Shown here piece by piece: positions 1 through 54,699 of a DNA stretch of 54,699 bases. Numbering within the stretch: the first letter of the stretch is position 1; every line of letters begins with the position of its first letter. The DNA is from Acidaminococcus massiliensis (GTDB taxonomy: Bacteria; Bacillota; Negativicutes; Acidaminococcales; Acidaminococcaceae): positions 636,673 through 691,371 of the forward strand of contig NZ_LT608315.1 of NCBI RefSeq assembly GCF_900095825.1, read 5' to 3'. Made by a program: the position numbers and the translations under genes. The notes beneath the pieces are model-generated. The model did no database searches. It was given only the letters and a program-made list of their open reading frames with translations, and had not been told where the DNA came from.

Positions 1-1
1 T

Positions 2-3000
2 TCCGTCACCGCCGGGACCGTGGTCATGGGCAGCCAGGCCGATGGCAGTGACGCCACCCAGACTGGAGATTTTGTCACCGGCCTGGACAATAAGACTTGG
101 ACCGTGGGGACCACCAAAGCCGTCAGCGGCCGGGCGGCTACGGAAGACCAGCTGCAGAGCGTGGCTACGGTGGTGGACACCAACCGGACGAAAATTGCTG
201 CCAATACGGCGGACATTGCCAAAGGGCTGAACTTCACCACCAACACTGCTGATGCCAGCGATACTACGGGTTACAAAGTAGTGAACAAGGCCCTGGGGGA
301 TACGGTATCCATCAAGGCCCATGATGCCCAGAGCGGCCATACTTACAAGACGGACAACCTGACTACTTCTATCGATGACAGCGGGAACATCACCATTGCC
401 ATGGATACCCAGCTGACGGCGGACAAGATCACCGTGGGGACGGGGAGCAACGCCCTGACTTTGGATGGGTCCAATGGTACCCTGACCACCGGCTCTTCCG
501 CTCTGAACGGCACCGGGCTCACCATCACCGATGGTCCCAGCCTCACCACCAGCGGCATCAGCGGCGGCAGCCAGCAGATCACCAAAGTGGCCAGCGGAGC
601 CAGCGGAGTGGATACGGCCGGGAAAGCCGTCTATGGGACGACGGACAACGCTGCCAACATCGGCGATGTGAAGACCATCGCCGCCCAGATGGTGACGGTG
701 AGCAAGGACAGCACCAAGAACAATACGAAAGTCACCAAGACCACCAAGACGGATGGCACCGTGGATTATGAAGTGGCCCTGAACGATACCCTGACATTAG
801 GGGATAACAGCTATGCCGTACTCAACGGCACGGCCGGGACCCTGTCTTTGGGGAACCTGCTGTTCCTGGACGGGAGCAATGGATATGGCACCATCGGGAG
901 TCTCCATCTGGGGAATTATTCCGGTACGGACAGCTCCTGGACCCTGACAGACAACAAGAATGGAACCGTGGCGGCAGGCACCTATCTCACCGGCCTTACC
1001 AATACTGCCTGGACCACTGCGGACCCCACCTATGTGAGCGGCCGGGCGGCCACGGAAGATGAACTGGCAGCCGTTTCCTCTACGGTGAACACGGGCTGGA
1101 ATGCCCAGGTGGATGGGATCACCCTGAAAGCAGTCACCCCTGCCAGCAATCTGAACTTTGCCGCCGGGGACAATATGCAGCTGACCGGCAGCGGCAGCAC
1201 CATCACCATCGCCACCCAGCCCGATGTGGACTTTACCACCGTCCGGGTGGGCGGTACCAAGGGCACCGACGGCACCTATACGGGGGGCATCTACATGGGC
1301 AGCCAGGCCGGCGGGGGAGCCAACAGCGGCACGGGATTCTATATCACCGGGCTGTCCAACACCAACTGGGATGCGGACAATATCGTGGGCAACCGGGCGG
1401 CCACGGAAGCCCAGCTGAAAGCCGCCATCAATGACGTGAATGAAGGGACGGTGGCCAACGACAACTATGTGACGGATGGGTCAGTCACCGATGATACAGC
1501 CAATCCCGGTTCCATGACAGCCTCTCTGACCATGCGGAACAAGAATAAGGTGAACATTTCCGGCCTCCACGATTACTATGTGACCGGGGGCAGTGTTTCC
1601 ACGACTGCAACTACGGCAGATGATGGAACTACATCTACTGCCGCTACCCTGACCCTGAACAAAAACAATGGCACCAGCGTGGATGTGGATCTGTCCAGCC
1701 TGTCCAACATGGATTACCATCTGGTGGAAAATTCTGCTTCCGGTTCCAATGGAGCTTATTCCGTGGACGCCAACGGGGATGTGAAGCTCACCGTGGCCAG
1801 TCCTACGGATACGGTGGGGAAGGAAATCACCATTTCCGGCCTGGCCAGCAAGACGGCATTGGAACAGGGCCTGACCTTTACCGCCAGCGCTCTGGCGGAC
1901 GGTGCCACATCCCTGACCCACACGGCCCAGCTGGGGGATACCATCGGTATTTACGGTGGGACCAAACAGGACGGCCATACTTACAATACCAACAACATCA
2001 CCACCACCATCAGCGATAAAGGGGATATCCGGGTGCTCCTGGACGACAACTTGACGGCCACCAGTCTCACCGCCGGTTCCAAGACCACTGATGATGCCGC
2101 CGGAGTGGATGGCAGCGTCATGGCCACCGGCCAGGGCGGGGCCTATCTGAAAATGAACGGGGCGGATGGTTCCCTGCGCATGGGGGACGCCAGCGGGAAT
2201 TTCGCCGCCATGGTCCAGAACTATGGGGGACCCAAATTCCTAGACAGCACCGCGGCCGGTTCTCCCCGGATCCAGTACTGGGCCGCTAGCGCCGGCCAGA
2301 CGGAAAGCGACGCTTCCCAGACCCTCTATACCCTGGCGACCCTCAATGATGGGCTCCAGCTGGCGGGGGACAGCGGTACCGGATCTGTGGCTTTGGACAA
2401 GACCCTGACAGTCACAGGCGGGGCCACAGCTTCTTCTGACCTTTCTTCCGGCAGCAATATCGGAGTGACGGCTTCCGGCAGCACTCTCCAGCTCCAGCTG
2501 GCCAAGAAGCTCACCGGGCTCACTTCTATTTCCCTGGGGAATGACCTGGTGCTGGGGAACCAGGCTAGCGGCTCGGCCACCGGGGATTACCTCACCGGGC
2601 TGGACAACACCACTTGGAGCGGTACGCCGGTGAGCGGCCGGGCGGCTACGGAAGACCAGCTGAAATTGGTCAGCGACAGCCTCAGTGAGGGGACGAAATC
2701 CACCGGGGGCTTTGGCCTTACGGCGGATGTGGCGGACAGTACCACCAGCAGTCAAGATGTGAAGCAGAGTTTGGGCAAGACCATCAAGATCACCGCAGAA
2801 GATGATGACAACCTGACCACCACGGCGGATGCCACCAATACGGCTATCAAGCTGTCCCTCAGCAAGAATCTGAAGCTGACTTCCGCCGCCTATACAGATA
2901 CAGCGGGGAACAACACCACGGTAACTGGCACGGGGATCACCATTGCCAAGGCCGGTTCCACGGACGCAGGAAAAGTATCCCTGACCACCGCCGGACTGGA

Positions 3001-6000
3001 CAACGGTGGCAACCAGATCGTGGATGTAGCCAGCGGTCTGGGAGGCACAGAACTGGCCAAAGCTGCCGGGGAAACCCTGAACCATGCGGCTACCATCGGA
3101 GACCTCCAGGCGGCGGCCAAAGGGGTGACGGACAGTTCTGATACCAAGGGACTGAACTTCGTGGGGAATAGCAACCCTGTGGACAGCACCACTGGCAGTA
3201 CAGCGGCTCTCCACGCCAATCTGGGAGGCACCGTATCCATCCTGGGGACGGGCACCGATGAGGATGGTAACTATTCCGGCCGGAACGTAAAGGTGATCAA
3301 CAAGAATAACGCCCTCTATGTGGAACTGGACAAAGACCTGGAAGTCCGGTCCCTCCAAGCAGGGTATGGGGAAAGCGGCAATAATGTCCAGGGCCAGCTG
3401 CTGCTTTATGGAGCCGACAACGACGGAACCTATTCCAATCTGATCCTGGAAAGCCAGTATATGGACGGGAAACCCTACCTGACCAATACCACGACCAATG
3501 GGAACAAGCGGCTTGTCTATAAAGAAGGTGAAGACAGCACAACTGTCCATACCGTAGCCACCATGAGCGATGGCCTGAAGTTCAGCGATGACAACGGCAG
3601 TACAGCGGCGGTGACCCTGGGCAGCACGCTTGCAGTCACTGGCGGTGCCGCCCAAGAGAAGCTGGCCAAAGACGCCAACGGAAACCTGATCACCGGGAAC
3701 ATCGGTGTGGTGGCAGCAGAGAATGCCGACGGCACCAGCGGCAGCTTGGCCCTCCAGCTGGCTAAGGATATCAACTTGGGGAGCCAGGGCAGCCTGACGG
3801 CGGACAAGACCAAAGTGGGATACCAGACAGCCACTACCAAGGTGAACCAGTCTGCTGAAACCGGGGATTATGTCACCGGCCTCACCAACACTACCTGGAG
3901 CGGTACCGATTATGTCTCCGGCCGGGCGGCTACGGAAGACCAGCTGAATGTGCTGAGCACCCAGTTGAAAGACAATCTGGCCAACAGCACCTACAGCATC
4001 ACCGCCGGAGGTTCTGGAAATACAGGTACGGATACGGTGACGGCCAAATTGGGGACCGGCACCATCCGGATCTTCGGGGATGCCCCGGTAGTGACCAGCG
4101 GCGGTGACGGGGATGGTTGGGACCGGAGCAAGGCCAACATCCTCACCAAGGTGAAATATGACAGTGCCAACAACAGTTATGTTTCTGTGGAACTCCAAGA
4201 TCATCTGGAAGTGGGGGTCCATCAGGTCACCGATGCCAGCGGCAATGTGACCACGGAAGGTGTGGACGGGACCATGCAGTTCAAGGGTTCCGGCAGTTCA
4301 GAAGTGAACATCAGCGGGGACAATGGCATCACCCTGACCCATATCCGGTCCGACGGCAACCCGGCCGCTTCCAGCGTCCGGATCACCGGTCCCAGCGAAA
4401 GCGATGGGAAAGAACTGAACGGAGCCATGTCCATCACCACCTTTAACCAGACTGCTAAAACCACTGATTCGGCAGCCAGTATCTACGGGGAAAGCGGGGA
4501 AGGGCATCTGTACCTGAATACGGTGAACCCGGGAGAAGGCCAGGGGAATGCGGCCGGTCTGGGGGCTTCTGCCGATGTGGTGGCCCAGTACGGGGCAGCC
4601 AGCCTGGATGCAGAGAAAAATGACAGCCCCAGCTCCGGCGGCGCTGCCGGGACACCCATCATGACCCGGCTCACCTATACGGACCAGAGCGGCAAGACCC
4701 ATCAGGCGGCCACCATGGATGATGGTCTGCTCCTTACCGGGGACAGCGGCACCGTGACCCGCCTCCTGAACAGCACTTTGAAACTGTCGGGAGGGGTAAC
4801 AGATAAAGACAAACTATCTGACGGGGCCAATCTGGGCGTGGTGGCCAATGCAGCCGGTGACGGGTTCGACATCAAACTGGCCAAAGATCTGACCGGGCTT
4901 GACTCCATCACCCTGAACGGCGGGCTGAAGATCAGCGGCAGCACGGCCGGGGCCAATACCATCACCGGATTGTCCAATACCACCTGGAACGGAACGGCAG
5001 TATCCGGCCGGGCGGCTACGGAAGACCAGCTCCAGGCGGCGGTGGCCGGTGTCACCGATGCCTCCAAAGGCGGCGGTTTCGGACTCACCGATGATGCAGG
5101 GAAGGCCGCCAAGGCAGACCTGGGCGGCACGGTAGGTATCCATGGGGACCGTAATATTACTACGTCTGTTTCCTCTGATGGCAAGTCCATCAATGTCGGC
5201 CTGAACAAGGATGTGGATTTAGGAAATGACGGTTCCATCAAGGCCGGAGGCGTAACCATAGACAGCTCCGGCATCGATGCGGGGAGCAAGAACATCACCA
5301 ATGTGAAGAGCGGCATCATCAATCACGATGCCAGCGACAATACCAACGCCGCCAACATCGGTGATGTGAAGAGTATTGCCAGTGATGCAGCCAATGCGGC
5401 GGTATCCGGGGGCCGGGTCTTCCAGGGAGATGACGGGGCGGACAATAAGGTCACGGTGACCATGGGGACAGCCCTGAAGCTTACCGGAGGCCAGACAGAT
5501 ACCGCGAAACTGACCGATGGGAACATCGGAGTGGTGAAGAACGCCGATGGGGACGGACTGGATATCAAGCTGTCCAAGGAGCTGACGGGGTTGACCAGCG
5601 TCACCGCAGGAAACAGCACCCTGAACAACGAGGGCCTTACCGTCAATAACAGTGCCGGATCCGCTGGGACCACCGTAACCGGAAGCGGCATCAAGATCGC
5701 GGCCAACGGGGAGAATACCCATGCAGTGGAAATCAGCAACAGCAACGTCTCCCTGGGCGGCCAGCAGATCCATGATGTGGCGGCGGGGACGAAACCCACC
5801 GATGCGGTGAATGTGAGCCAGCTGGGCGGTGTGGTCAGCGGTGTCAGCAATGCCATCACCCGCCTGGACAGCCGGGTAGACCGGGTGGGAGCCGGTGCCT
5901 CTGCCCTGGCAGCCCTCCATCCTCTGGAATATGACCCTGAGGACAAACTGAACTTCGCCGCCGGTTTCGGTCATTACCGGAGCGCCAATGCGGCGGCTAT

Positions 6001-6283
6001 CGGGGCTTTCTACCAGCCCACGGAAAGCGTCCGCGTCAATGTGGGCGGCAGCTTCGGCGGCGGGGAGAACATGGTGAATGCCGGGGTGACCTTCTCTCTG
6101 GATCCCCAGCGGCGGGACCGGTTCCAGAGCCGGATCGCCCTGATACGGACGGTCCAGCAGCTGCGCAGCGACAACGAAACCCTGCGCCAGGACAACCAGA
6201 AGGTCCATGCCCAGCTGGATGCCATGAACGACCGGCTGAACCAATTGTCGGCCCTGGTGGAACAGCTGAGTGCAAAGAAGTAA
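2..6283 (+). CDS. Trimeric autotransporter adhesin (YadA family), 5'-truncated
   Basis: Surface adhesin whose 5' end lies outside the window; the frame is open to the first bases, so at least about 2,090 residues are present. The passenger is rich in Gly, Thr, Ser, Asn and Asp, as in left-handed parallel beta-roll heads. Six copies of a module with TGLxNTxW followed by GRAATEDQL occur (about 70-150, 985-1070, 1339-1416, 2590-2660, 3862-3945 and 4963-5032). They resemble Trp-ring/neck connectors of these adhesins. Near the end NVSQLGG (about 5808) starts a stalk, and the anchor region (AALHPLEYDPEDKLNFAAG, then alternating beta strands) ends around FSLDPQRR at about 6115. Unusually, about 55 residues of heptad-like coiled coil follow the anchor. 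Trimer assembly, Sec export and outer-membrane anchoring are family knowledge. The ligand cannot be inferred. Confidence 0.9.
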   Translation, partial: SVTAGTVVMGSQADGSDATQTGDFVTGLDNKTWTVGTTKAVSGRAATEDQLQSVATVVDTNRTKIAANTADIAKGLNFTTNTADASDTTGYKVVNKALGDTVSIKAHDAQSGHTYKTDNLTTSIDDSGNITIAMDTQLTADKITVGTGSNALTLDGSNGTLTTGSSALNGTGLTITDGPSLTTSGISGGSQQITKVASGASGVDTAGKAVYGTTDNAANIGDVKTIAAQMVTVSKDSTKNNTKVTKTTKTDGTVDYEVALNDTLTLGDNSYAVLNGTAGTLSLGNLLFLDGSNGYGTIGSLHLGNYSGTDSSWTLTDNKNGTVAAGTYLTGLTNTAWTTADPTYVSGRAATEDELAAVSSTVNTGWNAQVDGITLKAVTPASNLNFAAGDNMQLTGSGSTITIATQPDVDFTTVRVGGTKGTDGTYTGGIYMGSQAGGGANSGTGFYITGLSNTNWDADNIVGNRAATEAQLKAAINDVNEGTVANDNYVTDGSVTDDTANPGSMTASLTMRNKNKVNISGLHDYYVTGGSVSTTATTADDGTTSTAATLTLNKNNGTSVDVDLSSLSNMDYHLVENSASGSNGAYSVDANGDVKLTVASPTDTVGKEITISGLASKTALEQGLTFTASALADGATSLTHTAQLGDTIGIYGGTKQDGHTYNTNNITTTISDKGDIRVLLDDNLTATSLTAGSKTTDDAAGVDGSVMATGQGGAYLKMNGADGSLRMGDASGNFAAMVQNYGGPKFLDSTAAGSPRIQYWAASAGQTESDASQTLYTLATLNDGLQLAGDSGTGSVALDKTLTVTGGATASSDLSSGSNIGVTASGSTLQLQLAKKLTGLTSISLGNDLVLGNQASGSATGDYLTGLDNTTWSGTPVSGRAATEDQLKLVSDSLSEGTKSTGGFGLTADVADSTTSSQDVKQSLGKTIKITAEDDDNLTTTADATNTAIKLSLSKNLKLTSAAYTDTAGNNTTVTGTGITIAKAGSTDAGKVSLTTAGLDNGGNQIVDVASGLGGTELAKAAGETLNHAATIGDLQAAAKGVTDSSDTKGLNFVGNSNPVDSTTGSTAALHANLGGTVSILGTGTDEDGNYSGRNVKVINKNNALYVELDKDLEVRSLQAGYGESGNNVQGQLLLYGADNDGTYSNLILESQYMDGKPYLTNTTTNGNKRLVYKEGEDSTTVHTVATMSDGLKFSDDNGSTAAVTLGSTLAVTGGAAQEKLAKDANGNLITGNIGVVAAENADGTSGSLALQLAKDINLGSQGSLTADKTKVGYQTATTKVNQSAETGDYVTGLTNTTWSGTDYVSGRAATEDQLNVLSTQLKDNLANSTYSITAGGSGNTGTDTVTAKLGTGTIRIFGDAPVVTSGGDGDGWDRSKANILTKVKYDSANNSYVSVELQDHLEVGVHQVTDASGNVTTEGVDGTMQFKGSGSSEVNISGDNGITLTHIRSDGNPAASSVRITGPSESDGKELNGAMSITTFNQTAKTTDSAASIYGESGEGHLYLNTVNPGEGQGNAAGLGASADVVAQYGAASLDAEKNDSPSSGGAAGTPIMTRLTYTDQSGKTHQAATMDDGLLLTGDSGTVTRLLNSTLKLSGGVTDKDKLSDGANLGVVANAAGDGFDIKLAKDLTGLDSITLNGGLKISGSTAGANTITGLSNTTWNGTAVSGRAATEDQLQAAVAGVTDASKGGGFGLTDDAGKAAKADLGGTVGIHGDRNITTSVSSDGKSINVGLNKDVDLGNDGSIKAGGVTIDSSGIDAGSKNITNVKSGIINHDASDNTNAANIGDVKSIASDAANAAVSGGRVFQGDDGADNKVTVTMGTALKLTGGQTDTAKLTDGNIGVVKNADGDGLDIKLSKELTGLTSVTAGNSTLNNEGLTVNNSAGSAGTTVTGSGIKIAANGENTHAVEISNSNVSLGGQQIHDVAAGTKPTDAVNVSQLGGVVSGVSNAITRLDSRVDRVGAGASALAALHPLEYDPEDKLNFAAGFGHYRSANAAAIGAFYQPTESVRVNVGGSFGGGENMVNAGVTFSLDPQRRDRFQSRIALIRTVQQLRSDNETLRQDNQKVHAQLDAMNDRLNQLSALVEQLSAKK

Positions 6284-6310
6284 GAGATTGTCGGCGGCCA
6301 GCGGCCGAAG

Positions 6311-6348
6311 GAAAGGACCCGCCCTTTTTGGGGACGGGTCCTTTTTTT
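6311..6348 (+). terminator. Rho-independent terminator of the adhesin gene
   Basis: AAAGGACCCG (6312-6321) pairs with CGGGTCCTTT (6335-6344) and runs into a T tract. It is preceded by a GCGGCCGAAGGA motif that recurs before other terminators in the window. Confidence 0.85.
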
Positions 6349-6731
6349 ATGGGATAAGACTGTACAGGGCGGGCGGACCGGGAGACACGGCTGCCCAGAG
6401 GGCAAATCCGTCCAAAGCCGGCGGAGCCGGCCTCCACAACGATGAACGACAAATGATGGACCATTTACCCCCGCCCCTAATTCCGCCCCAAAATCTTCAC
6501 CCATCTTTCTTTTATCCATGTTATAATAATTTATTATCCCGGTTGATACTGGAGTAAGGTATCTGAGATCTGATTTCAATGCGGCTTTGGGGACGTGGAT
6601 TAGGCCGTTCCCAAAGATCGGGCGCTCTGCCATGCTCATGTTTACACAGCTTCCTAATAGGCGAAATGCTCCGGGGAAAATTTACGAAGGCCCATAGGAT
6701 TTATGGAGCCGGAGAAGGGAGCCATTTTACA
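6349..6731. other. Intergenic region with extended -10 promoter
   Basis: This gap of about 380 bp holds no convincing gene. A GC-rich first half (6365-6450) looks like a decayed intergenic repeat. An extended -10 (TGTTATAAT, TATAAT at 6522-6527) lies about 200 bp before the small gene at 6732, implying a long leader. I recognise no riboswitch class in that leader. Confidence 0.5.
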
Positions 6732-7025
6732 ATGGAAAGAGAAGATTGGATCAAAACGGGTTTGGTTGCTGGAGGCGCTGTACTGGGCCTTCTGGGAGAA
6801 CGGGTGGTCAAATCCAAGCTGGTGAAGAAAGCCCTGGTCAAGACTACCGCTGCGGCCCTGCGGGTGCAGAAATGCGCTGCGGAAAGCTCTGCTTCCCTCC
6901 AGGCACAGGCTGACGATATCGTAGCTGCTGCCAAGGAAGAAAACCAGAAGCTGGAAGACGCGGAAGCTGCAGAGAAAGCCAAGGAAGAAGCGGCTGCTGC
7001 CGTTGTTGAAGACCAGGCCAAATAA
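6732..7025 (+). CDS. Small membrane-anchored coiled-coil protein, DUF6110-like
   Basis: A 97-residue protein. Residues about 8-25 form one short hydrophobic, Gly-rich segment (GLVAGGAVLGLLG). A basic stretch follows, then a long Ala/Glu/Lys helix likely to form a coiled coil (about 50-95). I chose the start at 6732 because GGAGAAGGGA lies just upstream and the N-terminus is compact; the frame is open further upstream without homology-like content. Its gene is 33 bp before a P1B-type ATPase. Small DUF6110 proteins with this architecture (TTAAALR-like central motif) often neighbour such ATPases, so an accessory role in metal transport is inferred, not shown. Confidence 0.7.
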   Translation: MEREDWIKTGLVAGGAVLGLLGERVVKSKLVKKALVKTTAAALRVQKCAAESSASLQAQADDIVAAAKEENQKLEDAEAAEKAKEEAAAAVVEDQAK

Positions 7026-7058
7026 GCTCTTTTCTTTAGAGAAAGGAGCAGAAGCCTT

Positions 7059-9173
7059 ATGAAATTCCAAATTCAACATGAAACAGCCGGCCGTCTCCGG
7101 GTCCGCTGCCTGGCCCAGGAGGGACGGATGGTCCGTTCCTTCAGCCTGGAACAGGGTGCGGCCATCCTGGGCGGTCTGGAACGGGTCCCCGGGATCCGGA
7201 AGGTAAAGCTGTATTCCGGCGCTGCCGGGATCGCTGTCCTGTACCGGCCCGATGACCTGGGGAAAGTCTGGGAAGGGATCCTCCAGGCCCTGGCCCGGCT
7301 GAACATGAACGATCCGGAACTGCGGAAAGCCACCAAGGAAAAAGCCGGAGCCCTGATGCTGAATCGGCAGTACCGGAACCGGCTGCTGACCCTCCTGGCC
7401 CGGCATTTTGCCTGCAAGTGGTTCCTGCCCCTGCCGATCCGGATGGCAAGAGGCTGGTACCATACCCTGGGCTTCATCCGCCTGGGACTGAAATCCCTGC
7501 GCCACGGCCGGCTGGATGTGCCGGTACTGGATGCCACGGCCATTACGGCGGCCATGCTCCAGAAGGACATCAGCACCGCCGGTTCCGTCATGCTGCTGCT
7601 GCGGATCGGGGAACTGCTGGAAGAATGGACTTACAAGAAATCCGTCCATGATCTGGCGGACAACATGTCCCTCCACATCGACACAGTGTGGAAAGTGGTG
7701 GATGGCACGGAAGTGGAAGTATCCCTGTCCGATGTGCAGGCCGGGGATCTGGTCAGCGTGAAGATGGGCAGCACCATCCCTCTGGATGGGGAAGTGGCCA
7801 AGGGCGACGCCATGGTGAACCAGGCCTCCATGACCGGGGAATCCATGCCCGTCCACAAGACACCGGGCCTGACGGTATACGCCGGCACCGTGGTGGAAGA
7901 CGGGGAAATCACCGTCCGGGTGAAAGGCGGGGCCGGCAGCAACCGGTATGACCGGATCGTGAAGATGATCCAGGATTCCGAAGCCTTCAAGTCCAACCTG
8001 GAAAGCCGGGCCAGCCATCTGGCAGACCGTCTGGTACCCTGGTGCCTGGGCGGGACCCTGCTCACCTATCTGCTGACCCGGAACCTGACCCGGGCCATGT
8101 CCATCCTGATGGTGGATTTCTCCTGTGCCCTGAAGCTTTCCATGCCTCTGGCGGTACTGTCCGCCATGCGGGAATGCAGCACCCACAAGATCACCGTCAA
8201 AGGGGGCAAATTCCTGGAAGCGGTGGCCCAGGCGGATACCATCGTCTTCGACAAGACCGGTACCCTGACCCTGGCCAAGCCAAAAGTGGCTGACGTACTC
8301 TGCTTCAACGGGTACGACCGGGCTACGGTGCTCCGGTATGCAGCCTGCCTGGAGGAACATTTCCCCCATTCCGTGGCCAACGCCATAGTGCGCCAGGCAG
8401 CGGACGAAGGGCTCACCCATGAAGAGATGCACAGCAAAGTGGAATACATCGTGGCCCACGGGATCGCCTCCCGGGTGGATGGGAAACGGATCGTGATCGG
8501 ATCCGGCCATTTCATCTTCGACGACGAGAAATGTGTGATCCCTGCAGGGGAAGAAGCCTTGTACGAAAGCCGTCCGGAAGAATATTCCCATATCTATATG
8601 GCCCTGGACGGGAAACTGGTGGCCATCATCTGCATCCAGGATCCTCTCCGGCCGGAAGCACCGGCAGTGCTCCGGGAACTGCGGAAAGCCGGCTTCAAGC
8701 AGCTGGTGATGATGACCGGGGACAGCGAACGGACTGCGGCGGCAGTGGCGGCGAAAATCGGCGTGGACAAGTTCTACGCAGAGGTGCTGCCGGAAGACAA
8801 GGCCCGGTTCGTGAAAGAGGCCAAAGCCAGCGGCCACCGGGTGGTCATGGTGGGAGACGGGATCAACGACTCCCCGGCCCTGTCCGAAGCGGACGCCGGT
8901 GTGGCCATTGCCGAAGGGGCGGATATCGCTCGGGAAATCGCGGATATCACCATTTCGGCCCACGACCTGCGGCAGCTGGTGGTGCTGAAACAGATCAGCA
9001 CCCTGCTGATGAAGCGGGTGAACTTCAACTACGATTTTGTGGTATCTTTCAATGCAGGCCTGATCGGCCTGGGGGTGATGGGCATCCTGCCCCCGGCCAC
9101 CACAGCCCTGCTCCACAACGGATCGACCATAGCCATCAGTCTCCACAGCATGACGGATCTGATGGAAGCGTAA
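7059..9173 (+). CDS. Heavy-metal-type (P1B) P-type ATPase with non-canonical metal motif
   Basis: ATP-driven cation transporter of the inner membrane, 704 residues. An N-terminal HMA-like ferredoxin fold (HETAGRLRVR, residues 8-17) lacks the metal-binding CxxC. The actuator motif TGES is at about 259-262, the phosphorylation motif DKTGT at 398-402, and the hinge GDGINDSPALSEADAG near 605-620. The membrane motif that normally reads CPC/CPH/SPC is FSCALKLS here (Ser355-Cys356), so the conserved proline is missing. This type of ATPase is usually annotated as heavy-metal translocating; the metal is not predictable from motifs. AGAAAGGAGC precedes the ATG. It probably forms one transcript with the DUF6110-like gene. 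Confidence 0.9.
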   Translation: MKFQIQHETAGRLRVRCLAQEGRMVRSFSLEQGAAILGGLERVPGIRKVKLYSGAAGIAVLYRPDDLGKVWEGILQALARLNMNDPELRKATKEKAGALMLNRQYRNRLLTLLARHFACKWFLPLPIRMARGWYHTLGFIRLGLKSLRHGRLDVPVLDATAITAAMLQKDISTAGSVMLLLRIGELLEEWTYKKSVHDLADNMSLHIDTVWKVVDGTEVEVSLSDVQAGDLVSVKMGSTIPLDGEVAKGDAMVNQASMTGESMPVHKTPGLTVYAGTVVEDGEITVRVKGGAGSNRYDRIVKMIQDSEAFKSNLESRASHLADRLVPWCLGGTLLTYLLTRNLTRAMSILMVDFSCALKLSMPLAVLSAMRECSTHKITVKGGKFLEAVAQADTIVFDKTGTLTLAKPKVADVLCFNGYDRATVLRYAACLEEHFPHSVANAIVRQAADEGLTHEEMHSKVEYIVAHGIASRVDGKRIVIGSGHFIFDDEKCVIPAGEEALYESRPEEYSHIYMALDGKLVAIICIQDPLRPEAPAVLRELRKAGFKQLVMMTGDSERTAAAVAAKIGVDKFYAEVLPEDKARFVKEAKASGHRVVMVGDGINDSPALSEADAGVAIAEGADIAREIADITISAHDLRQLVVLKQISTLLMKRVNFNYDFVVSFNAGLIGLGVMGILPPATTALLHNGSTIAISLHSMTDLMEA

Positions 9174-9174
9174 A

Positions 9175-9295
9175 AAAAAAGGAGGCTGTTGCATGTGCAA
9201 CAGCCCCTTTTTGAGGTCTCGAGACTCGAGACCGAGCCGCTATGCGGCTCATGAGGCCGGGGTGTTGCACATAACGTGCAACACCCCCTTTTTTC
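9175..9295. repeat. Stack of four adjacent hairpins between convergent genes
   Basis: Four perfect inverted repeats lie head to tail. (1) GGCTGTTGC 9184-9192 / 9197-9205, with A8 before and T5 after, so it can terminate on both strands. (2) GGTCTCGAG 9215-9223 / 9225-9233 with a 1-nt centre. (3) GAGCCGC 9234-9240 / 9244-9250. (4) GGGGTGTTGCAC 9259-9270 / 9276-9287, followed by T6. Units 1 and 4 belong to the window-wide CTGTTGC-type hairpin family. They end the ATPase transcript (forward) and the TetR transcript (reverse). Confidence 0.85.
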
Positions 9296-9902
9296 ACGGC
9301 TTCAACGGTTCCAGTACGAATCCAATCAATTTGTCCAGCAGCTGTTCTGCGGGATGGCCTTCCGGGTTCAGGGACAGGGGCCGGTCCTTGATCAGGAACA
9401 GCATTTCTGTAATGGCCGTCAGGATGAAGGCGACATATTCATATCCGTGGTCCTGCTGGGGCGTCTGGAGTTCTCCTGCTGCCACCCCTTTCACCAGCAG
9501 GCTCTGGATGTAATCCCCCAGCCGGGTGAGCCGCTGCCAGGAATCGTCATTGAGGAGCCCGGAAGGAGTGAGCAGTTCTTGGTACAGGATGATCATGTGC
9601 TGGTGGGGATCCAACTGGCTCTTCAAAATGGCGTGGAGGTACTGCTTCAGCCGCTGGAGAGGCGGTTTATCCTCTTTTTCAATGGCTTCTTCCAATCGGT
9701 GGAGCACTTCCAGCTGGCTGTCGATGATGGACTGATACAGGGCCTGCTTGCTCCCAAAATGATAGGAGATCAGGGCGCTGTTGCAGCCGGCCAGCCGACC
9801 GATTTCCTTGATGGAGACATTGTGATATCCTTTTTTGTCAAACAGTTCCGCTCCAGCATCCATCAGCCGCTGCATGGTTTCTTCCGAATTCCGTCTATGC
9901 AT
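9294..9902 (-). CDS. TetR/AcrR family transcriptional regulator
   Basis: A 202-residue repressor-type protein. The N-terminal helix-turn-helix spans about residues 8-55 (AGAELFDKKGYHNVSIKEIG, then LISYHFGSKQALYQSI), which is the diagnostic TetR signature. The remaining helical domain would bind a ligand and dimerise; its end (residues about 170-202) is poorly conserved. The gene is convergent with the P-type ATPase. The reverse-strand promoter region (about 9925-9955) contains an AT-rich pseudo-palindrome (ATTA...TAAT, 9930-9947) that could be an autoregulatory operator. No obvious target gene is adjacent on its upstream side, so the regulon is unknown. Confidence 0.88.
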   Translation of the reverse strand: MHRRNSEETMQRLMDAGAELFDKKGYHNVSIKEIGRLAGCNSALISYHFGSKQALYQSIIDSQLEVLHRLEEAIEKEDKPPLQRLKQYLHAILKSQLDPHQHMIILYQELLTPSGLLNDDSWQRLTRLGDYIQSLLVKGVAAGELQTPQQDHGYEYVAFILTAITEMLFLIKDRPLSLNPEGHPAEQLLDKLIGFVLEPLKP

Positions 9903-10430
9903 GATTGCTCCCCTCTTTACTTAAAATAATTAGTTATGTGATTAATTTAATTATAACGCAGAAAAGGGAGGGGGTAAAGGGGCTGTTGTATAAGCAACAG
10001 CCCCGTCAGCGAGCAAAAGCCGAAGGAAAAGACCTGACTCCTATGAAGGCGGGGCTTTTTTGAATTTATGCCCTCTGGGCGGCCGGGACGGGCTTCCCTG
10101 CGGGAAGCCCCTACAACGTTGCTGTCAGACTTTCTTACAAAATCCAAGAAACGAAGGTACCGGGAATCCCGTTTTCCCGACCGTTGCAGCCGAACCTCCG
10201 ACTCCAACGGTGTAGGGGTGAGCCGCAGGCCCGCCCGTCCGTGGCCGCCGGTTTTAATCCTTCAAAGGAACCCGCTCCGGCGGATTCCTTCCATCGGCTG
10301 CGGACTGGTGACTAGTGACTGCCGGCAGAGGACTGTTGTCCTGCAGCAGTTCTCTCTATTAAAACACCTGTTCGCCACTCTTCTTTTTTGCTATAATGGA
10401 AGAAGAATTTTACGAAAGGCGGAAACTGTC
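9903..10430. repeat. Gene-free region packed with dispersed repeat elements
   Basis: Contents in order: AT-rich tetR promoter/operator region (9920-9960); a GGGGCTGTTG/CAACAGCCCC hairpin (9979-9988 / 9995-10004); a forward composite element with AAGCCGAAGGA and an AAAAGCC...GGCTTTTTT terminator (10003-10058); a GGGCTTCC/GGAAGCCC hairpin (10088-10108); and a reverse-strand composite element at about 10254-10320 with GTCAC repeats, GCCGATGGAAGG and a GGAATCCGC/GCGGGTTCC hairpin. A TATAAT -10 (10392-10397) for rmuC follows. An open frame through this region is treated as non-coding. Confidence 0.65.
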
Positions 10431-11414
10431 ATGGAAACCTTTTTGCTGGGGGCGGTGCTGTGCGCCCTCCTTGTTTTGATTGTAATGCTGGTACAGCTCC
10501 AGCGTTCCTTGACGGCCGGGGAAGAAATCCGGAACCAGCAGGCCCGGGAAGAGGCGGACCGGCTCCGGGACAGCCTGGACCAGAAAGTGACCCTTTCCAT
10601 GAGCGTGGTCAGCGACCGGCTGGCCATGGTGAACCGGGGGTTGGGATCCATGCAGTCCCTGGCCCAGGGGGTGGGAGACTTAAAGAAGGTCCTGACCAAT
10701 GTGAAGAACCGGGGGATCTGGGGAGAAATGCAGATGGGGAACCTCCTGGGGGACATGCTGGCCCCAGAACAGTACGGGACCAACGTGGCCATCCGTCCCC
10801 GGAGCCAAGAACGGGTGGAATTTGCCATCCGCCTGCCGGGACGGACTGGGGAGAATCCGGTGTGGCTGCCTATCGATGCCAAATTTCCCCTGGAAGATTA
10901 CCAGCGGCTGGTCCAGGCTCGGGAAGAGGGAGATGCCGATGCTGAGACCCTGGCCCTGAAGCAGCTGGAAATCCGGCTGAAAAGTGAGGCAAAGGACATC
11001 CGGGATAAATATATCGCGCCGCCCTATTCCACCGATTTTGGACTGCTGTATCTGCCCCTGGAGGGGCTTTTTGCAGAAGCGGTGTCCCGGCCCGGCCTCA
11101 TCAGCGAGCTCCAGCGGAAATACCGGGTGACCCTGGTGGGCCCCACCACCCTGGCCGCTGTAGTGAACAGCCTCCAGATGGGCTTTCGAACCCTGGTGGT
11201 CCAGAAACAGACTAGCCAGATATGGCGTCTGGTGGCCCAGATCAATACGGACCTGGGTGTTTTCGAAACGGCGGTGGAACGGGCGGAAAAGAAACTGGCG
11301 GAAGCCCAGTCCGCCATGGAGTCCGTGGGAGACCGTACGAGGATTCTAAAAAAACACCTGGACCGGGCAGAAAAATTTACGAAAGCTCTTGACAATAGCG
11401 GGGAGAATGACTAA
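10431..11414 (+). CDS. rmuC: DNA recombination protein RmuC family
   Basis: A 327-residue protein with one N-terminal transmembrane helix (LLGAVLCALLVLIVMLV, about 4-20), a short coiled coil (about 25-60) and the RmuC nuclease-like core. Recognisable core stretches are NRGIWGEMQMGNLL, VWLPIDAKFPLEDYQRL and YLPLEGLFAEA. The family limits DNA inversions and is proposed to act on DNA from the membrane. It is shorter than typical RmuC because the coiled-coil region is reduced. The start at 10431 follows GAAAGGCGG and a TATAAT at 10392-10397; the upstream extension of the frame runs through repeats and is not credible. The serA promoter overlaps its stop codon. Confidence 0.88.
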   Translation: METFLLGAVLCALLVLIVMLVQLQRSLTAGEEIRNQQAREEADRLRDSLDQKVTLSMSVVSDRLAMVNRGLGSMQSLAQGVGDLKKVLTNVKNRGIWGEMQMGNLLGDMLAPEQYGTNVAIRPRSQERVEFAIRLPGRTGENPVWLPIDAKFPLEDYQRLVQAREEGDADAETLALKQLEIRLKSEAKDIRDKYIAPPYSTDFGLLYLPLEGLFAEAVSRPGLISELQRKYRVTLVGPTTLAAVVNSLQMGFRTLVVQKQTSQIWRLVAQINTDLGVFETAVERAEKKLAEAQSAMESVGDRTRILKKHLDRAEKFTKALDNSGEND

Positions 11415-11417
11415 AAT
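11389..11417 (+). promoter_or_regulatory. Promoter of the serA T-box leader
   Basis: TTGACA (11389-11394), a 17-bp spacer and TAAAAT (11412-11417). The -10 overlaps the rmuC stop codon. Confidence 0.75.
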
Positions 11418-11423
11418 CGTAAG

Positions 11424-11697
11424 CAAGTGCTTGAACTGCCTAAATTGATATACTGAAGAAAGTGTCCATGAAGGAACCAAGTACACAAGATCTTTTCTGA
11501 CAGAGAGCTGCTGGCTGTGGGAAGCAGCGGAGGGTTTTGTGGAATCCACTCCTGAGACGATGGGGGCAGCAACCCATCCGGCCAAGCCGTTATCCTGGAA
11601 ATGAGGCTGCACTGCAGCGAAATAAGGTGGCACCACGTGAGAGGTTCTCCCGTCCTTGACATACCCGTTTAGGGGGTCAGGCACGGGAGTTTTTATT
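11424..11697 (+). promoter_or_regulatory. T-box leader of serA, predicted to read tRNA-Ser (UCC)
   Basis: A complete T-box layout: AGTA motif near 11480, AGAGAGCTG of Stem I (about 11502-11510), specifier region GGAATCCACTCC with TCC at 11545-11547, and T-box core AAGGTGGCACCACG at 11624-11637. The terminator arms are CTCCCGTCCTTGAC (11647-11660) and GTCAGGCACGGGAG (11676-11689), followed by a T run. A serine UCC specifier fits the downstream gene for the first step of serine synthesis. Uncharged tRNA-Ser would stabilise the antiterminator and raise serA transcription. The codon assignment rests on alignment by eye. Confidence 0.88.
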
Positions 11698-11732
11698 TTG
11701 CCTTTCGGCGGAAAACAAGGAGAGGAAAAAGC

Positions 11733-13322
11733 ATGGATAAGAAAAAAGTCATCGTGGTGGAACGGATTTCGGACAAAGGTGTGGAAATGCTGAAAGCCCA
11801 GCCGGATCTGGAAGTGGATGTGAAATTCGACATCCCCCGGGAAGAATTGCTGAAGATCGTAGGGGATTATGATGCCATCATCGTCCGCAGCGTCACCAAA
11901 GTCAATGAAGAATTCTACAAGGCAGCCAAGAATCTGAAAGTGGTGGGCCGTGCCGGCAACGGGGTGGACAACATCGATATCGAAGGGGCCACCAAACGGG
12001 GGATTATCGTGGTGAATACTCCGGAAGCCAATGTGATCTCTGCGGCGGAACACACCATCGGCTTGATGCTGGCTTCCTGCCGGAACACGGTACGGGCCCA
12101 GAAGATGATCGAAAGCCGGGTGTGGGACCGGAAGAACCTGAAGGGCGTGGAACTGTACCACAAGACCCTGGGCATCATCGGCCTGGGCCGGATCGGCACC
12201 TTGGTGACCAAACGGATGCAGGCTTTTGAAATGAAGGTCATCGCTTATGATCCCTATATCCCCGATGCCCGGTTCAAACGGCTGGGGGTGGAAAAATGCG
12301 AAACCCTGGATGAACTGCTGGCTAAGGCGGATGTGATCACCATCCATACTCCCAAGACCGAAGAAACCATCAACATGATCGGCAAGGAAGAACTGAAGAA
12401 ATGCAAGAAGGGGGTCCGGCTGGTGAACTGCGCCCGGGGCGGCCTCTACAATGAACAGGCAGTGGCGGACGCCATCAAAGAAGGCCAGGTGGCCAGCATC
12501 GGCCTGGATGTGCTGGTGGATGAACCCAAACCCATCTCGCCTCTGATCGGCCTGGACCAGTGCGTCCTGACTCCCCATCTGGGAGCCGATACGGCGGAAG
12601 CCCAGGACAAAGTGGGCATCTCCATTGCCCAAGAAGTGGTGAACGTACTGAAAGGCCAGATGGTGCCCAACGCGGTGAACCTGCCGGCTCTCCATCCCCA
12701 GGAACTGGAAGGGATGCTGGGGTATCTGCAGCTGGGTGAATGCTTGGGCAAACTGTATTACCAGATGGAAAAGGATCCGGTGGACAAGGTGGAAGTGGTC
12801 TATGAAGGACCGGCCGCCAACTTGGAGACGACCCTGATCACCCGGAGCATCCTGAAGGGACTGTTCGATCCCATCCTGAAGGAACGGGTCAATATGGTCA
12901 ATGCGGAACTGGCTGCGGAAACCCGCGGGGTGGCCGTGGTGGAAGGCAAGATGAACGGAGAGAACCGGCTGAACCGGGTGGCTGTGAAGTTCTACAGCGG
13001 CACTAAGGTGTTCACGGCGGCTGGGATGGTGGCACCGGATGAAACACCCCATATCACGGAAGTCCAGGGATATCATTACGATCTGGTGCCGGAACGCTAT
13101 ATGATTTTGGCCAAGAACGATGACAAGCCCGGGATGATCGGCCAGATGGGGACCCTCTTGGGGGCGGCCCATGTGAACATCGCCAATATGCAGGTGGCTC
13201 GGAAACCCAAGACTGGCAATGCCATGATGATCATGACCGTGGACAGCCCGGTGGAAAAGGCGACCCTGCAGATGATCGCTGGGCTGGATGGGATCCAGAG
13301 CGCTGATTTCGTGACACTGTAA
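11733..13322 (+). CDS. serA: D-3-phosphoglycerate dehydrogenase
   Basis: Cytosolic NAD-dependent enzyme oxidising 3-phosphoglycerate to 3-phosphohydroxypyruvate, the entry to serine synthesis. The 529-residue length matches the long bacterial form. Domains: catalytic/NAD-binding region (residues 5-315) with GRAGNGVDNID, the Rossmann motif GLGRIGTLV near 150 and the catalytic stretch LTPHLGADTAEAQ near 285; an intervening domain (about 320-450); and a C-terminal ACT domain (about 455-529, DKPGMIGQMGTLLG) that usually binds serine. AAGGAGAGGAAAAAGC precedes the ATG. Control is by the serine-type T-box. serC and serB are not in the window. Confidence 0.96.
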   Translation: MDKKKVIVVERISDKGVEMLKAQPDLEVDVKFDIPREELLKIVGDYDAIIVRSVTKVNEEFYKAAKNLKVVGRAGNGVDNIDIEGATKRGIIVVNTPEANVISAAEHTIGLMLASCRNTVRAQKMIESRVWDRKNLKGVELYHKTLGIIGLGRIGTLVTKRMQAFEMKVIAYDPYIPDARFKRLGVEKCETLDELLAKADVITIHTPKTEETINMIGKEELKKCKKGVRLVNCARGGLYNEQAVADAIKEGQVASIGLDVLVDEPKPISPLIGLDQCVLTPHLGADTAEAQDKVGISIAQEVVNVLKGQMVPNAVNLPALHPQELEGMLGYLQLGECLGKLYYQMEKDPVDKVEVVYEGPAANLETTLITRSILKGLFDPILKERVNMVNAELAAETRGVAVVEGKMNGENRLNRVAVKFYSGTKVFTAAGMVAPDETPHITEVQGYHYDLVPERYMILAKNDDKPGMIGQMGTLLGAAHVNIANMQVARKPKTGNAMMIMTVDSPVEKATLQMIAGLDGIQSADFVTL

Positions 13323-13330
13323 ATAAGCAG

Positions 13331-13366
13331 GGGCTGTTGCACAGGACGTGCAACAGCCCCTTTTTA
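13331..13366 (+). terminator. Terminator of serA, CTGTTGC family
   Basis: GGGGCTGTTGCAC (13331-13343) pairs perfectly with GTGCAACAGCCCC (13349-13361), followed by T5. It lies in the convergent gap to glsA. Confidence 0.9.
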
Positions 13367-14305
13367 AAATTCCTTCGTATCGAATACATGGAGCCCCAGG
13401 GATTCGGACAGCACCCGGAGGATCCGTTCTCCCCCTACGCTGTTCCCTTTCTTGTTCAGCATGGGGCCGAAGGTACCGATGCCGACGCCGTGCCGGGCAA
13501 TGGCACAGATGCCGCCGCCCACACCGCTTTTGCTGGGCAGGCCGATCTTCACCGCATATTCTCCCGATTCGTCGTACATGCCGCAGAGCATCATCAACGT
13601 GGTGACGATCCGGACGATGGTGGAATCCACCAGCTGTTTTCCGGTCTGGGGATCCACCCCGTGGTTGGACAGGATCATCCCGTAATGGGCCAGATCCCGG
13701 GCCGTCACCATGACGGAACACATCCGGAAATACACATCCAGGACTTCCTCCGGTTCTCCGTCCAGCACATTGTCGCTTTTCAGCAGGTAGGCGATGGATC
13801 GGTTCCGGGTCCCAGTCTTTTTCTCCGAACGGTACACCGATTCATTGAGTCCGATCCGGGGATTCCCGCACAAGGTCCGGACCAGCTCCAGGAAGGACTG
13901 GTAGGGATCCGGCGTCTCGATGCAGCTGGCCGTCACGATGGCCCCCGCATTGATCATAGGGTTGAAGGGGCGCCAGTCTTTCAACTCCAGCTGGAGGATG
14001 CTGTCGAACCGGTCCCCGGTGGGTTCCATGCCGATCTTGCTGAATACCTTGTCGTAGCCGGCAGTCTGGAGGGCCAGGATCAGGGAAAATGTCTTGGAGA
14101 TGCTCTGCATGGTAAAGGGAATGTCATAATCCCCGGCACAGTACACACTGCCGTCTTTGCGCATGAGACAGACCCCCAGATTCCCAGAGTTGGCCTTGGC
14201 CAGTTCCGGGATGTAGCTGGCTACCTTACCTTCGTACAACACATTCCGTCCTTCCGCCAGTGCCTTTTCCAATATTGCCTGGATCTCTTCCTTGTCCATG
14301 ACCAT
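13364..14305 (-). CDS. glsA: Glutaminase (serine-dependent beta-lactamase fold)
   Basis: Hydrolyses L-glutamine to glutamate and ammonia in the cytosol. The 313 residues match the usual length of the GlsA family. The catalytic SxxK (SISK, residues 68-71) lies after PFTM. Other conserved stretches are NPMINAGAI (about 120-128), the YF segment near 190 and PSKSGVGGGI (about 260). I chose the start at 14305 because GGGGGATGAAAGC lies just upstream; 35 further in-frame codons are possible but have no ribosome site. The gene is convergent with serA. A reverse-strand TATAAT near 14372 (in GCTATAAT) is the likely promoter. In an amino-acid-fermenting anaerobe it would feed glutamate fermentation (inference). 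Confidence 0.95.
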   Translation of the reverse strand: MVMDKEEIQAILEKALAEGRNVLYEGKVASYIPELAKANSGNLGVCLMRKDGSVYCAGDYDIPFTMQSISKTFSLILALQTAGYDKVFSKIGMEPTGDRFDSILQLELKDWRPFNPMINAGAIVTASCIETPDPYQSFLELVRTLCGNPRIGLNESVYRSEKKTGTRNRSIAYLLKSDNVLDGEPEEVLDVYFRMCSVMVTARDLAHYGMILSNHGVDPQTGKQLVDSTIVRIVTTLMMLCGMYDESGEYAVKIGLPSKSGVGGGICAIARHGVGIGTFGPMLNKKGNSVGGERILRVLSESLGLHVFDTKEF

Positions 14306-14656
14306 GCTTTCATCCCCCTTGGTGCTTCTATTGTCCGGTGCATTATTGTGTAAATTATCTATTAACTTATTATAGCATACAGAGAGGTCAAGAAACAGAG
14401 GGGGTTGCAAATTGTCGTGTGGTAAGACATATCAAATATCTTTATATACAGAAAAGGGATAGAATAAAAATAAATACTAAATTTTCTGGAAATTAAGTGT
14501 TGACATCTATAATTTGGTTTATTATACTAAAGTCATAAAACATCAGACAATCAGATATCTGATGAACGGAACAATAAAAGAAGCCATTCAATTATTTCAT
14601 ACAAGACCTACCAAGAAAGTTACCAGTGCATCGAATCAGGACAGAAAGAGGTTTAT
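14306..14656. promoter_or_regulatory. Divergent promoter region with palindromic operator for the GntR gene
   Basis: The AT-rich gap holds the glsA promoter (reverse) and a consensus forward promoter: TTGACA 14500-14505, 17-bp spacer, TATACT 14523-14528. Just downstream is a perfect 14-bp palindrome, ATCAGATATCTGAT (14550-14563). It is nested in a wider inverted repeat, CATCAGA (14541-14547) / TCTGATG (14558-14564). CATCAGAC is the reverse complement of half of the GTCTGATGACCTGATT sequence found at 15401 and 19721. Autoregulation by the adjacent GntR protein is inferred. Confidence 0.7.
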
Positions 14657-15337
14657 ATGTTTAGAGTAAATGCTACAGATATTGTTGTGAACTCAGTGAA
14701 GGAGGCCCTGCAAACCGGGAAGCTGCATGTAGGAGACAGATTGCCAAAAGAAGCTGATATGGCGAAAGAGTTGGGCGTTGGCCGTTCTTCTCTGCGGGAG
14801 GGCATGAAAATCCTGGCTGCTTATGGAGTCATTGAATCTCGTCAGGGTGAAGGAACTTTTGTAGTTGATCATTGTGCCCAAAATTTTTCCGAGTTTCTGG
14901 GCTTTTTCCCAAGTCAGGAAAACAGAATGCCATTCTTGGAACTGCGGAGAGTCATCGAAGTGGGAAATATCCTTACCATTTATGACAAGGTCACGGAAGA
15001 AGATTTTGTTGTGCTGGATAAGCTGGTGACAGTGTTTGATGAAAAACATCCAGAAAGGGATTACGTGGAAGCTGATAAACAGTTCCACGCTTATCTGTTG
15101 GAATTGACGAAAAATCCGATGCTGACACAAATCAGCAAGCTATTGGAAAATATGAGAACCGAATTGCTGTGGAAGTTGTTTGAGCATAAAGAAATCATTG
15201 AAGACGCAAGAATTGCCCATCATCGTATCTTGGATGCTTTGAAGTCCAGAAATCGGGTGGCCTGTGCTGAGGCGGTGCTGCAACATCTGGATACGACTGC
15301 CAAACGAGTGATTCTCATATCTCACGGTAAGGAGTAA
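14657..15337 (+). CDS. GntR-family regulator, FadR/FCD subfamily
   Basis: A 226-residue regulator. The N-terminal winged helix (about 8-70) shows GDRLPKEADMAKELGVGRSS followed by LREGMKILAAYGVIESRQGEG, the classic GntR signature. The all-helical C-terminal FCD domain (about 90-220) would bind a small carboxylate and often a metal; ELRRVIEVG, a histidine in DKQFHAYL and AHHRILDAL are visible. It opens an AT-richer block and precedes a TRAP transporter and three catabolic enzymes in the same orientation, so local control of that block is the natural inference. The effector is unknown. Confidence 0.92.
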   Translation: MFRVNATDIVVNSVKEALQTGKLHVGDRLPKEADMAKELGVGRSSLREGMKILAAYGVIESRQGEGTFVVDHCAQNFSEFLGFFPSQENRMPFLELRRVIEVGNILTIYDKVTEEDFVVLDKLVTVFDEKHPERDYVEADKQFHAYLLELTKNPMLTQISKLLENMRTELLWKLFEHKEIIEDARIAHHRILDALKSRNRVACAEAVLQHLDTTAKRVILISHGKE

Positions 15338-15390
15338 GGAATAAGAGCTATATACAAAAAGAGATATAAGGGGAGATGAGTGTATTACAG

Positions 15391-15419
15391 TCAACAAAAG
15401 GTCTGATGACCTGATTAAT
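15391..15419 (+). promoter_or_regulatory. Putative GntR operator before the TRAP operon
   Basis: AGGTC-TGAT-GACCT (15399-15412) is a perfect inverted repeat inside the 16-mer GTCTGATGACCTGATT (15401-15416). It could sit in the spacer between TCAACA (15391-15396) and ATTAAT (15414-15419). The identical 16-mer recurs at 19721. Confidence 0.6.
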
Positions 15420-15545
15420 AATAGACTAAATATACAGAAAAATAAAAAACAAATAATATAGACAATTTAGAGATGGTAGTACCTCGTCATAATTTTATTT
15501 GTGATGAGAAAAATAAAAACTTATTTTTATCAAGGGGGAAGGGCA

Positions 15546-16601
15546 ATGAAGAAATCATGGCAAAGGAAAAGCATGATAGCGATGGCGTTACTTTCTATGA
15601 GTTTACTAATCTTTACAGCAGGCTGTGGCGGAAATTCATCAGATAAGAAAGCTGCATCAACAGAAAAACAAGGTGTAGTCACGTTATCCTGGGCCCATGG
15701 TTCTTCACCTGAAGACCGGTTGGGAAAAGCCAGTGAAAATTTCAAAAAGAATGTAGAGAAGAAATCAAAAGGGACCATCTTGATTAACCATTACCCAGCC
15801 AATCAGCTGGGATCGGAACGGGAAGTGATGGAAGGGGTTTCCTTGGGCAGCATCGACTGTGGGGTTATTTCTTCTGCAGTGGTCGCTGGTTTTTCCAAAA
15901 GCGTAAACGTAACCAATTTACCCTATATGATCGAAAATCGACAAAAAGGTTGGAAAATTTACGATGGTCCCTTTGGTCAGAAGTTAGGTGCTCTGACTGA
16001 AAAAGAAGGAGGATGGAAATTTCTTGGATGGGCAGAAAATAGCTTACGCCAATTTTCCAACTCCAAGAGAGAAATCCGCACGCCAGCTGATATGGCAGGC
16101 CTGAAAATCAGGACCCAGGAAAATGATGTGCATATGAAAATCGTTAATGATTTGGGCGCTTCTGCAACTCCCATCGCTTTTGGTGAACTTTACACAGCTT
16201 TGCAGCAGGGAACCGTGGATGGACAGGAAAATGGTGTAGCACTGACCTATTCCATGGGATTTGCTGAAGTCGTAAAATATATGACCCTGCTGCCCCATAT
16301 TTATGATCCGTATATTGTAGCCATCAGCAAAGAAAGTTGGAACAAACTTTCCCCCGATCAGCAGAAAATCTTCCAGGAATGTGTGAAGGAATTCATCAAA
16401 GATGAAAGAAACCTGAATGAACAAAACGATAAGGAATTCCTGTCCATCATGGAAAAGAAGAATGGACTGAAGACTTATACGCCTACGGCTGCTGAAGCTG
16501 CTCAGTTCAAGGCAGCTACAAAAGATGTGGAACCTATGATCCGCAGCAAAGCGGGGGATGAAATCGTGGATGCTTTCAAAAAAGCAGTTACAGAATCTTA
16601 A
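15546..16601 (+). CDS. dctP: TRAP transporter solute-binding lipoprotein, DctP family
   Basis: Extracytoplasmic receptor of a TRAP uptake system, 351 residues. It has a lipoprotein signal: positively charged N-terminus, hydrophobic core (AMALLSMSLLIF) and lipobox TAGC, so it is probably tethered. The mature part follows the DctP pattern (TLSWAHGSSPEDRLG, LGSEREVMEGVSLGSID, then LKIRTQEND, the segment holding the conserved carboxylate-binding Arg, and ALQQGTVDGQENG near 225-240). The start at 15546 follows AAGGGGGAAGGGC. It is first in a dctP-Q-M run. The substrate is most likely a small organic acid or sulfonate anion; the sequence does not say which. Confidence 0.92.
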   Translation: MKKSWQRKSMIAMALLSMSLLIFTAGCGGNSSDKKAASTEKQGVVTLSWAHGSSPEDRLGKASENFKKNVEKKSKGTILINHYPANQLGSEREVMEGVSLGSIDCGVISSAVVAGFSKSVNVTNLPYMIENRQKGWKIYDGPFGQKLGALTEKEGGWKFLGWAENSLRQFSNSKREIRTPADMAGLKIRTQENDVHMKIVNDLGASATPIAFGELYTALQQGTVDGQENGVALTYSMGFAEVVKYMTLLPHIYDPYIVAISKESWNKLSPDQQKIFQECVKEFIKDERNLNEQNDKEFLSIMEKKNGLKTYTPTAAEAAQFKAATKDVEPMIRSKAGDEIVDAFKKAVTES

Positions 16602-16680
16602 GGTATCATCCGGAACAGGAGTCGACGGAAAAGATGATTGAGCGATTTTCCGCCGGCTCTTTACGGAGAGAGGTGTTGAC

Positions 16681-17172
16681 ATGAAAAGGATTATTGATTT
16701 TATCGATAATGTACCGGTTACCCGCTGTATTTCCAGTATTCTCATGATGGCCATGGCCGTGATTATGACATTGAATGTGGTCCTTCGCTATGGATTCGGT
16801 TTTTCGTTTAATTGGGGGGATGAAATCCTACGGTATATCTGCGTATATATGTCCTTTCTGGGCATTGCTGCAGCCTGGCGGTATAACTCTCATGTACGTG
16901 TGGCATTGTTCGTGGAAAAACTTTTTCCAGAATGGCTTAAGGTACCAACTCGGATATTAACTTATATTATAACGATTGTTTTTATGGCAGCATGTACGTA
17001 TTTTGGACTGGTTTTGGTAGAACGTATTATTCAAAGTGGGCAGATATCACCAGCTCTTCACTTGCCGATGTATTTGCTGTATGGAATTGTTCCACTGACC
17101 AGTATCCTTTCTATCATACAACTTCTTTTGCAGCTTTTTAAACATCGAGCTTATCGAGTTCCAATGGAATGA
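16681..17172 (+). CDS. dctQ: TRAP transporter small membrane subunit, DctQ
   Basis: A 163-residue protein with four predicted membrane helices (about 15-37, 48-66, 87-110 and 128-150). The GDEILRYICVYMSFLG segment after helix 1 is typical of DctQ. It links the solute-binding protein to the large permease and is essential in two-component TRAP systems. GGAGAGAGG lies 7 bp before the ATG. It lies between dctP and dctM with short gaps (79 and 71 bp). No abnormality seen. Confidence 0.9.
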   Translation: MKRIIDFIDNVPVTRCISSILMMAMAVIMTLNVVLRYGFGFSFNWGDEILRYICVYMSFLGIAAAWRYNSHVRVALFVEKLFPEWLKVPTRILTYIITIVFMAACTYFGLVLVERIIQSGQISPALHLPMYLLYGIVPLTSILSIIQLLLQLFKHRAYRVPME

Positions 17173-17243
17173 ATTGATTTAAGTCAAAAATAGAAAGGGA
17201 TTTTACAAGCCAAGAATGGTTTTTTTGAGAAAGGAAGGCAGCT

Positions 17244-18536
17244 ATGATTACCGTATTGTTCATCGGCTTGGCGGTCCTCCTGTTTATAGGAGTCCCTATT
17301 GCCGTCTGTATTGGAGGCGCCCCTCTTTTGGCTATGGCGGTTGCTGGAAATAGCCGACAGATGTTTATCGCAGCCCAGCGGATGATTACCGCACTGGATT
17401 CTACTCCTCTCCTGGCTATTCCTCTATTTGTATATGCTGGGGTCATTATGGGAAAAGGTGGGATTTCAAAGCAGATTGTTGACTTTTGTTATGAGCTTTT
17501 TGGCTGGATCGATGGCTCTCTGGGTATTGTGGCTACCATCGCCTGCATGTTTTTTGCAGCGATTTCTGGTTCGGCTCCGGCTACGGTGGCTGCCATTGGA
17601 AGCATCATGATTCCGGCCATGATCAATGATGGGTATCCTCCAGGTTTTGCTGCTGCTCTGGTGGCCTGCGGTGGGATTATTGGGTGCATCATTCCTCCCA
17701 GTATCCCCTTTGTGAATTATGCGCTGATTACAGGGCAGTCCGTCAGTGAACTGTTTGCAGCAGGCGTAATCCCTGGGATTATTATGGGATTGGCTCTTTG
17801 CTTGATGACCTATGTCAAAGCACGGAAAAACCGCTGGGGCAGTAAAATGGATGGAGTCCATCTGGACCGAGTAATCAAAACATTTTTTAAAGCCATCTGG
17901 GCAATTTTAATGCCGGTGATTATTCTGGGGGGGATCTATTCAGGAGTTTTTACGCCGACTGAAGCAGCTGCGGTAGCTTGTGTGTATGGGTTCCTGGTAT
18001 CTTGGCTGGTGTATCATGCGCTGAAACCCAGTGATATGATGGAAATATCCTTTGAATCGGTAAAAACTTCTGCGATGATTCTTTTTATCGTAGCTACGGC
18101 CAATATCTTCAGTTTTATCGTTTCTACTCAGCAGGTTCCTATGAAGCTGTCCAACTTGGTTTTGGGGATTACTCACAGCAAAGCCTTGGTCCTTTTGTTG
18201 ATTAATATCATACTGTTGATCAACGGGTGCTTCATGGAAACCACTGCTTCTACATTTATTTATACACCGATTCTGTATCCTTTGATAAAAAAATTGGGAG
18301 TGGATCCTATCCAATTCGGTGTGATTATTGTGATGAACTTAACTATGGGACTCGTGACACCGCCTTTGGGCATTAACCTCTTTGTTGCTGACGGTTTGGA
18401 TAAGCGAGTGAATTTTAACGAACAAGTAAAGAATGTCTGGCCACTTTTTATTGCGCTGGTCGTGGTACTGATGCTGGTTACCTATGTACCCGGATTTTCA
18501 ACTTTCCTGGTTGAGCTTATGCGTGCTCATAAATGA
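17244..18536 (+). CDS. dctM: TRAP transporter large permease, DctM
   Basis: A 430-residue inner-membrane protein with about 12 hydrophobic segments, the sodium-coupled translocation subunit of TRAP systems. Family stretches include MGKGGISKQIVDF, ATIACMFFAAISGSAPATVA (about 95-115), CGGIIGCIIPPSIPFV (about 146-162) and VMNLTMGLVTPPLGINLFV near 370-388. AAAGGAAGGCAGCT precedes the ATG. The gene ends with ATGA, touching an alternative upstream start of the next frame, so it is translationally close to the downstream alcohol dehydrogenase. That supports one uptake-plus-oxidation unit. Confidence 0.95.
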   Translation: MITVLFIGLAVLLFIGVPIAVCIGGAPLLAMAVAGNSRQMFIAAQRMITALDSTPLLAIPLFVYAGVIMGKGGISKQIVDFCYELFGWIDGSLGIVATIACMFFAAISGSAPATVAAIGSIMIPAMINDGYPPGFAAALVACGGIIGCIIPPSIPFVNYALITGQSVSELFAAGVIPGIIMGLALCLMTYVKARKNRWGSKMDGVHLDRVIKTFFKAIWAILMPVIILGGIYSGVFTPTEAAAVACVYGFLVSWLVYHALKPSDMMEISFESVKTSAMILFIVATANIFSFIVSTQQVPMKLSNLVLGITHSKALVLLLINIILLINGCFMETTASTFIYTPILYPLIKKLGVDPIQFGVIIVMNLTMGLVTPPLGINLFVADGLDKRVNFNEQVKNVWPLFIALVVVLMLVTYVPGFSTFLVELMRAHK

Positions 18537-18565
18537 GACTAAATGATTTGGAAGGGGGAAAATTG

Positions 18566-19714
18566 ATGAGAAGTTTTACATTTAAAGTTCCGCAAAATGT
18601 TGTCTTCGGGCGGGGTGCTCTGAAGCAGCTGCCTGATATCCTACAAACAGAGAATGCGGCTTCCGTATTTTTGGTTGCGGATAAAGGACTGCAGCAAGTG
18701 GGTCTGGTGGATAAGACGAAAGCAATCTTGGCGGAAAAAGGAATCGCCTGTCAGGAATTCATCGATCTATCGGTCAATCCTACGGTAGGAAATGTGGAAA
18801 CAGCGACGGAAGCATTCAAAGCGTCCGGGTGTAAAAGCATTGTGGCCTTAGGAGGCGGCGGTCCTATGGATGTGGCCAAATCGGTAGCCATCCTGGTGAC
18901 CTATGGGGGGAAGATCACGGATTATGCCGGATTGGGAAAAGTGCCCGGCCCTGTCCTTCCTTTGATCGCCATTCCTACGACTGCTGGGACTGGCAGTGAA
19001 GTGACGGCTTCCTCTGTGATTACGGATGAAAAAACTCATTTCAAGATGGCAATCATCAGTTACAATATCTGTCCTACCTATGCGCTCTTAGATCCAGAAC
19101 TGGTCATGACAGTGCCCCGTTCGGTAGCAGCAGCCTGCGGTGTCGACGCGTTCATCCATGCTATGGAAGCCTATGTGTCGAAGACATCGTCACCTTTCAC
19201 GGATGCCATGGGAGAACATGCCATGCGGATGATTGGTGGGAATATCCGGCGCTATGTGGCTTCCCGAGATGATGAAGAGGCAGCTTCCAATATGCTAGTT
19301 GGGTCCATGCTGGCCGGTTTGGCCTTTGCCTGGGGGAAGTTGGGCAATATCCATGCCATGAGTCATCCGGTCAGCGGATTTTTCCATGTGCCTCATGGTG
19401 TGGCAAATGCCATTTTAATGCCAGTGATTGTGGAATATAATGCCTTGGCTGATCAAGGAAGATATCGAGTAATCTATGACAGCATTACTCAAGGTGCAAA
19501 AGCCGATGAATATTTCATTCCGGAAATGCTGGTGGAAGAATTACGAAATTTGAATCGGGAACTGGGAATCCCGGAGAAACTGTCTGATGTGGGTGTGACG
19601 GAAGACAAGATCGGCGTGATGGCCATTGATGCCATGAAGAGTGTCAATGTGGTGGTCAATCCACGGCAGACAACGATTCAGGATATTGAAGCTCTGTACC
19701 GGAAATTGTTGTAA
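18566..19714 (+). CDS. Iron-containing alcohol dehydrogenase linked to the TRAP operon
   Basis: A 382-residue group III (Fe) alcohol dehydrogenase, NAD(P)-dependent. The nucleotide-binding motif is GGGGPMDVAKS (about 98-108), where Ser is more usual at the fourth position. AIPTTAGTGSEVT is near 140. The metal ligands fit Asp and His in CGVDAFIHAMEAYVS and His in NIHAMSHPVSGFFHVPHG. I chose 18566 because GGAAGGGGG lies 8-9 bp before it; an in-frame ATG at 18533 overlaps dctM but has a poorer site. Context (TRAP upstream, CoA-acylating aldehyde dehydrogenase downstream) suggests interconversion of a hydroxy-acid and a semialdehyde, for example 4-hydroxybutyrate/succinate semialdehyde, or a sulfonate analogue. 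Confidence 0.9.
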   Translation: MRSFTFKVPQNVVFGRGALKQLPDILQTENAASVFLVADKGLQQVGLVDKTKAILAEKGIACQEFIDLSVNPTVGNVETATEAFKASGCKSIVALGGGGPMDVAKSVAILVTYGGKITDYAGLGKVPGPVLPLIAIPTTAGTGSEVTASSVITDEKTHFKMAIISYNICPTYALLDPELVMTVPRSVAAACGVDAFIHAMEAYVSKTSSPFTDAMGEHAMRMIGGNIRRYVASRDDEEAASNMLVGSMLAGLAFAWGKLGNIHAMSHPVSGFFHVPHGVANAILMPVIVEYNALADQGRYRVIYDSITQGAKADEYFIPEMLVEELRNLNRELGIPEKLSDVGVTEDKIGVMAIDAMKSVNVVVNPRQTTIQDIEALYRKLL

Positions 19715-19720
19715 AAATAA

Positions 19721-19736
19721 GTCTGATGACCTGATT
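19721..19736 (+). promoter_or_regulatory. Second copy of the putative GntR operator
   Basis: GTCTGATGACCTGATT is identical to 15401-15416. It lies 6 bp after the alcohol dehydrogenase stop codon and about 70 bp before the aldehyde dehydrogenase start. This marks a probable internal regulated promoter in the block. Confidence 0.6.
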
Positions 19737-19806
19737 TTTAAATGGAAAAATTAGTAAGTAATTGGTTCCCTTAAGGAAAAGGATATTTGGAAAGGAGTAT
19801 ATGATT

Positions 19807-21186
19807 ATGGAACAGGCAGTAAAAGATTATTTAGATAAAATGGTTGCAGCTTCTCGCATTGCACAGCAGGAATTTGCTACATATCCTCAGGAAACAGTTG
19901 ACAAGGCCGTGCGGACAGTGGGGAAAGCCATTTATGATAATGCCGAATTGTTGGCTCATATGGCAGTCGATGAAACCAAAATGGGGAACTATGCAGATAA
20001 GATTGCCAAATGTGTCAATAAATCAAAGAGTGTCTGGTGGCGGATGAAAGACAAAAAAAGTCGGGGCATCATCAAACGGATCCCGGAACTGGGGCTGGTG
20101 GAAGTGGCCAAGCCCATAGGGGTGATTGGGTGCGTAGCGCCAACTACGAATCCCGTCATCAATGTGATGCAAAATGCAATGTGTGCCCTGAAATGCGGAA
20201 ATTCTATGATCGTAAGTCCGCATCCCCGGGCAAAACATTCCAGTGTGAAAACGGTAGAAGTAATCAATGAAGCACTGGCTGCATTGGGAATGCCGAAAAA
20301 TCTGATCCAGGTGATTACGGAACCTAGTATGGAACTTTCTGCGGGACTGATGAGTGCGGTAGATCTGTGCATCTGTACCGGCGGTCCTGGGCTTGTCAAG
20401 GCTGCTTATTCTTCCGGAAAACCGGCTATCGGCGTGGGGCAGGGAAATGTCCAGGTCCTGGTAGACCGGGATGCGGATTTGGATCAGGTAGCCGCCATGG
20501 TCATCAAAGGACGGACTTTTGATAATGGGGTATTGTGCACCTGTGAACAGAATGTCATCTGTCCGGAAGATAAAAAAGAAGAGATGATTGCTGCCCTGAA
20601 GAAACATGGTGCTTATTACATCGGCAATTCGGAAGATGCAGCTAAGCTGAGAGATACAGCGTTCCCCAACGGTGGTCCTGTGAGCAAGGAATATCCTGGG
20701 GCCAGCGTGAAAAAAATCGCTCAGCTGTCCGGTATCCAAGGGATTCCAGAAGATGCCAAAGTCATCGTTTCCTGTACTCGCGGTTATGGGAAGGATGAAC
20801 CTCTGGCCAAAGAAAAACTTTTTCCTGTGCTGGCCTTCTTTACCTATGACAAATGGGAAGATGCCATCCATATTGCCAAGACTAATCTGGAAATGGAGGG
20901 CATTGGGCACAGCGTGGTGATCCATTCCAATACGCCGGAACATATTGAAGCTGTGGCAGAAGCAATCCCGGTCAGCCGTTTTGCCGTGAACCAGGTGGGC
21001 GGCACCAACCTTGGGGGTGCTATGGATAACGGGCTGAATCCCACCACTACCCTGGGCTGCGGGACCTGGGGCAACAACAGCATCAGTGAAAACTTTACTT
21101 ATTATCATCTGATGAACCTGACTCGCGTTTCTTACCGTGTTCCGGATATGTATATCCCTACGGATGAAGAAATCTGGGCCGAATAA
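19807..21186 (+). CDS. CoA-acylating aldehyde dehydrogenase, SucD/SauS-like
   Basis: A 459-residue enzyme that would convert an aldehyde plus CoA and NAD(P)+ to an acyl-CoA, or the reverse. The N-terminal pattern (DNAELLAHMAVDETKMG, then DKIAKC and KDKKSRGIIK) and the C-terminal pattern (NPTTTLGCGTWGNNSISENF) strongly recall the succinate-semialdehyde dehydrogenase SucD of Clostridium kluyveri. The catalytic Cys lies in DNGVLCTCEQNV (about 240-251). The ATG at 19807 sits 9 bp after AAGGAG; the ATG at 19801 is too close. With the preceding alcohol dehydrogenase it makes a two-step route between an alcohol and an acyl-CoA. The acyl group may be succinyl, but sulfoacetyl remains possible. Confidence 0.88.
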   Translation: MEQAVKDYLDKMVAASRIAQQEFATYPQETVDKAVRTVGKAIYDNAELLAHMAVDETKMGNYADKIAKCVNKSKSVWWRMKDKKSRGIIKRIPELGLVEVAKPIGVIGCVAPTTNPVINVMQNAMCALKCGNSMIVSPHPRAKHSSVKTVEVINEALAALGMPKNLIQVITEPSMELSAGLMSAVDLCICTGGPGLVKAAYSSGKPAIGVGQGNVQVLVDRDADLDQVAAMVIKGRTFDNGVLCTCEQNVICPEDKKEEMIAALKKHGAYYIGNSEDAAKLRDTAFPNGGPVSKEYPGASVKKIAQLSGIQGIPEDAKVIVSCTRGYGKDEPLAKEKLFPVLAFFTYDKWEDAIHIAKTNLEMEGIGHSVVIHSNTPEHIEAVAEAIPVSRFAVNQVGGTNLGGAMDNGLNPTTTLGCGTWGNNSISENFTYYHLMNLTRVSYRVPDMYIPTDEEIWAE

Positions 21187-21199
21187 GTCCTTTCCTTTC

Positions 21200-21255
21200 T
21201 CATAGCGGGAAGCGGCTGCAGGGATGCCTATGGGCAATGCAGCTGCTTTTCGCCT
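21200..21255 (+). terminator. Weak hairpin between aldehyde dehydrogenase and CoA-transferase genes
   Basis: An AGCGGCTGCA/TGCAGCTGCTTTT inverted repeat with a 4-T end lies in the 104-bp gap. It could attenuate rather than fully stop transcription into the CoA-transferase gene. Confidence 0.45.
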
Positions 21256-21290
21256 GAAAAAGGACGGATGCGACAGGAGGGGAAGAGTCA

Positions 21291-22610
21291 ATGGAGCGCT
21301 ATCTTCATAAATACGTGAGCCCTGATAAAGCTGTGGAATTGGCAATAAAATCAGGAGATTGGGTGGATTTTGGCTTTGGAAACGGATTCCCGGAATTGAT
21401 GGATGAAGCTCTGGCCCGCCATAAAGAGAAACTACAGGATGTAAAAATCCGCGGGGGATTGGTTTATCGGCCTATCATCCATACCATCGACTGTGACCCG
21501 GATATGAAGCATTTCCAATATTACAGCTGGCATCTGGGAAACTATGAACGAAAGATGTTTACGGCCAAGAGACTGCATTTCGTTCCCATGCTGCTGCGTC
21601 TTCTGCCGGAGATGTATCGGGATTATCTTCAGGTGGATGTGGCCATTGTTCCAGTATCTAAACCGGATAATCAGGGGTATTGCGGCCTTGGCTTGGCAAA
21701 TTATTGCTGGAAGACCATCATCCAGAAAGCCAAGACGGTCATTTTTGAAATCAATGAAAAGATGCCCAATCTCCAGGGAGTGGATGGTTCTCATCGTGTT
21801 TCCTTGGATGAAGCCGACTATATCGTGGAAGGGGAACATCAGCCACTTTGCGTATCCAGTTATCGGGCACCCAGTGAGGCGGATCTGCAGATTGCCAAAA
21901 ATGTAGTTCGAGAAATTCCGGATCGTGCGGTTCTATCTCTGGGAGTGGGGGCCATTCCTTTTACCATTGCCCAGCTTCTGGCGCAATCGGAACAGGAAGA
22001 TTTGGGCTGTCATACGGGGACGCTAAGCGATGCCTTTCTCATGCTCCATAAGGCGGGAAAACTGACCAACCGTTGGAAGGAAGAAAAAACGGGGCTTTCT
22101 TCCTGGAATCTAGTCAGCGGATCCCAGGAGCTGTATGATTGGCTTCAGGAAAGGCCAGAGGTCTTTTATCCTGCTGAACTGGATTACATCCATAATCCCC
22201 GTGTGATGGAGCGGATTTCCCGATATATCAGTATCAATGGGGGAATCCAGCTGGATTTGATGGGGCAGGAAAATGCCGAATCCGTGAGTACCCGCCAGAT
22301 TTCCGGCGTGGGAGGACAGCTGGATTTCCTGGAAGGAGCGTTCCTGTCCCGGGGCGGTGCAGGATATATTTGTATAGAGTCTTCTCGGGTGGACAAGAAA
22401 GGTGTGCGTCATTCGAATATCGTTCCGGCCATTGCTGCCGGCAGTGCCATTTCAGGGCCTAGGGCTTTGATCCAAAATGTGGCCACTGAATACGGGGTGG
22501 CTCATTTAACGGGATTGTCCCTAGAAGAAAGAGCAGAAGCGATGATCCGCATTGCTCATCCGGATTTCCGGGAAGAGCTGCGGGAGTATAAAGCCAGAGT
22601 GTTCTCCTGA
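21291..22610 (+). CDS. Acetyl-CoA hydrolase/transferase family protein lacking the usual catalytic Glu
   Basis: A 439-residue member of the Cat1/AbfT family, which moves CoA between short acids. CoA-binding GVGGQLDFLEGA is intact (GGQ at 341-343). The N-terminal domain and the FAVNxxxE-type core are otherwise normal in length. In 4-hydroxybutyrate and butyrate CoA-transferases the catalytic glutamate lies in GxHTExxSDG. Here that stretch reads LGCHTGTLSDA, with GGG (22017-22019, Gly243) at the Glu position. Either the protein works as a thioesterase or binding protein, or it uses another nucleophile. GACAGGAGGGGAAGAGTCA precedes the ATG. It is last in the TRAP-linked block and ends before a hairpin terminator. 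Confidence 0.85.
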   Translation: MERYLHKYVSPDKAVELAIKSGDWVDFGFGNGFPELMDEALARHKEKLQDVKIRGGLVYRPIIHTIDCDPDMKHFQYYSWHLGNYERKMFTAKRLHFVPMLLRLLPEMYRDYLQVDVAIVPVSKPDNQGYCGLGLANYCWKTIIQKAKTVIFEINEKMPNLQGVDGSHRVSLDEADYIVEGEHQPLCVSSYRAPSEADLQIAKNVVREIPDRAVLSLGVGAIPFTIAQLLAQSEQEDLGCHTGTLSDAFLMLHKAGKLTNRWKEEKTGLSSWNLVSGSQELYDWLQERPEVFYPAELDYIHNPRVMERISRYISINGGIQLDLMGQENAESVSTRQISGVGGQLDFLEGAFLSRGGAGYICIESSRVDKKGVRHSNIVPAIAAGSAISGPRALIQNVATEYGVAHLTGLSLEERAEAMIRIAHPDFREELREYKARVFS

Positions 22611-22664
22611 AATCATTTATATGGCAGCAAGACTCCCTCTTGGGAAAAGAGGTTTGTACAGAGT

Positions 22665-22715
22665 GAGAGTGTTTGTGCGGATAACGTATAGACACTCTCT
22701 TTATTTATCTTTTTT
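22665..22715 (+). terminator. Terminator of the TRAP catabolic block
   Basis: GAGAGTGT (22665-22672) pairs with ACACTCTC (22692-22699), followed by a T-rich run (TTTATTTATCTTTTTT). Confidence 0.6.
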
Positions 22716-22783
22716 GACGATTTCCCGATACCCTCTATGGTATAGTCTTGCCAAATATCCCTTTTCGACCATGGAGGTGCGTG

Positions 22784-23413
22784 ATGAAAATTTTGCAAGG
22801 ACTGCTTTCTGCCATCGCTGCCGGGTTCTGCATCGGATTGGGCGGGGCCGTGTTCCTGCTCCAGTCGGAAAAACTGGTGGGGGCGCTGCTGTTCTGTGTA
22901 GGGCTTTATACCATCTGTGAGATGCAGTTCCATCTGTTTACCGGCCGGGTCTGTTATGCGCTGGAACAGCCGTTATGGAGCTGGTTCCGGTTTCCCCTGA
23001 TCTGGATCGGCAACTGGCTGGGGGCCGGATTGGCAGCCAGTCTGCTGGGCCTGACCCGGGTAGGGCCGGCGGCCCGGCAGGCGGCTTTGGTCCTGGTGGC
23101 AGGAAAAAATGGGGATACCTTTTTGAGCCTGTTCATCTTGGGCTTTTTCTGCAACATTTTTGTTTACATCGCCGTAGAAGGATATAAGACATTTCCTCTG
23201 GCACTGGGAAAATACCTGGCCATTTTTGTGGGTATCACGGTATTCATCATGAGTGGGTATGAGCACAGTGTAGCTGATATGTTCTATTATTTTATGGCCG
23301 GGCAGATGGATCAGGAAGCCCTGGTGCGTCTCTTGGTGATCACCGGCGGCAATATCTGCGGGGGGCTGACAGCCTGGGGAGCCCGGCAGGCAGCTAGGAA
23401 GGCCGCAGGCTGA
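22784..23413 (+). CDS. Compact formate/nitrite transporter (FNT) family channel
   Basis: A 209-residue membrane protein with about six hydrophobic segments. FNT signatures are visible: FHLFTGRVCYAL after helix 2, LGFFCNIFVYIAVE in the middle, and GYEHSVADMFYYFMAG, holding the conserved pore histidine. A closing ITGGNICGG follows. It is some 50-70 residues shorter than FocA/NirC because the termini are trimmed. The ATG at 22784 follows GGAGGTGCGTG. It probably passes a small monovalent anion (formate, nitrite, hydrosulfide, acetate or lactate); which one cannot be told. A TTGACG/TATGGT promoter candidate lies near 22714-22741. Confidence 0.82.
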   Translation: MKILQGLLSAIAAGFCIGLGGAVFLLQSEKLVGALLFCVGLYTICEMQFHLFTGRVCYALEQPLWSWFRFPLIWIGNWLGAGLAASLLGLTRVGPAARQAALVLVAGKNGDTFLSLFILGFFCNIFVYIAVEGYKTFPLALGKYLAIFVGITVFIMSGYEHSVADMFYYFMAGQMDQEALVRLLVITGGNICGGLTAWGARQAARKAAG

Positions 23414-23484
23414 GCAAGGATGGGACTGGCTTCCCAGAGGCTTTTTTGCTATACTCGAAGTATCTTTTGTGAGGAGGAAGGCTG

Positions 23485-24657
23485 ATGGACTCATTTCAAA
23501 TCGATATTCCTACCAAGGTGCTGTTCGGACCTGGTCAGCTGGGGCAGCTCCATGCCCAGGAACTGCCAGGGAAACGGGCACTGATCGTGATTTCTTCCGG
23601 CAAGTCTACCCGGGTCAATGGCTACCTGGAACGGACGGAAAAAGAACTGGCTGCCGCCGGAGCTGTGACGGAAGTGTTCGACCGGATCCAGGCCAACCCT
23701 ACCCTGGCATCGGTGGAAGCTGGGACGCAGGCGGCCCGGGATATGGAAGCGGATCTGGTGGTGGCCCTGGGAGGCGGGTCCGTCATGGATGCAGCCAAAG
23801 CCATCGCCTTGATGGCTGTCAATGAAGGGAGCCTGTGGGATTATGTCAATGCGGGAACGGGAAAAGGTGTACAGCATGCCCATCGGGCACTGCCGGTGAT
23901 TGCCATCACCACTACGGCAGGGACTGGCTCGGAAGTGGATGCCTGCAGTGTGATCACCAACCAGGGGACCCATGAAAAGATCGGCCTGAAGCTGCCGGAT
24001 CTGTTTCCTTGGCTGGCTATCGTCGATCCGGAACTGATGTTGACCGTCCCTCCTCGGCTCACCGCTTACCAGGGCTTCGATGCCCTGTTCCACAGCTTGG
24101 AGACCTATGTGAGCCGGAAGGCCAACCCCCTCAGCGATATGGTGGCGTCTACGGCCATCCGGGCGATAGGCCGGTATCTGCCCCGTGCCGTAGTGGATGG
24201 CAGGGACCTGGAGGCTCGGACCCAGCTGGCTTTTGCCAACACCCTGTCCGGGTACGCTATGGTCACCGGAGGCTGTACCAGTGAACATTCCTTGGAACAC
24301 GCCATGAGCGCCTACCACGAGACCCTTCCTCATGGGGCCGGGCTGCTGATGATCACCCTGTCGTATTTTGGCTGGATGCTGGAACAGCATATCTGTGATG
24401 ACCGGTTCGTAGAAATGGCCAGATTCTTGGGAAAAGAAAATGCCAAAAAACCTTACGAGTTTTTAGATGTTCTGCAAAAATTGCAGGAAGCATGCGGCGT
24501 AGCCGGACTGAAGATGAGCGATTATGGAATCTTGCCGGAAGAATTCCCTAAAATGGCGGAAAATGCTTCCACGGCCATGAAAGGACTGTTCCTGAATGAT
24601 CGGCGGTCTCCCTCCCGGGAAGAATGTGTGGTCATTTATCAGAAGGCCTATCGGTAA
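23485..24657 (+). CDS. Iron-containing alcohol dehydrogenase (butanol dehydrogenase-like)
   Basis: A 390-residue group III alcohol dehydrogenase, cytosolic and NAD(P)H-linked. Motifs: GGGSVMDAAKAIAL (about 95-108), TTTAGTGSEVD (about 145-155), and metal ligands in GFDALFHSLETYVS and SEHSLEHAMSAYHETLPHG. The pattern is that of BDH-like aldehyde reductases, which use alcohol formation to regenerate NAD(P)+ or detoxify aldehydes. It differs clearly from the enzyme at 18566, and its base composition is that of the GC-rich backbone, so it is not part of the AT-rich block. GAGGAGGAAGGCTG precedes the ATG and TATACT near 23451 is a likely -10. Confidence 0.92.
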   Translation: MDSFQIDIPTKVLFGPGQLGQLHAQELPGKRALIVISSGKSTRVNGYLERTEKELAAAGAVTEVFDRIQANPTLASVEAGTQAARDMEADLVVALGGGSVMDAAKAIALMAVNEGSLWDYVNAGTGKGVQHAHRALPVIAITTTAGTGSEVDACSVITNQGTHEKIGLKLPDLFPWLAIVDPELMLTVPPRLTAYQGFDALFHSLETYVSRKANPLSDMVASTAIRAIGRYLPRAVVDGRDLEARTQLAFANTLSGYAMVTGGCTSEHSLEHAMSAYHETLPHGAGLLMITLSYFGWMLEQHICDDRFVEMARFLGKENAKKPYEFLDVLQKLQEACGVAGLKMSDYGILPEEFPKMAENASTAMKGLFLNDRRSPSREECVVIYQKAYR

Positions 24658-24709
24658 GACAGAAACCGTATACAACCTTAAAACAACGGTAGTACAACCA
24701 TATTGCACA

Positions 24710-24740
24710 GGAGGCGCAGAAGGTTTTTTCGCCTCCTTTC
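24710..24740 (+). terminator. Terminator after the second alcohol dehydrogenase
   Basis: GGAGGCG (24710-24716) pairs with CGCCTCC (24730-24736), then TTTCC. The TATAAT of the next gene (24749-24754) follows at once. Confidence 0.65.
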
Positions 24741-24793
24741 CGTTATGCTATAATAGAAGGACTCACAATCTTGCGGCAAAGGATGGCGTTTCC

Positions 24794-25663
24794 ATGGATC
24801 TTACTTTTCTTTCTCCCCGTTCCCGGATGCTCCTGGCCCTGGTCATTTTTGGGACGATTGGCCTGGTGCGCCGGTACATTCCCCTGGGGTCCGTGCCTCT
24901 GGCATTCCTGCGGGCTGCCCTGGGCTGCCTGACCATGCTGTTCCTGATGCGGGCGGGCCATATCCCCTTCCATTGGGATAAATTGAAGGACCGGGCACCG
25001 AAGCTTCTGCTCAGCGGGCTCCTTTTGGGGTTGGACTGGGTGTTTTTCTTTGAATCCTTTAACCATACCACGGTGGCCATCGCTACCCTGTGTTATTATA
25101 TGGCGCCGGTGTTCATGCTGGCGGCGGCACCCCTGGTCTTCCGGGAACAGATCACGCGGCGGAAAATGGTGTGCGGCGCCATTACCGTTGGTGGCATGCT
25201 GCTGGTTTCCGGGGTCTTGGGCAGCAGCGGAGACGTGGGCGATATCACTGGGGTGTTCTGTGCCCTGGCAGGAGCCTTCTTTTATGCAGGGATCATCATC
25301 ATCAGCAAGACCATCACCGGGCTGGACCCTTATGAACAGACTTCCGTACAGCTGGGGACGGCAGCCTTTTTCCTGCTGCTCTACTGTCTGCTGACAGGGC
25401 AGCTGGATTTCCACACCATGGATGGGGCTGGGTGGGCTCTGACGATGCTTTTGGGCATCGTCCATACGGGGCTGGCTTACGGGATCTATTTCGGCAGCCT
25501 GACCCAGGTGCCGGCCCAGACTACTGCCCTGCTCAGTTATGTGGATCCGGTGGTTGCAGTGTGTATTTCCGTATTCCTGCTCCAGGAACCCATCACTGGA
25601 CTGCAGCTGGCTGGGGTCCTGTTGGTGCTGGGCGGCATGATCGGCGGGGAAAGGAGAAGATAA
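24794..25663 (+). CDS. EamA/DMT-family transporter
   Basis: A 289-residue inner-membrane protein with about ten hydrophobic helices in two EamA repeats (about 10-140 and 150-285). Typical family segments are SLPLAFLRAALG-like helix 2, FNHTTVAIATLCYYMAPVF in repeat one and ALLSYVDPVVAVCISVFLL near the end. It would export or import a small metabolite; substrates in this family are diverse. The start at 24794 follows AAAGGATGGCG and the first hydrophobic helix begins soon after. A TATAAT at 24749-24754 gives a short leader. It shares only fold with the second EamA gene at 32689. The DUF1653 gene abuts its stop. Confidence 0.9.
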   Translation: MDLTFLSPRSRMLLALVIFGTIGLVRRYIPLGSVPLAFLRAALGCLTMLFLMRAGHIPFHWDKLKDRAPKLLLSGLLLGLDWVFFFESFNHTTVAIATLCYYMAPVFMLAAAPLVFREQITRRKMVCGAITVGGMLLVSGVLGSSGDVGDITGVFCALAGAFFYAGIIIISKTITGLDPYEQTSVQLGTAAFFLLLYCLLTGQLDFHTMDGAGWALTMLLGIVHTGLAYGIYFGSLTQVPAQTTALLSYVDPVVAVCISVFLLQEPITGLQLAGVLLVLGGMIGGERRR

Positions 25664-25930
25664 ATGGAAAATCGTATTTTTCATCCAGGGGATATCGTGC
25701 GGCATTTCAAGCGGGAACGGCTGACGGAAGAGGAAAAACGGACCAACCGGTATCTGTACCGGATCATCGGACCGGCGGTCCATTCGGAAACCCGGGAACC
25801 TTTGATGGTGTATGAAGCCCTGTATGGGGACTTTGGCCTGTATGTCAGGCCAGCCGCCATGTTCTACAGTGAAGTGGACCATAAGAAATATCCGGAAGTG
25901 AAGCAGAAGTACCGGTTTGAGAAGGTGTAG
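25664..25930 (+). CDS. DUF1653 domain protein
   Basis: An 88-residue protein consisting of one DUF1653 domain. [10 protein letters not shown] is near the start, [18 protein letters not shown] in the middle, then [15 protein letters not shown], and the diagnostic [10 protein letters not shown] at the end. The molecular function of the family is unknown. The ATG directly follows the TAA of the EamA transporter with AAAGGAGAAG inside the upstream gene, so the two are probably co-translated. No catalytic residues can be assigned. Confidence 0.92.
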
Positions 25931-26219
25931 GGGGCTGCCTTTTGGCAGCCCGGTCACTGGTCTCTTGTCACTAGTCACTGGACGAAGGAAGGCAGCCGGG
26001 CTGCGGCTGCCTTTCATTGTATGATGCTGGCTCAGACGCGCCTTTGGCTTGTCCTTGCCTTTCTAGAAGAAACTAAGACAAGCAACGGATGAAAAGAAAG
26101 GCACATTTCTATTTTTTATTCGGAAGAACCCGTCAGCCACGGGTTCTTTCCATCGGCCAGTGACCAGTGACCGTTGACCAGTGACAAAAAGGGAATGTGA
26201 AAAAATAATTTCTCATTTT
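25931..26219. repeat. Intergenic region with two opposed composite repeat elements
   Basis: GGGCTGCC/GGCAGCCC hairpin (about 25932-25950). Then a forward composite element: GTCACTGG-type repeats (25952-25981), GACGAAGGA, and a GGCAGCC...GGCTGCC hairpin with TTT (about 25990-26014). A second, reverse-strand element covers 26124-26186: four GTCAC/GTCAA repeats, GGCCGATGGAAAG, then an AACCCGT...ACGGGTT hairpin. No gene is seen here. Confidence 0.65.
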
Positions 26220-26265
26220 TTCATAGCCCCTTTTACGTTAACTATACTAAAATACTAGGTTGACT
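26220..26265 (+). promoter_or_regulatory. Biotin operon promoter with BirA-like operator
   Basis: TTCATA (26220-26225), 17-bp spacer, TATACT (26243-26248). An inverted repeat overlaps the -10: GTTAAC (26237-26242) and GTTGAC (26259-26264), 16 bp apart. This matches the layout of known BirA operators (GTAAAC/GTTTAC-type arms, similar spacing). Repression by BirA-biotinyl-AMP is inferred. Confidence 0.65.
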
Positions 26266-26319
26266 AAATAGCCCGCTTCCTGTATGGTAAGGAAGTCTGA
26301 AAATTCTGGAGGTGAGGCT

Positions 26320-26861
26320 GTGCGTTTGCGTGAAATGGTGTTGTGCGGGCTGTTCATTGCCCTGGTGGCAGTGGGGGCCCTGATCCGGATCCCGGTGGGG
26401 AGCGATGTGTACACCCTGCAGTTCATGTTCACCCTGCTGGCGGGACTGCTGCTGGGAGCCCGGCTGGGGGCCCTGGCGGTAGGGACCTATGTGGTCATGG
26501 GCCTTGTGGGAATCCCGGTGTTTGCTTCCGGAGGGGGCCCTCCTATGTGCTCCAGCCCACCTTTGGGTATCTGGTGGGGTTTACCATCCAGGCCTGGGTC
26601 TGCGGGAATCTGGCCCGGCAGGGAGCTGCTGAGGTGACCCTGTCCCGGCTCCTGGGGATCAACCTGGTGGGGATGGTCATCGTCTATGTGCTGGGGATCA
26701 GCTATTTCTGGCTGTCCTCCAACTATCTGGTCCAGGCCCCCATCGGCTTCTGGGCGGCCCTGTGGTACTGCGGGGTACTCCAGGTGGTGCCGGATTTCCT
26801 CCTGTGCCTGGGAGCGGCCTTTGTAGGGCTCCGGTGCCGGAAAGCGGGAATCTGGGTGTAA
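26320..26861 (+). pseudogene. bioY: BioY biotin transporter S-component, frameshifted
   Basis: Together the two frames encode a full BioY of about 180 residues: a GTG start after GGAGGTGAGGC, six membrane helices, and the signature GLVGIPVFASGGGP-SYVLQPTFGYL. The reading frame changes by -1 inside the signature at GGGCCCT (26535-26541). Read straight through, the first frame ends at 26637. The heptamer fits the X XXY YYZ slippery form in the correct phase, and a -1 slip would restore exactly the conserved sequence. A one-base loss from the adjacent G run, or a sequencing error, gives the same picture. BioY takes up biotin, alone or with ECF ATPases. bioD follows 13 bp downstream. Confidence 0.82.
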
Positions 26862-26874
26862 GGAGAGGAATGGA

Positions 26875-27561
26875 ATGGGTAAAGCGATATTCATTACGGG
26901 AACGGGTACGGATGTGGGGAAGACCTATGTGACCGGGCTTCTGGTGAAGAAGATCCGGGAAGCGGGGCTGGACGGCAGCTACTACAAGGCCGCCCTCAGC
27001 GGGGCGGAACCGGACGGAAACGGGAACCTGGTGCCCGGGGATGCGGCCTGGGTGAAGGAAACCGCCGGGATCCCGGACCCTCTGGAAGATCTGGTGACCT
27101 ATGTGTACCGGGAAGCGGTGTCTCCTCATCTGGCGGCCCGGATCAACAACCATCCGGTGGACCTGGACAAGATCCGGCAGGCCTTCCGGAAGGCCAAAGA
27201 CCGGCACCAGTATCTCACCATGGAAGGCAGCGGGGGCATCCTGTGTCCTCTGGGCTGGGAAAAGGATCACCACCTGCTGCTGGAGGACATGATCCAGGCT
27301 CTGGACCTGGGCTGCCTTCTGGTGGCGGATGGGGGACTGGGGACCATCAACAGTACGGTGCTGACGGTGGAATATCTCCGGCACCGGGCCATCCCAGTCC
27401 GGGGAATCCTGTTCAACCGGTGGAAACCGGGAGACCGGATGCAGGAAGACAACCGGATCATGGTGGAAGAACTTACCGGCCTGCCGGTGCTGGCCTGCGT
27501 AAAGGAAGGTGACCGGGAACTGGAAGGCCCTCTGGACAGACTGCTGGAAGCTTATACCTAA
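26875..27561 (+). CDS. bioD: Dethiobiotin synthetase
   Basis: Cytosolic ATP-dependent carboxylation of 7,8-diaminopelargonate to dethiobiotin. 228 residues, normal for BioD. The P-loop TGTGTDVGKT is at about 8-17, the substrate Lys in YYKAALSG near 37-44, and GSGGILCPL near 119 holds the conserved glycine-rich loop. GGAGAGGAATGG precedes the ATG. It lies between bioY and bioA with 13- and 10-bp gaps, an obvious operon. bioB, bioF and the pimelate genes are not in the window, so the pathway must be completed elsewhere or the cluster may serve salvage of intermediates. Confidence 0.95.
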   Translation: MGKAIFITGTGTDVGKTYVTGLLVKKIREAGLDGSYYKAALSGAEPDGNGNLVPGDAAWVKETAGIPDPLEDLVTYVYREAVSPHLAARINNHPVDLDKIRQAFRKAKDRHQYLTMEGSGGILCPLGWEKDHHLLLEDMIQALDLGCLLVADGGLGTINSTVLTVEYLRHRAIPVRGILFNRWKPGDRMQEDNRIMVEELTGLPVLACVKEGDRELEGPLDRLLEAYT

Positions 27562-27571
27562 GGAGACGAAA

Positions 27572-28909
27572 ATGGAACACAAAACAATGGAACAGCGGGA
27601 CCTGGACCTGATCTGGCACCCCTGTTCACAAATGAAAGATTACGAAACCCTGCCTCCCATGGTCATCGATCATGCCCAGGGAGTCTGGCTCTACGACATC
27701 CACGGCAAAGCCTATCTGGACATTGTCAGCTCCTGGTGGGCCAATCTGCTAGGCCACCGGAATCCGGTGCTCAATGGACGGATCAAAGACCAGCTGGACA
27801 AACTGGAACATGTGATCTTTGCCAATTTCACCCATGCCCCGGCCATTACCCTGGCGGAACGGCTGAAGGCCCTGGTGCCGGAAGGGCTGTGCCGGTTCCA
27901 GTTCCACGACAACGGATCGGCGGCAGTGGAAGCGGCTCTGAAGCTGTGTTTCCAGTACTGGGCCCAGACCGGCCATCCGGAAAAACAGCGGTTCATGTGC
28001 CTGACGGAAGGGTACCACGGAGAAACCATCGGGGCTCTGTCCGTGGGGAGCATGGATCTGTTCGCCAAACTGTACAAGCCCATGATGATGGACAACATCC
28101 ATGTGGAAGCCCCGGACTGTTTCCGCTGCCCCTATGGAAAGGACCGGGACCACTGCCAGTGTGAATGCTTCGCCAAAGCGGAAGAGGCCTTTGCCCTCCA
28201 CGGCCGGGAAACTGCCGCCATGATTGTGGAGCCCCTGCTCCAGGGCAGCGCCGGCATGCGGGTGTACCCGGCTCTCTATCTCCAAAAGCTCCGGGCGCTG
28301 TGCGATGCCTATGAGGTGAAGCTGATCGCCGACGAAATCGCTACCGGCTTCGGCCGGACCGGTACCCTGTTCGCCTGCGGCCAGGCAGGGATCACCCCGG
28401 ATGTGATGTGCCTGTCCAAAGGACTGACCGGAGGGTACATGCCCATGTCCCTGACGGTGACCACCCGGGAGATCTATGAGGCTTTCTACGACGATTACGG
28501 CAAGCACAAGGCCTTCCTCCACAGCCACACCTATGCCGGGAATCCCCTGGGGTGTGCGGTGGCCCACGGGGTGCTGGATGTGCTGGAACAGGAACAGATC
28601 CTGCCCCGGGCCCGGGAAACCGCCCGGTGGCTCACTGGAGAAATGGAAGCCCGGTTCGGGAACCATCCCCTGGTGGGAGAAATCCGCCACATCGGCCTGA
28701 TCCACGCCCTGGAACTGGTGGCGGACAAAAAGACCAAAGCCCCCTTCCCGGCGGAAAAACGGCTGGGGTATTACTTCTATCAAAAGGCCCTGGAACGGGG
28801 AATGGTACTCCGGCCTTTGGGAGATGTACTGTATTTCAACCCGCCTCTCACCATTACCCGGGCGGAACTGACCCAGGCCATGGATATCCTGGAACAGGTG
28901 CTGGCCTGA
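27572..28909 (+). CDS. bioA: Adenosylmethionine-8-amino-7-oxononanoate aminotransferase
   Basis: PLP enzyme making 7,8-diaminopelargonate with SAM as amino donor. 445 residues. Signatures: DLDLIWHPCSQMKDYE at the N-terminus (substrate-binding Trp in IWHPC), DNGSAAVEAALK (about 110-121), the Asp of ADEIATGFGRTG (about 252-263) and the PLP lysine in CLSKGLTGGYMP (about 282). AAGGAGACGAAA precedes the chosen ATG. Third gene of the bioY-D-A cluster, and the product feeds BioD, whose gene is just upstream. Biotin is required by the pyruvate carboxylase encoded 6 kb downstream. Confidence 0.95.
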   Translation: MEHKTMEQRDLDLIWHPCSQMKDYETLPPMVIDHAQGVWLYDIHGKAYLDIVSSWWANLLGHRNPVLNGRIKDQLDKLEHVIFANFTHAPAITLAERLKALVPEGLCRFQFHDNGSAAVEAALKLCFQYWAQTGHPEKQRFMCLTEGYHGETIGALSVGSMDLFAKLYKPMMMDNIHVEAPDCFRCPYGKDRDHCQCECFAKAEEAFALHGRETAAMIVEPLLQGSAGMRVYPALYLQKLRALCDAYEVKLIADEIATGFGRTGTLFACGQAGITPDVMCLSKGLTGGYMPMSLTVTTREIYEAFYDDYGKHKAFLHSHTYAGNPLGCAVAHGVLDVLEQEQILPRARETARWLTGEMEARFGNHPLVGEIRHIGLIHALELVADKKTKAPFPAEKRLGYYFYQKALERGMVLRPLGDVLYFNPPLTITRAELTQAMDILEQVLA

Positions 28910-28930
28910 GAGCCGGCTGCCTGGGATAAG

Positions 28931-28998
28931 GTAAACCAAAAATAAAATAAGGTTGACACAAAACGTAATCTGTCCTATACTAAGGACAACGAATTCAA
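28931..28998 (+). promoter_or_regulatory. Strong promoter with BirA-like box and a palindrome over the -10
   Basis: TTGACA (28953-28958), 17-bp spacer, TATACT (28976-28981). GTAAACC (28931-28937) and GGTTGAC (28951-28957) form a BirA-like inverted repeat reaching the -35. TGTCCT (28971-28976) / AGGACA (28983-28988) form a second inverted repeat around the -10. It drives the putative small RNA, and possibly the peptidase gene by read-through. Confidence 0.6.
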
Positions 28999-29094
28999 CG
29001 AGCCTGATTTCGTCCTGATCCGTCCCTCCGGATCGGCCCATGAGAAACTCTCAAAAGGAGCTGCTGTACGTTTTCCGTGCAGCGGCTCCTTTTT
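28988..29094 (+). ncRNA. Putative small RNA or attenuator leader of unknown class
   Basis: About 105 nt between a consensus promoter and a strong terminator, with no plausible ORF. Predicted helices in order: ACGAA (28989-28993) / TTCGT (29009-29013); GATCCG (29017-29022) / CGGATC (29029-29034); a small GAG/CTC hairpin near 29042-29050; and a 15-bp terminator stem (29056-29070 / 29076-29090) followed by T5. I matched it to no riboswitch or sRNA class known to me. It could be a stand-alone sRNA or an attenuator for the peptidase gene 50 bp downstream. Confidence 0.5.
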
Positions 29095-29145
29095 CGTGGT
29101 AAGATGGGGGAGCATGATCATAGAAGACAACAGGAGGAACATCCT

Positions 29146-30381
29146 ATGGCTATTTTGGAACATGATATCCTGATCAGTGAAGACTTGCGCCGGGTTCCCC
29201 GGGAAGAACTGGAAAACCGGCTGACACGGCTGCGGGAAGCCCTGGACCGTCAAGAGCCAGGCTGGCAGATGGCCGTGATCACAGATAAATTGGATATGTA
29301 TTATTTTACCGGTACCATGCAGGAAGGAGCTTTTATAGTCCGGCCCCAGGACGCCATCCTGTGGGTGCGCAGGAGCCTGGCCCGGGCCCTGAATGAAAGC
29401 CTCCTTCCGGAAGGCTGGATCCGCCGGATGCACAGCTATCGGCAGCCGGCGGAATACTATGGGGCGGATCTGCCATCAGAAGTGTATCTGGATGAAAAGC
29501 ACACCTCTCTGGAATGGCTCCGGTTCTTCCGGAAATACTTTCCTTTCGAAACCAGGAGAAACTTGGATGCGGTGCTCAGCGGCCTCCGGAGCGTGAAAAG
29601 CGACTACGAGCTGGCCCTTTTGAGCCGCAGCGGACAAATCCATGCCGATGTGCTCATGGAAGAAGCTCCGGTGTTCCTGAAAGTGGGGATCAGCGAAGCG
29701 GAATTGGCCATCCAGCTGTACCTGCGGATGGTACTGAAGGGCAGCCAGGGGGTAGCCCGGACCAATCGGCCCACAGGAGAAGATGCCATCGGTCTGGCTT
29801 CTTTTGGGAAGAGCGCGCTGGTGCGGACGGCCTTTGACGGACCTGGAGGGACCAGCGGTACCTGTGTGGCGGTCCAGAGCATTGGCTCAGCCTTCCGGCT
29901 GCTGAAGCCGGGCCGTCTGGTTTACTTGGATATCCCCTGTGGGGTGGATGGGTACAATACGGATAAAACGGTGGTGTATTATTTCGGGGATTTGGAACGG
30001 GATCCGGCCAAAGAGGAAATCCTCCGGGCCTACAACTATTGCCTGGACCTGGAACAGCAGACTCTGGCCCTTTTGAAACCAGGGGCTGTTTTGGGAGAAA
30101 TCTACGACAAGGTGATGGCTGATTTCGATCCCTACTATGAAAATATGTTCATGAACGGGGGCCGTTTCCTGGGACACAGCATTGGTATGTGCATGGATGA
30201 GACACCGGTGATCGCCGGCGGCGTCAAAGATCGGGTGGAGGAGAACATGGTTTTTGCGGTGGAACCCAAGATCGCCCTGCCGGGACTGGGTATGGTAGGG
30301 ACGGAAAACACCTACCGGATCGGACCGGAGGGACCGGTCTGTTTGACGGGAGGATCCCAGCCGCTGCGGGTCATCCGTTGA
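29146..30381 (+). CDS. M24-family metallopeptidase (Xaa-Pro peptidase-like)
   Basis: A 411-residue cytosolic protein with the creatinase/prolidase N-domain (about 10-150) and a pita-bread M24 catalytic domain (about 170-405). Metal ligands fit the family: two Asp in LDIPCGVDGYNTD (about 265-277), His in GHSIGM (about 344), and Glu in FAVEPK and GTENTY (near 371 and 387). It would cleave peptides with proline at the second position. In an amino-acid fermenter this releases usable residues (inference). GGAGGAACATCCT precedes the ATG. The exact substrate (dipeptidase or aminopeptidase P) cannot be decided. Confidence 0.88.
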   Translation: MAILEHDILISEDLRRVPREELENRLTRLREALDRQEPGWQMAVITDKLDMYYFTGTMQEGAFIVRPQDAILWVRRSLARALNESLLPEGWIRRMHSYRQPAEYYGADLPSEVYLDEKHTSLEWLRFFRKYFPFETRRNLDAVLSGLRSVKSDYELALLSRSGQIHADVLMEEAPVFLKVGISEAELAIQLYLRMVLKGSQGVARTNRPTGEDAIGLASFGKSALVRTAFDGPGGTSGTCVAVQSIGSAFRLLKPGRLVYLDIPCGVDGYNTDKTVVYYFGDLERDPAKEEILRAYNYCLDLEQQTLALLKPGAVLGEIYDKVMADFDPYYENMFMNGGRFLGHSIGMCMDETPVIAGGVKDRVEENMVFAVEPKIALPGLGMVGTENTYRIGPEGPVCLTGGSQPLRVIR

Positions 30382-30475
30382 TTTTCCCTTGCCGGAAATG
30401 GTAAAATAACAAAATAAAATCTTTCAGGACAGCGGGTTGGCTGCAGCCTGGAAACAAGGGGAGTAAAAGAAAAAT

Positions 30476-30784
30476 ATGGCAACAGAAGAAAATGGGCTCC
30501 TGGATAAACAGGATTTCCTGGAACAGAAAGAAGTCATCAAAAAGCAGATCCTGGGGAACGGGAAATTGACAGGGCCTCAGAAACGGCAGTCGCTGCAGGT
30601 CCTGGAAGGGTTCGAAAAATCCATCCTCCAAGGAGGCGTCCGCCAGCACGGCATCACCAAGGCCATGCTAAAGACCGCTCTACCGGTATTCGGGAAAATG
30701 AGCGAGGACAAGCGGCATAACGAAAAGGAACTGCGGGTGCTGAAATTCCTCACCTATTTCGTGCTCCAGGGGATCCGGAAATGA
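30476..30784 (+). CDS. Small hypothetical protein upstream of mntP
   Basis: A 102-residue, charged, mostly helical protein of no family I recognise. It has a Lys/Gln-rich first half (QKEVIKKQILGNGKLTGPQ) and a more hydrophobic end (VLKFLTYFVLQGI). No signal peptide, membrane helix or metal motif is evident. AAGGGGAGTAAAAGAAAAAT precedes the ATG at moderate spacing. Its stop overlaps the mntP start by 4 bp (ATGA), so the two are translationally coupled and a link to manganese export is possible. Codon use matches neighbours, supporting a real gene. Confidence 0.7.
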   Translation: MATEENGLLDKQDFLEQKEVIKKQILGNGKLTGPQKRQSLQVLEGFEKSILQGGVRQHGITKAMLKTALPVFGKMSEDKRHNEKELRVLKFLTYFVLQGIRK

Positions 30785-31362
30785 GTGCGCTGACCCTATT
30801 CCTGCTGGCAGTGTCCCTTTCCATGGATGCTTTCGCTGTATCTGTCTGCGGAGGGCTGAAAATGGAAGGTCGGGAACGGTTCAAAGGCGGGCTGATCTTC
30901 GGTGCCTGGTTCGGGGTGTTCCAGGCCCTGATGCCGCTGGTCGGCTACGAGCTGGGCAGCCATTTTGCCAAGGTAGCGGAGGCTTATTCCCATTGGATCA
31001 TTTTTTTGATCCTTTCTTATATTGGCTGGAACATGATCCAGGAAGCGGGAGAAGACCAAGAAAAAGAAAAAGTCACTGGCTTCCGGACTATGCTGGGACT
31101 GGCGGTGGCTACCAGCCTGGATGCCTTGGGAGTGGGCGTGGGCTTTGCCTTCTTGGATATCCGGATCCTGCCGGCAATACTGGAAATCGGCACCATTACC
31201 TTTTGCCTTTCTTTCCTGGGCTGTGCCTGCGGATCGGTGATTGGCATGTGGGGCAAGGAACGGGCGGAGAAAGCCGGCAGCTTTGTGCTGCTGCTGATCG
31301 GTCTGAAGGCTGTCATTGAGCATTACGGGATCCTGGACAACTGGACGCCGTTTCTGTTCTAA
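30781..31362 (+). CDS. mntP: Manganese efflux pump MntP
   Basis: A 193-residue inner-membrane protein with six hydrophobic helices in two repeats. Each repeat carries the conserved acidic motif of the family: SMDAFAVSVCGGL (about 15-27) and SLDALGVGVGFA (about 115-126). It exports Mn2+ and protects against manganese excess. The overlap with the upstream small gene and the absence of another promoter imply a bicistron. A yybP-ykoY manganese riboswitch often precedes mntP elsewhere; I see none here. A reverse-strand composite repeat hairpin (31361-31380) begins at its stop codon. Confidence 0.95.
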   Translation: MSALTLFLLAVSLSMDAFAVSVCGGLKMEGRERFKGGLIFGAWFGVFQALMPLVGYELGSHFAKVAEAYSHWIIFLILSYIGWNMIQEAGEDQEKEKVTGFRTMLGLAVATSLDALGVGVGFAFLDIRILPAILEIGTITFCLSFLGCACGSVIGMWGKERAEKAGSFVLLLIGLKAVIEHYGILDNWTPFLF

Positions 31363-31440
31363 GCCAGCGGAGCTGGCTTCCTTTGGCCATTGACAATCGA
31401 CCATTGACGGGGGCTGTTGCGTAAGCAACAGCCCTTTTCC
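31361..31440. repeat. Composite repeat element plus CTGTTGC hairpin
   Basis: The reverse-strand composite element reads GTCAATGG-type repeats, GGCCAAAGGA, then AAGCCAG/GCTGGCTT (31361-31380). A forward terminator follows: GGGCTGTTGC (31411-31420) / GCAACAGCCC (31425-31434), then TTTT. Confidence 0.75.
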
Positions 31441-31456
31441 AAAAGGAGGCATCAAG

Positions 31457-32605
31457 ATGGTCCGCCAACGTTACATCATGCATGTGGATATGGATGCATT
31501 TTTTGCTTCTGTGGAACAGCTGGACCATCCGGAATACCGGGGAAAACCGGTGATTGTGGGAGGCCTTTCCGGCCGGGGCGTGGTTTCCACCTGCTCCTAT
31601 GAAGCACGGAAGTTCGGGGTCCATTCGGCCATGCCCATGGCCACGGCCCACCGGCTCTGTCCCCAGGCCATTTATGTCCAGGGCCGGTATGGCCGCTATC
31701 AAGAAGTATCCAGGGAGATCCGGAAGATCTTCCAAGAATTTTCTCCCCTGGTAGAGCCCTTGTCCATTGATGAAGCCTTCTTGGACCTGACGGGGATGGA
31801 AGCCCTGGCGGGAGATGTATATGCCCTGGGACCGAAAATCAAACAGGCAATCCGGGAACGGACCGGCCTCACCGCTTCCGTGGGGCTGGCTCCCAACAAA
31901 TTCCTGGCCAAACTGGCCAGCGACCTGCGGAAACCGGACGGAATGGTAATCATCCGGCCGGAGGAAGCAGCTGCCACAATCGCACCCTTGCCAGTGGGCC
32001 GGATCTTCGGACTGGGACAGCGCTCTGTGGCTGCACTGGAAAAAATGGGCATCCGGACCATCGGACAGCTAGCTGCCTGCGATCCCCGGCTGCTGCGGCC
32101 GCTCTTGGGGAAAAATGCGGAAGAGATCCGGAATCGGGCCCAAGGCTTGGACAGTCGGCCGGTGGTGCCGGATGAGCAGCGGAAATCCCTGGGGAAGGAG
32201 AATACCTTTCCCGTGGATCTGGTGGGCATGGAAACCTGTCTGGGGGCCCTGTGGGACCTGTGCCAACAGGTGGGATGGCGGCTGCGCTGCGCCGGCCTTT
32301 CCGGCTGCACCGTGACCCTGAAGGTGAAGACCGGGACTTTTCAGCTGCTGACCCGGAGCCGGATGGTGGAGGAGCCTCTGTCTCAGGATGAGGAGCTGAT
32401 GGAACAGATCCGCCTGCTGGCCCGGCAGCTTTCCTGGAGCCAGCCGGTACGGCTGCTGGGGGTCAGCGTCAGCCATCTGGTGCCGGCAGGTTCCCAAAGC
32501 CTGGCCTTGGACGATGAACGGCGGCAAAAACGGAACCAAGCCCTGGATGCCCTGAAGCAGCGGTTCGGGGAGGACATCATCCGGAAGGGCTGGGGAAAAC
32601 GGTAA
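31457..32605 (+). CDS. dinB: DNA polymerase IV (Y-family)
   Basis: Error-prone translesion polymerase, 382 residues. Catalytic Asp in HVDMDAFFASVEQ (about 9-21) and SIDEAFLD (about 104-111); SVGLAPNKFLAKLASDLRKP (about 139-158) is the second signature of the family. A helix-hairpin-helix thumb (about 180-205) and little-finger domain (about 240-345) follow. AAAAGGAGGCATCAAG precedes the ATG. I see no LexA box in the short upstream gap, so SOS control is not supported. The gene stands alone between mntP and an EamA transporter. Confidence 0.95.
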   Translation: MVRQRYIMHVDMDAFFASVEQLDHPEYRGKPVIVGGLSGRGVVSTCSYEARKFGVHSAMPMATAHRLCPQAIYVQGRYGRYQEVSREIRKIFQEFSPLVEPLSIDEAFLDLTGMEALAGDVYALGPKIKQAIRERTGLTASVGLAPNKFLAKLASDLRKPDGMVIIRPEEAAATIAPLPVGRIFGLGQRSVAALEKMGIRTIGQLAACDPRLLRPLLGKNAEEIRNRAQGLDSRPVVPDEQRKSLGKENTFPVDLVGMETCLGALWDLCQQVGWRLRCAGLSGCTVTLKVKTGTFQLLTRSRMVEEPLSQDEELMEQIRLLARQLSWSQPVRLLGVSVSHLVPAGSQSLALDDERRQKRNQALDALKQRFGEDIIRKGWGKR

Positions 32606-32688
32606 AATCCAGCTGGCCAGAGCTCGGGAAAAAAGGTAGAATAGAACTGTCTGAAGGAGGGGGCCGGAGGGCGGAAAGGAGACGGGCA

Positions 32689-33567
32689 ATGGAACGGCGG
32701 AAGAAAATCGGTGTGGGCATGGTCCTTTTGGGGGCCGGGCTCTGGGGAAGCAGCAGCAATAGTGTGGAATATCTGATGGTGCACCAGCACTTTACCTGGG
32801 CGGCTATCCTATTCTGGCGGATGGTCTGTACCGGTGTGGTATTCCTGGGCACCTGCCTGTATCAGAAGCAGGACCTCCTGGCCCCCTTGAAAAACGACTG
32901 GAAATGGCTCCTGAAATTCGTCCTGCTGGGGATGTACCTGATGCAGGTCACTTTTTTCAAATCCATCTATTACAGCAATGCTGCGACGGCTACGGTGCTC
33001 CAGTACACCATGCCGGCCATCCTTCTGTTCATGTACCTGATCAAGGAAAGGAGACGGCCTACCCGGCGGGAAGTAGTGGCTGTGGTCCTGGCCTTGGTAG
33101 GGACGGCGCTGATTGCCACCAAGGGAGAAGGGGCGGCCTTGGCCATCTCGCAGGAGGCACTGTTTTACGGGATCCTGGGTGCTTTTGGGATGGCGTTCTA
33201 TACAGCTTATGCAGCCGTCCTGCTGAAAAAATACAGCTGCTTCCTGATCCTGGGCTGGGGAAGCCTGGGGAATGCTCTGCTGTTGGGAATCTTCAATCAT
33301 CCTTCCTTGGAAGGCGCTCTCTTCGATCTCCATACGGCGGAGGCGTTCGGCATCCTCTTCGTCCTGGGGACGCTGGTTGCTTACTACGTGTATCTGGAAA
33401 GCACTAAGTACATCCCTCCGGCGGAAACCGGGGCCCTGGCGGCGTTCGAGCCCCTGTCCGCGTATTTCTTTTCTGTGGTGGTCATGGGCAACAAGGTGGG
33501 ACCGGTAGAAATGCTGGGAGCTCTGTGCATCATGGTCATGGTCGGCGTCTTGGCACGGAATGACTGA
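32689..33567 (+). CDS. EamA/DMT-family transporter (second copy)
   Basis: A 292-residue membrane protein with ten helices in two EamA repeats. Recognisable segments are GAGLWGSSSNSVEYLM at the N-terminus, YYSNAATATVLQYTMPAILL (about 96-115), EERRRPTRRE in the cytosolic link and FEPLSAYFFSVVVMG near the end. Substrate unknown. GGAAAGGAGACGGGCA precedes the ATG. It shares fold but little sequence with the transporter at 24794. It directly precedes the metY promoter region, which is independent. Confidence 0.9.
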   Translation: MERRKKIGVGMVLLGAGLWGSSSNSVEYLMVHQHFTWAAILFWRMVCTGVVFLGTCLYQKQDLLAPLKNDWKWLLKFVLLGMYLMQVTFFKSIYYSNAATATVLQYTMPAILLFMYLIKERRRPTRREVVAVVLALVGTALIATKGEGAALAISQEALFYGILGAFGMAFYTAYAAVLLKKYSCFLILGWGSLGNALLLGIFNHPSLEGALFDLHTAEAFGILFVLGTLVAYYVYLESTKYIPPAETGALAAFEPLSAYFFSVVVMGNKVGPVEMLGALCIMVMVGVLARND

Positions 33568-33592
33568 TACGGGAAAAAGAAAACAAATTCTA

Positions 33593-33621
33593 TTGACAGA
33601 CTGAATTTGAGTGCCTATAAT
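33593..33621 (+). promoter_or_regulatory. Promoter of metY
   Basis: Full consensus: TTGACA (33593-33598), 17-bp spacer, TATAAT (33616-33621). No SAM riboswitch or T-box is present in the short leader that follows. Confidence 0.85.
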
Positions 33622-33677
33622 GTAAATCATATTAAAATAGTGGTAATTAAACGGGAATGAATAGGGAGGCAATGACA

Positions 33678-34973
33678 ATGAGCGAAGAAAAGAAGTATCA
33701 TTTTGAGACGCTGCAGCTCCATGTGGGGCAGGAACAAGCTGATCCGGCAACGGATTCCCGGGCAGTGCCCATCTACCAGACCACTTCTTATGTGTTCCGG
33801 AACAGCCAGCATGCCGCTGATCGGTTTGCCCTGAAGGATGCAGGCAACGTTTACGGCCGGCTCACCAACCCCACGGAAGATGTCTTTGAAAAACGGATCG
33901 CAGCCCTGGAAGGCGGGGTGGCGGCCCTGGCAACGGCCAGCGGTGCTGCTGCCGTGACCTATGCCATGCAGGCACTGGTCCATGCAGGCCAGCACATTGT
34001 CTGCGCTACTACCGTATACGGCGGGACCTACAACCTGTTCGAACATACTTTTCCGGATTTTGGCATCGAAACCACTTTTGTGGATCCTACCAAAGGGGTA
34101 CAGGTCTTCGAAGATGCGGTACGGGAAAATACCCAGGCCATCTACATTGAATCCGTGGGCAACCCCAATGCCAACCTGATCGACATCGATGCAGTGGCCG
34201 CCATTGCCCATAAGCATAAGATCCCTCTGGTGGTTGACAGCACTTTCGCCACTCCCTATCTGCTGCGTCCTTTTGAACACGGCGCTGACGTGGTGGTCCA
34301 TTCTGCCACCAAGTTCATCGGCGGTCATGGTACCACCCTGGGCGGCATCATCGTGGACAGCGGCAAGTTCGACTGGGTGGCTTCCGGCCGGTTCCCTTGG
34401 CTGGTTGACCCCAACCCCAGCTACCATGGCATCAGTTTTGCCAAGGACGTGGGCGCTGCTGCCTATGTAACCTATATCCGGACCCTGATCCTGCGGGATA
34501 CGGGGGCTACCATTTCTCCCTTCAATGCCTTCCTGCTGCTCCAGGGCACCGAAACCCTGTCCCTGCGGGTGGAACGTCAGGTGGAAAATGCCCTGAAAGT
34601 GGTGGAATTCCTGGCCCACGATGCCCATGTGGCCAAAGTGAACCATCCTTCCCTGCCCAACCATCCGGATCATGAACTGTACAAGAAGTACTTCCCCAAC
34701 GGCGGGATTTCCATCTTTACCTTTGAGATCAAAGGCGGTGCCGCCGCTGCCCAGAAGTTCATCGATCATCTGAAGATCTTCTCCCTCTTGGCCAATGTGG
34801 CCGATGTGAAGAGTCTGGTGATCCACCCGGCTTCCACCACCCATTCCCAGATGAACGAAGAAGAGCTGGCCGCTTCCGGAATCACCCCGGCTACTATCCG
34901 GCTGTCCATCGGGACCGAACATATTGACGATATCATCGATGATCTGAAACAGGCTTTTGCCGCTTTGGATTGA
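33678..34973 (+). CDS. metY: O-acetylhomoserine aminocarboxypropyltransferase (sulfhydrylase)
   Basis: PLP enzyme making homocysteine from O-acetylhomoserine and sulfide. 431 residues, the longer MetY type. Motifs: QTTSYVFRNSQHAADRFAL (about 35-53), YGRLTNPTEDVFEKR (about 59), the Cys-rich-free loop typical of sulfhydrylases, and the PLP lysine in HSATKFIGGHGTTLGG (about 208). The C-terminal HPASTTHSQM is also diagnostic. The ATG at 33678 is 8 bp after GGGAGG; one at 33672 is too close. The gene is monocistronic between a consensus promoter and a long terminator. Confidence 0.94.
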   Translation: MSEEKKYHFETLQLHVGQEQADPATDSRAVPIYQTTSYVFRNSQHAADRFALKDAGNVYGRLTNPTEDVFEKRIAALEGGVAALATASGAAAVTYAMQALVHAGQHIVCATTVYGGTYNLFEHTFPDFGIETTFVDPTKGVQVFEDAVRENTQAIYIESVGNPNANLIDIDAVAAIAHKHKIPLVVDSTFATPYLLRPFEHGADVVVHSATKFIGGHGTTLGGIIVDSGKFDWVASGRFPWLVDPNPSYHGISFAKDVGAAAYVTYIRTLILRDTGATISPFNAFLLLQGTETLSLRVERQVENALKVVEFLAHDAHVAKVNHPSLPNHPDHELYKKYFPNGGISIFTFEIKGGAAAAQKFIDHLKIFSLLANVADVKSLVIHPASTTHSQMNEEELAASGITPATIRLSIGTEHIDDIIDDLKQAFAALD

Positions 34974-34983
34974 TCCAAAAGAA

Positions 34984-35024
34984 AACAGGGGGCTGCTGCA
35001 TCTGCAGCAGCCCCCTGTTTTTTC
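34984..35024 (+). terminator. Terminator of metY
   Basis: Near-perfect 17-bp stem: AACAGGGGGCTGCTGCA pairs with TGCAGCAGCCCCCTGTT, then T6. Its arms are a CTGCTGC variant of the window-wide CTGTTGC hairpins. Confidence 0.92.
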
Positions 35025-35095
35025 TTTTGAAATGTAACGGCCGTAACAACAATTAACAATATAAGAATAAATCAATACTAAATATAATAAAAATG

Positions 35096-35123
35096 TTGCA
35101 ATCCTCCAAAGATATGCTACAAT
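35096..35123 (+). promoter_or_regulatory. Promoter of pyruvate carboxylase
   Basis: TTGCAA (35096-35101), 16-bp spacer, TACAAT (35118-35123). A direct repeat GTAAAGT-GTAAAGT lies at about 35151-35165 in the leader. It has no obvious secondary structure. Confidence 0.65.
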
Positions 35124-35206
35124 AAAACGGCAACACGAATAATAAAAAACGTAAAGTGTAAAGTGTTCGCCCTATACAATCTTTGCAATTAGAAGGAGGA
35201 ACTCCT

Positions 35207-38200
35207 ATGCGCGCCATCCACAAGATCCTGGTCCCCAACCGAGGGGAAATCGCTATCCGGATTTTCCGGGCCTGTCATGAACTGGGCATCCGTACCGTTG
35301 CCGTCTATTCCCAGGAAGATATCCTGTCTCTGCACCGCAGCCGGGCAGATGAAGCCTATCTGGTGGGAAAAGGGAAAAAACCGGTGGATGCTTATCTGGA
35401 TATCGAAGACATCATCCGGATCTGCAAAGAACATGAGGTGGATGCCATCCATCCAGGCTATGGGTTCCTGGCAGAAAATGCCCAGCTGGCCCGCCGCTGT
35501 GAGGAGGAAGGGATCATCTTCATCGGTCCCCGGGTGGAACATTTGGAGATGTTCGGGGATAAGGTGAATGCCCGGATCCAGGCGGAGAAAGCGGGAATCC
35601 CCATGATCCCTGGCACCAAAGGAGCGGTGAAGAGTTTTGCGGAAGTGAAGGCCTTCGCGGAAGAAGTGGGCCTGCCGGTGATGATCAAGGCGGTCAATGG
35701 AGGCGGCGGCCGAGGCATGCGGAATGTGGACCGGATGGAAGACCTGGAAGAAGCTTACAACCGGGCCCGTTCAGAGGCTCGGATGGCTTTTGGGGACGAA
35801 GATATCTATGTGGAGAAATGCATCCTGAACCCCAAACACATCGAAGTCCAGATTTTGGGAGATGAACAGGGCCATGTGGTCCATCTCCATGAACGGGACT
35901 GCTCCATCCAGCGGCGGCACCAGAAGGTCATCGAAATGGCTCCGGCCTGGTCCCTGCCTCGGGAACTGCGGGAGGCCATCTGCCAGGCAGCTCTGAAACT
36001 CATGGAGAATGTCCATTATGTGAATGCCGGGACGGTAGAATTCCTGGCGGATCAGGACGAAAAGCATTTTTATTTCATCGAAGTCAATCCCCGAGTCCAG
36101 GTAGAACACACGGTGACCGAAGCCATTACGGATGTGGATATCGTGAAGGCCCAGATCCTGATCGCCGAGGGACATGGCTTGGATGATCCGGAGATCCATG
36201 CGGGGCGGCAGGGAGACATCCCCTGCAACGGGGTGGCCATCCAATGCCGGATCACCACGGAAGATCCCCAGAACCAGTTCATGCCGGATACGGGGAAAAT
36301 CATTGCCTACCGGAGCGGCGGCGGACCGGGGATCCGTCTGGATGCGGGGACCGCGTATCAGGGAGCGGTCATCACCCCTTATTATGATTCGCTGCTGGTC
36401 AAGGTGACGGCCCATGCTATGGATCCGCTGGCCACCATCCATCGGATGCTCCGCTGCCTGGACGAATTCCGGATCAGCGGAGTGAAGACCAATATCTTCT
36501 TCCTGAAGAATATGCTCCAGGATCCAGCGTTCCAGGCTGGGGCCTGCGATGTGAACTACATTGACCGGCATCCGGAACTGTTGGTGGATCCCGAGGAAGT
36601 CAGTGACCGAGGGACCCGGATGCTGACCTATATCGGAGAAGTGACGGTGAACGGATATCGGGGGAATGGCCATCATACCAAACCGGAATTCCCGCCGCCG
36701 GTGCGGCTGGAAACGGACGGAAGCCCCTGCCCGGCCGGGACGAAGCAGCTCCTGGATCAACTGGGACCGGACGCTTTTGCCCGCTGGATCCTGGATCAGA
36801 AACAGGTGCTGCTGATGGATACCACCTACCGGGATGCCCACCAGTCCCTCCTGGCCACCCGGATCCGGACCCGGGATATCCTGGGGGCCATCCATTATAC
36901 GGCCCAAAAGGTGCCCCAGCTGTATGCTTTTGAAAACTGGGGCGGTGCTACCTTCGATGTGGCTTACCGTTTCTTGGATGAAGATCCTTGGCAGCGGCTC
37001 CGGCTCATGCGCCAGGCAGCCCCCAACATCCTGTTCCAGATGCTGACCCGGGGAGCCAATGCGGTGGGGTATACCAATTATCCCCCGGAAGTGATCCGGG
37101 AATTTCTGACTTTGGCGGCGAAAAACGGGGTGGATGTGTTCCGGATCTTTGACTGCTTGAACCAGCTGGATCATATGACCTTCTCCATCGAAGCGGTCCG
37201 CAAGCTGGGGAAAGTGGCAGAAGGGACCATTTGCTATACGGGGGATATCTTGGACGACCGGCGGCAGAAATATTCCCTGCAGTATTATACGGATCTGGCC
37301 AAAGCCCTGGCTGATGCCGGGGCCAATATCATCGCCATCAAGGATATGGCAGGGCTTTTGAAGCCGGAAGCGGCCTATGCTCTGGTGTCGGCCCTGAAGG
37401 ACGCAGTGGATCTGCCCATCCATCTCCACAGCCATGAAGGAGGCGGCTGTACCCTGTACAGCTATGCCAAAGCGGTGGAAGCCGGGGTGGATATCCTGGA
37501 TGTGGCCACCAGTGCCCTGTCCGGCGGGACCAGCCAGCCATCCATGACGGCGCTGTGCTATGCCCTGGAACATACGCCCCGGCAGCCGAAGCTGGATCTG
37601 GATGCCTTGGAGACCATCGACCGGTATTGGCAGGTGGTCCGGAAGTATTATGCCGGAGTGGATGCCCGGATGACCTGTCCCAACACCACGGTGTTCCAAC
37701 ATGAAATGCCGGGCGGGCAGTATTCCAACCTGCAGCAGCAGGCTGCCGCGGTGGGACTGGGAGACCGCTGGCCGGAAGTCTGCCGGATGTATGCACGGGT
37801 GAACCAGCTGTTCGGGGATGTGATCAAAGTCACGCCTTCTTCTAAGGTGGTGGGGGATATGTCCCTGTTCATGGTCCAGAACCATCTGACGGAGGAAGAC
37901 ATCTACCAGCGGGGAGATACCCTGGACTTTCCCCAGAGCGTGGTGGATTTCTTTGACGGAAAATTGGGGACGCCCTATGGCGGGTTCCCAGAACTGCTCC
38001 AGAAAATCATCCTGCGGGGTGCCAAACCTCACTTGGAGACGCCTCCCCAGCCCATCGATCTGGACAAACTCCGGGAGGATCTGAAGAAACTGCACATCCC
38101 GGATACTCCGGAGGCTGTCAGCAGCTGCTGCCTGTATCCCAAGGTCTATAAAGACTATATACAGAGGTACCATCAATACGGGGACATGAGCATCCTGGAT

Positions 38201-38632
38201 ACGCCCACGTTCTTCTTCGGCATGAAGCCAGGGGAAGAAATCCGGGTGCACATGGATGGAAAAATGGTGCTGGTCCGGCTGAATTACCTGACCCGGCCGG
38301 ATCCGGAAGGGTATCGGGAGGTCCAGTTCGAAATCAACGGGATGCCCCGGGAAATCAAAGTCCGGGATGCCAAGGCTTCGGAAGGCAGCAGCCTGGCCCG
38401 GAAGGCAGATCCTACGGTGCCGGGAGAAGTGGGAGCCACCCTGTCCGGCTCGGTGCTCCGGGTCCAGGTGGAACCGGGAACTGTAGTGAAACAGGGAGAT
38501 CCGCTGATGGTCACGGAAGCCATGAAGATGGAAACCACCCTGACGGCGCCGGTGGACGGCCTGGTCAAGGAAGTGCTGGTCAAAGCCGGCAGCCGGATCC
38601 AGTCCGGGGATCTGCTGGTGGTGATCCAGTGA
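35207..38632 (+). CDS. pyc: Pyruvate carboxylase (single polypeptide)
   Basis: Biotin enzyme converting pyruvate, bicarbonate and ATP to oxaloacetate. At 1,141 residues it has the full alpha4 type layout. Biotin carboxylase (about 4-455): VPNRGEIAIR, KAVNGGGGRGMR and FIEVNPRVQVEHT. Carboxyltransferase (about 540-800): DTTYRDAHQSLLATR, with conserved metal-site stretch HLHSHEGGG, slightly altered from the common H-x-H-D-T. PYC-OADA domain (about 860-1030), then a C-terminal biotinyl domain with EAMKMET near residue 1105. AGAAGGAGGAACTCCT precedes the ATG. It supplies oxaloacetate and creates a biotin demand that fits the nearby bioYDA cluster. Confidence 0.95.
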   Translation: MRAIHKILVPNRGEIAIRIFRACHELGIRTVAVYSQEDILSLHRSRADEAYLVGKGKKPVDAYLDIEDIIRICKEHEVDAIHPGYGFLAENAQLARRCEEEGIIFIGPRVEHLEMFGDKVNARIQAEKAGIPMIPGTKGAVKSFAEVKAFAEEVGLPVMIKAVNGGGGRGMRNVDRMEDLEEAYNRARSEARMAFGDEDIYVEKCILNPKHIEVQILGDEQGHVVHLHERDCSIQRRHQKVIEMAPAWSLPRELREAICQAALKLMENVHYVNAGTVEFLADQDEKHFYFIEVNPRVQVEHTVTEAITDVDIVKAQILIAEGHGLDDPEIHAGRQGDIPCNGVAIQCRITTEDPQNQFMPDTGKIIAYRSGGGPGIRLDAGTAYQGAVITPYYDSLLVKVTAHAMDPLATIHRMLRCLDEFRISGVKTNIFFLKNMLQDPAFQAGACDVNYIDRHPELLVDPEEVSDRGTRMLTYIGEVTVNGYRGNGHHTKPEFPPPVRLETDGSPCPAGTKQLLDQLGPDAFARWILDQKQVLLMDTTYRDAHQSLLATRIRTRDILGAIHYTAQKVPQLYAFENWGGATFDVAYRFLDEDPWQRLRLMRQAAPNILFQMLTRGANAVGYTNYPPEVIREFLTLAAKNGVDVFRIFDCLNQLDHMTFSIEAVRKLGKVAEGTICYTGDILDDRRQKYSLQYYTDLAKALADAGANIIAIKDMAGLLKPEAAYALVSALKDAVDLPIHLHSHEGGGCTLYSYAKAVEAGVDILDVATSALSGGTSQPSMTALCYALEHTPRQPKLDLDALETIDRYWQVVRKYYAGVDARMTCPNTTVFQHEMPGGQYSNLQQQAAAVGLGDRWPEVCRMYARVNQLFGDVIKVTPSSKVVGDMSLFMVQNHLTEEDIYQRGDTLDFPQSVVDFFDGKLGTPYGGFPELLQKIILRGAKPHLETPPQPIDLDKLREDLKKLHIPDTPEAVSSCCLYPKVYKDYIQRYHQYGDMSILDTPTFFFGMKPGEEIRVHMDGKMVLVRLNYLTRPDPEGYREVQFEINGMPREIKVRDAKASEGSSLARKADPTVPGEVGATLSGSVLRVQVEPGTVVKQGDPLMVTEAMKMETTLTAPVDGLVKEVLVKAGSRIQSGDLLVVIQ

Positions 38633-38908
38633 TGAGAGATAAAAGGGGCTGTTGCACGTTAATGGTCGATATTCGAATCCGCTTCCCGCCAACGCGCTGA
38701 CGATTGAACGAGGCTCCCAGCGGATGAGCGAAACCGAAAATTTCTTCACGCTCCGCTCAAGGGTCGTTCAGCGGTACCCCGCCTGGCTCTGGCCTACTGC
38801 TTTCTAAAAAACTAAAAAAAAGACTTTCGGTCTCCAGGAGGCCGAAAGTGGTGTAAAATTTTAGTATGAGAGAAAAAAATTTTACAAAAAGATTATACAA
38901 AATTGGGC
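38633..38908. other. Damaged junction between pyc and the IS element
   Basis: The expected terminator GGGGCTGTTGCACGT (38646-38660) has only its left arm. Unrelated sequence (38661-38800) with no recognised gene follows. A CTTTCGG/CCGAAAG hairpin (38824-38848) has T8 on the reverse strand, so it can terminate leftward transcription. TTCGAATCC near 38675 resembles a tRNA T-loop but no tRNA folds here. Confidence 0.55.
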
Positions 38909-40214
38909 ATGGTTTTGCAACTTCATTTGCCCATGGATATTGAATTTTCGATCCCCAAAGACAATCCGGTCTGGCTGGTCCACGATGGTGTAGAAAGGAT
39001 GGATTTAAGCAAGCTGTATGGCACCTACGCTCATTTGGAAAGCAATGAAGTGACCCCTCGTCAGATGCTGAAACTCGTTGTCTTTGCTGCAATGCACGGA
39101 GTACGCAGTTCCCGTGCCATCGAGGATTTCTGCCAGAACCGGATCGACTGCCGGCTCCTGCTGGATGAGAAGAAAGCCCCGGACTACTCCACCATTGCCC
39201 GGTTCCGTTCCCTCCATCTGGCAGCCTGTGCCAAAGACGTCCTGGTAGAGATGGACCGCTATCTGGGGTACCACGGTGAACTCTCCGCTGATACGCTGTT
39301 CATCGACGGGACCAAGATTGAGTCCTTTGCCAACAAGTACAAGTTTGTGTGGAAAAAAGGCGTCACCAAGCGTCTGGGCAAAATGATGGAGGAGATTCCG
39401 GCATTCTTCCTGGAAACGGAGACGTCTTTCGGAATCTGCTGTGAAGACGCTGCTTCCTTTCCTTGAAGATATGCGGAGCCATTTGGGAACCAACTACCGA
39501 AAGATAGTGGCCGATGCGGGATACGAAAGCGAAGAAAATTACGAATATCTCAAGAAAAACGACATGACTTCCTACATTAAGCCAAAGACCTACGAATGTG
39601 AGAAAAAGCGGTCTTTCAAGAATGCCATCGGCAACCGGGAAAACATGACCTATGATAGGGTTACGGACAGCTATATCTGTGCCAACGGGAAACGGGTGGA
39701 ATGCCAAGGGACCAAAAAAGGAAAGAGCCGGAACGGGTACGTAACTGAAAAAACGGTATATGCGTGCCATGACTGTGCAGGATGTCCGTACAAGAAGGAC
39801 TGCATCCGGGGCAACAACTCCAAGCTGCCACTGGAACAGAGAGAGAAACATTTTGAAGTTTCAAAACGTTTCCTGGAACTGCGGGCAGAAGACAAGGAAC
39901 GGATAACGTCGGAAGAGGGAAAAATGCTGAGGATGAACCGGTCGATCCAGTCGGAAGGAGCCTTTGCGGATGTGAAGGAAACCCAGCTGTTCCGCCGCTT
40001 CCTGGGGACCGGGCATCTGAACGCGCTTACAGAGACCGTGATCTGTGTCCTGGCGCACAACTTCAACAAATTGCACCACAAGATCCAGAACGGGACCCAG
40101 GGCCGATATCTGTTTCCCTTGAAAAAGCTGGCCTAACTTACTTGAAGAACTAAAAAGTGGCAAGAAAAAAGCCGCCAAAATGGACGGCTTACATTATTGT
40201 ACTCAATTTTAGGG
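38851..40214 (+). mobile_element. IS1182-family element, internally deleted
   Basis: The coding part is clearly IS1182-type. Imperfect terminal inverted repeats are suggested by TAAAATTTTAGTA (38854-38866) and, reverse-complemented, TAAAATTGAGTA (about 40200-40212). The ends are approximate. A reverse-strand terminator (AAGCCGTCC/GGCGGCTTTTTT, 40166-40190) lies inside the right end and would block antisense transcription from outside. I could not identify a target duplication. Confidence 0.6.
38909..40136 (+). pseudogene. IS1182-family transposase, broken by internal deletion and frameshift
   Basis: The first part (38909-39466) encodes the N-terminal domain (LPMDIEFSIPKDNPVW, then KLVVFAAMHGVRSSRAIED and PDYSTIARFR). 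The second part (39441-40136, another frame) encodes the C-terminal half (MKTLLPFLEDM, KIVADAGYESEENYEYL, CAGCPYKKDC, RSIQSEGAFADVK and a terminal YLFPLKKLA). Intact relatives have a further stretch between KRLGKMMEEIPAF and TLLPFLEDM that includes catalytic acidic residues. It is missing here, with the junction near 39430-39445. The protein cannot be functional. A full copy elsewhere in the genome is likely. Confidence 0.85.
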
Positions 40215-40318
40215 AACTTGAGATATTTTTTTGATTTTCCATTGAAGACTTTAAAACTGAAGAAAAAAGAAAGCTGTTGCATGTGTGAAAATCTCACACA
40301 TGCAACATCCCCTTTTTT
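40137..40318 (-). terminator. Region after the IS with abrB-like gene terminator
   Basis: A 14-bp perfect stem TGTTGCATGTGTGA (40275-40288) / TCACACATGCAACA (40294-40307), followed by T6 forward and by T-rich sequence on the reverse strand. It ends the reverse-strand permease gene, and it is almost the same sequence as the hairpin at 47751-47797. Nothing else of note. Confidence 0.8.
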
Positions 40319-41373
40319 CCGCTGTCCGGCTTGAAGAACCTCCGGATCACAAAGGGCACCCCCATGGCCAGCATCAGTACCCGGACCAGCTGATAGGTGA
40401 GGATTACGGCCACATCCTGGTGCATTTCCATGCCGGTGAGGCACATTTCTGCAATGCCCCCGGGAGCCAGGGCCAGGAAGCCCGTGAGGGTGGAAAAACC
40501 GTACAGACGGGACATAAAGACGGACAGGGCGGCACTGGAAGCTACCATGAGCAGGGAACCCAAGAGCACATTGGGAATCAGTTCCCGGGTCTTCAGCAGC
40601 TTCTCCCGGTCCAGCATGGTGCCGATGTACAGTCCGATGTGGAGCTGGGCAAAGGCCATCGCGGGCGCCGGGACTCGGGGCACACTGCCCTGCCAGAGAG
40701 CGAACAGAGAAGTGACGATGATGGGGCCCAGCAGCTGCCCGGTAGGCATATGGATGGCTTTCGCGATGGACCGGCCGATCAGGACCAGGGGGACTACCAG
40801 CAGCCAGCCAGGATGGAAGAGGCTCAGGAAATCGGCCATGGAGGTGGACCATAGGCTGGCTCCTGCCGAGCGGGTGACTTCTCCGCCGAATAAGTTGATG
40901 GCCAGGAAGGGCACGCTGACTTCTACTACGAACAGGCGCAGGCATTGGGAGACTACCACCACATTTTCATCCGCTTCCTCATAGTCGTCCATCAGCACGG
41001 TCATGGCTGTCAGGCCCCCGGGCAGGCAGCCCATGATGGAGCTGAGCAGGTTGGCAAAAGTGTGCCGGTGCATATGGACAGCAACCCCTACAGATACGGC
41101 AAGGGTGAACAGACAGGCTCCGAAAATCCCCAGGGTTTCCTGGCTCAGCTTGAAAAATGTGTCAGGAGTGCAGTTGCTGCCGATGCCGTAGCCGGCTACC
41201 CCCAGCATCAGGCCCCTCCAGGAACGGGGCCATTGGAAGGCATTGTCCAGGAAGGAACGGACCGCAAACCCGGTGACGATGCCGCCCAGCATATAGGGAA
41301 TGGGGATACCCAGCTGCCGCAGCAGGAATCCGATCAGGGCTGCAGCCAGGAATGCAGTGAATCTTTTCATCAT
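40294..41373 (-). CDS. AbrB-family membrane protein (putative permease)
   Basis: A 359-residue inner-membrane protein with about ten hydrophobic helices forming two AbrB repeats. Each repeat holds a Gly-Pro-rich core: IPIPYMLGGIVTGF near 25-38 and MPTGQLLGPIIVTSLF near 210. LAPGGIAEM (about 310) and CLPGGLTAM (about 125) are the paired signature loops. These proteins were once annotated as ammonia monooxygenases; transport is suggested by structure and substrate is unknown. The start is 41373 because AAGGAG lies 5 bp upstream; the next Met is directly after. The gene is divergent from a LysR regulator, which probably controls it. Confidence 0.88.
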   Translation of the reverse strand: MMKRFTAFLAAALIGFLLRQLGIPIPYMLGGIVTGFAVRSFLDNAFQWPRSWRGLMLGVAGYGIGSNCTPDTFFKLSQETLGIFGACLFTLAVSVGVAVHMHRHTFANLLSSIMGCLPGGLTAMTVLMDDYEEADENVVVVSQCLRLFVVEVSVPFLAINLFGGEVTRSAGASLWSTSMADFLSLFHPGWLLVVPLVLIGRSIAKAIHMPTGQLLGPIIVTSLFALWQGSVPRVPAPAMAFAQLHIGLYIGTMLDREKLLKTRELIPNVLLGSLLMVASSAALSVFMSRLYGFSTLTGFLALAPGGIAEMCLTGMEMHQDVAVILTYQLVRVLMLAMGVPFVIRRFFKPDSGKKGMLHV

Positions 41374-41399
41374 AAAGGCTCCTTCCGGCGGTACAAAAT

Positions 41400-41514
41400 G
41401 GCTGTTTGTACGGTAAGATACTTTTATTATAGACAATCTGTTCCATAGTGTAAAATCTTAATAGTATAATAGGACTATAGCAAAAATGATATGGTAAAGA
41501 AAGGAGGGAACTTT
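41400..41514. promoter_or_regulatory. Divergent promoter region between permease and LysR genes
   Basis: AT-rich 115 bp with ATAGT-N8-ACTAT (about 41461-41478) and a further ATAGT near 41446, compatible with LysR-type T-N11-A sites. Candidate -10 elements face both ways (TATTATAG near 41425, TATAAT near 41464). Exact promoters are not resolved. Confidence 0.5.
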
Positions 41515-42438
41515 ATGTTCCATGAGAAATACCTGCGGGACTTCCTGCTGGTCTGTGAGAAGGGGAATATCACGGGGGCGGCTAGGCAGCTGGGCCTTTC
41601 CCAGCCTTCTCTGAGCCGGATCGTCAAAACAGTAGAAAAAGAAGCCGGGATGCCCCTTTTGGTACGGGATCCCAACGGAGTCTATCTGACCCAAGCCGGG
41701 GAGATCTATGCCCGGATGGCCCGGAAACTGTTGGAGGAATACCGGGAAGCCCTCCAGGAAATCCATGATATCCGGGATTCCCGGAGCGGACAGATCCGGC
41801 TGGGGCTTTCCCGGATCTCCAGTGAAACCCTGCTGCCGGTGATCTTGGAGCAGTTCCGTGCCCTGTACCCTCGGGTGGAACTGCTGCTGACGGAGACCTT
41901 GATCAGGAACTTGAATCCTCTGCTCCACCAGGGACGGCTGGACCTGGCCCTGACCTATTTCCCTGATGACCCGGAACTGGCCTATACAGAGCTGCTGACG
42001 GATACGGTATATCTGGAGGCCCCTCCTTTTTTCTACCGGCAGCGGCCTGGCTGGAGGTACGGCACTGGCAATGTGCTGGAAGGAACGGCCTGTCTCCAGC
42101 AGCAACCCTTCATCCTGCTGAAACCAGGGCGGGGACTGCGGTATATGGCGGAAAACTTCTTCCGGCAGGAAGACCTCCAGCCCCGGATCATCTTGGAAAC
42201 GGACAGTGTGGAATTGGCCCACCGGCTGGTCCTGGAAAACCATGGGTTCACCCTGATCCCTGGGCTGGCCTTCCACACCCTGCAGAAAGTGGACCAGTCG
42301 GTCTTTTACCAGGTCCCCCAGCAGCCTTTGAAAAGGACCCTGTATCTGGCCAGCCGCAAGGGGGCCTATCTGACCCGGGCTATGGTGGCCCTCTGCGGAC
42401 TGATCCGGAGCAGCGTAGCCGAAAAACCTCCCTGCTGA
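41515..42438 (+). CDS. LysR-family transcriptional regulator
   Basis: A 307-residue protein. The N-terminal helix-turn-helix (about 5-65) reads YLRDFLLVCEKGNITGAARQ, then LGLSQPSLSRIVKTVEKEAG, and PLLVRDPNGVYLTQAG closes the DNA-binding domain. The C-terminal effector domain (about 95-300) has the two-lobe substrate-binding fold (QIRLGLSRIS at its start). AAAGGAGGGAACTTT precedes the ATG. The divergent position next to the AbrB-family permease makes that gene the likely target, with the effector perhaps its substrate. Codon use matches the GC-rich backbone. Confidence 0.93.
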   Translation: MFHEKYLRDFLLVCEKGNITGAARQLGLSQPSLSRIVKTVEKEAGMPLLVRDPNGVYLTQAGEIYARMARKLLEEYREALQEIHDIRDSRSGQIRLGLSRISSETLLPVILEQFRALYPRVELLLTETLIRNLNPLLHQGRLDLALTYFPDDPELAYTELLTDTVYLEAPPFFYRQRPGWRYGTGNVLEGTACLQQQPFILLKPGRGLRYMAENFFRQEDLQPRIILETDSVELAHRLVLENHGFTLIPGLAFHTLQKVDQSVFYQVPQQPLKRTLYLASRKGAYLTRAMVALCGLIRSSVAEKPPC

Positions 42439-42487
42439 CGAAGGGATTTCTATGGTACAATAGGGCCAGGAAACGGAGGTGTTTTCC

Positions 42488-43894
42488 ATGGACAGAAAAC
42501 AGATGACTCTGCTGCTCGGACTTTCTCTGGCCCTGGGACAGACGGCTTTTGCGGCCGATCATGTGGCCGTGGTGGAGAAAGACGGGAAACAGGGCGTGAT
42601 CGACCAGGCGGGCAAGGAAATCCTGCCCCTGGCCTATAAAAAAATCGTGGTAGGGGATCCCAAGGAAGATCCGGTGATCCTGGTCCAGCTGAAGGGCAAA
42701 TACGGCCTCTATGACCGGGACGGAAAACAGCTGCTGGCACCCACTCTGAAGAAGATCACCGATATCAATGAAGGGATCATCGGGGGAGTGGCAGAAAAGA
42801 AATGGAATTTCTATACTCTCCAGGGGGAAAAGCTGCCTGGGGAGTATGATGAAGCAAGAGCCTTCCAGGAGGGGCTGGCTCCTGTAAAGGTCCAGGGCAA
42901 ATGGGGCTTTGCAGACAAGACGGGGAAACTGGTGATCCAGCCCCAATACAAAGAAGTGCGCAGTTTCAGTGAAGGGCTGGCTGCTGTGAAAAAGGACAGC
43001 CAGTGGTTCTATATCCATAAAGACGGCAGTCTGCTGCCCAGTATGAGCGTGAAAAAGGCCGGGGACTTCCACCAGGGGGTGGCTGTGGTGGACGGAGGCT
43101 GGCTCATGGATACCCAGGGCAAAAAGTACGCCAAGCTGAAATCCTACGCCTTCGTAGGGGACTTCCAGGAAAACGGACTGGCGGAAGTGGGGGTCCGCCG
43201 GGCCAGCCACAGCTTCCTGGATTACATCTCCATCGGCTGGGGCTGGGGAGACGGCTGGGGCTGGGGCGGCCCCTACTGGGGCGTGGGCCCGGGCTGGGGT
43301 CCCTATTGGGGAGACTACGGCTATTACCATTACCACCACCATCACGGTTGGGGCGGCAGTATCGGCATCTCTCCGGGAGCGGTGATGCCTTCCAGCCTGT
43401 ACCGGGGCTATGTGAACAAACAGGCCCAGGAAGTGATCTCTCCTACTTACAGCTATGTGTCTCCTTTCTATGGGAAACTGGCTCTGATCCGGGATGATGG
43501 CCACTGGGGCATGGTGGATGCCAAAGGCCAGGTGGTGATCCCTGCTGCTTACGATGGACTGCTGCCTTTCAGTGAAGGATTGGCAGCCTTCCAGTCGGAT
43601 AAAAAATGGGGCTTCATCGATGAAACCAACAAAGTGGTGATCCCCAACCGGTTCGACAGTGCCCAGAGCTTCTTCCAAGACCGGACCACGGCTGTGGAGA
43701 AGGAAAAGGGAGGCATCATCGACAAGGCTGGCAATCCGGTGGCTCCCTTCCGGAGCGAACTGCGGGAACTGGGGCCCCTTACGGCGGACCGGGCAGCCTA
43801 CCGGGATCCCAAAGAGAAGAAATGGGGTTATGTGGACGAGAATGCCAAGATCGTTATTTCTCCGCAATATGACAAGGCTGGAATATTTGACTGA
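42488..43894 (+). CDS. Exported WG-repeat protein with Trp/Gly/Tyr/His-rich insert
   Basis: A 468-residue protein with a Sec signal peptide (about 1-24, LLLGLSLALGQTAFA-A). At least seven WG beta repeats follow (KWGFADKTGKLVIQPQYKE type) on both sides of an insert at about residues 245-290. The insert is almost only Trp, Gly, Tyr, His, Pro and Asp: GWGWGDGWGWGG, then YYHYHHHHGWGG. WG repeats are found in surface and periplasmic proteins without a common enzymatic role. The His cluster might bind metal (speculation). The ATG at 42488 is 8 bp after GGAGG; an upstream GTG overlaps that site. TACAAT at about 42456 is a likely -10. Confidence 0.85.
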   Translation: MDRKQMTLLLGLSLALGQTAFAADHVAVVEKDGKQGVIDQAGKEILPLAYKKIVVGDPKEDPVILVQLKGKYGLYDRDGKQLLAPTLKKITDINEGIIGGVAEKKWNFYTLQGEKLPGEYDEARAFQEGLAPVKVQGKWGFADKTGKLVIQPQYKEVRSFSEGLAAVKKDSQWFYIHKDGSLLPSMSVKKAGDFHQGVAVVDGGWLMDTQGKKYAKLKSYAFVGDFQENGLAEVGVRRASHSFLDYISIGWGWGDGWGWGGPYWGVGPGWGPYWGDYGYYHYHHHHGWGGSIGISPGAVMPSSLYRGYVNKQAQEVISPTYSYVSPFYGKLALIRDDGHWGMVDAKGQVVIPAAYDGLLPFSEGLAAFQSDKKWGFIDETNKVVIPNRFDSAQSFFQDRTTAVEKEKGGIIDKAGNPVAPFRSELRELGPLTADRAAYRDPKEKKWGYVDENAKIVISPQYDKAGIFD

Positions 43895-43920
43895 ATTCAA
43901 AAAATCGCTACAAAAAACTA

Positions 43921-43949
43921 TTGACAGAAAGAATCGTCAATGGCATAAT
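43921..43949 (+). promoter_or_regulatory. Promoter of the leuCDB leader
   Basis: TTGACA (43921-43926), 17-bp spacer, CATAAT (43944-43949). Confidence 0.8.
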
Positions 43950-43957
43950 GTAAACCA

Positions 43958-44190
43958 TACCATTTCAAACGAAAACAGGTAATGAACGGGAGCGGATCCT
44001 CAGGGATTTCCAGAGAGCTGGCGGCCGGTGCGAGCCAGTAAATTCCAGGGAGCCTTCTCACCCGGGAACCGCAGGGATGAACGTGAGTAGTTCCTGCCGT
44101 CGGCAGTGCGTTAAACTGAATGAGAACCAACATAGGGTGGTACCGCGATCCTTCGCCCCTATCTGCTTTGCAGCAGGTAGGGGCTTTTTG
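43958..44190 (+). promoter_or_regulatory. T-box leader of leuCDB, predicted to read tRNA-Leu (CUC)
   Basis: AGAGAGCTGG of Stem I (about 44010-44019), specifier region CCTTCTCACCCGG with CTC near 44058, T-box core AGGGTGGTACCGCG (44134-44147), and terminator arms GCCCCTATCTGCT (44155-44167) / AGCAGGTAGGGGC (44172-44184), followed by T5. Leucine control fits the pathway. The specifier was assigned by eye from its position before the Stem I closing bases. Confidence 0.9.
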
Positions 44191-44218
44191 GTGCAAGAAG
44201 AGAGGGGAGTCAAACATT

Positions 44219-45484
44219 ATGGGAATGACAAGAACACAAAAAATCCTGGCCCGCCATGCCGGCCGTCCGGAGGTGGAAGAAGGGGAACTGCTGGTTTCCC
44301 AGGTCGATCTGACCCTGGCCAATGATATTACCGGGCCTCCGGCCATTGATGAATTCGATAAGATCGGCCGTCCTGTATTCAACAAGGACAAGATTGCTTT
44401 GGTGCCGGATCACTTTTCTCCCCCCAAAGACATCAAATCCGCTACTCTGTGCAAGCATATGCGGGACTTCGCCCGGAAACACAACATCACCAACTACTTT
44501 GAAGTGGGCCGGATGGGCATCGAACATGCTTTGGTTCCGGACAGCGGCCTGGTGGCGCCCGGGGAACTGGTGATCGGGGCCGATTCCCACACCTGTACCT
44601 ACGGAGCCGTCAATGCTTTTTCCACTGGGGTGGGCCAGACGGACCTGGGGGCTGCCATGGCCAGCGGCCAGACCTGGTTCAAGGTCCCCAAGGCCATCAA
44701 AGTGGTGCTCACCGGGAAGAAACCGGACTATATCTCCGGCAAGGATGTGATCCTGACCCTGATCGGGATGATCGGTGTGGATGGGGCCCTGTACCAGTCC
44801 CTGGAATTCTTCGGGGAAGGGGTAGGAGAACTGTCCATGGCGGACCGGTTCACCATCTGCAACATGGCCATCGAGGCGGGGGGCAAGAACGGGATCTTCC
44901 CGGTGGATGACAAGACCCGGGCTTACTTGAAGGAACGGGGGGTCACCCGTCCTTGGGAAGCCGTAGAAGCTGATGAAGATGCGGTCTATGACCGGACCGT
45001 GACCATTGCACTGGATGAACTGGTGCCGGTGGTGGCCTATCCCCATCTGCCGGAAAACACCCATCCGGCGGCAGAAGGCAAAGACATCGCCATTGATCAG
45101 GTGGTGATCGGATCCTGCACCAACGGACGGTATGAAGATCTGGTTTCTGCCGCCCGGATCCTGAAAGGACGGAAAGTGGATCCCCGGGTGCGCTGCATCA
45201 TCATCCCTGCTACCCAGGAAATCTACAAACGGGCTATGGACAATGGGCTGCTGGATATCTTCATCGATGCCGGCGCGGCGGTTTCCACCCCCACCTGCGG
45301 CCCCTGCCTGGGCGGCTACATGGGGATCCTGGCTGCTGGGGAACGGTGCGTTTCCACCACCAACCGGAATTTCCGGGGCCGTATGGGCCATGTGGACAGC
45401 GAAGTCTATCTGGCCAGCCCGCTGACGGCAGCAGCCAGTGCGGTAACCGGCCACATCACTGATCCCAGGGAGGTATTGAAATGA
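44219..45484 (+). CDS. leuC: 3-isopropylmalate dehydratase large subunit
   Basis: Aconitase-family Fe-S subunit which, with LeuD, isomerises 2- to 3-isopropylmalate in leucine synthesis. The 421 residues match the shorter LeuC/HacA-like form. Fe-S cluster cysteines lie in [10 protein letters not shown] (about 299) and [12 protein letters not shown] (about 358-369). [19 protein letters not shown] (about 120-138) is the family signature with the first cysteine. GAGGGGAGTCAAACATT precedes the ATG. The stop overlaps the leuD start by 4 bp (ATGA), so the subunits are translationally coupled. leuA is not in the window. Confidence 0.95.
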
Positions 45485-45963
45485 GTAAAGTATGGCGTTA
45501 CGGAGACCATGTGGATACGGATGTGATCATTCCTGCCCGCTACCTGAACATCTCCGATTTCAAAGAACTGAGTGAACATGCCATGGAAGACATCGACACC
45601 ACCTTTGCCCCCCATGTGCAGCCCGGAGACATCATCGTGGCCGGCCGGAACTTCGGCTGCGGGTCTTCCCGGGAACATGCTCCCATTGTGATCCAGCAGA
45701 AAGGCGTGGCCTGCATCATTGCAGAAAGCTTTGCCCGGATCTTTTATCGGAATGCCATTAACATCGGCCTGCCGGTGCTGGAAATCGGGGAAGAAGCCAA
45801 AAAGATCCAGGCTGGCGACCAGGTGGAAGTGGATTTCGACAAAGGGGAGATCCATGTGGTCAATAAGGGACTGACCATCAAGACCCATCCGCTGCCGGCT
45901 TTTGTCCGGAAAATCGCGGAAGCCGGCGGTCTGGTCAATTATGTGAAAGGAGCGCAGGACTGA
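45481..45963 (+). CDS. leuD: 3-isopropylmalate dehydratase small subunit
   Basis: Swivelling domain partner of LeuC, 160 residues, the short form that pairs with the 420-residue LeuC. Signatures: [15 protein letters not shown] (about 8-22), [12 protein letters not shown] (about 58-69) with the active-site serine/arginine loop, and [16 protein letters not shown] (about 84-99). It starts within the leuC stop codon and its own stop TGA shares one base with the leuB ATG. The three genes therefore form one tightly packed operon behind the leucine T-box. Confidence 0.95.
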
Positions 45964-47036
45964 TGAAGATTACAGTACTGGCGGGAGACGGCATCGGTCC
46001 CGAGATCACCGATGCGGCTCTGGCTGTCATGGAGAAAACCGCGGAAGTATTCGGACTGGATATTTCCTATGATCATAAACTCATGGGGGGCTGTGCCTAT
46101 GACCGATTCGGCACCCCTCTGCCGGAAGAAACGGTTGCCAGCGCCAAAGCGGCTGATGGAGTGCTGCTGGGTGCTGTGGGCGGCCCCAAGTGGGACCATA
46201 TCGAAGATGTGACCAAACGGCCGGAAAAGGGCCTGTTGGGCATCCGGAAGGCTCTGGGACTCTACTGCAATCTGCGGCCGGTCCAGGTACGGCCTTATAT
46301 GGCCCATCTCTCTCCGCTGAAGACGGATCGGGCAGAAGGGGCCGATCTGGTCATCGTCCGGGAACTGACCGGGGGCATCTATTTCGGGGAACACAAGGAA
46401 GCTGCCCTGGTGGACGGGGTGGAGACCGCTTCCGACGTGGAGAAATATACCCGTCCGGAAGTGGAGCGGATCGCTGTAAAGGCGTTTGAGGCTGCCCGGC
46501 TGCGCCGGGGAAAAGTCACCAGCGTGGATAAGGCCAATGTGCTGGGGTCTTCCCGGATGTGGCGGAAAATCGTGGAGGAACTCCATGATGCCAAGTATCC
46601 CGATGTGGAACTGAACCATTTTTACGTGGACAACTGCGCCATGCAGCTGGTGCTGAACCCGAAACAGTTCGACGTGATCCTCACCAACAACATCTTCGGG
46701 GACATCTTGTCTGATGAAGCTTCTACCATTGCCGGCAGTATCGGGCTCCTGCCTTCTGCCAGCCTGGGAGACGGCACCGGGCTCTATGAGCCCATCCACG
46801 GCAGTGCGCCGGATATTGCCGGGAAGGACATCGCCAACCCTCTGGGGACCATCCTGTCCGCCGCCATGCTGCTGCGTTATTCCCTCCATCAGGAAGAAGC
46901 AGCCCGGGCCATCGAAAAGGCCGTGGACGACGTAATGAAAGCTGGTTATCGGACTCCGGATCTGGCCGGAGAAGGCCTGACTACCGTGGGCACGAAGGAG
47001 ATGGGCCGATTGGTGGCGGAAGCGGTGAGAAAATAA
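45963..47036 (+). CDS. leuB: 3-isopropylmalate dehydrogenase
   Basis: NAD-dependent oxidative decarboxylase giving 2-oxoisocaproate, the last step before transamination to leucine. 357 residues. Signatures: [14 protein letters not shown] (about 7-20), GGPKWDH (about 75), [12 protein letters not shown] (about 137), the KANVL segment with catalytic Lys (about 190), and [20 protein letters not shown] (about 242-261), the decarboxylating dehydrogenase pattern with metal-binding Asp. The start overlaps leuD's stop by one base. A CTGTTGC-type hairpin and a composite repeat terminator follow. Confidence 0.96.
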
Positions 47037-47037
47037 G

Positions 47038-47130
47038 GGGTCTGTTGCGTGGGCAACAGACCGTCAGCGGTCAGCTGTCAATGGTCAGCGGCCGAAGGAG
47101 AAAAAGCTGCCTGGAAAGGCAGCTTTTTTG
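47038..47130 (+). terminator. leuB terminator region: CTGTTGC hairpin plus composite element
   Basis: GGTCTGTTGC (47039-47048) / GCAACAGACC (47053-47062). Then tandem GTCAGCGG-type repeats (47063-47091), GGCCGAAGGA and a second hairpin AAAAAGCTGCCT/AGGCAGCTTTTTT (47101-47129), usable in both directions. Confidence 0.85.
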
Positions 47131-47148
47131 ATGAAGGAGATGAAAATT

Positions 47149-47718
47149 ATGACCCAATGGGCGGACGGAAAACAGCGGTGCTTCTGGGCCAACCCCAACA
47201 ATCCCCGGTACATCCGGTACCATGATGAGGAATGGGGCCGGCCGGTCCATGAGGACCGGAAGCTGTTCGAAATGCTGCTTTTGGAAACCTTCCAGGCCGG
47301 TCTTTCCTGGGAATGTGTGCTTAACAAACGGGACGGGTTCCGGCAGGCCTTTGACGGCTTCGATCCGGAAATCATTGCCCGTTATACAGAAGAAAAAATA
47401 GAAGCACTCCGGCAGGATCCTGCCATTATCCGGAACCGGCTGAAGATCCGGGCGGCGGTGGCCAACGCCCGGGTGTTCCTGGCCATCCGGCAGGAATGGG
47501 GAAGCTTTGACCGGTACCTGTGGCACTGGACCGAAGGGAAGACCTTCCGGGAAACCGGCCTCACCCATTCCCCTCTGTCCGATGCCCTGTCTAAGGACTT
47601 GAAGAGACGGGGTATGAAGTTCGTGGGAACCACGGTGATCTATTCCCTCCTCCAGGCTGTAGGAGTCATCTGGAGCCATGAGAAGGGGTGCTGGCTGGAG
47701 CGGCAAAAGGGGGTGTGA
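47149..47718 (+). CDS. tag: DNA-3-methyladenine glycosylase I
   Basis: Base-excision repair enzyme removing 3-methyladenine, 189 residues, cytosolic. The zinc-knuckle residues of Tag are present: Cys in QRCFWAN and His in YHDEEWG at the N-terminus, and His/Cys in SHEKGCW at the C-terminus. YHDEEWGRPVHEDRKLFEML (about 25-44) and LLETFQAGLSW carry the family signature and catalytic acidic residue. The ATG at 47149 is 9 bp after AAGGAG; earlier in-frame starts overlap that site. Convergent with ilvN; a 21-bp bidirectional terminator separates them. Confidence 0.94.
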   Translation: MTQWADGKQRCFWANPNNPRYIRYHDEEWGRPVHEDRKLFEMLLLETFQAGLSWECVLNKRDGFRQAFDGFDPEIIARYTEEKIEALRQDPAIIRNRLKIRAAVANARVFLAIRQEWGSFDRYLWHWTEGKTFRETGLTHSPLSDALSKDLKRRGMKFVGTTVIYSLLQAVGVIWSHEKGCWLERQKGV

Positions 47719-47750
47719 AGAATCCCCCCCCCGGTCGCGACCCGCGACAA

Positions 47751-47797
47751 AAAAAGCTGTTGCATGTGTGAGATTTTCACACATGCAACAGCTTTTT
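47751..47797. terminator. Bidirectional 21-bp terminator between tag and ilvN
   Basis: Perfect inverted repeat 47751-47771 / 47777-47797 with a 5-nt loop, five A before and T7 after. The centre (TTGCATGTGTGA) matches the hairpin at 40275-40307. A run of nine C (47724-47732) and a GTCGCG/CGCGAC hairpin (about 47734-47748) lie just upstream. Confidence 0.95.
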
Positions 47798-47802
47798 TTC
47801 AT

Positions 47803-48306
47803 TTACATCTTCTTCACCGGCACCAGTCCCCGTCCCAAGGAAATCTGTCCGGTCCGGGCGATTTCTATGATTTCGTAGTCCTCCAGGACTTCCAGCAGGG
47901 CGTCGATGTGGTCCTCCCGGCCGGTGAGCCGGAGCACCAGGGATTTTTTCTGCACGTCCACCACTTTGGCATGGAACAGCTCTGCCAGGTTGGTCAGTTC
48001 TTCCCGCACTTGAGGAGTGGGGGCGCTGACCTTGATCATGGCCAGTTCGTAGCTGACAAAAGGCGCGTCGTCCAGGTTCACTACCTTGATCACGTCGATG
48101 AGCTTGGCCAGCTGCTTGATGGCTTGGTCCAGCTCGTACCGGTCCTCCACGGACACCACGATGTTGATCCGGGTCACGTCCCGTTCTTCCGTATAGCCGG
48201 CATTGATGAACTCGATATTGATGGCCCGGCGGCTGATGAGTCCGGCTACATGGGTTAGGACCCCGGGCTTGTTGTCGGCCAGGATGGCCAGATGCTGTCG
48301 GATCAT
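47803..48306 (-). CDS. ilvN: Acetolactate synthase regulatory (small) subunit
   Basis: Regulatory subunit of acetohydroxyacid synthase, 167 residues. An N-terminal ACT domain (about 3-75, LAILADNKPGVLTHVAGLIS and FINAGYTEERDVTRINIVV) binds valine as feedback inhibitor; a C-terminal ALS_ss domain (about 85-160) follows. The start overlaps the ilvB stop by 4 bp (ATGA), and it is the last gene of ilvC-B-N on the reverse strand. Length and motifs are normal, so valine inhibition is expected from family knowledge. Confidence 0.96.
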   Translation of the reverse strand: MIRQHLAILADNKPGVLTHVAGLISRRAINIEFINAGYTEERDVTRINIVVSVEDRYELDQAIKQLAKLIDVIKVVNLDDAPFVSYELAMIKVSAPTPQVREELTNLAELFHAKVVDVQKKSLVLRLTGREDHIDALLEVLEDYEIIEIARTGQISLGRGLVPVKKM

Positions 48307-50003
48307 GGTTGGTCGCCTCCTGTTACTACCATTTCATCCAGTTTCTTCCCGCCAGGGACCATGGGATAGACATTTTCGTCCGGGGGAATGGTGACTTCCA
48401 GGAGAGCCGGACCTTCCTGGGCAAAGAGCTGGCCCAGGGCTTCTGGCAGCTGGTTCTCCTTTTCCACCGTCCAGGCTGGGACGCCCATGGACCGGGCAAT
48501 CCCTGCGATGGAAGGATTGGCTGTCAGATCGGATTCCGCAAAGTGTCCTTTGTAGAACATCCCCTGCCACTGATGGACCATGCCCAGGGTGTTGTTCCGC
48601 AGGACCACGGTCTTGACGGCGATGCCGTATTTGTGGAGGGTGGCAAATTCCTGACAGTTCATCAGGATGCTGCCATCCCCGGTTACAAGGACCACCGGTT
48701 TGTCCGGTTCTCCCAGCTGGGCTCCCAGGGCGGCAGGCAGGCCATAGCCCATGGTGCCAAGCCCGCCGGAAGTGATGAAATGATGGGGCTGGGACACTGG
48801 ATAGAACTGGGCCGCCCACATCTGGTGCTGGCCCACATCGGTGGCCACGATGGCTTCCGGACCGGCTTTCCGGGCCAGCTGCTCCAGCACCACCTGGGGG
48901 GAGAGGCCTTTGGCAGAAGAGGGCCGGGTCCCAGAGGGATGGCCGGCTTTCATTTCCTGGAGATCCTGGCGCCAGGTGACGGTCTGGACTGCCGGGATGG
49001 GATGGGCTTCCAGCTTCTTCCAGAAAGCCGGCAGGGACCAGCGCAGATCCCCGTTCACACTGAGATCTGCATGGACAATCTTGTTGATCTCCACCTGGTC
49101 GATGTCGAAATGGACAATCCGGGCTTTGGGAGCGAAATTGGCTACGGAGCCGGTGACCCGGTCGTCGAACCGGGCACCCACTGTCAGCAGCAGATCACAC
49201 TGGGTGATGCCCATGTTGGCCGTCCAGGTGCCGTGCATCCCTGCCATGCCCAGGTTTTCTTCCCAGGCATCGGGAATGGCACCTTTGCCCATGAGGGTAT
49301 AGACCACCGGCAGGCTGGCTGCCTGGACGATCTTCCGCAGGGGGGCCGCCGTATTGGACAGGACCACTCCGCCTCCCACCATCAAAAGAGGGCGGTGGGC
49401 CTGCCGCAGGGCTGCCAGGGCTGCTTCCACTTCTTCCTCCCGGCCTTCCTGGAGAGGCTGGTAGCCCCGGAGGGAAACCGTTTCCGGATATTCATAGTCA
49501 AAAGAGGTGTCGAACACATCTTTTGCTACGTCCACCAGTACCGGCCCCGGCCGGCCGCTCCGGGCGATGTAGAAAGCTTCTTTCAGTACCCGGGGCAGAT
49601 CCTGGACCTTTTTCACCAGGTAATTGTGCTTGGTGATGGGAGTGGTGATGCCGGAAATATCCGCTTCTTGGAAAGAATCCCGGCCAATGAGGTGGGTGGC
49701 TACCTGACCGCTGATCACCACCAAAGGGATGGAATCCATATTGGCGGTGGCGATGCCGGTGACCATATTGCAGACCCCGGGACCGCTGGTGGCGAAACAG
49801 ACGCCTACTTTTCCCGTAGCCCGGGCATACCCGTCCGCTGCATGGACGGCTCCCTGTTCATGGCCGGTGAGGATATGGGGGAATTTCATCCGGTACAGGG
49901 CATCATACAGGCTCAGCACCGCACCTCCAGGATATCCGAAGACGACCTGGACCTGTTCTTTCCGTAAACTTTCTATGACCGCTTCTGCGCCGGTGATTTT
50001 CAT
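48303..50003 (-). CDS. ilvB: Acetolactate synthase catalytic (large) subunit
   Basis: ThDP-dependent enzyme condensing two pyruvates (or pyruvate and 2-oxobutyrate), first common step to Val, Leu and Ile. 566 residues. Catalytic Glu in [16 protein letters not shown] (about 45-60), the ThDP/Mg site in GDGSILMNCQEFATLHK (about 435-451) with NNTLGMVHQWQ. The FAD-binding middle domain spans about 190-330. AAAGGAGGCAGGGGGAAGCC precedes the ATG. It lies 37 bp after ilvC. A second, closely similar large subunit begins at 54322 behind its own T-box. Confidence 0.96.
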   Translation of the reverse strand: MKITGAEAVIESLRKEQVQVVFGYPGGAVLSLYDALYRMKFPHILTGHEQGAVHAADGYARATGKVGVCFATSGPGVCNMVTGIATANMDSIPLVVISGQVATHLIGRDSFQEADISGITTPITKHNYLVKKVQDLPRVLKEAFYIARSGRPGPVLVDVAKDVFDTSFDYEYPETVSLRGYQPLQEGREEEVEAALAALRQAHRPLLMVGGGVVLSNTAAPLRKIVQAASLPVVYTLMGKGAIPDAWEENLGMAGMHGTWTANMGITQCDLLLTVGARFDDRVTGSVANFAPKARIVHFDIDQVEINKIVHADLSVNGDLRWSLPAFWKKLEAHPIPAVQTVTWRQDLQEMKAGHPSGTRPSSAKGLSPQVVLEQLARKAGPEAIVATDVGQHQMWAAQFYPVSQPHHFITSGGLGTMGYGLPAALGAQLGEPDKPVVLVTGDGSILMNCQEFATLHKYGIAVKTVVLRNNTLGMVHQWQGMFYKGHFAESDLTANPSIAGIARSMGVPAWTVEKENQLPEALGQLFAQEGPALLEVTIPPDENVYPMVPGGKKLDEMVVTGGDQP

Positions 50004-50040
50004 GGCTTCCCCCTGCCTCCTTTAAAATTGGATTTTTGGA

Positions 50041-51412
<1,372 letters not shown>

Positions 51413-51413
51413 C

Positions 51414-51442
51414 AGTATACATGGCGCGTGAACAGATGTCAA
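51414..51442 (-). promoter_or_regulatory. Promoter of the ilvCBN T-box leader
   Basis: Reverse strand TTGACA, 17-bp spacer, TATACT; near-perfect sigma70 consensus. The adjacent gap 51443-51517 is AT-rich, with nothing else recognised. Confidence 0.85.
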
Positions 51443-51517
51443 CAGGATTTTTGAAAAAAAGTTCCAAAACGAAAAGTAAATAACGAAAAATGTAAAGATT
51501 GTAATAACCGCTGCTTC

Positions 51518-52204
51518 CTATTTCCGGAACCGGTAGCCCACACCCCACACCGTTTCGATATATTCCGGCTTGGTGGTGGAGGATTCGATCTTTTCCCGGA
51601 TCCGGTTCACGTGGACGGAGACCGTGGCGGTGTCTCCCAGGGAATCTTCTCCCCAGATCCGTTCGAACAGGGTTTCCTTGCTGAAAACCACCCCGGGATT
51701 TTCTGCCAGGAACAGCAGCAGGGAAAATTCCTTGTTGGGCATGGGGACTTCTTTTCCCTTGAGATAGACCCGATGGCCCTCCCGATCGATGGACAGGTCT
51801 CCCCGTTGGAGCAGCTGGTTCCCGGTATGCTGCCCGGTCAGCTGCTGGTACCGGTGGAGATGGGCCTTGACCCGGGCCACCAATTCTCCTGGGCTGAAAG
51901 GCTTCACGATGTAGTCATCGGCGCCCAGGCCCAGCCCCCGGATCTTGTCCACATCTTCCTGCCGGGCGGAGACCAATAGGATGGGGATGTTCCTTTTTTC
52001 CCGGATCTGCCGGCAGACCTGGAATCCGTCCAGGCCCGGCAGCATGATATCCAGCAGGACCAGATCCACATCGGCTTCCAAAGCCTTACGGATCCCCTCT
52101 TTTCCATCACTGGCAATCTCCACCCCATAGCCGTTGGCTTCCAGGTAATCTCGTTCCAATTCCGCGATATCCTGGTCATCTTCCACTATCAAGATCTTTT
52201 GCAT
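51518..52204 (-). CDS. OmpR/PhoB-family response regulator
   Basis: A 228-residue regulator. Receiver domain (about 1-118): acidic pocket VEDD (7-10), phospho-acceptor Asp in DLVLLDIMLPGLDG (about 52) and switch Lys in YIVKPFSPGEL (about 101). The C-terminal winged helix (about 130-226) has FSLLLFLAENPG and TVSVHVNRIREKIE, then VWGVGYRF at the end. The start at 52204 lies inside the 3' end of the kinase gene (16-bp overlap) with TGGAGG upstream. It forms a two-gene operon with the kinase. Stimulus and targets are not evident; no cell-envelope or antibiotic gene is adjacent. Confidence 0.94.
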   Translation of the reverse strand: MQKILIVEDDQDIAELERDYLEANGYGVEIASDGKEGIRKALEADVDLVLLDIMLPGLDGFQVCRQIREKRNIPILLVSARQEDVDKIRGLGLGADDYIVKPFSPGELVARVKAHLHRYQQLTGQHTGNQLLQRGDLSIDREGHRVYLKGKEVPMPNKEFSLLLFLAENPGVVFSKETLFERIWGEDSLGDTATVSVHVNRIREKIESSTTKPEYIETVWGVGYRFRK

Positions 52205-53688
52205 TGGTTCGATTCCTCCAAAGAAAATTCCATGCAGATTTTCAGGCCCTGGGGCTCGTTGGCCTCGGCCCAAATCTTACCTTTCATGGTTTCTACGATC
52301 TTCCGGACTACGGCCAGTCCCAGTCCGCTGCCGGCTGCCACATGGCTCCGGGCCCGGTCCGTCCGGTAAAAGCTTTCAAAGATCCGGTCCAACTGGTCGG
52401 GAGCTACGCCGGACCCGTTGTCCGCCAGTTCCAGCCGTACCCGGCCAAGGCCGGATGATGTGATCCGGAAGCAGGCCTTGCCGGTTTTTTCTGTTTTATA
52501 TTTCCAGCTGTTGCTCAGGAGATTGTCCAATACCCGGGCGAACTGATCTCGATCCATACGGACCGGGGCACGGTCCAGCGTACTTTCCAAAACAATCTGG
52601 AGACCATTCTGCGCCCAGTGGTCCCGCTGCTCTTCTACATAATCTGCCAGATACCGGCACAGATCCACCGTTTCCCATTGGAAAGGGACTTGATCCAGGT
52701 CCAGCTTGGAAAAGAGGAAAAGGGTCTGGTTCAGTTTGGCCATGCTTTCTGTGGTTTCCAGGATTTTCTGGAGATAGCGCTGCTGTTTTTCCGGCGTATC
52801 GGCAATCCCGTCCTGGAGTCCTGAGGCATAGCCCTGGATCTTGGTGAGGGGCGTAGCCAGGTCATGGGCGATTCCCGCCAGCATTTCTTTCCGGCTCCGG
52901 TCATACTGTTCCCGTCTCTCCCGGGCGTGGCGCAGCTCTTGACGGGTCAGTTCGAAGGCACGGAGGGTGTCCCCGATTTCATCCCGGCTGTCAGCCTTCA
53001 CCGGGGTATCTAAGTCCCCTCGGCTTACTTGGGAGGCCACCTGACGCAGCTTGCCCAGAGGCTTCAGCAGCTGGACGGCCATGAGCCGGCTGAGGGCCAG
53101 TCCCACCAGGGCCGCTGCCAGCATGACCAGGAGGAAGGCACCGATGAAGCTGCCCTTGAACAGTTCCTTGGAATACATGGAGAACCGGTCATCGCTTTCC
53201 ACCAGGGGATCCGCCCCTATCACATAACATTCTACCCCGGTCTGGAGGGAATGGTAGTAGAAGGCAACGCCCTTTTTCCCCCAGCTGATGCCGCCTCGGC
53301 CTTCCGGAACCTGCTGGAGGGTGGAAGTGCGGATTTCGTCGGGCTGCTGTCCTTCTGTCACGTAGAAGGGCTGCCCATTCTGTTCCAGCAGCACCCGCAG
53401 TCCCTGGTCCTCCAGGTGATCGCTTACCAGCAGGAGGGGACGGGGTTTGTCCGGATCATAATGGTCCGACCGGACCCGGAGCCGGGTCAGTTCGAACTGG
53501 ATGGACAGGGTGGGGCCGCTTTCCGGCCAGATAAAGGATAAGACGCTGCTGCGGTTCAGGTTCTCCATCCCGAAGATCCAGAAAATCCCCACACTGAGCA
53601 GCATGAAGCAGAGGACGGGGGTCAGGATCATCAGGTAGTTGGCTGCCAGCAGCCGTTTTCGGATGGGAAGGTCTTTCCAGCGCATCAT
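52189..53688 (-). CDS. Membrane sensor histidine kinase
   Basis: A 499-residue kinase. Transmembrane helix 1 (about 15-40) precedes an extracytoplasmic sensor of about 135 residues with no recognised fold. Transmembrane helix 2 is at about 180-205 (GAFLLVMLAAALVGLALS), followed by HAMP (about 206-260), the HisKA H-box GIAHDLATPLTKIQGY (about 275-290), and the HATPase with N-box DNLLSNSWKYK, GSGVAPDQLDRIFESFYR and GSGLGLAVVRKIVE. The ATG at 53688 is 8 bp after GGAGG. The reverse-strand -10 TATAAT near 53755 is likely its promoter. It is the partner of the overlapping response regulator. Confidence 0.94.
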   Translation of the reverse strand: MMRWKDLPIRKRLLAANYLMILTPVLCFMLLSVGIFWIFGMENLNRSSVLSFIWPESGPTLSIQFELTRLRVRSDHYDPDKPRPLLLVSDHLEDQGLRVLLEQNGQPFYVTEGQQPDEIRTSTLQQVPEGRGGISWGKKGVAFYYHSLQTGVECYVIGADPLVESDDRFSMYSKELFKGSFIGAFLLVMLAAALVGLALSRLMAVQLLKPLGKLRQVASQVSRGDLDTPVKADSRDEIGDTLRAFELTRQELRHARERREQYDRSRKEMLAGIAHDLATPLTKIQGYASGLQDGIADTPEKQQRYLQKILETTESMAKLNQTLFLFSKLDLDQVPFQWETVDLCRYLADYVEEQRDHWAQNGLQIVLESTLDRAPVRMDRDQFARVLDNLLSNSWKYKTEKTGKACFRITSSGLGRVRLELADNGSGVAPDQLDRIFESFYRTDRARSHVAAGSGLGLAVVRKIVETMKGKIWAEANEPQGLKICMEFSLEESNQCKRS

Positions 53689-53882
53689 GGTTCCAGCCTC
53701 CGGTCCCAGGGCGGAGGCACTCCTTTCTTTGCAAAGTCTTTCTGCTTTGTATTATACCATTTTCTTTTGCCTGGCCCCAGTATGGTTCCATTGTTTCAAA
53801 AGATTTTAAATCCATACAGTGTATATTCCTTTACATTATGAAAAACAGATTCCTGATTTTGCAACTTTTATACTTTCTTTTA
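53689..53882. promoter_or_regulatory. Divergent promoter region, kinase operon side
   Basis: About 190 bp, AT-rich. It holds the reverse -10 GGTATAATAC near 53755 and no gene. The remaining sequence to 53882 shows no repeat or structure I can name. Confidence 0.45.
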
Positions 53883-53911
53883 TTGACATTCGTCCAGGCA
53901 AAGGCTAGAAT
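53883..53911 (+). promoter_or_regulatory. Promoter of the second ilvB leader
   Basis: TTGACA (53883-53888), 17-bp spacer, TAGAAT (53906-53911). Confidence 0.8.
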
Positions 53912-53919
53912 ATACCCAA

Positions 53920-54195
53920 TTCACAATTTCAAATCCCAATCCCAGGATGGGAAAAAGTACTTCTGAAGGGCTTTGCAGAGAGGCAGCGGATGGTGAGAGC
54001 TGTCAGGCCGGGCAGGAGGAAACTGGTCCCGGAGGAGACAGGCTGAACCCACTGGCAGTAGGCCTGGACGGCATTCCCCGTTACAGGAAGCGCGTATGAT
54101 TGTACGTGGCAAAGTGTCCCGGAGCAGCAATGCCCGGGGAATCAGGGTGGTACCGCGGAGCTTTCCGTCCCTTTTCCAGGGACGGATTTTTTATT
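53920..54195 (+). promoter_or_regulatory. T-box leader of the second acetolactate synthase gene
   Basis: AGTA near 53957, GCAGAGAGGCAG of Stem I, T-box core AGGGTGGTACCGCGG (54144-54158), terminator CCGTCCC (54165-54171) / GGGACGG (54179-54185), then T6. The specifier region AAACTGGTCCCGG permits CTG (Leu) or GTC (Val); I cannot decide. A branched-chain amino acid is expected from the gene. Confidence 0.88.
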
Positions 54196-54236
54196 TCTGC
54201 GGCACTGTCAAATCGACTTTCCACAGACTAGGGTCA

Positions 54237-54298
54237 CGATACCAGGACCCATTTGAAAAGGATACGGGCTTCGATACCAGAGCCCATTTGAAAAGGAC
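54237..54298 (+). repeat. Tandem 27-bp direct repeat before the second ilvB
   Basis: Two copies, 54237-54263 and 54272-54298, period 35 bp, differing at three positions. They begin CGATACCAG and end CCCATTTGAAAAGGA. They lie between the T-box terminator and the ribosome site. Confidence 0.85.
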
Positions 54299-54321
54299 AG
54301 AGTGCTAAAAGGAGGAACCTT

Positions 54322-54699
54322 ATGGAAATGACCGGCGCAGAAGCCATCCTTGCAAGTTTGAAAGAAGAACAGGTCCCGGTGGTCTTCGGGTATCCCGGAG
54401 GCGCTGTCCTGGGCCTGTATGATGCCATTTACCGCACAGGGTTCCCCCATATCCTCACTGGCCATGAACAAGGGGCGGTCCATGCAGCGGATGGGTATGC
54501 CCGGGCTACGGGAAAAGTGGGGGTCTGCATCGCTACCAGCGGTCCCGGAGTCTGCAATATGGTCACCGGGATCGCCACCGCCAATATGGATTCCATCCCT
54601 CTGGTGATCATCAGCGGCCAGGTGGCTACTTCCCTGATCGGCCAGGATGCCTTCCAGGAAGCGGACACGGCGGGGGTCACCACCCCCACCACCCAAAAC
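54322..54699 (+). CDS. Second acetolactate synthase large subunit, truncated by window end
   Basis: The first 126 residues of an IlvB paralogue; the frame stays open to the window edge. [34 protein letters not shown], then [19 protein letters not shown] with the catalytic Glu and [20 protein letters not shown] are nearly the same as in the ilvB gene at 48303-50003, so the two are recent paralogues. AAAAGGAGGAACCTT precedes the ATG. It is transcribed away from ilvCBN behind its own T-box. Whether it has its own small subunit or encodes a catabolic or anabolic isoenzyme cannot be seen. Confidence 0.93.

Follow-up and report, generated by a model that had tools for sequence, protein, structure and literature searches.

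The gap between bioA and an M24 peptidase gene in our window, the whole 54,699-nt stretch of the Acidaminococcus massiliensis genome analysed, holds a promoter and a strongly folded RNA, and raises the question of what this RNA is, what controls it and what it acts on. The reading we favour, with a probability of roughly 0.6 as the whole explanation, is a stand-alone sRNA of the BirA regulon that would be induced by biotin shortage and would pair in trans with gcdC. It rests on comparison of nine genomes of the genus, that of the window (G000) and its Acidaminococcus relatives (G001-G008).

An earlier note on this DNA had proposed a near-consensus promoter, and 11 of the 12 consensus positions are indeed matched; the promoter scan listed no other promoter-like site within 28600-29400, where shuffled sequences gave a mean of 0.5. 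The transcript of about 105 nt claimed in that note, with three helices and a 15-bp terminator stem followed by a T run, was recovered as a predicted RNA of 107 nt, in which three helices are followed by a terminator stem of 17 pairs (Table 1). The segment 28988-29096 folds at -50.5 kcal/mol; 200 shuffles gave -25.6 +/- 3.4, none of them as low (z -7.4). The + strand terminator is missing from the consensus scan of 28600-29400, in our guess because its T run is itself base-paired, within the stem, to a run of A. P1, P2 and the terminator are backed by an alignment of four RNAs (G000, G006, G007 and G004), and the covariance check in related genomes proposed earlier bore out P2 through two two-sided pair changes. 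The UCCCUC loop of P2 has an unpaired probability of 0.996 in G000. In the minimum-energy folds it is fully unpaired in G000, G006 (whose RNA was folded in shortened form) and G007, and unpaired at five of six bases in G008 and four of six in G003, while four of six are paired in G004. The description of the transcript as free of ORFs was nearly right, except that a 20-codon ATG frame (29040-29102) crosses the terminator. By eye, the alignment shows this frame intact in G000 and G006 but interrupted in G007 and G004, and it lacks a convincing Shine-Dalgarno sequence; a small protein was rejected since the frame is not conserved. All told, we hold it very likely that 28988-29094 is an RNA gene.

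Table 1. Features at the bioA-M24 gap and related sites, in window coordinates
Feature	Position	Strand	Basis or remark
BirA box of the bioY-bioD-bioA operon, GTTAAC-N16-GTTGAC	26237-26264	+	right half in the -35
BirA box of the sRNA gene (predicted), GGTAAACC-N13-GGTTGACA	28930-28958	+	right half holds the -35; only match in the window at <=3 mismatches
Sigma-70 type promoter, TTGACA-17-TATACT	28953-28981	+	scan; TTGACA 28953-28958, 17-nt spacer, TATACT 28976-28981; TTGACA-17-TATA(A/C)T in 6/6 sRNA loci
Predicted sRNA, 107 nt	28988-29094	+	start set 7 nt past the -10, not a mapped end
Helix P2, 6-nt loop UCCCUC	29015-29036	+	two pairs changed on both sides and loop invariant, four genomes
UCCCUC, proposed seed	29023-29028	+	with the preceding CCG complements GAGGGACGG in the gcdD-gcdC leader
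CAUGAGAA	29039-29046	+	complements the gcdC start region, UUCUCAUG
Terminator hairpin (17-pair stem) with terminal T run	29054-29092	+	fold and four-genome alignment
Pyruvate carboxylase, second protein of the genome likely to be biotinylated	35207-38632	+	start matches the sRNA over 5 nt: no complementarity here

A search of 61 genomes at the DNA level found homologues of the RNA in G006, G007 and G004 (88, 84 and 74% identical), all between bioA and M24; two further short matches (L005 and L006) cover the terminator stem alone. Two more relatives carry an equivalent gene. (i) G008 has no bioYDA at the locus, which lies between DUF1653 and M24, yet it has the box, the promoter, a UCCCUC RNA, the terminator and M24 (L015). 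(ii) In G003, GTTAAC-N15-GTTGACA-N17-TATAAT precedes a UCCCUC RNA with a terminator, missed by the search with the window RNA; its neighbours are a rubrerythrin gene and a flavodiiron-type gene. UCCCUC is thus present in all six RNAs, those of G003 and G008 having little in common beyond this motif, hairpins and the terminator. The pattern GTTGAC-N17..19-TATAMT-N38..66-TCCCTC has exactly one match in each of G000, G003, G004, G006, G007 and G008, none in the 53 other genomes of the family and none in controls, so that the sRNA gene is recognisable across species by its promoter and 6-nt seed alone. Searches with the box, a relaxed box and the half-box/-10/UCCCUC combination did not find the sRNA in G001, G002 or G005 (completeness 90%, 99% and 85%), nor did a synteny search show one behind rubrerythrin there. 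The relaxed search listed 30 matches in these three genomes, among which the bioB sites and the G001 match (bioB) were read, the remainder being taken for chance or coding matches by their sequence and not read singly.

Since an RNA of the same box-promoter type recurs at the unrelated G003 locus, we take it for a stand-alone sRNA and not an M24 leader. The regulatory sRNA suggested in the earlier note is thereby supported, by its own conserved promoter, the terminator, the covarying helix and the G003 equivalent in an unrelated neighbourhood. The other suggestion made there, a metabolite-sensing attenuator of the peptidase gene, did not hold up. A riboswitch or attenuator ahead of M24 could draw on the stable fold and on a terminator upstream of M24 in five genomes, and we consider it very improbable: the G003 RNA does not lie upstream of M24, the window RNA has a single dominant fold (minimum-energy structure and centroid coincide) with no apparent antiterminator, and the dissimilar G003 and G008 RNAs show no conserved aptamer. 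Rfam 15 likewise gave no family at gathering score, for the window RNA (in line with the note's failure to match a known riboswitch) or for the G003 and G008 loci; the best lax match of the window RNA has an E of 0.67, and phage records gave no match. Three T-box leaders do occur elsewhere in the window, at 11459-11660 (+), 51142-51382 (-) and 53935-54175 (+).

The RNA might instead be a 3' UTR element of bioYDA, a terminator with a processed stub and no trans target, whose promoter tops up M24. We saw no other terminator between the end of bioA (28909) and the RNA, nor did the + strand scan give one, so the bio mRNA may terminate at the RNA hairpin as well, and M24 follows the RNA in five genomes. 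This explanation is nonetheless improbable, as in G003 the equivalent gene has neither bio genes nor M24 beside it, and in G008 it has no adjacent bioYDA. M24 also has, in our reading, its own promoter in G003 (TTGCAC-17-TATAAT, the gene lying ~70 bp past bioA) and probably in G008, where it begins ~134 nt beyond the terminator after another promoter-like site. By this comparison, the M24 peptidase gene is a neighbour of the sRNA and not its partner.

The key part overlooked in the earlier note is a BirA-type inverted repeat over the -35. The form GGTWAACC-N13-GGTTGACA, searched with up to one mismatch, has one exact match per genome in five of the nine Acidaminococcus genomes (none for the reversed control), each upstream of M24 and an RNA. 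The same type of box serves biotin genes: GTTAAC-N16-GTTGAC, with its right half as the -35, is found at all seven bioY promoters examined (G000 and G002-G007), and bioB promoters have GTTAAC-N15-GTTGAC, likewise overlapping the -35 (the G000 site is at C4:1225707-1225757). We extended this to 59 Acidaminococcaceae genomes with a box-promoter pattern allowing two mismatches, for which reversed controls gave 0-2 matches per genome and strand. At least 56 of the 59 genomes had a match, the weaker (2-mismatch) ones largely looking like chance, and from the matches listed 19 well-formed non-sRNA sites were read. According to Pfam, the following gene is bioB (BATS) at seven of these sites, bioY at three, a bioD-like AAA_26 gene at one and an ABC ATPase gene at one; the seven without Pfam confirmation comprise three bioB/bioY-like genes (by eye), three membrane-protein-like genes and one contig end. 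In G000, a frameshift near 26540, either a real lesion or a sequencing error, divides bioY itself (26284-26861) into two overlapping frames, where G006, G007, G004 and G003 read through.

The published BirA consensus is TTGTAAACC-[N14/15]-GGTTTACAA, with sites such as TGTcAACC-[N14]-GGTTgACA in the accessible text of PMC545781, and the core of the sRNA box, GTAAACC/GGTTgACA, resembles these. Its spacer is N13, compared with N14 at bioY and N14/15 in that text, and N13 also occurs at bioB in the family. A sole biotin ligase was found in G000, a protein of 331 aa with HTH_11, BPL_LplA_LipB and BPL_C domains, the HTH being N-terminal. With the same box type in the same placement before bioY, bioB and biotin genes of the family, the sRNA very probably belongs to the BirA regulon. 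Control of the sRNA gene (28930-29094) by BirA, the biotin repressor, is accordingly predicted with high confidence, and we infer both BirA binding and expression of the sRNA from the comparison. The link to biotin guessed at in the earlier note is thus probably real, acting through BirA at the promoter and not through an aptamer.

The palindrome noted earlier around the -10, TGTCCT/AGGACA, is present as TGTCC/GGACA (28971-28975 / 28984-28988), modest when taken alone (p 0.04 for the 5-bp arms). Arms measure 8 bp in G003 (p.0004), 6 bp in G008 (p.0006), 5 bp in G006 (p.02) and just 3 bp, not significant, in the close relatives G007 and G004; the -10 of bioY in G000 also has a 6-bp dyad (p.013), and ten other bio promoters tested gave nothing significant. 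We rejected the palindrome as an operator since the arm sequences differ among species, which does not fit a conserved protein site. Dyads of varying sequence lie across the -10 at 28971-28988 and at the L032 (G003) and L015 (G008) promoters.

What might such an RNA act on? We examined gcdC because it carries biotin; some six biotin-related genes were considered, and for gcdC the leader hairpin and the start region were each put to the test. In G000, PF00364 matches a biotin carrier of 146 aa, pyruvate carboxylase and, weakly, a 346-aa frame, and in G004 and G007 the carrier only. The carrier gene lies in a Na+-pumping decarboxylase operon with alpha-, delta-, gamma- and beta-like subunits, which we take to correspond to gcdDCB, the second operon of A. 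fermentans described in the accessible part of PMC3035267; in NCBIfam, alpha, delta and gamma come closest to models of methylmalonyl-CoA decarboxylase subunits, with scores under the cut-offs.

Two complementarities to the gcdC region came out of the comparison. The first involves a GAGGG hairpin directly 3' of gcdD, present in all nine Acidaminococcus genomes (L110-L118), although in G001 it was seen by eye and the minimum-energy fold of the spacer gave another structure. Six of its seven pairs show two-sided changes, with 97.6% of cells paired and GAGGG invariant, among six distinct 8-nt-loop sequences; the 7-nt-loop sequences of G001 and G002 did not enter this alignment. In G000, G006 and G007, GAGGGACGG of the gcdD-gcdC leader is the exact complement of CCGUCCCUC in the sRNA. 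The sequence occurs at 42, 25 and 20 sites in the three genomes, respectively, and blastn of the site contexts found it in register in all three only at the gcdC leader and the sRNA gene, among the matches listed. Against shuffled sRNAs the hairpin match has p.008 in G000,.048 in G004,.116 in G008 and.089 in G003, and is thus weak outside G000. The hairpin is also present in G001, G002 and G005, where the sRNA was not found, so either it has another role or the sRNA there escaped our search. The gcdD-gcdC spacer hairpin may have an operon function independent of the sRNA.

The second complementarity is at the gcdC start region, defined as -20 to +10 and scored against the sRNA of the same species. 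Matches reach 8 nt in G000 (CAUGAGAA), 10 in G007, 9 in G004 and 7 in both G003 and G006, while the G008 start matches a different 9-mer of its sRNA, AGAAAACCC. Shuffle p values are.023 (G000),.002 (G007),.001 (G004),.010 (G008),.12 (G003) and.08 (G006). A Fisher combination over three lineages that were picked after the data were seen (G004 for its clade, G008 and G003) gives 1.3e-4 for gcdC, against.57 for gcdD,.85 for gcdB and.18 for M24; bioA was found in three genomes and bioD and gcdA in one, which makes them weak as controls. Among genes sampled with a simple gene caller, gcdC ranks first of 122 by own-sRNA complementarity in G008 and among the best five of 326 in G000. The caller missed gcdC in G004, where its 9-nt match is longer than that of any of the 122 genes called (8 nt at most). 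When sRNAs and starts were crossed, G000-type sRNAs matched starts of their own type over 7-10 nt and the G008 start over 6 nt, and the G008 sRNA matched its own start over 9 nt and G000-type starts over 5-6 nt. The gcdC starts of G001 and G002, genomes in which the sRNA was not found, match no sRNA over more than 5 nt.

Other results fit this picture less well. In G003, 23 of 107 sampled genes are as well matched as gcdC, and its gcdC start matches the sRNAs of G000, G007, G004 and G008 over 9, 10, 8 and 9 nt, as against 7 nt for its own. The G005 start is matched over 7-10 nt, although the sRNA was not found in that genome (85% complete). Over the 326 sampled start regions of G000, gcdC comes 32nd by accessibility-corrected loop energy and 131st by plain duplex energy, neither ranking favouring it. 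One lineage (G003) and two energy rankings therefore do not single out gcdC. GAGGGA is found in 22 of the 326 regions and is not enriched (permuted hexamers, 18-39).

UCCCUC is able to pair with any GGAGGGA-type site, and the main rival to the silencing of gcdC is a BirA-controlled sRNA whose UCCCUC serves as a general anti-Shine-Dalgarno seed on many mRNAs, in the style of RsaE or RNAIII, with gcdC nothing special. In 11 of the 12 best accessible pairings among the 326 sampled start regions, UCCCUC faces sites of the GAGGGA/GGAGGG type, and S. aureus offers examples of UCCC seeds that pair with G-rich Shine-Dalgarno sites (PMC9217828, accessible part). We consider such general action unlikely, as the complementarity at the gcdC start extends past UCCCUC through sRNA stretches that differ between lineages, and the leader 9-mer is the one kept in three genomes among the matches listed. 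Pyruvate carboxylase was rejected as a conserved target, its start being matched over 5 nt in G000 and 8 nt in G008. Two other start regions deserve mention. A 10-nt complement of the sRNA loop region, AGGGACGGAT, lies in the leader of a gene judged ilvC-like by eye (50041-51051, - strand) and is the longest loop-region match among the 326. The birA start region (L204:5907-6902) ranks 12th of 326 in accessible pairings through CGAGCC of the first sRNA loop, possibly by chance.

Returning to the BirA-controlled sRNA paired with gcdC, we envision the following. With biotin plentiful, BirA-biotinyl-AMP would occupy the box over the -35 and the sRNA gene would be silent; with biotin short, BirA would leave and the RNA of ~107 nt would be made along with bioYDA and bioB. 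Its partner in trans would then be the gcdC mRNA, which encodes the biotin carrier subunit of the Na+-pumping decarboxylase. The exposed UCCCUC would meet the GAGGGA loop of the hairpin just past gcdD, and a second sRNA stretch would cover the gcdC ribosome-binding site or start codon; in G000, the order of the two pairings is impossible for one continuous duplex. Less of GcdC, a main biotin-consuming protein, would be made, and scarce biotin would be spared for other uses. We infer gcdC as the target, and the sign of regulation, from these complementarities, and give repression of gcdC by the sRNA an even chance or slightly better. The fuller picture, of a fast-evolving, biotin-sparing BirA sRNA that shuts off a biotin carrier through a kissing loop and start-codon pairing, we would put at even odds. 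In Acidaminococcus, the Na+ pump conserves energy from glutamate fermentation (PMC3035267, accessible part), so with a sodium pump subunit as its putative target the RNA would tie gut vitamin supply to energy metabolism.

Among known systems, BirA motifs were predicted computationally before RNAIII and sRNA207 of S. aureus (PMC5826253, accessible text), so a link between BirA and sRNAs is as such not new. A computed BirA motif in the promoter region of an sRNA is what those cases share with ours; they are single-genome motif predictions for which the accessible text proposes no biotin-enzyme target, whereas the box described here is conserved across six genomes and agrees with those at biotin genes. 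RNAIII also bears UCCC seeds, and with RsaE/RoxS it resembles our RNA in an unpaired UCCC motif fit for G-rich Shine-Dalgarno sites (PMC9217828, accessible part); our RNA differs in having one UCCCUC in place of duplicated UCCCC, no Rfam match and a BirA-box promoter. A biotin-sparing sRNA was not found in the accessible text of PMC5826253 or PMC7392221, and the literature searched, with subscription papers mostly outside it, yielded neither a conserved BirA-controlled sRNA family nor a biotin-sparing target. To the BirA regulon of bioY, bioB and bioDA operons the sRNA gene is tied by the same box type and the same -35 overlap, with the difference that the regulated unit is a non-coding RNA and the half-site spacing is N13. 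Sparing responses run by sRNAs are textbook knowledge for iron, where RyhB and FsrA are Fur-controlled iron-sparing sRNAs and the FsrA seed is C-rich. The likeness lies in a cofactor-sensing repressor set over uptake or synthesis genes together with an sRNA that would shut down cofactor users, and in the C-rich seed; here the repressor is BirA, the cofactor is biotin, an Rfam match is absent, and target and sign are those we propose. If true, this would be a vitamin-cofactor counterpart of iron sparing, and would show that the logic is general.
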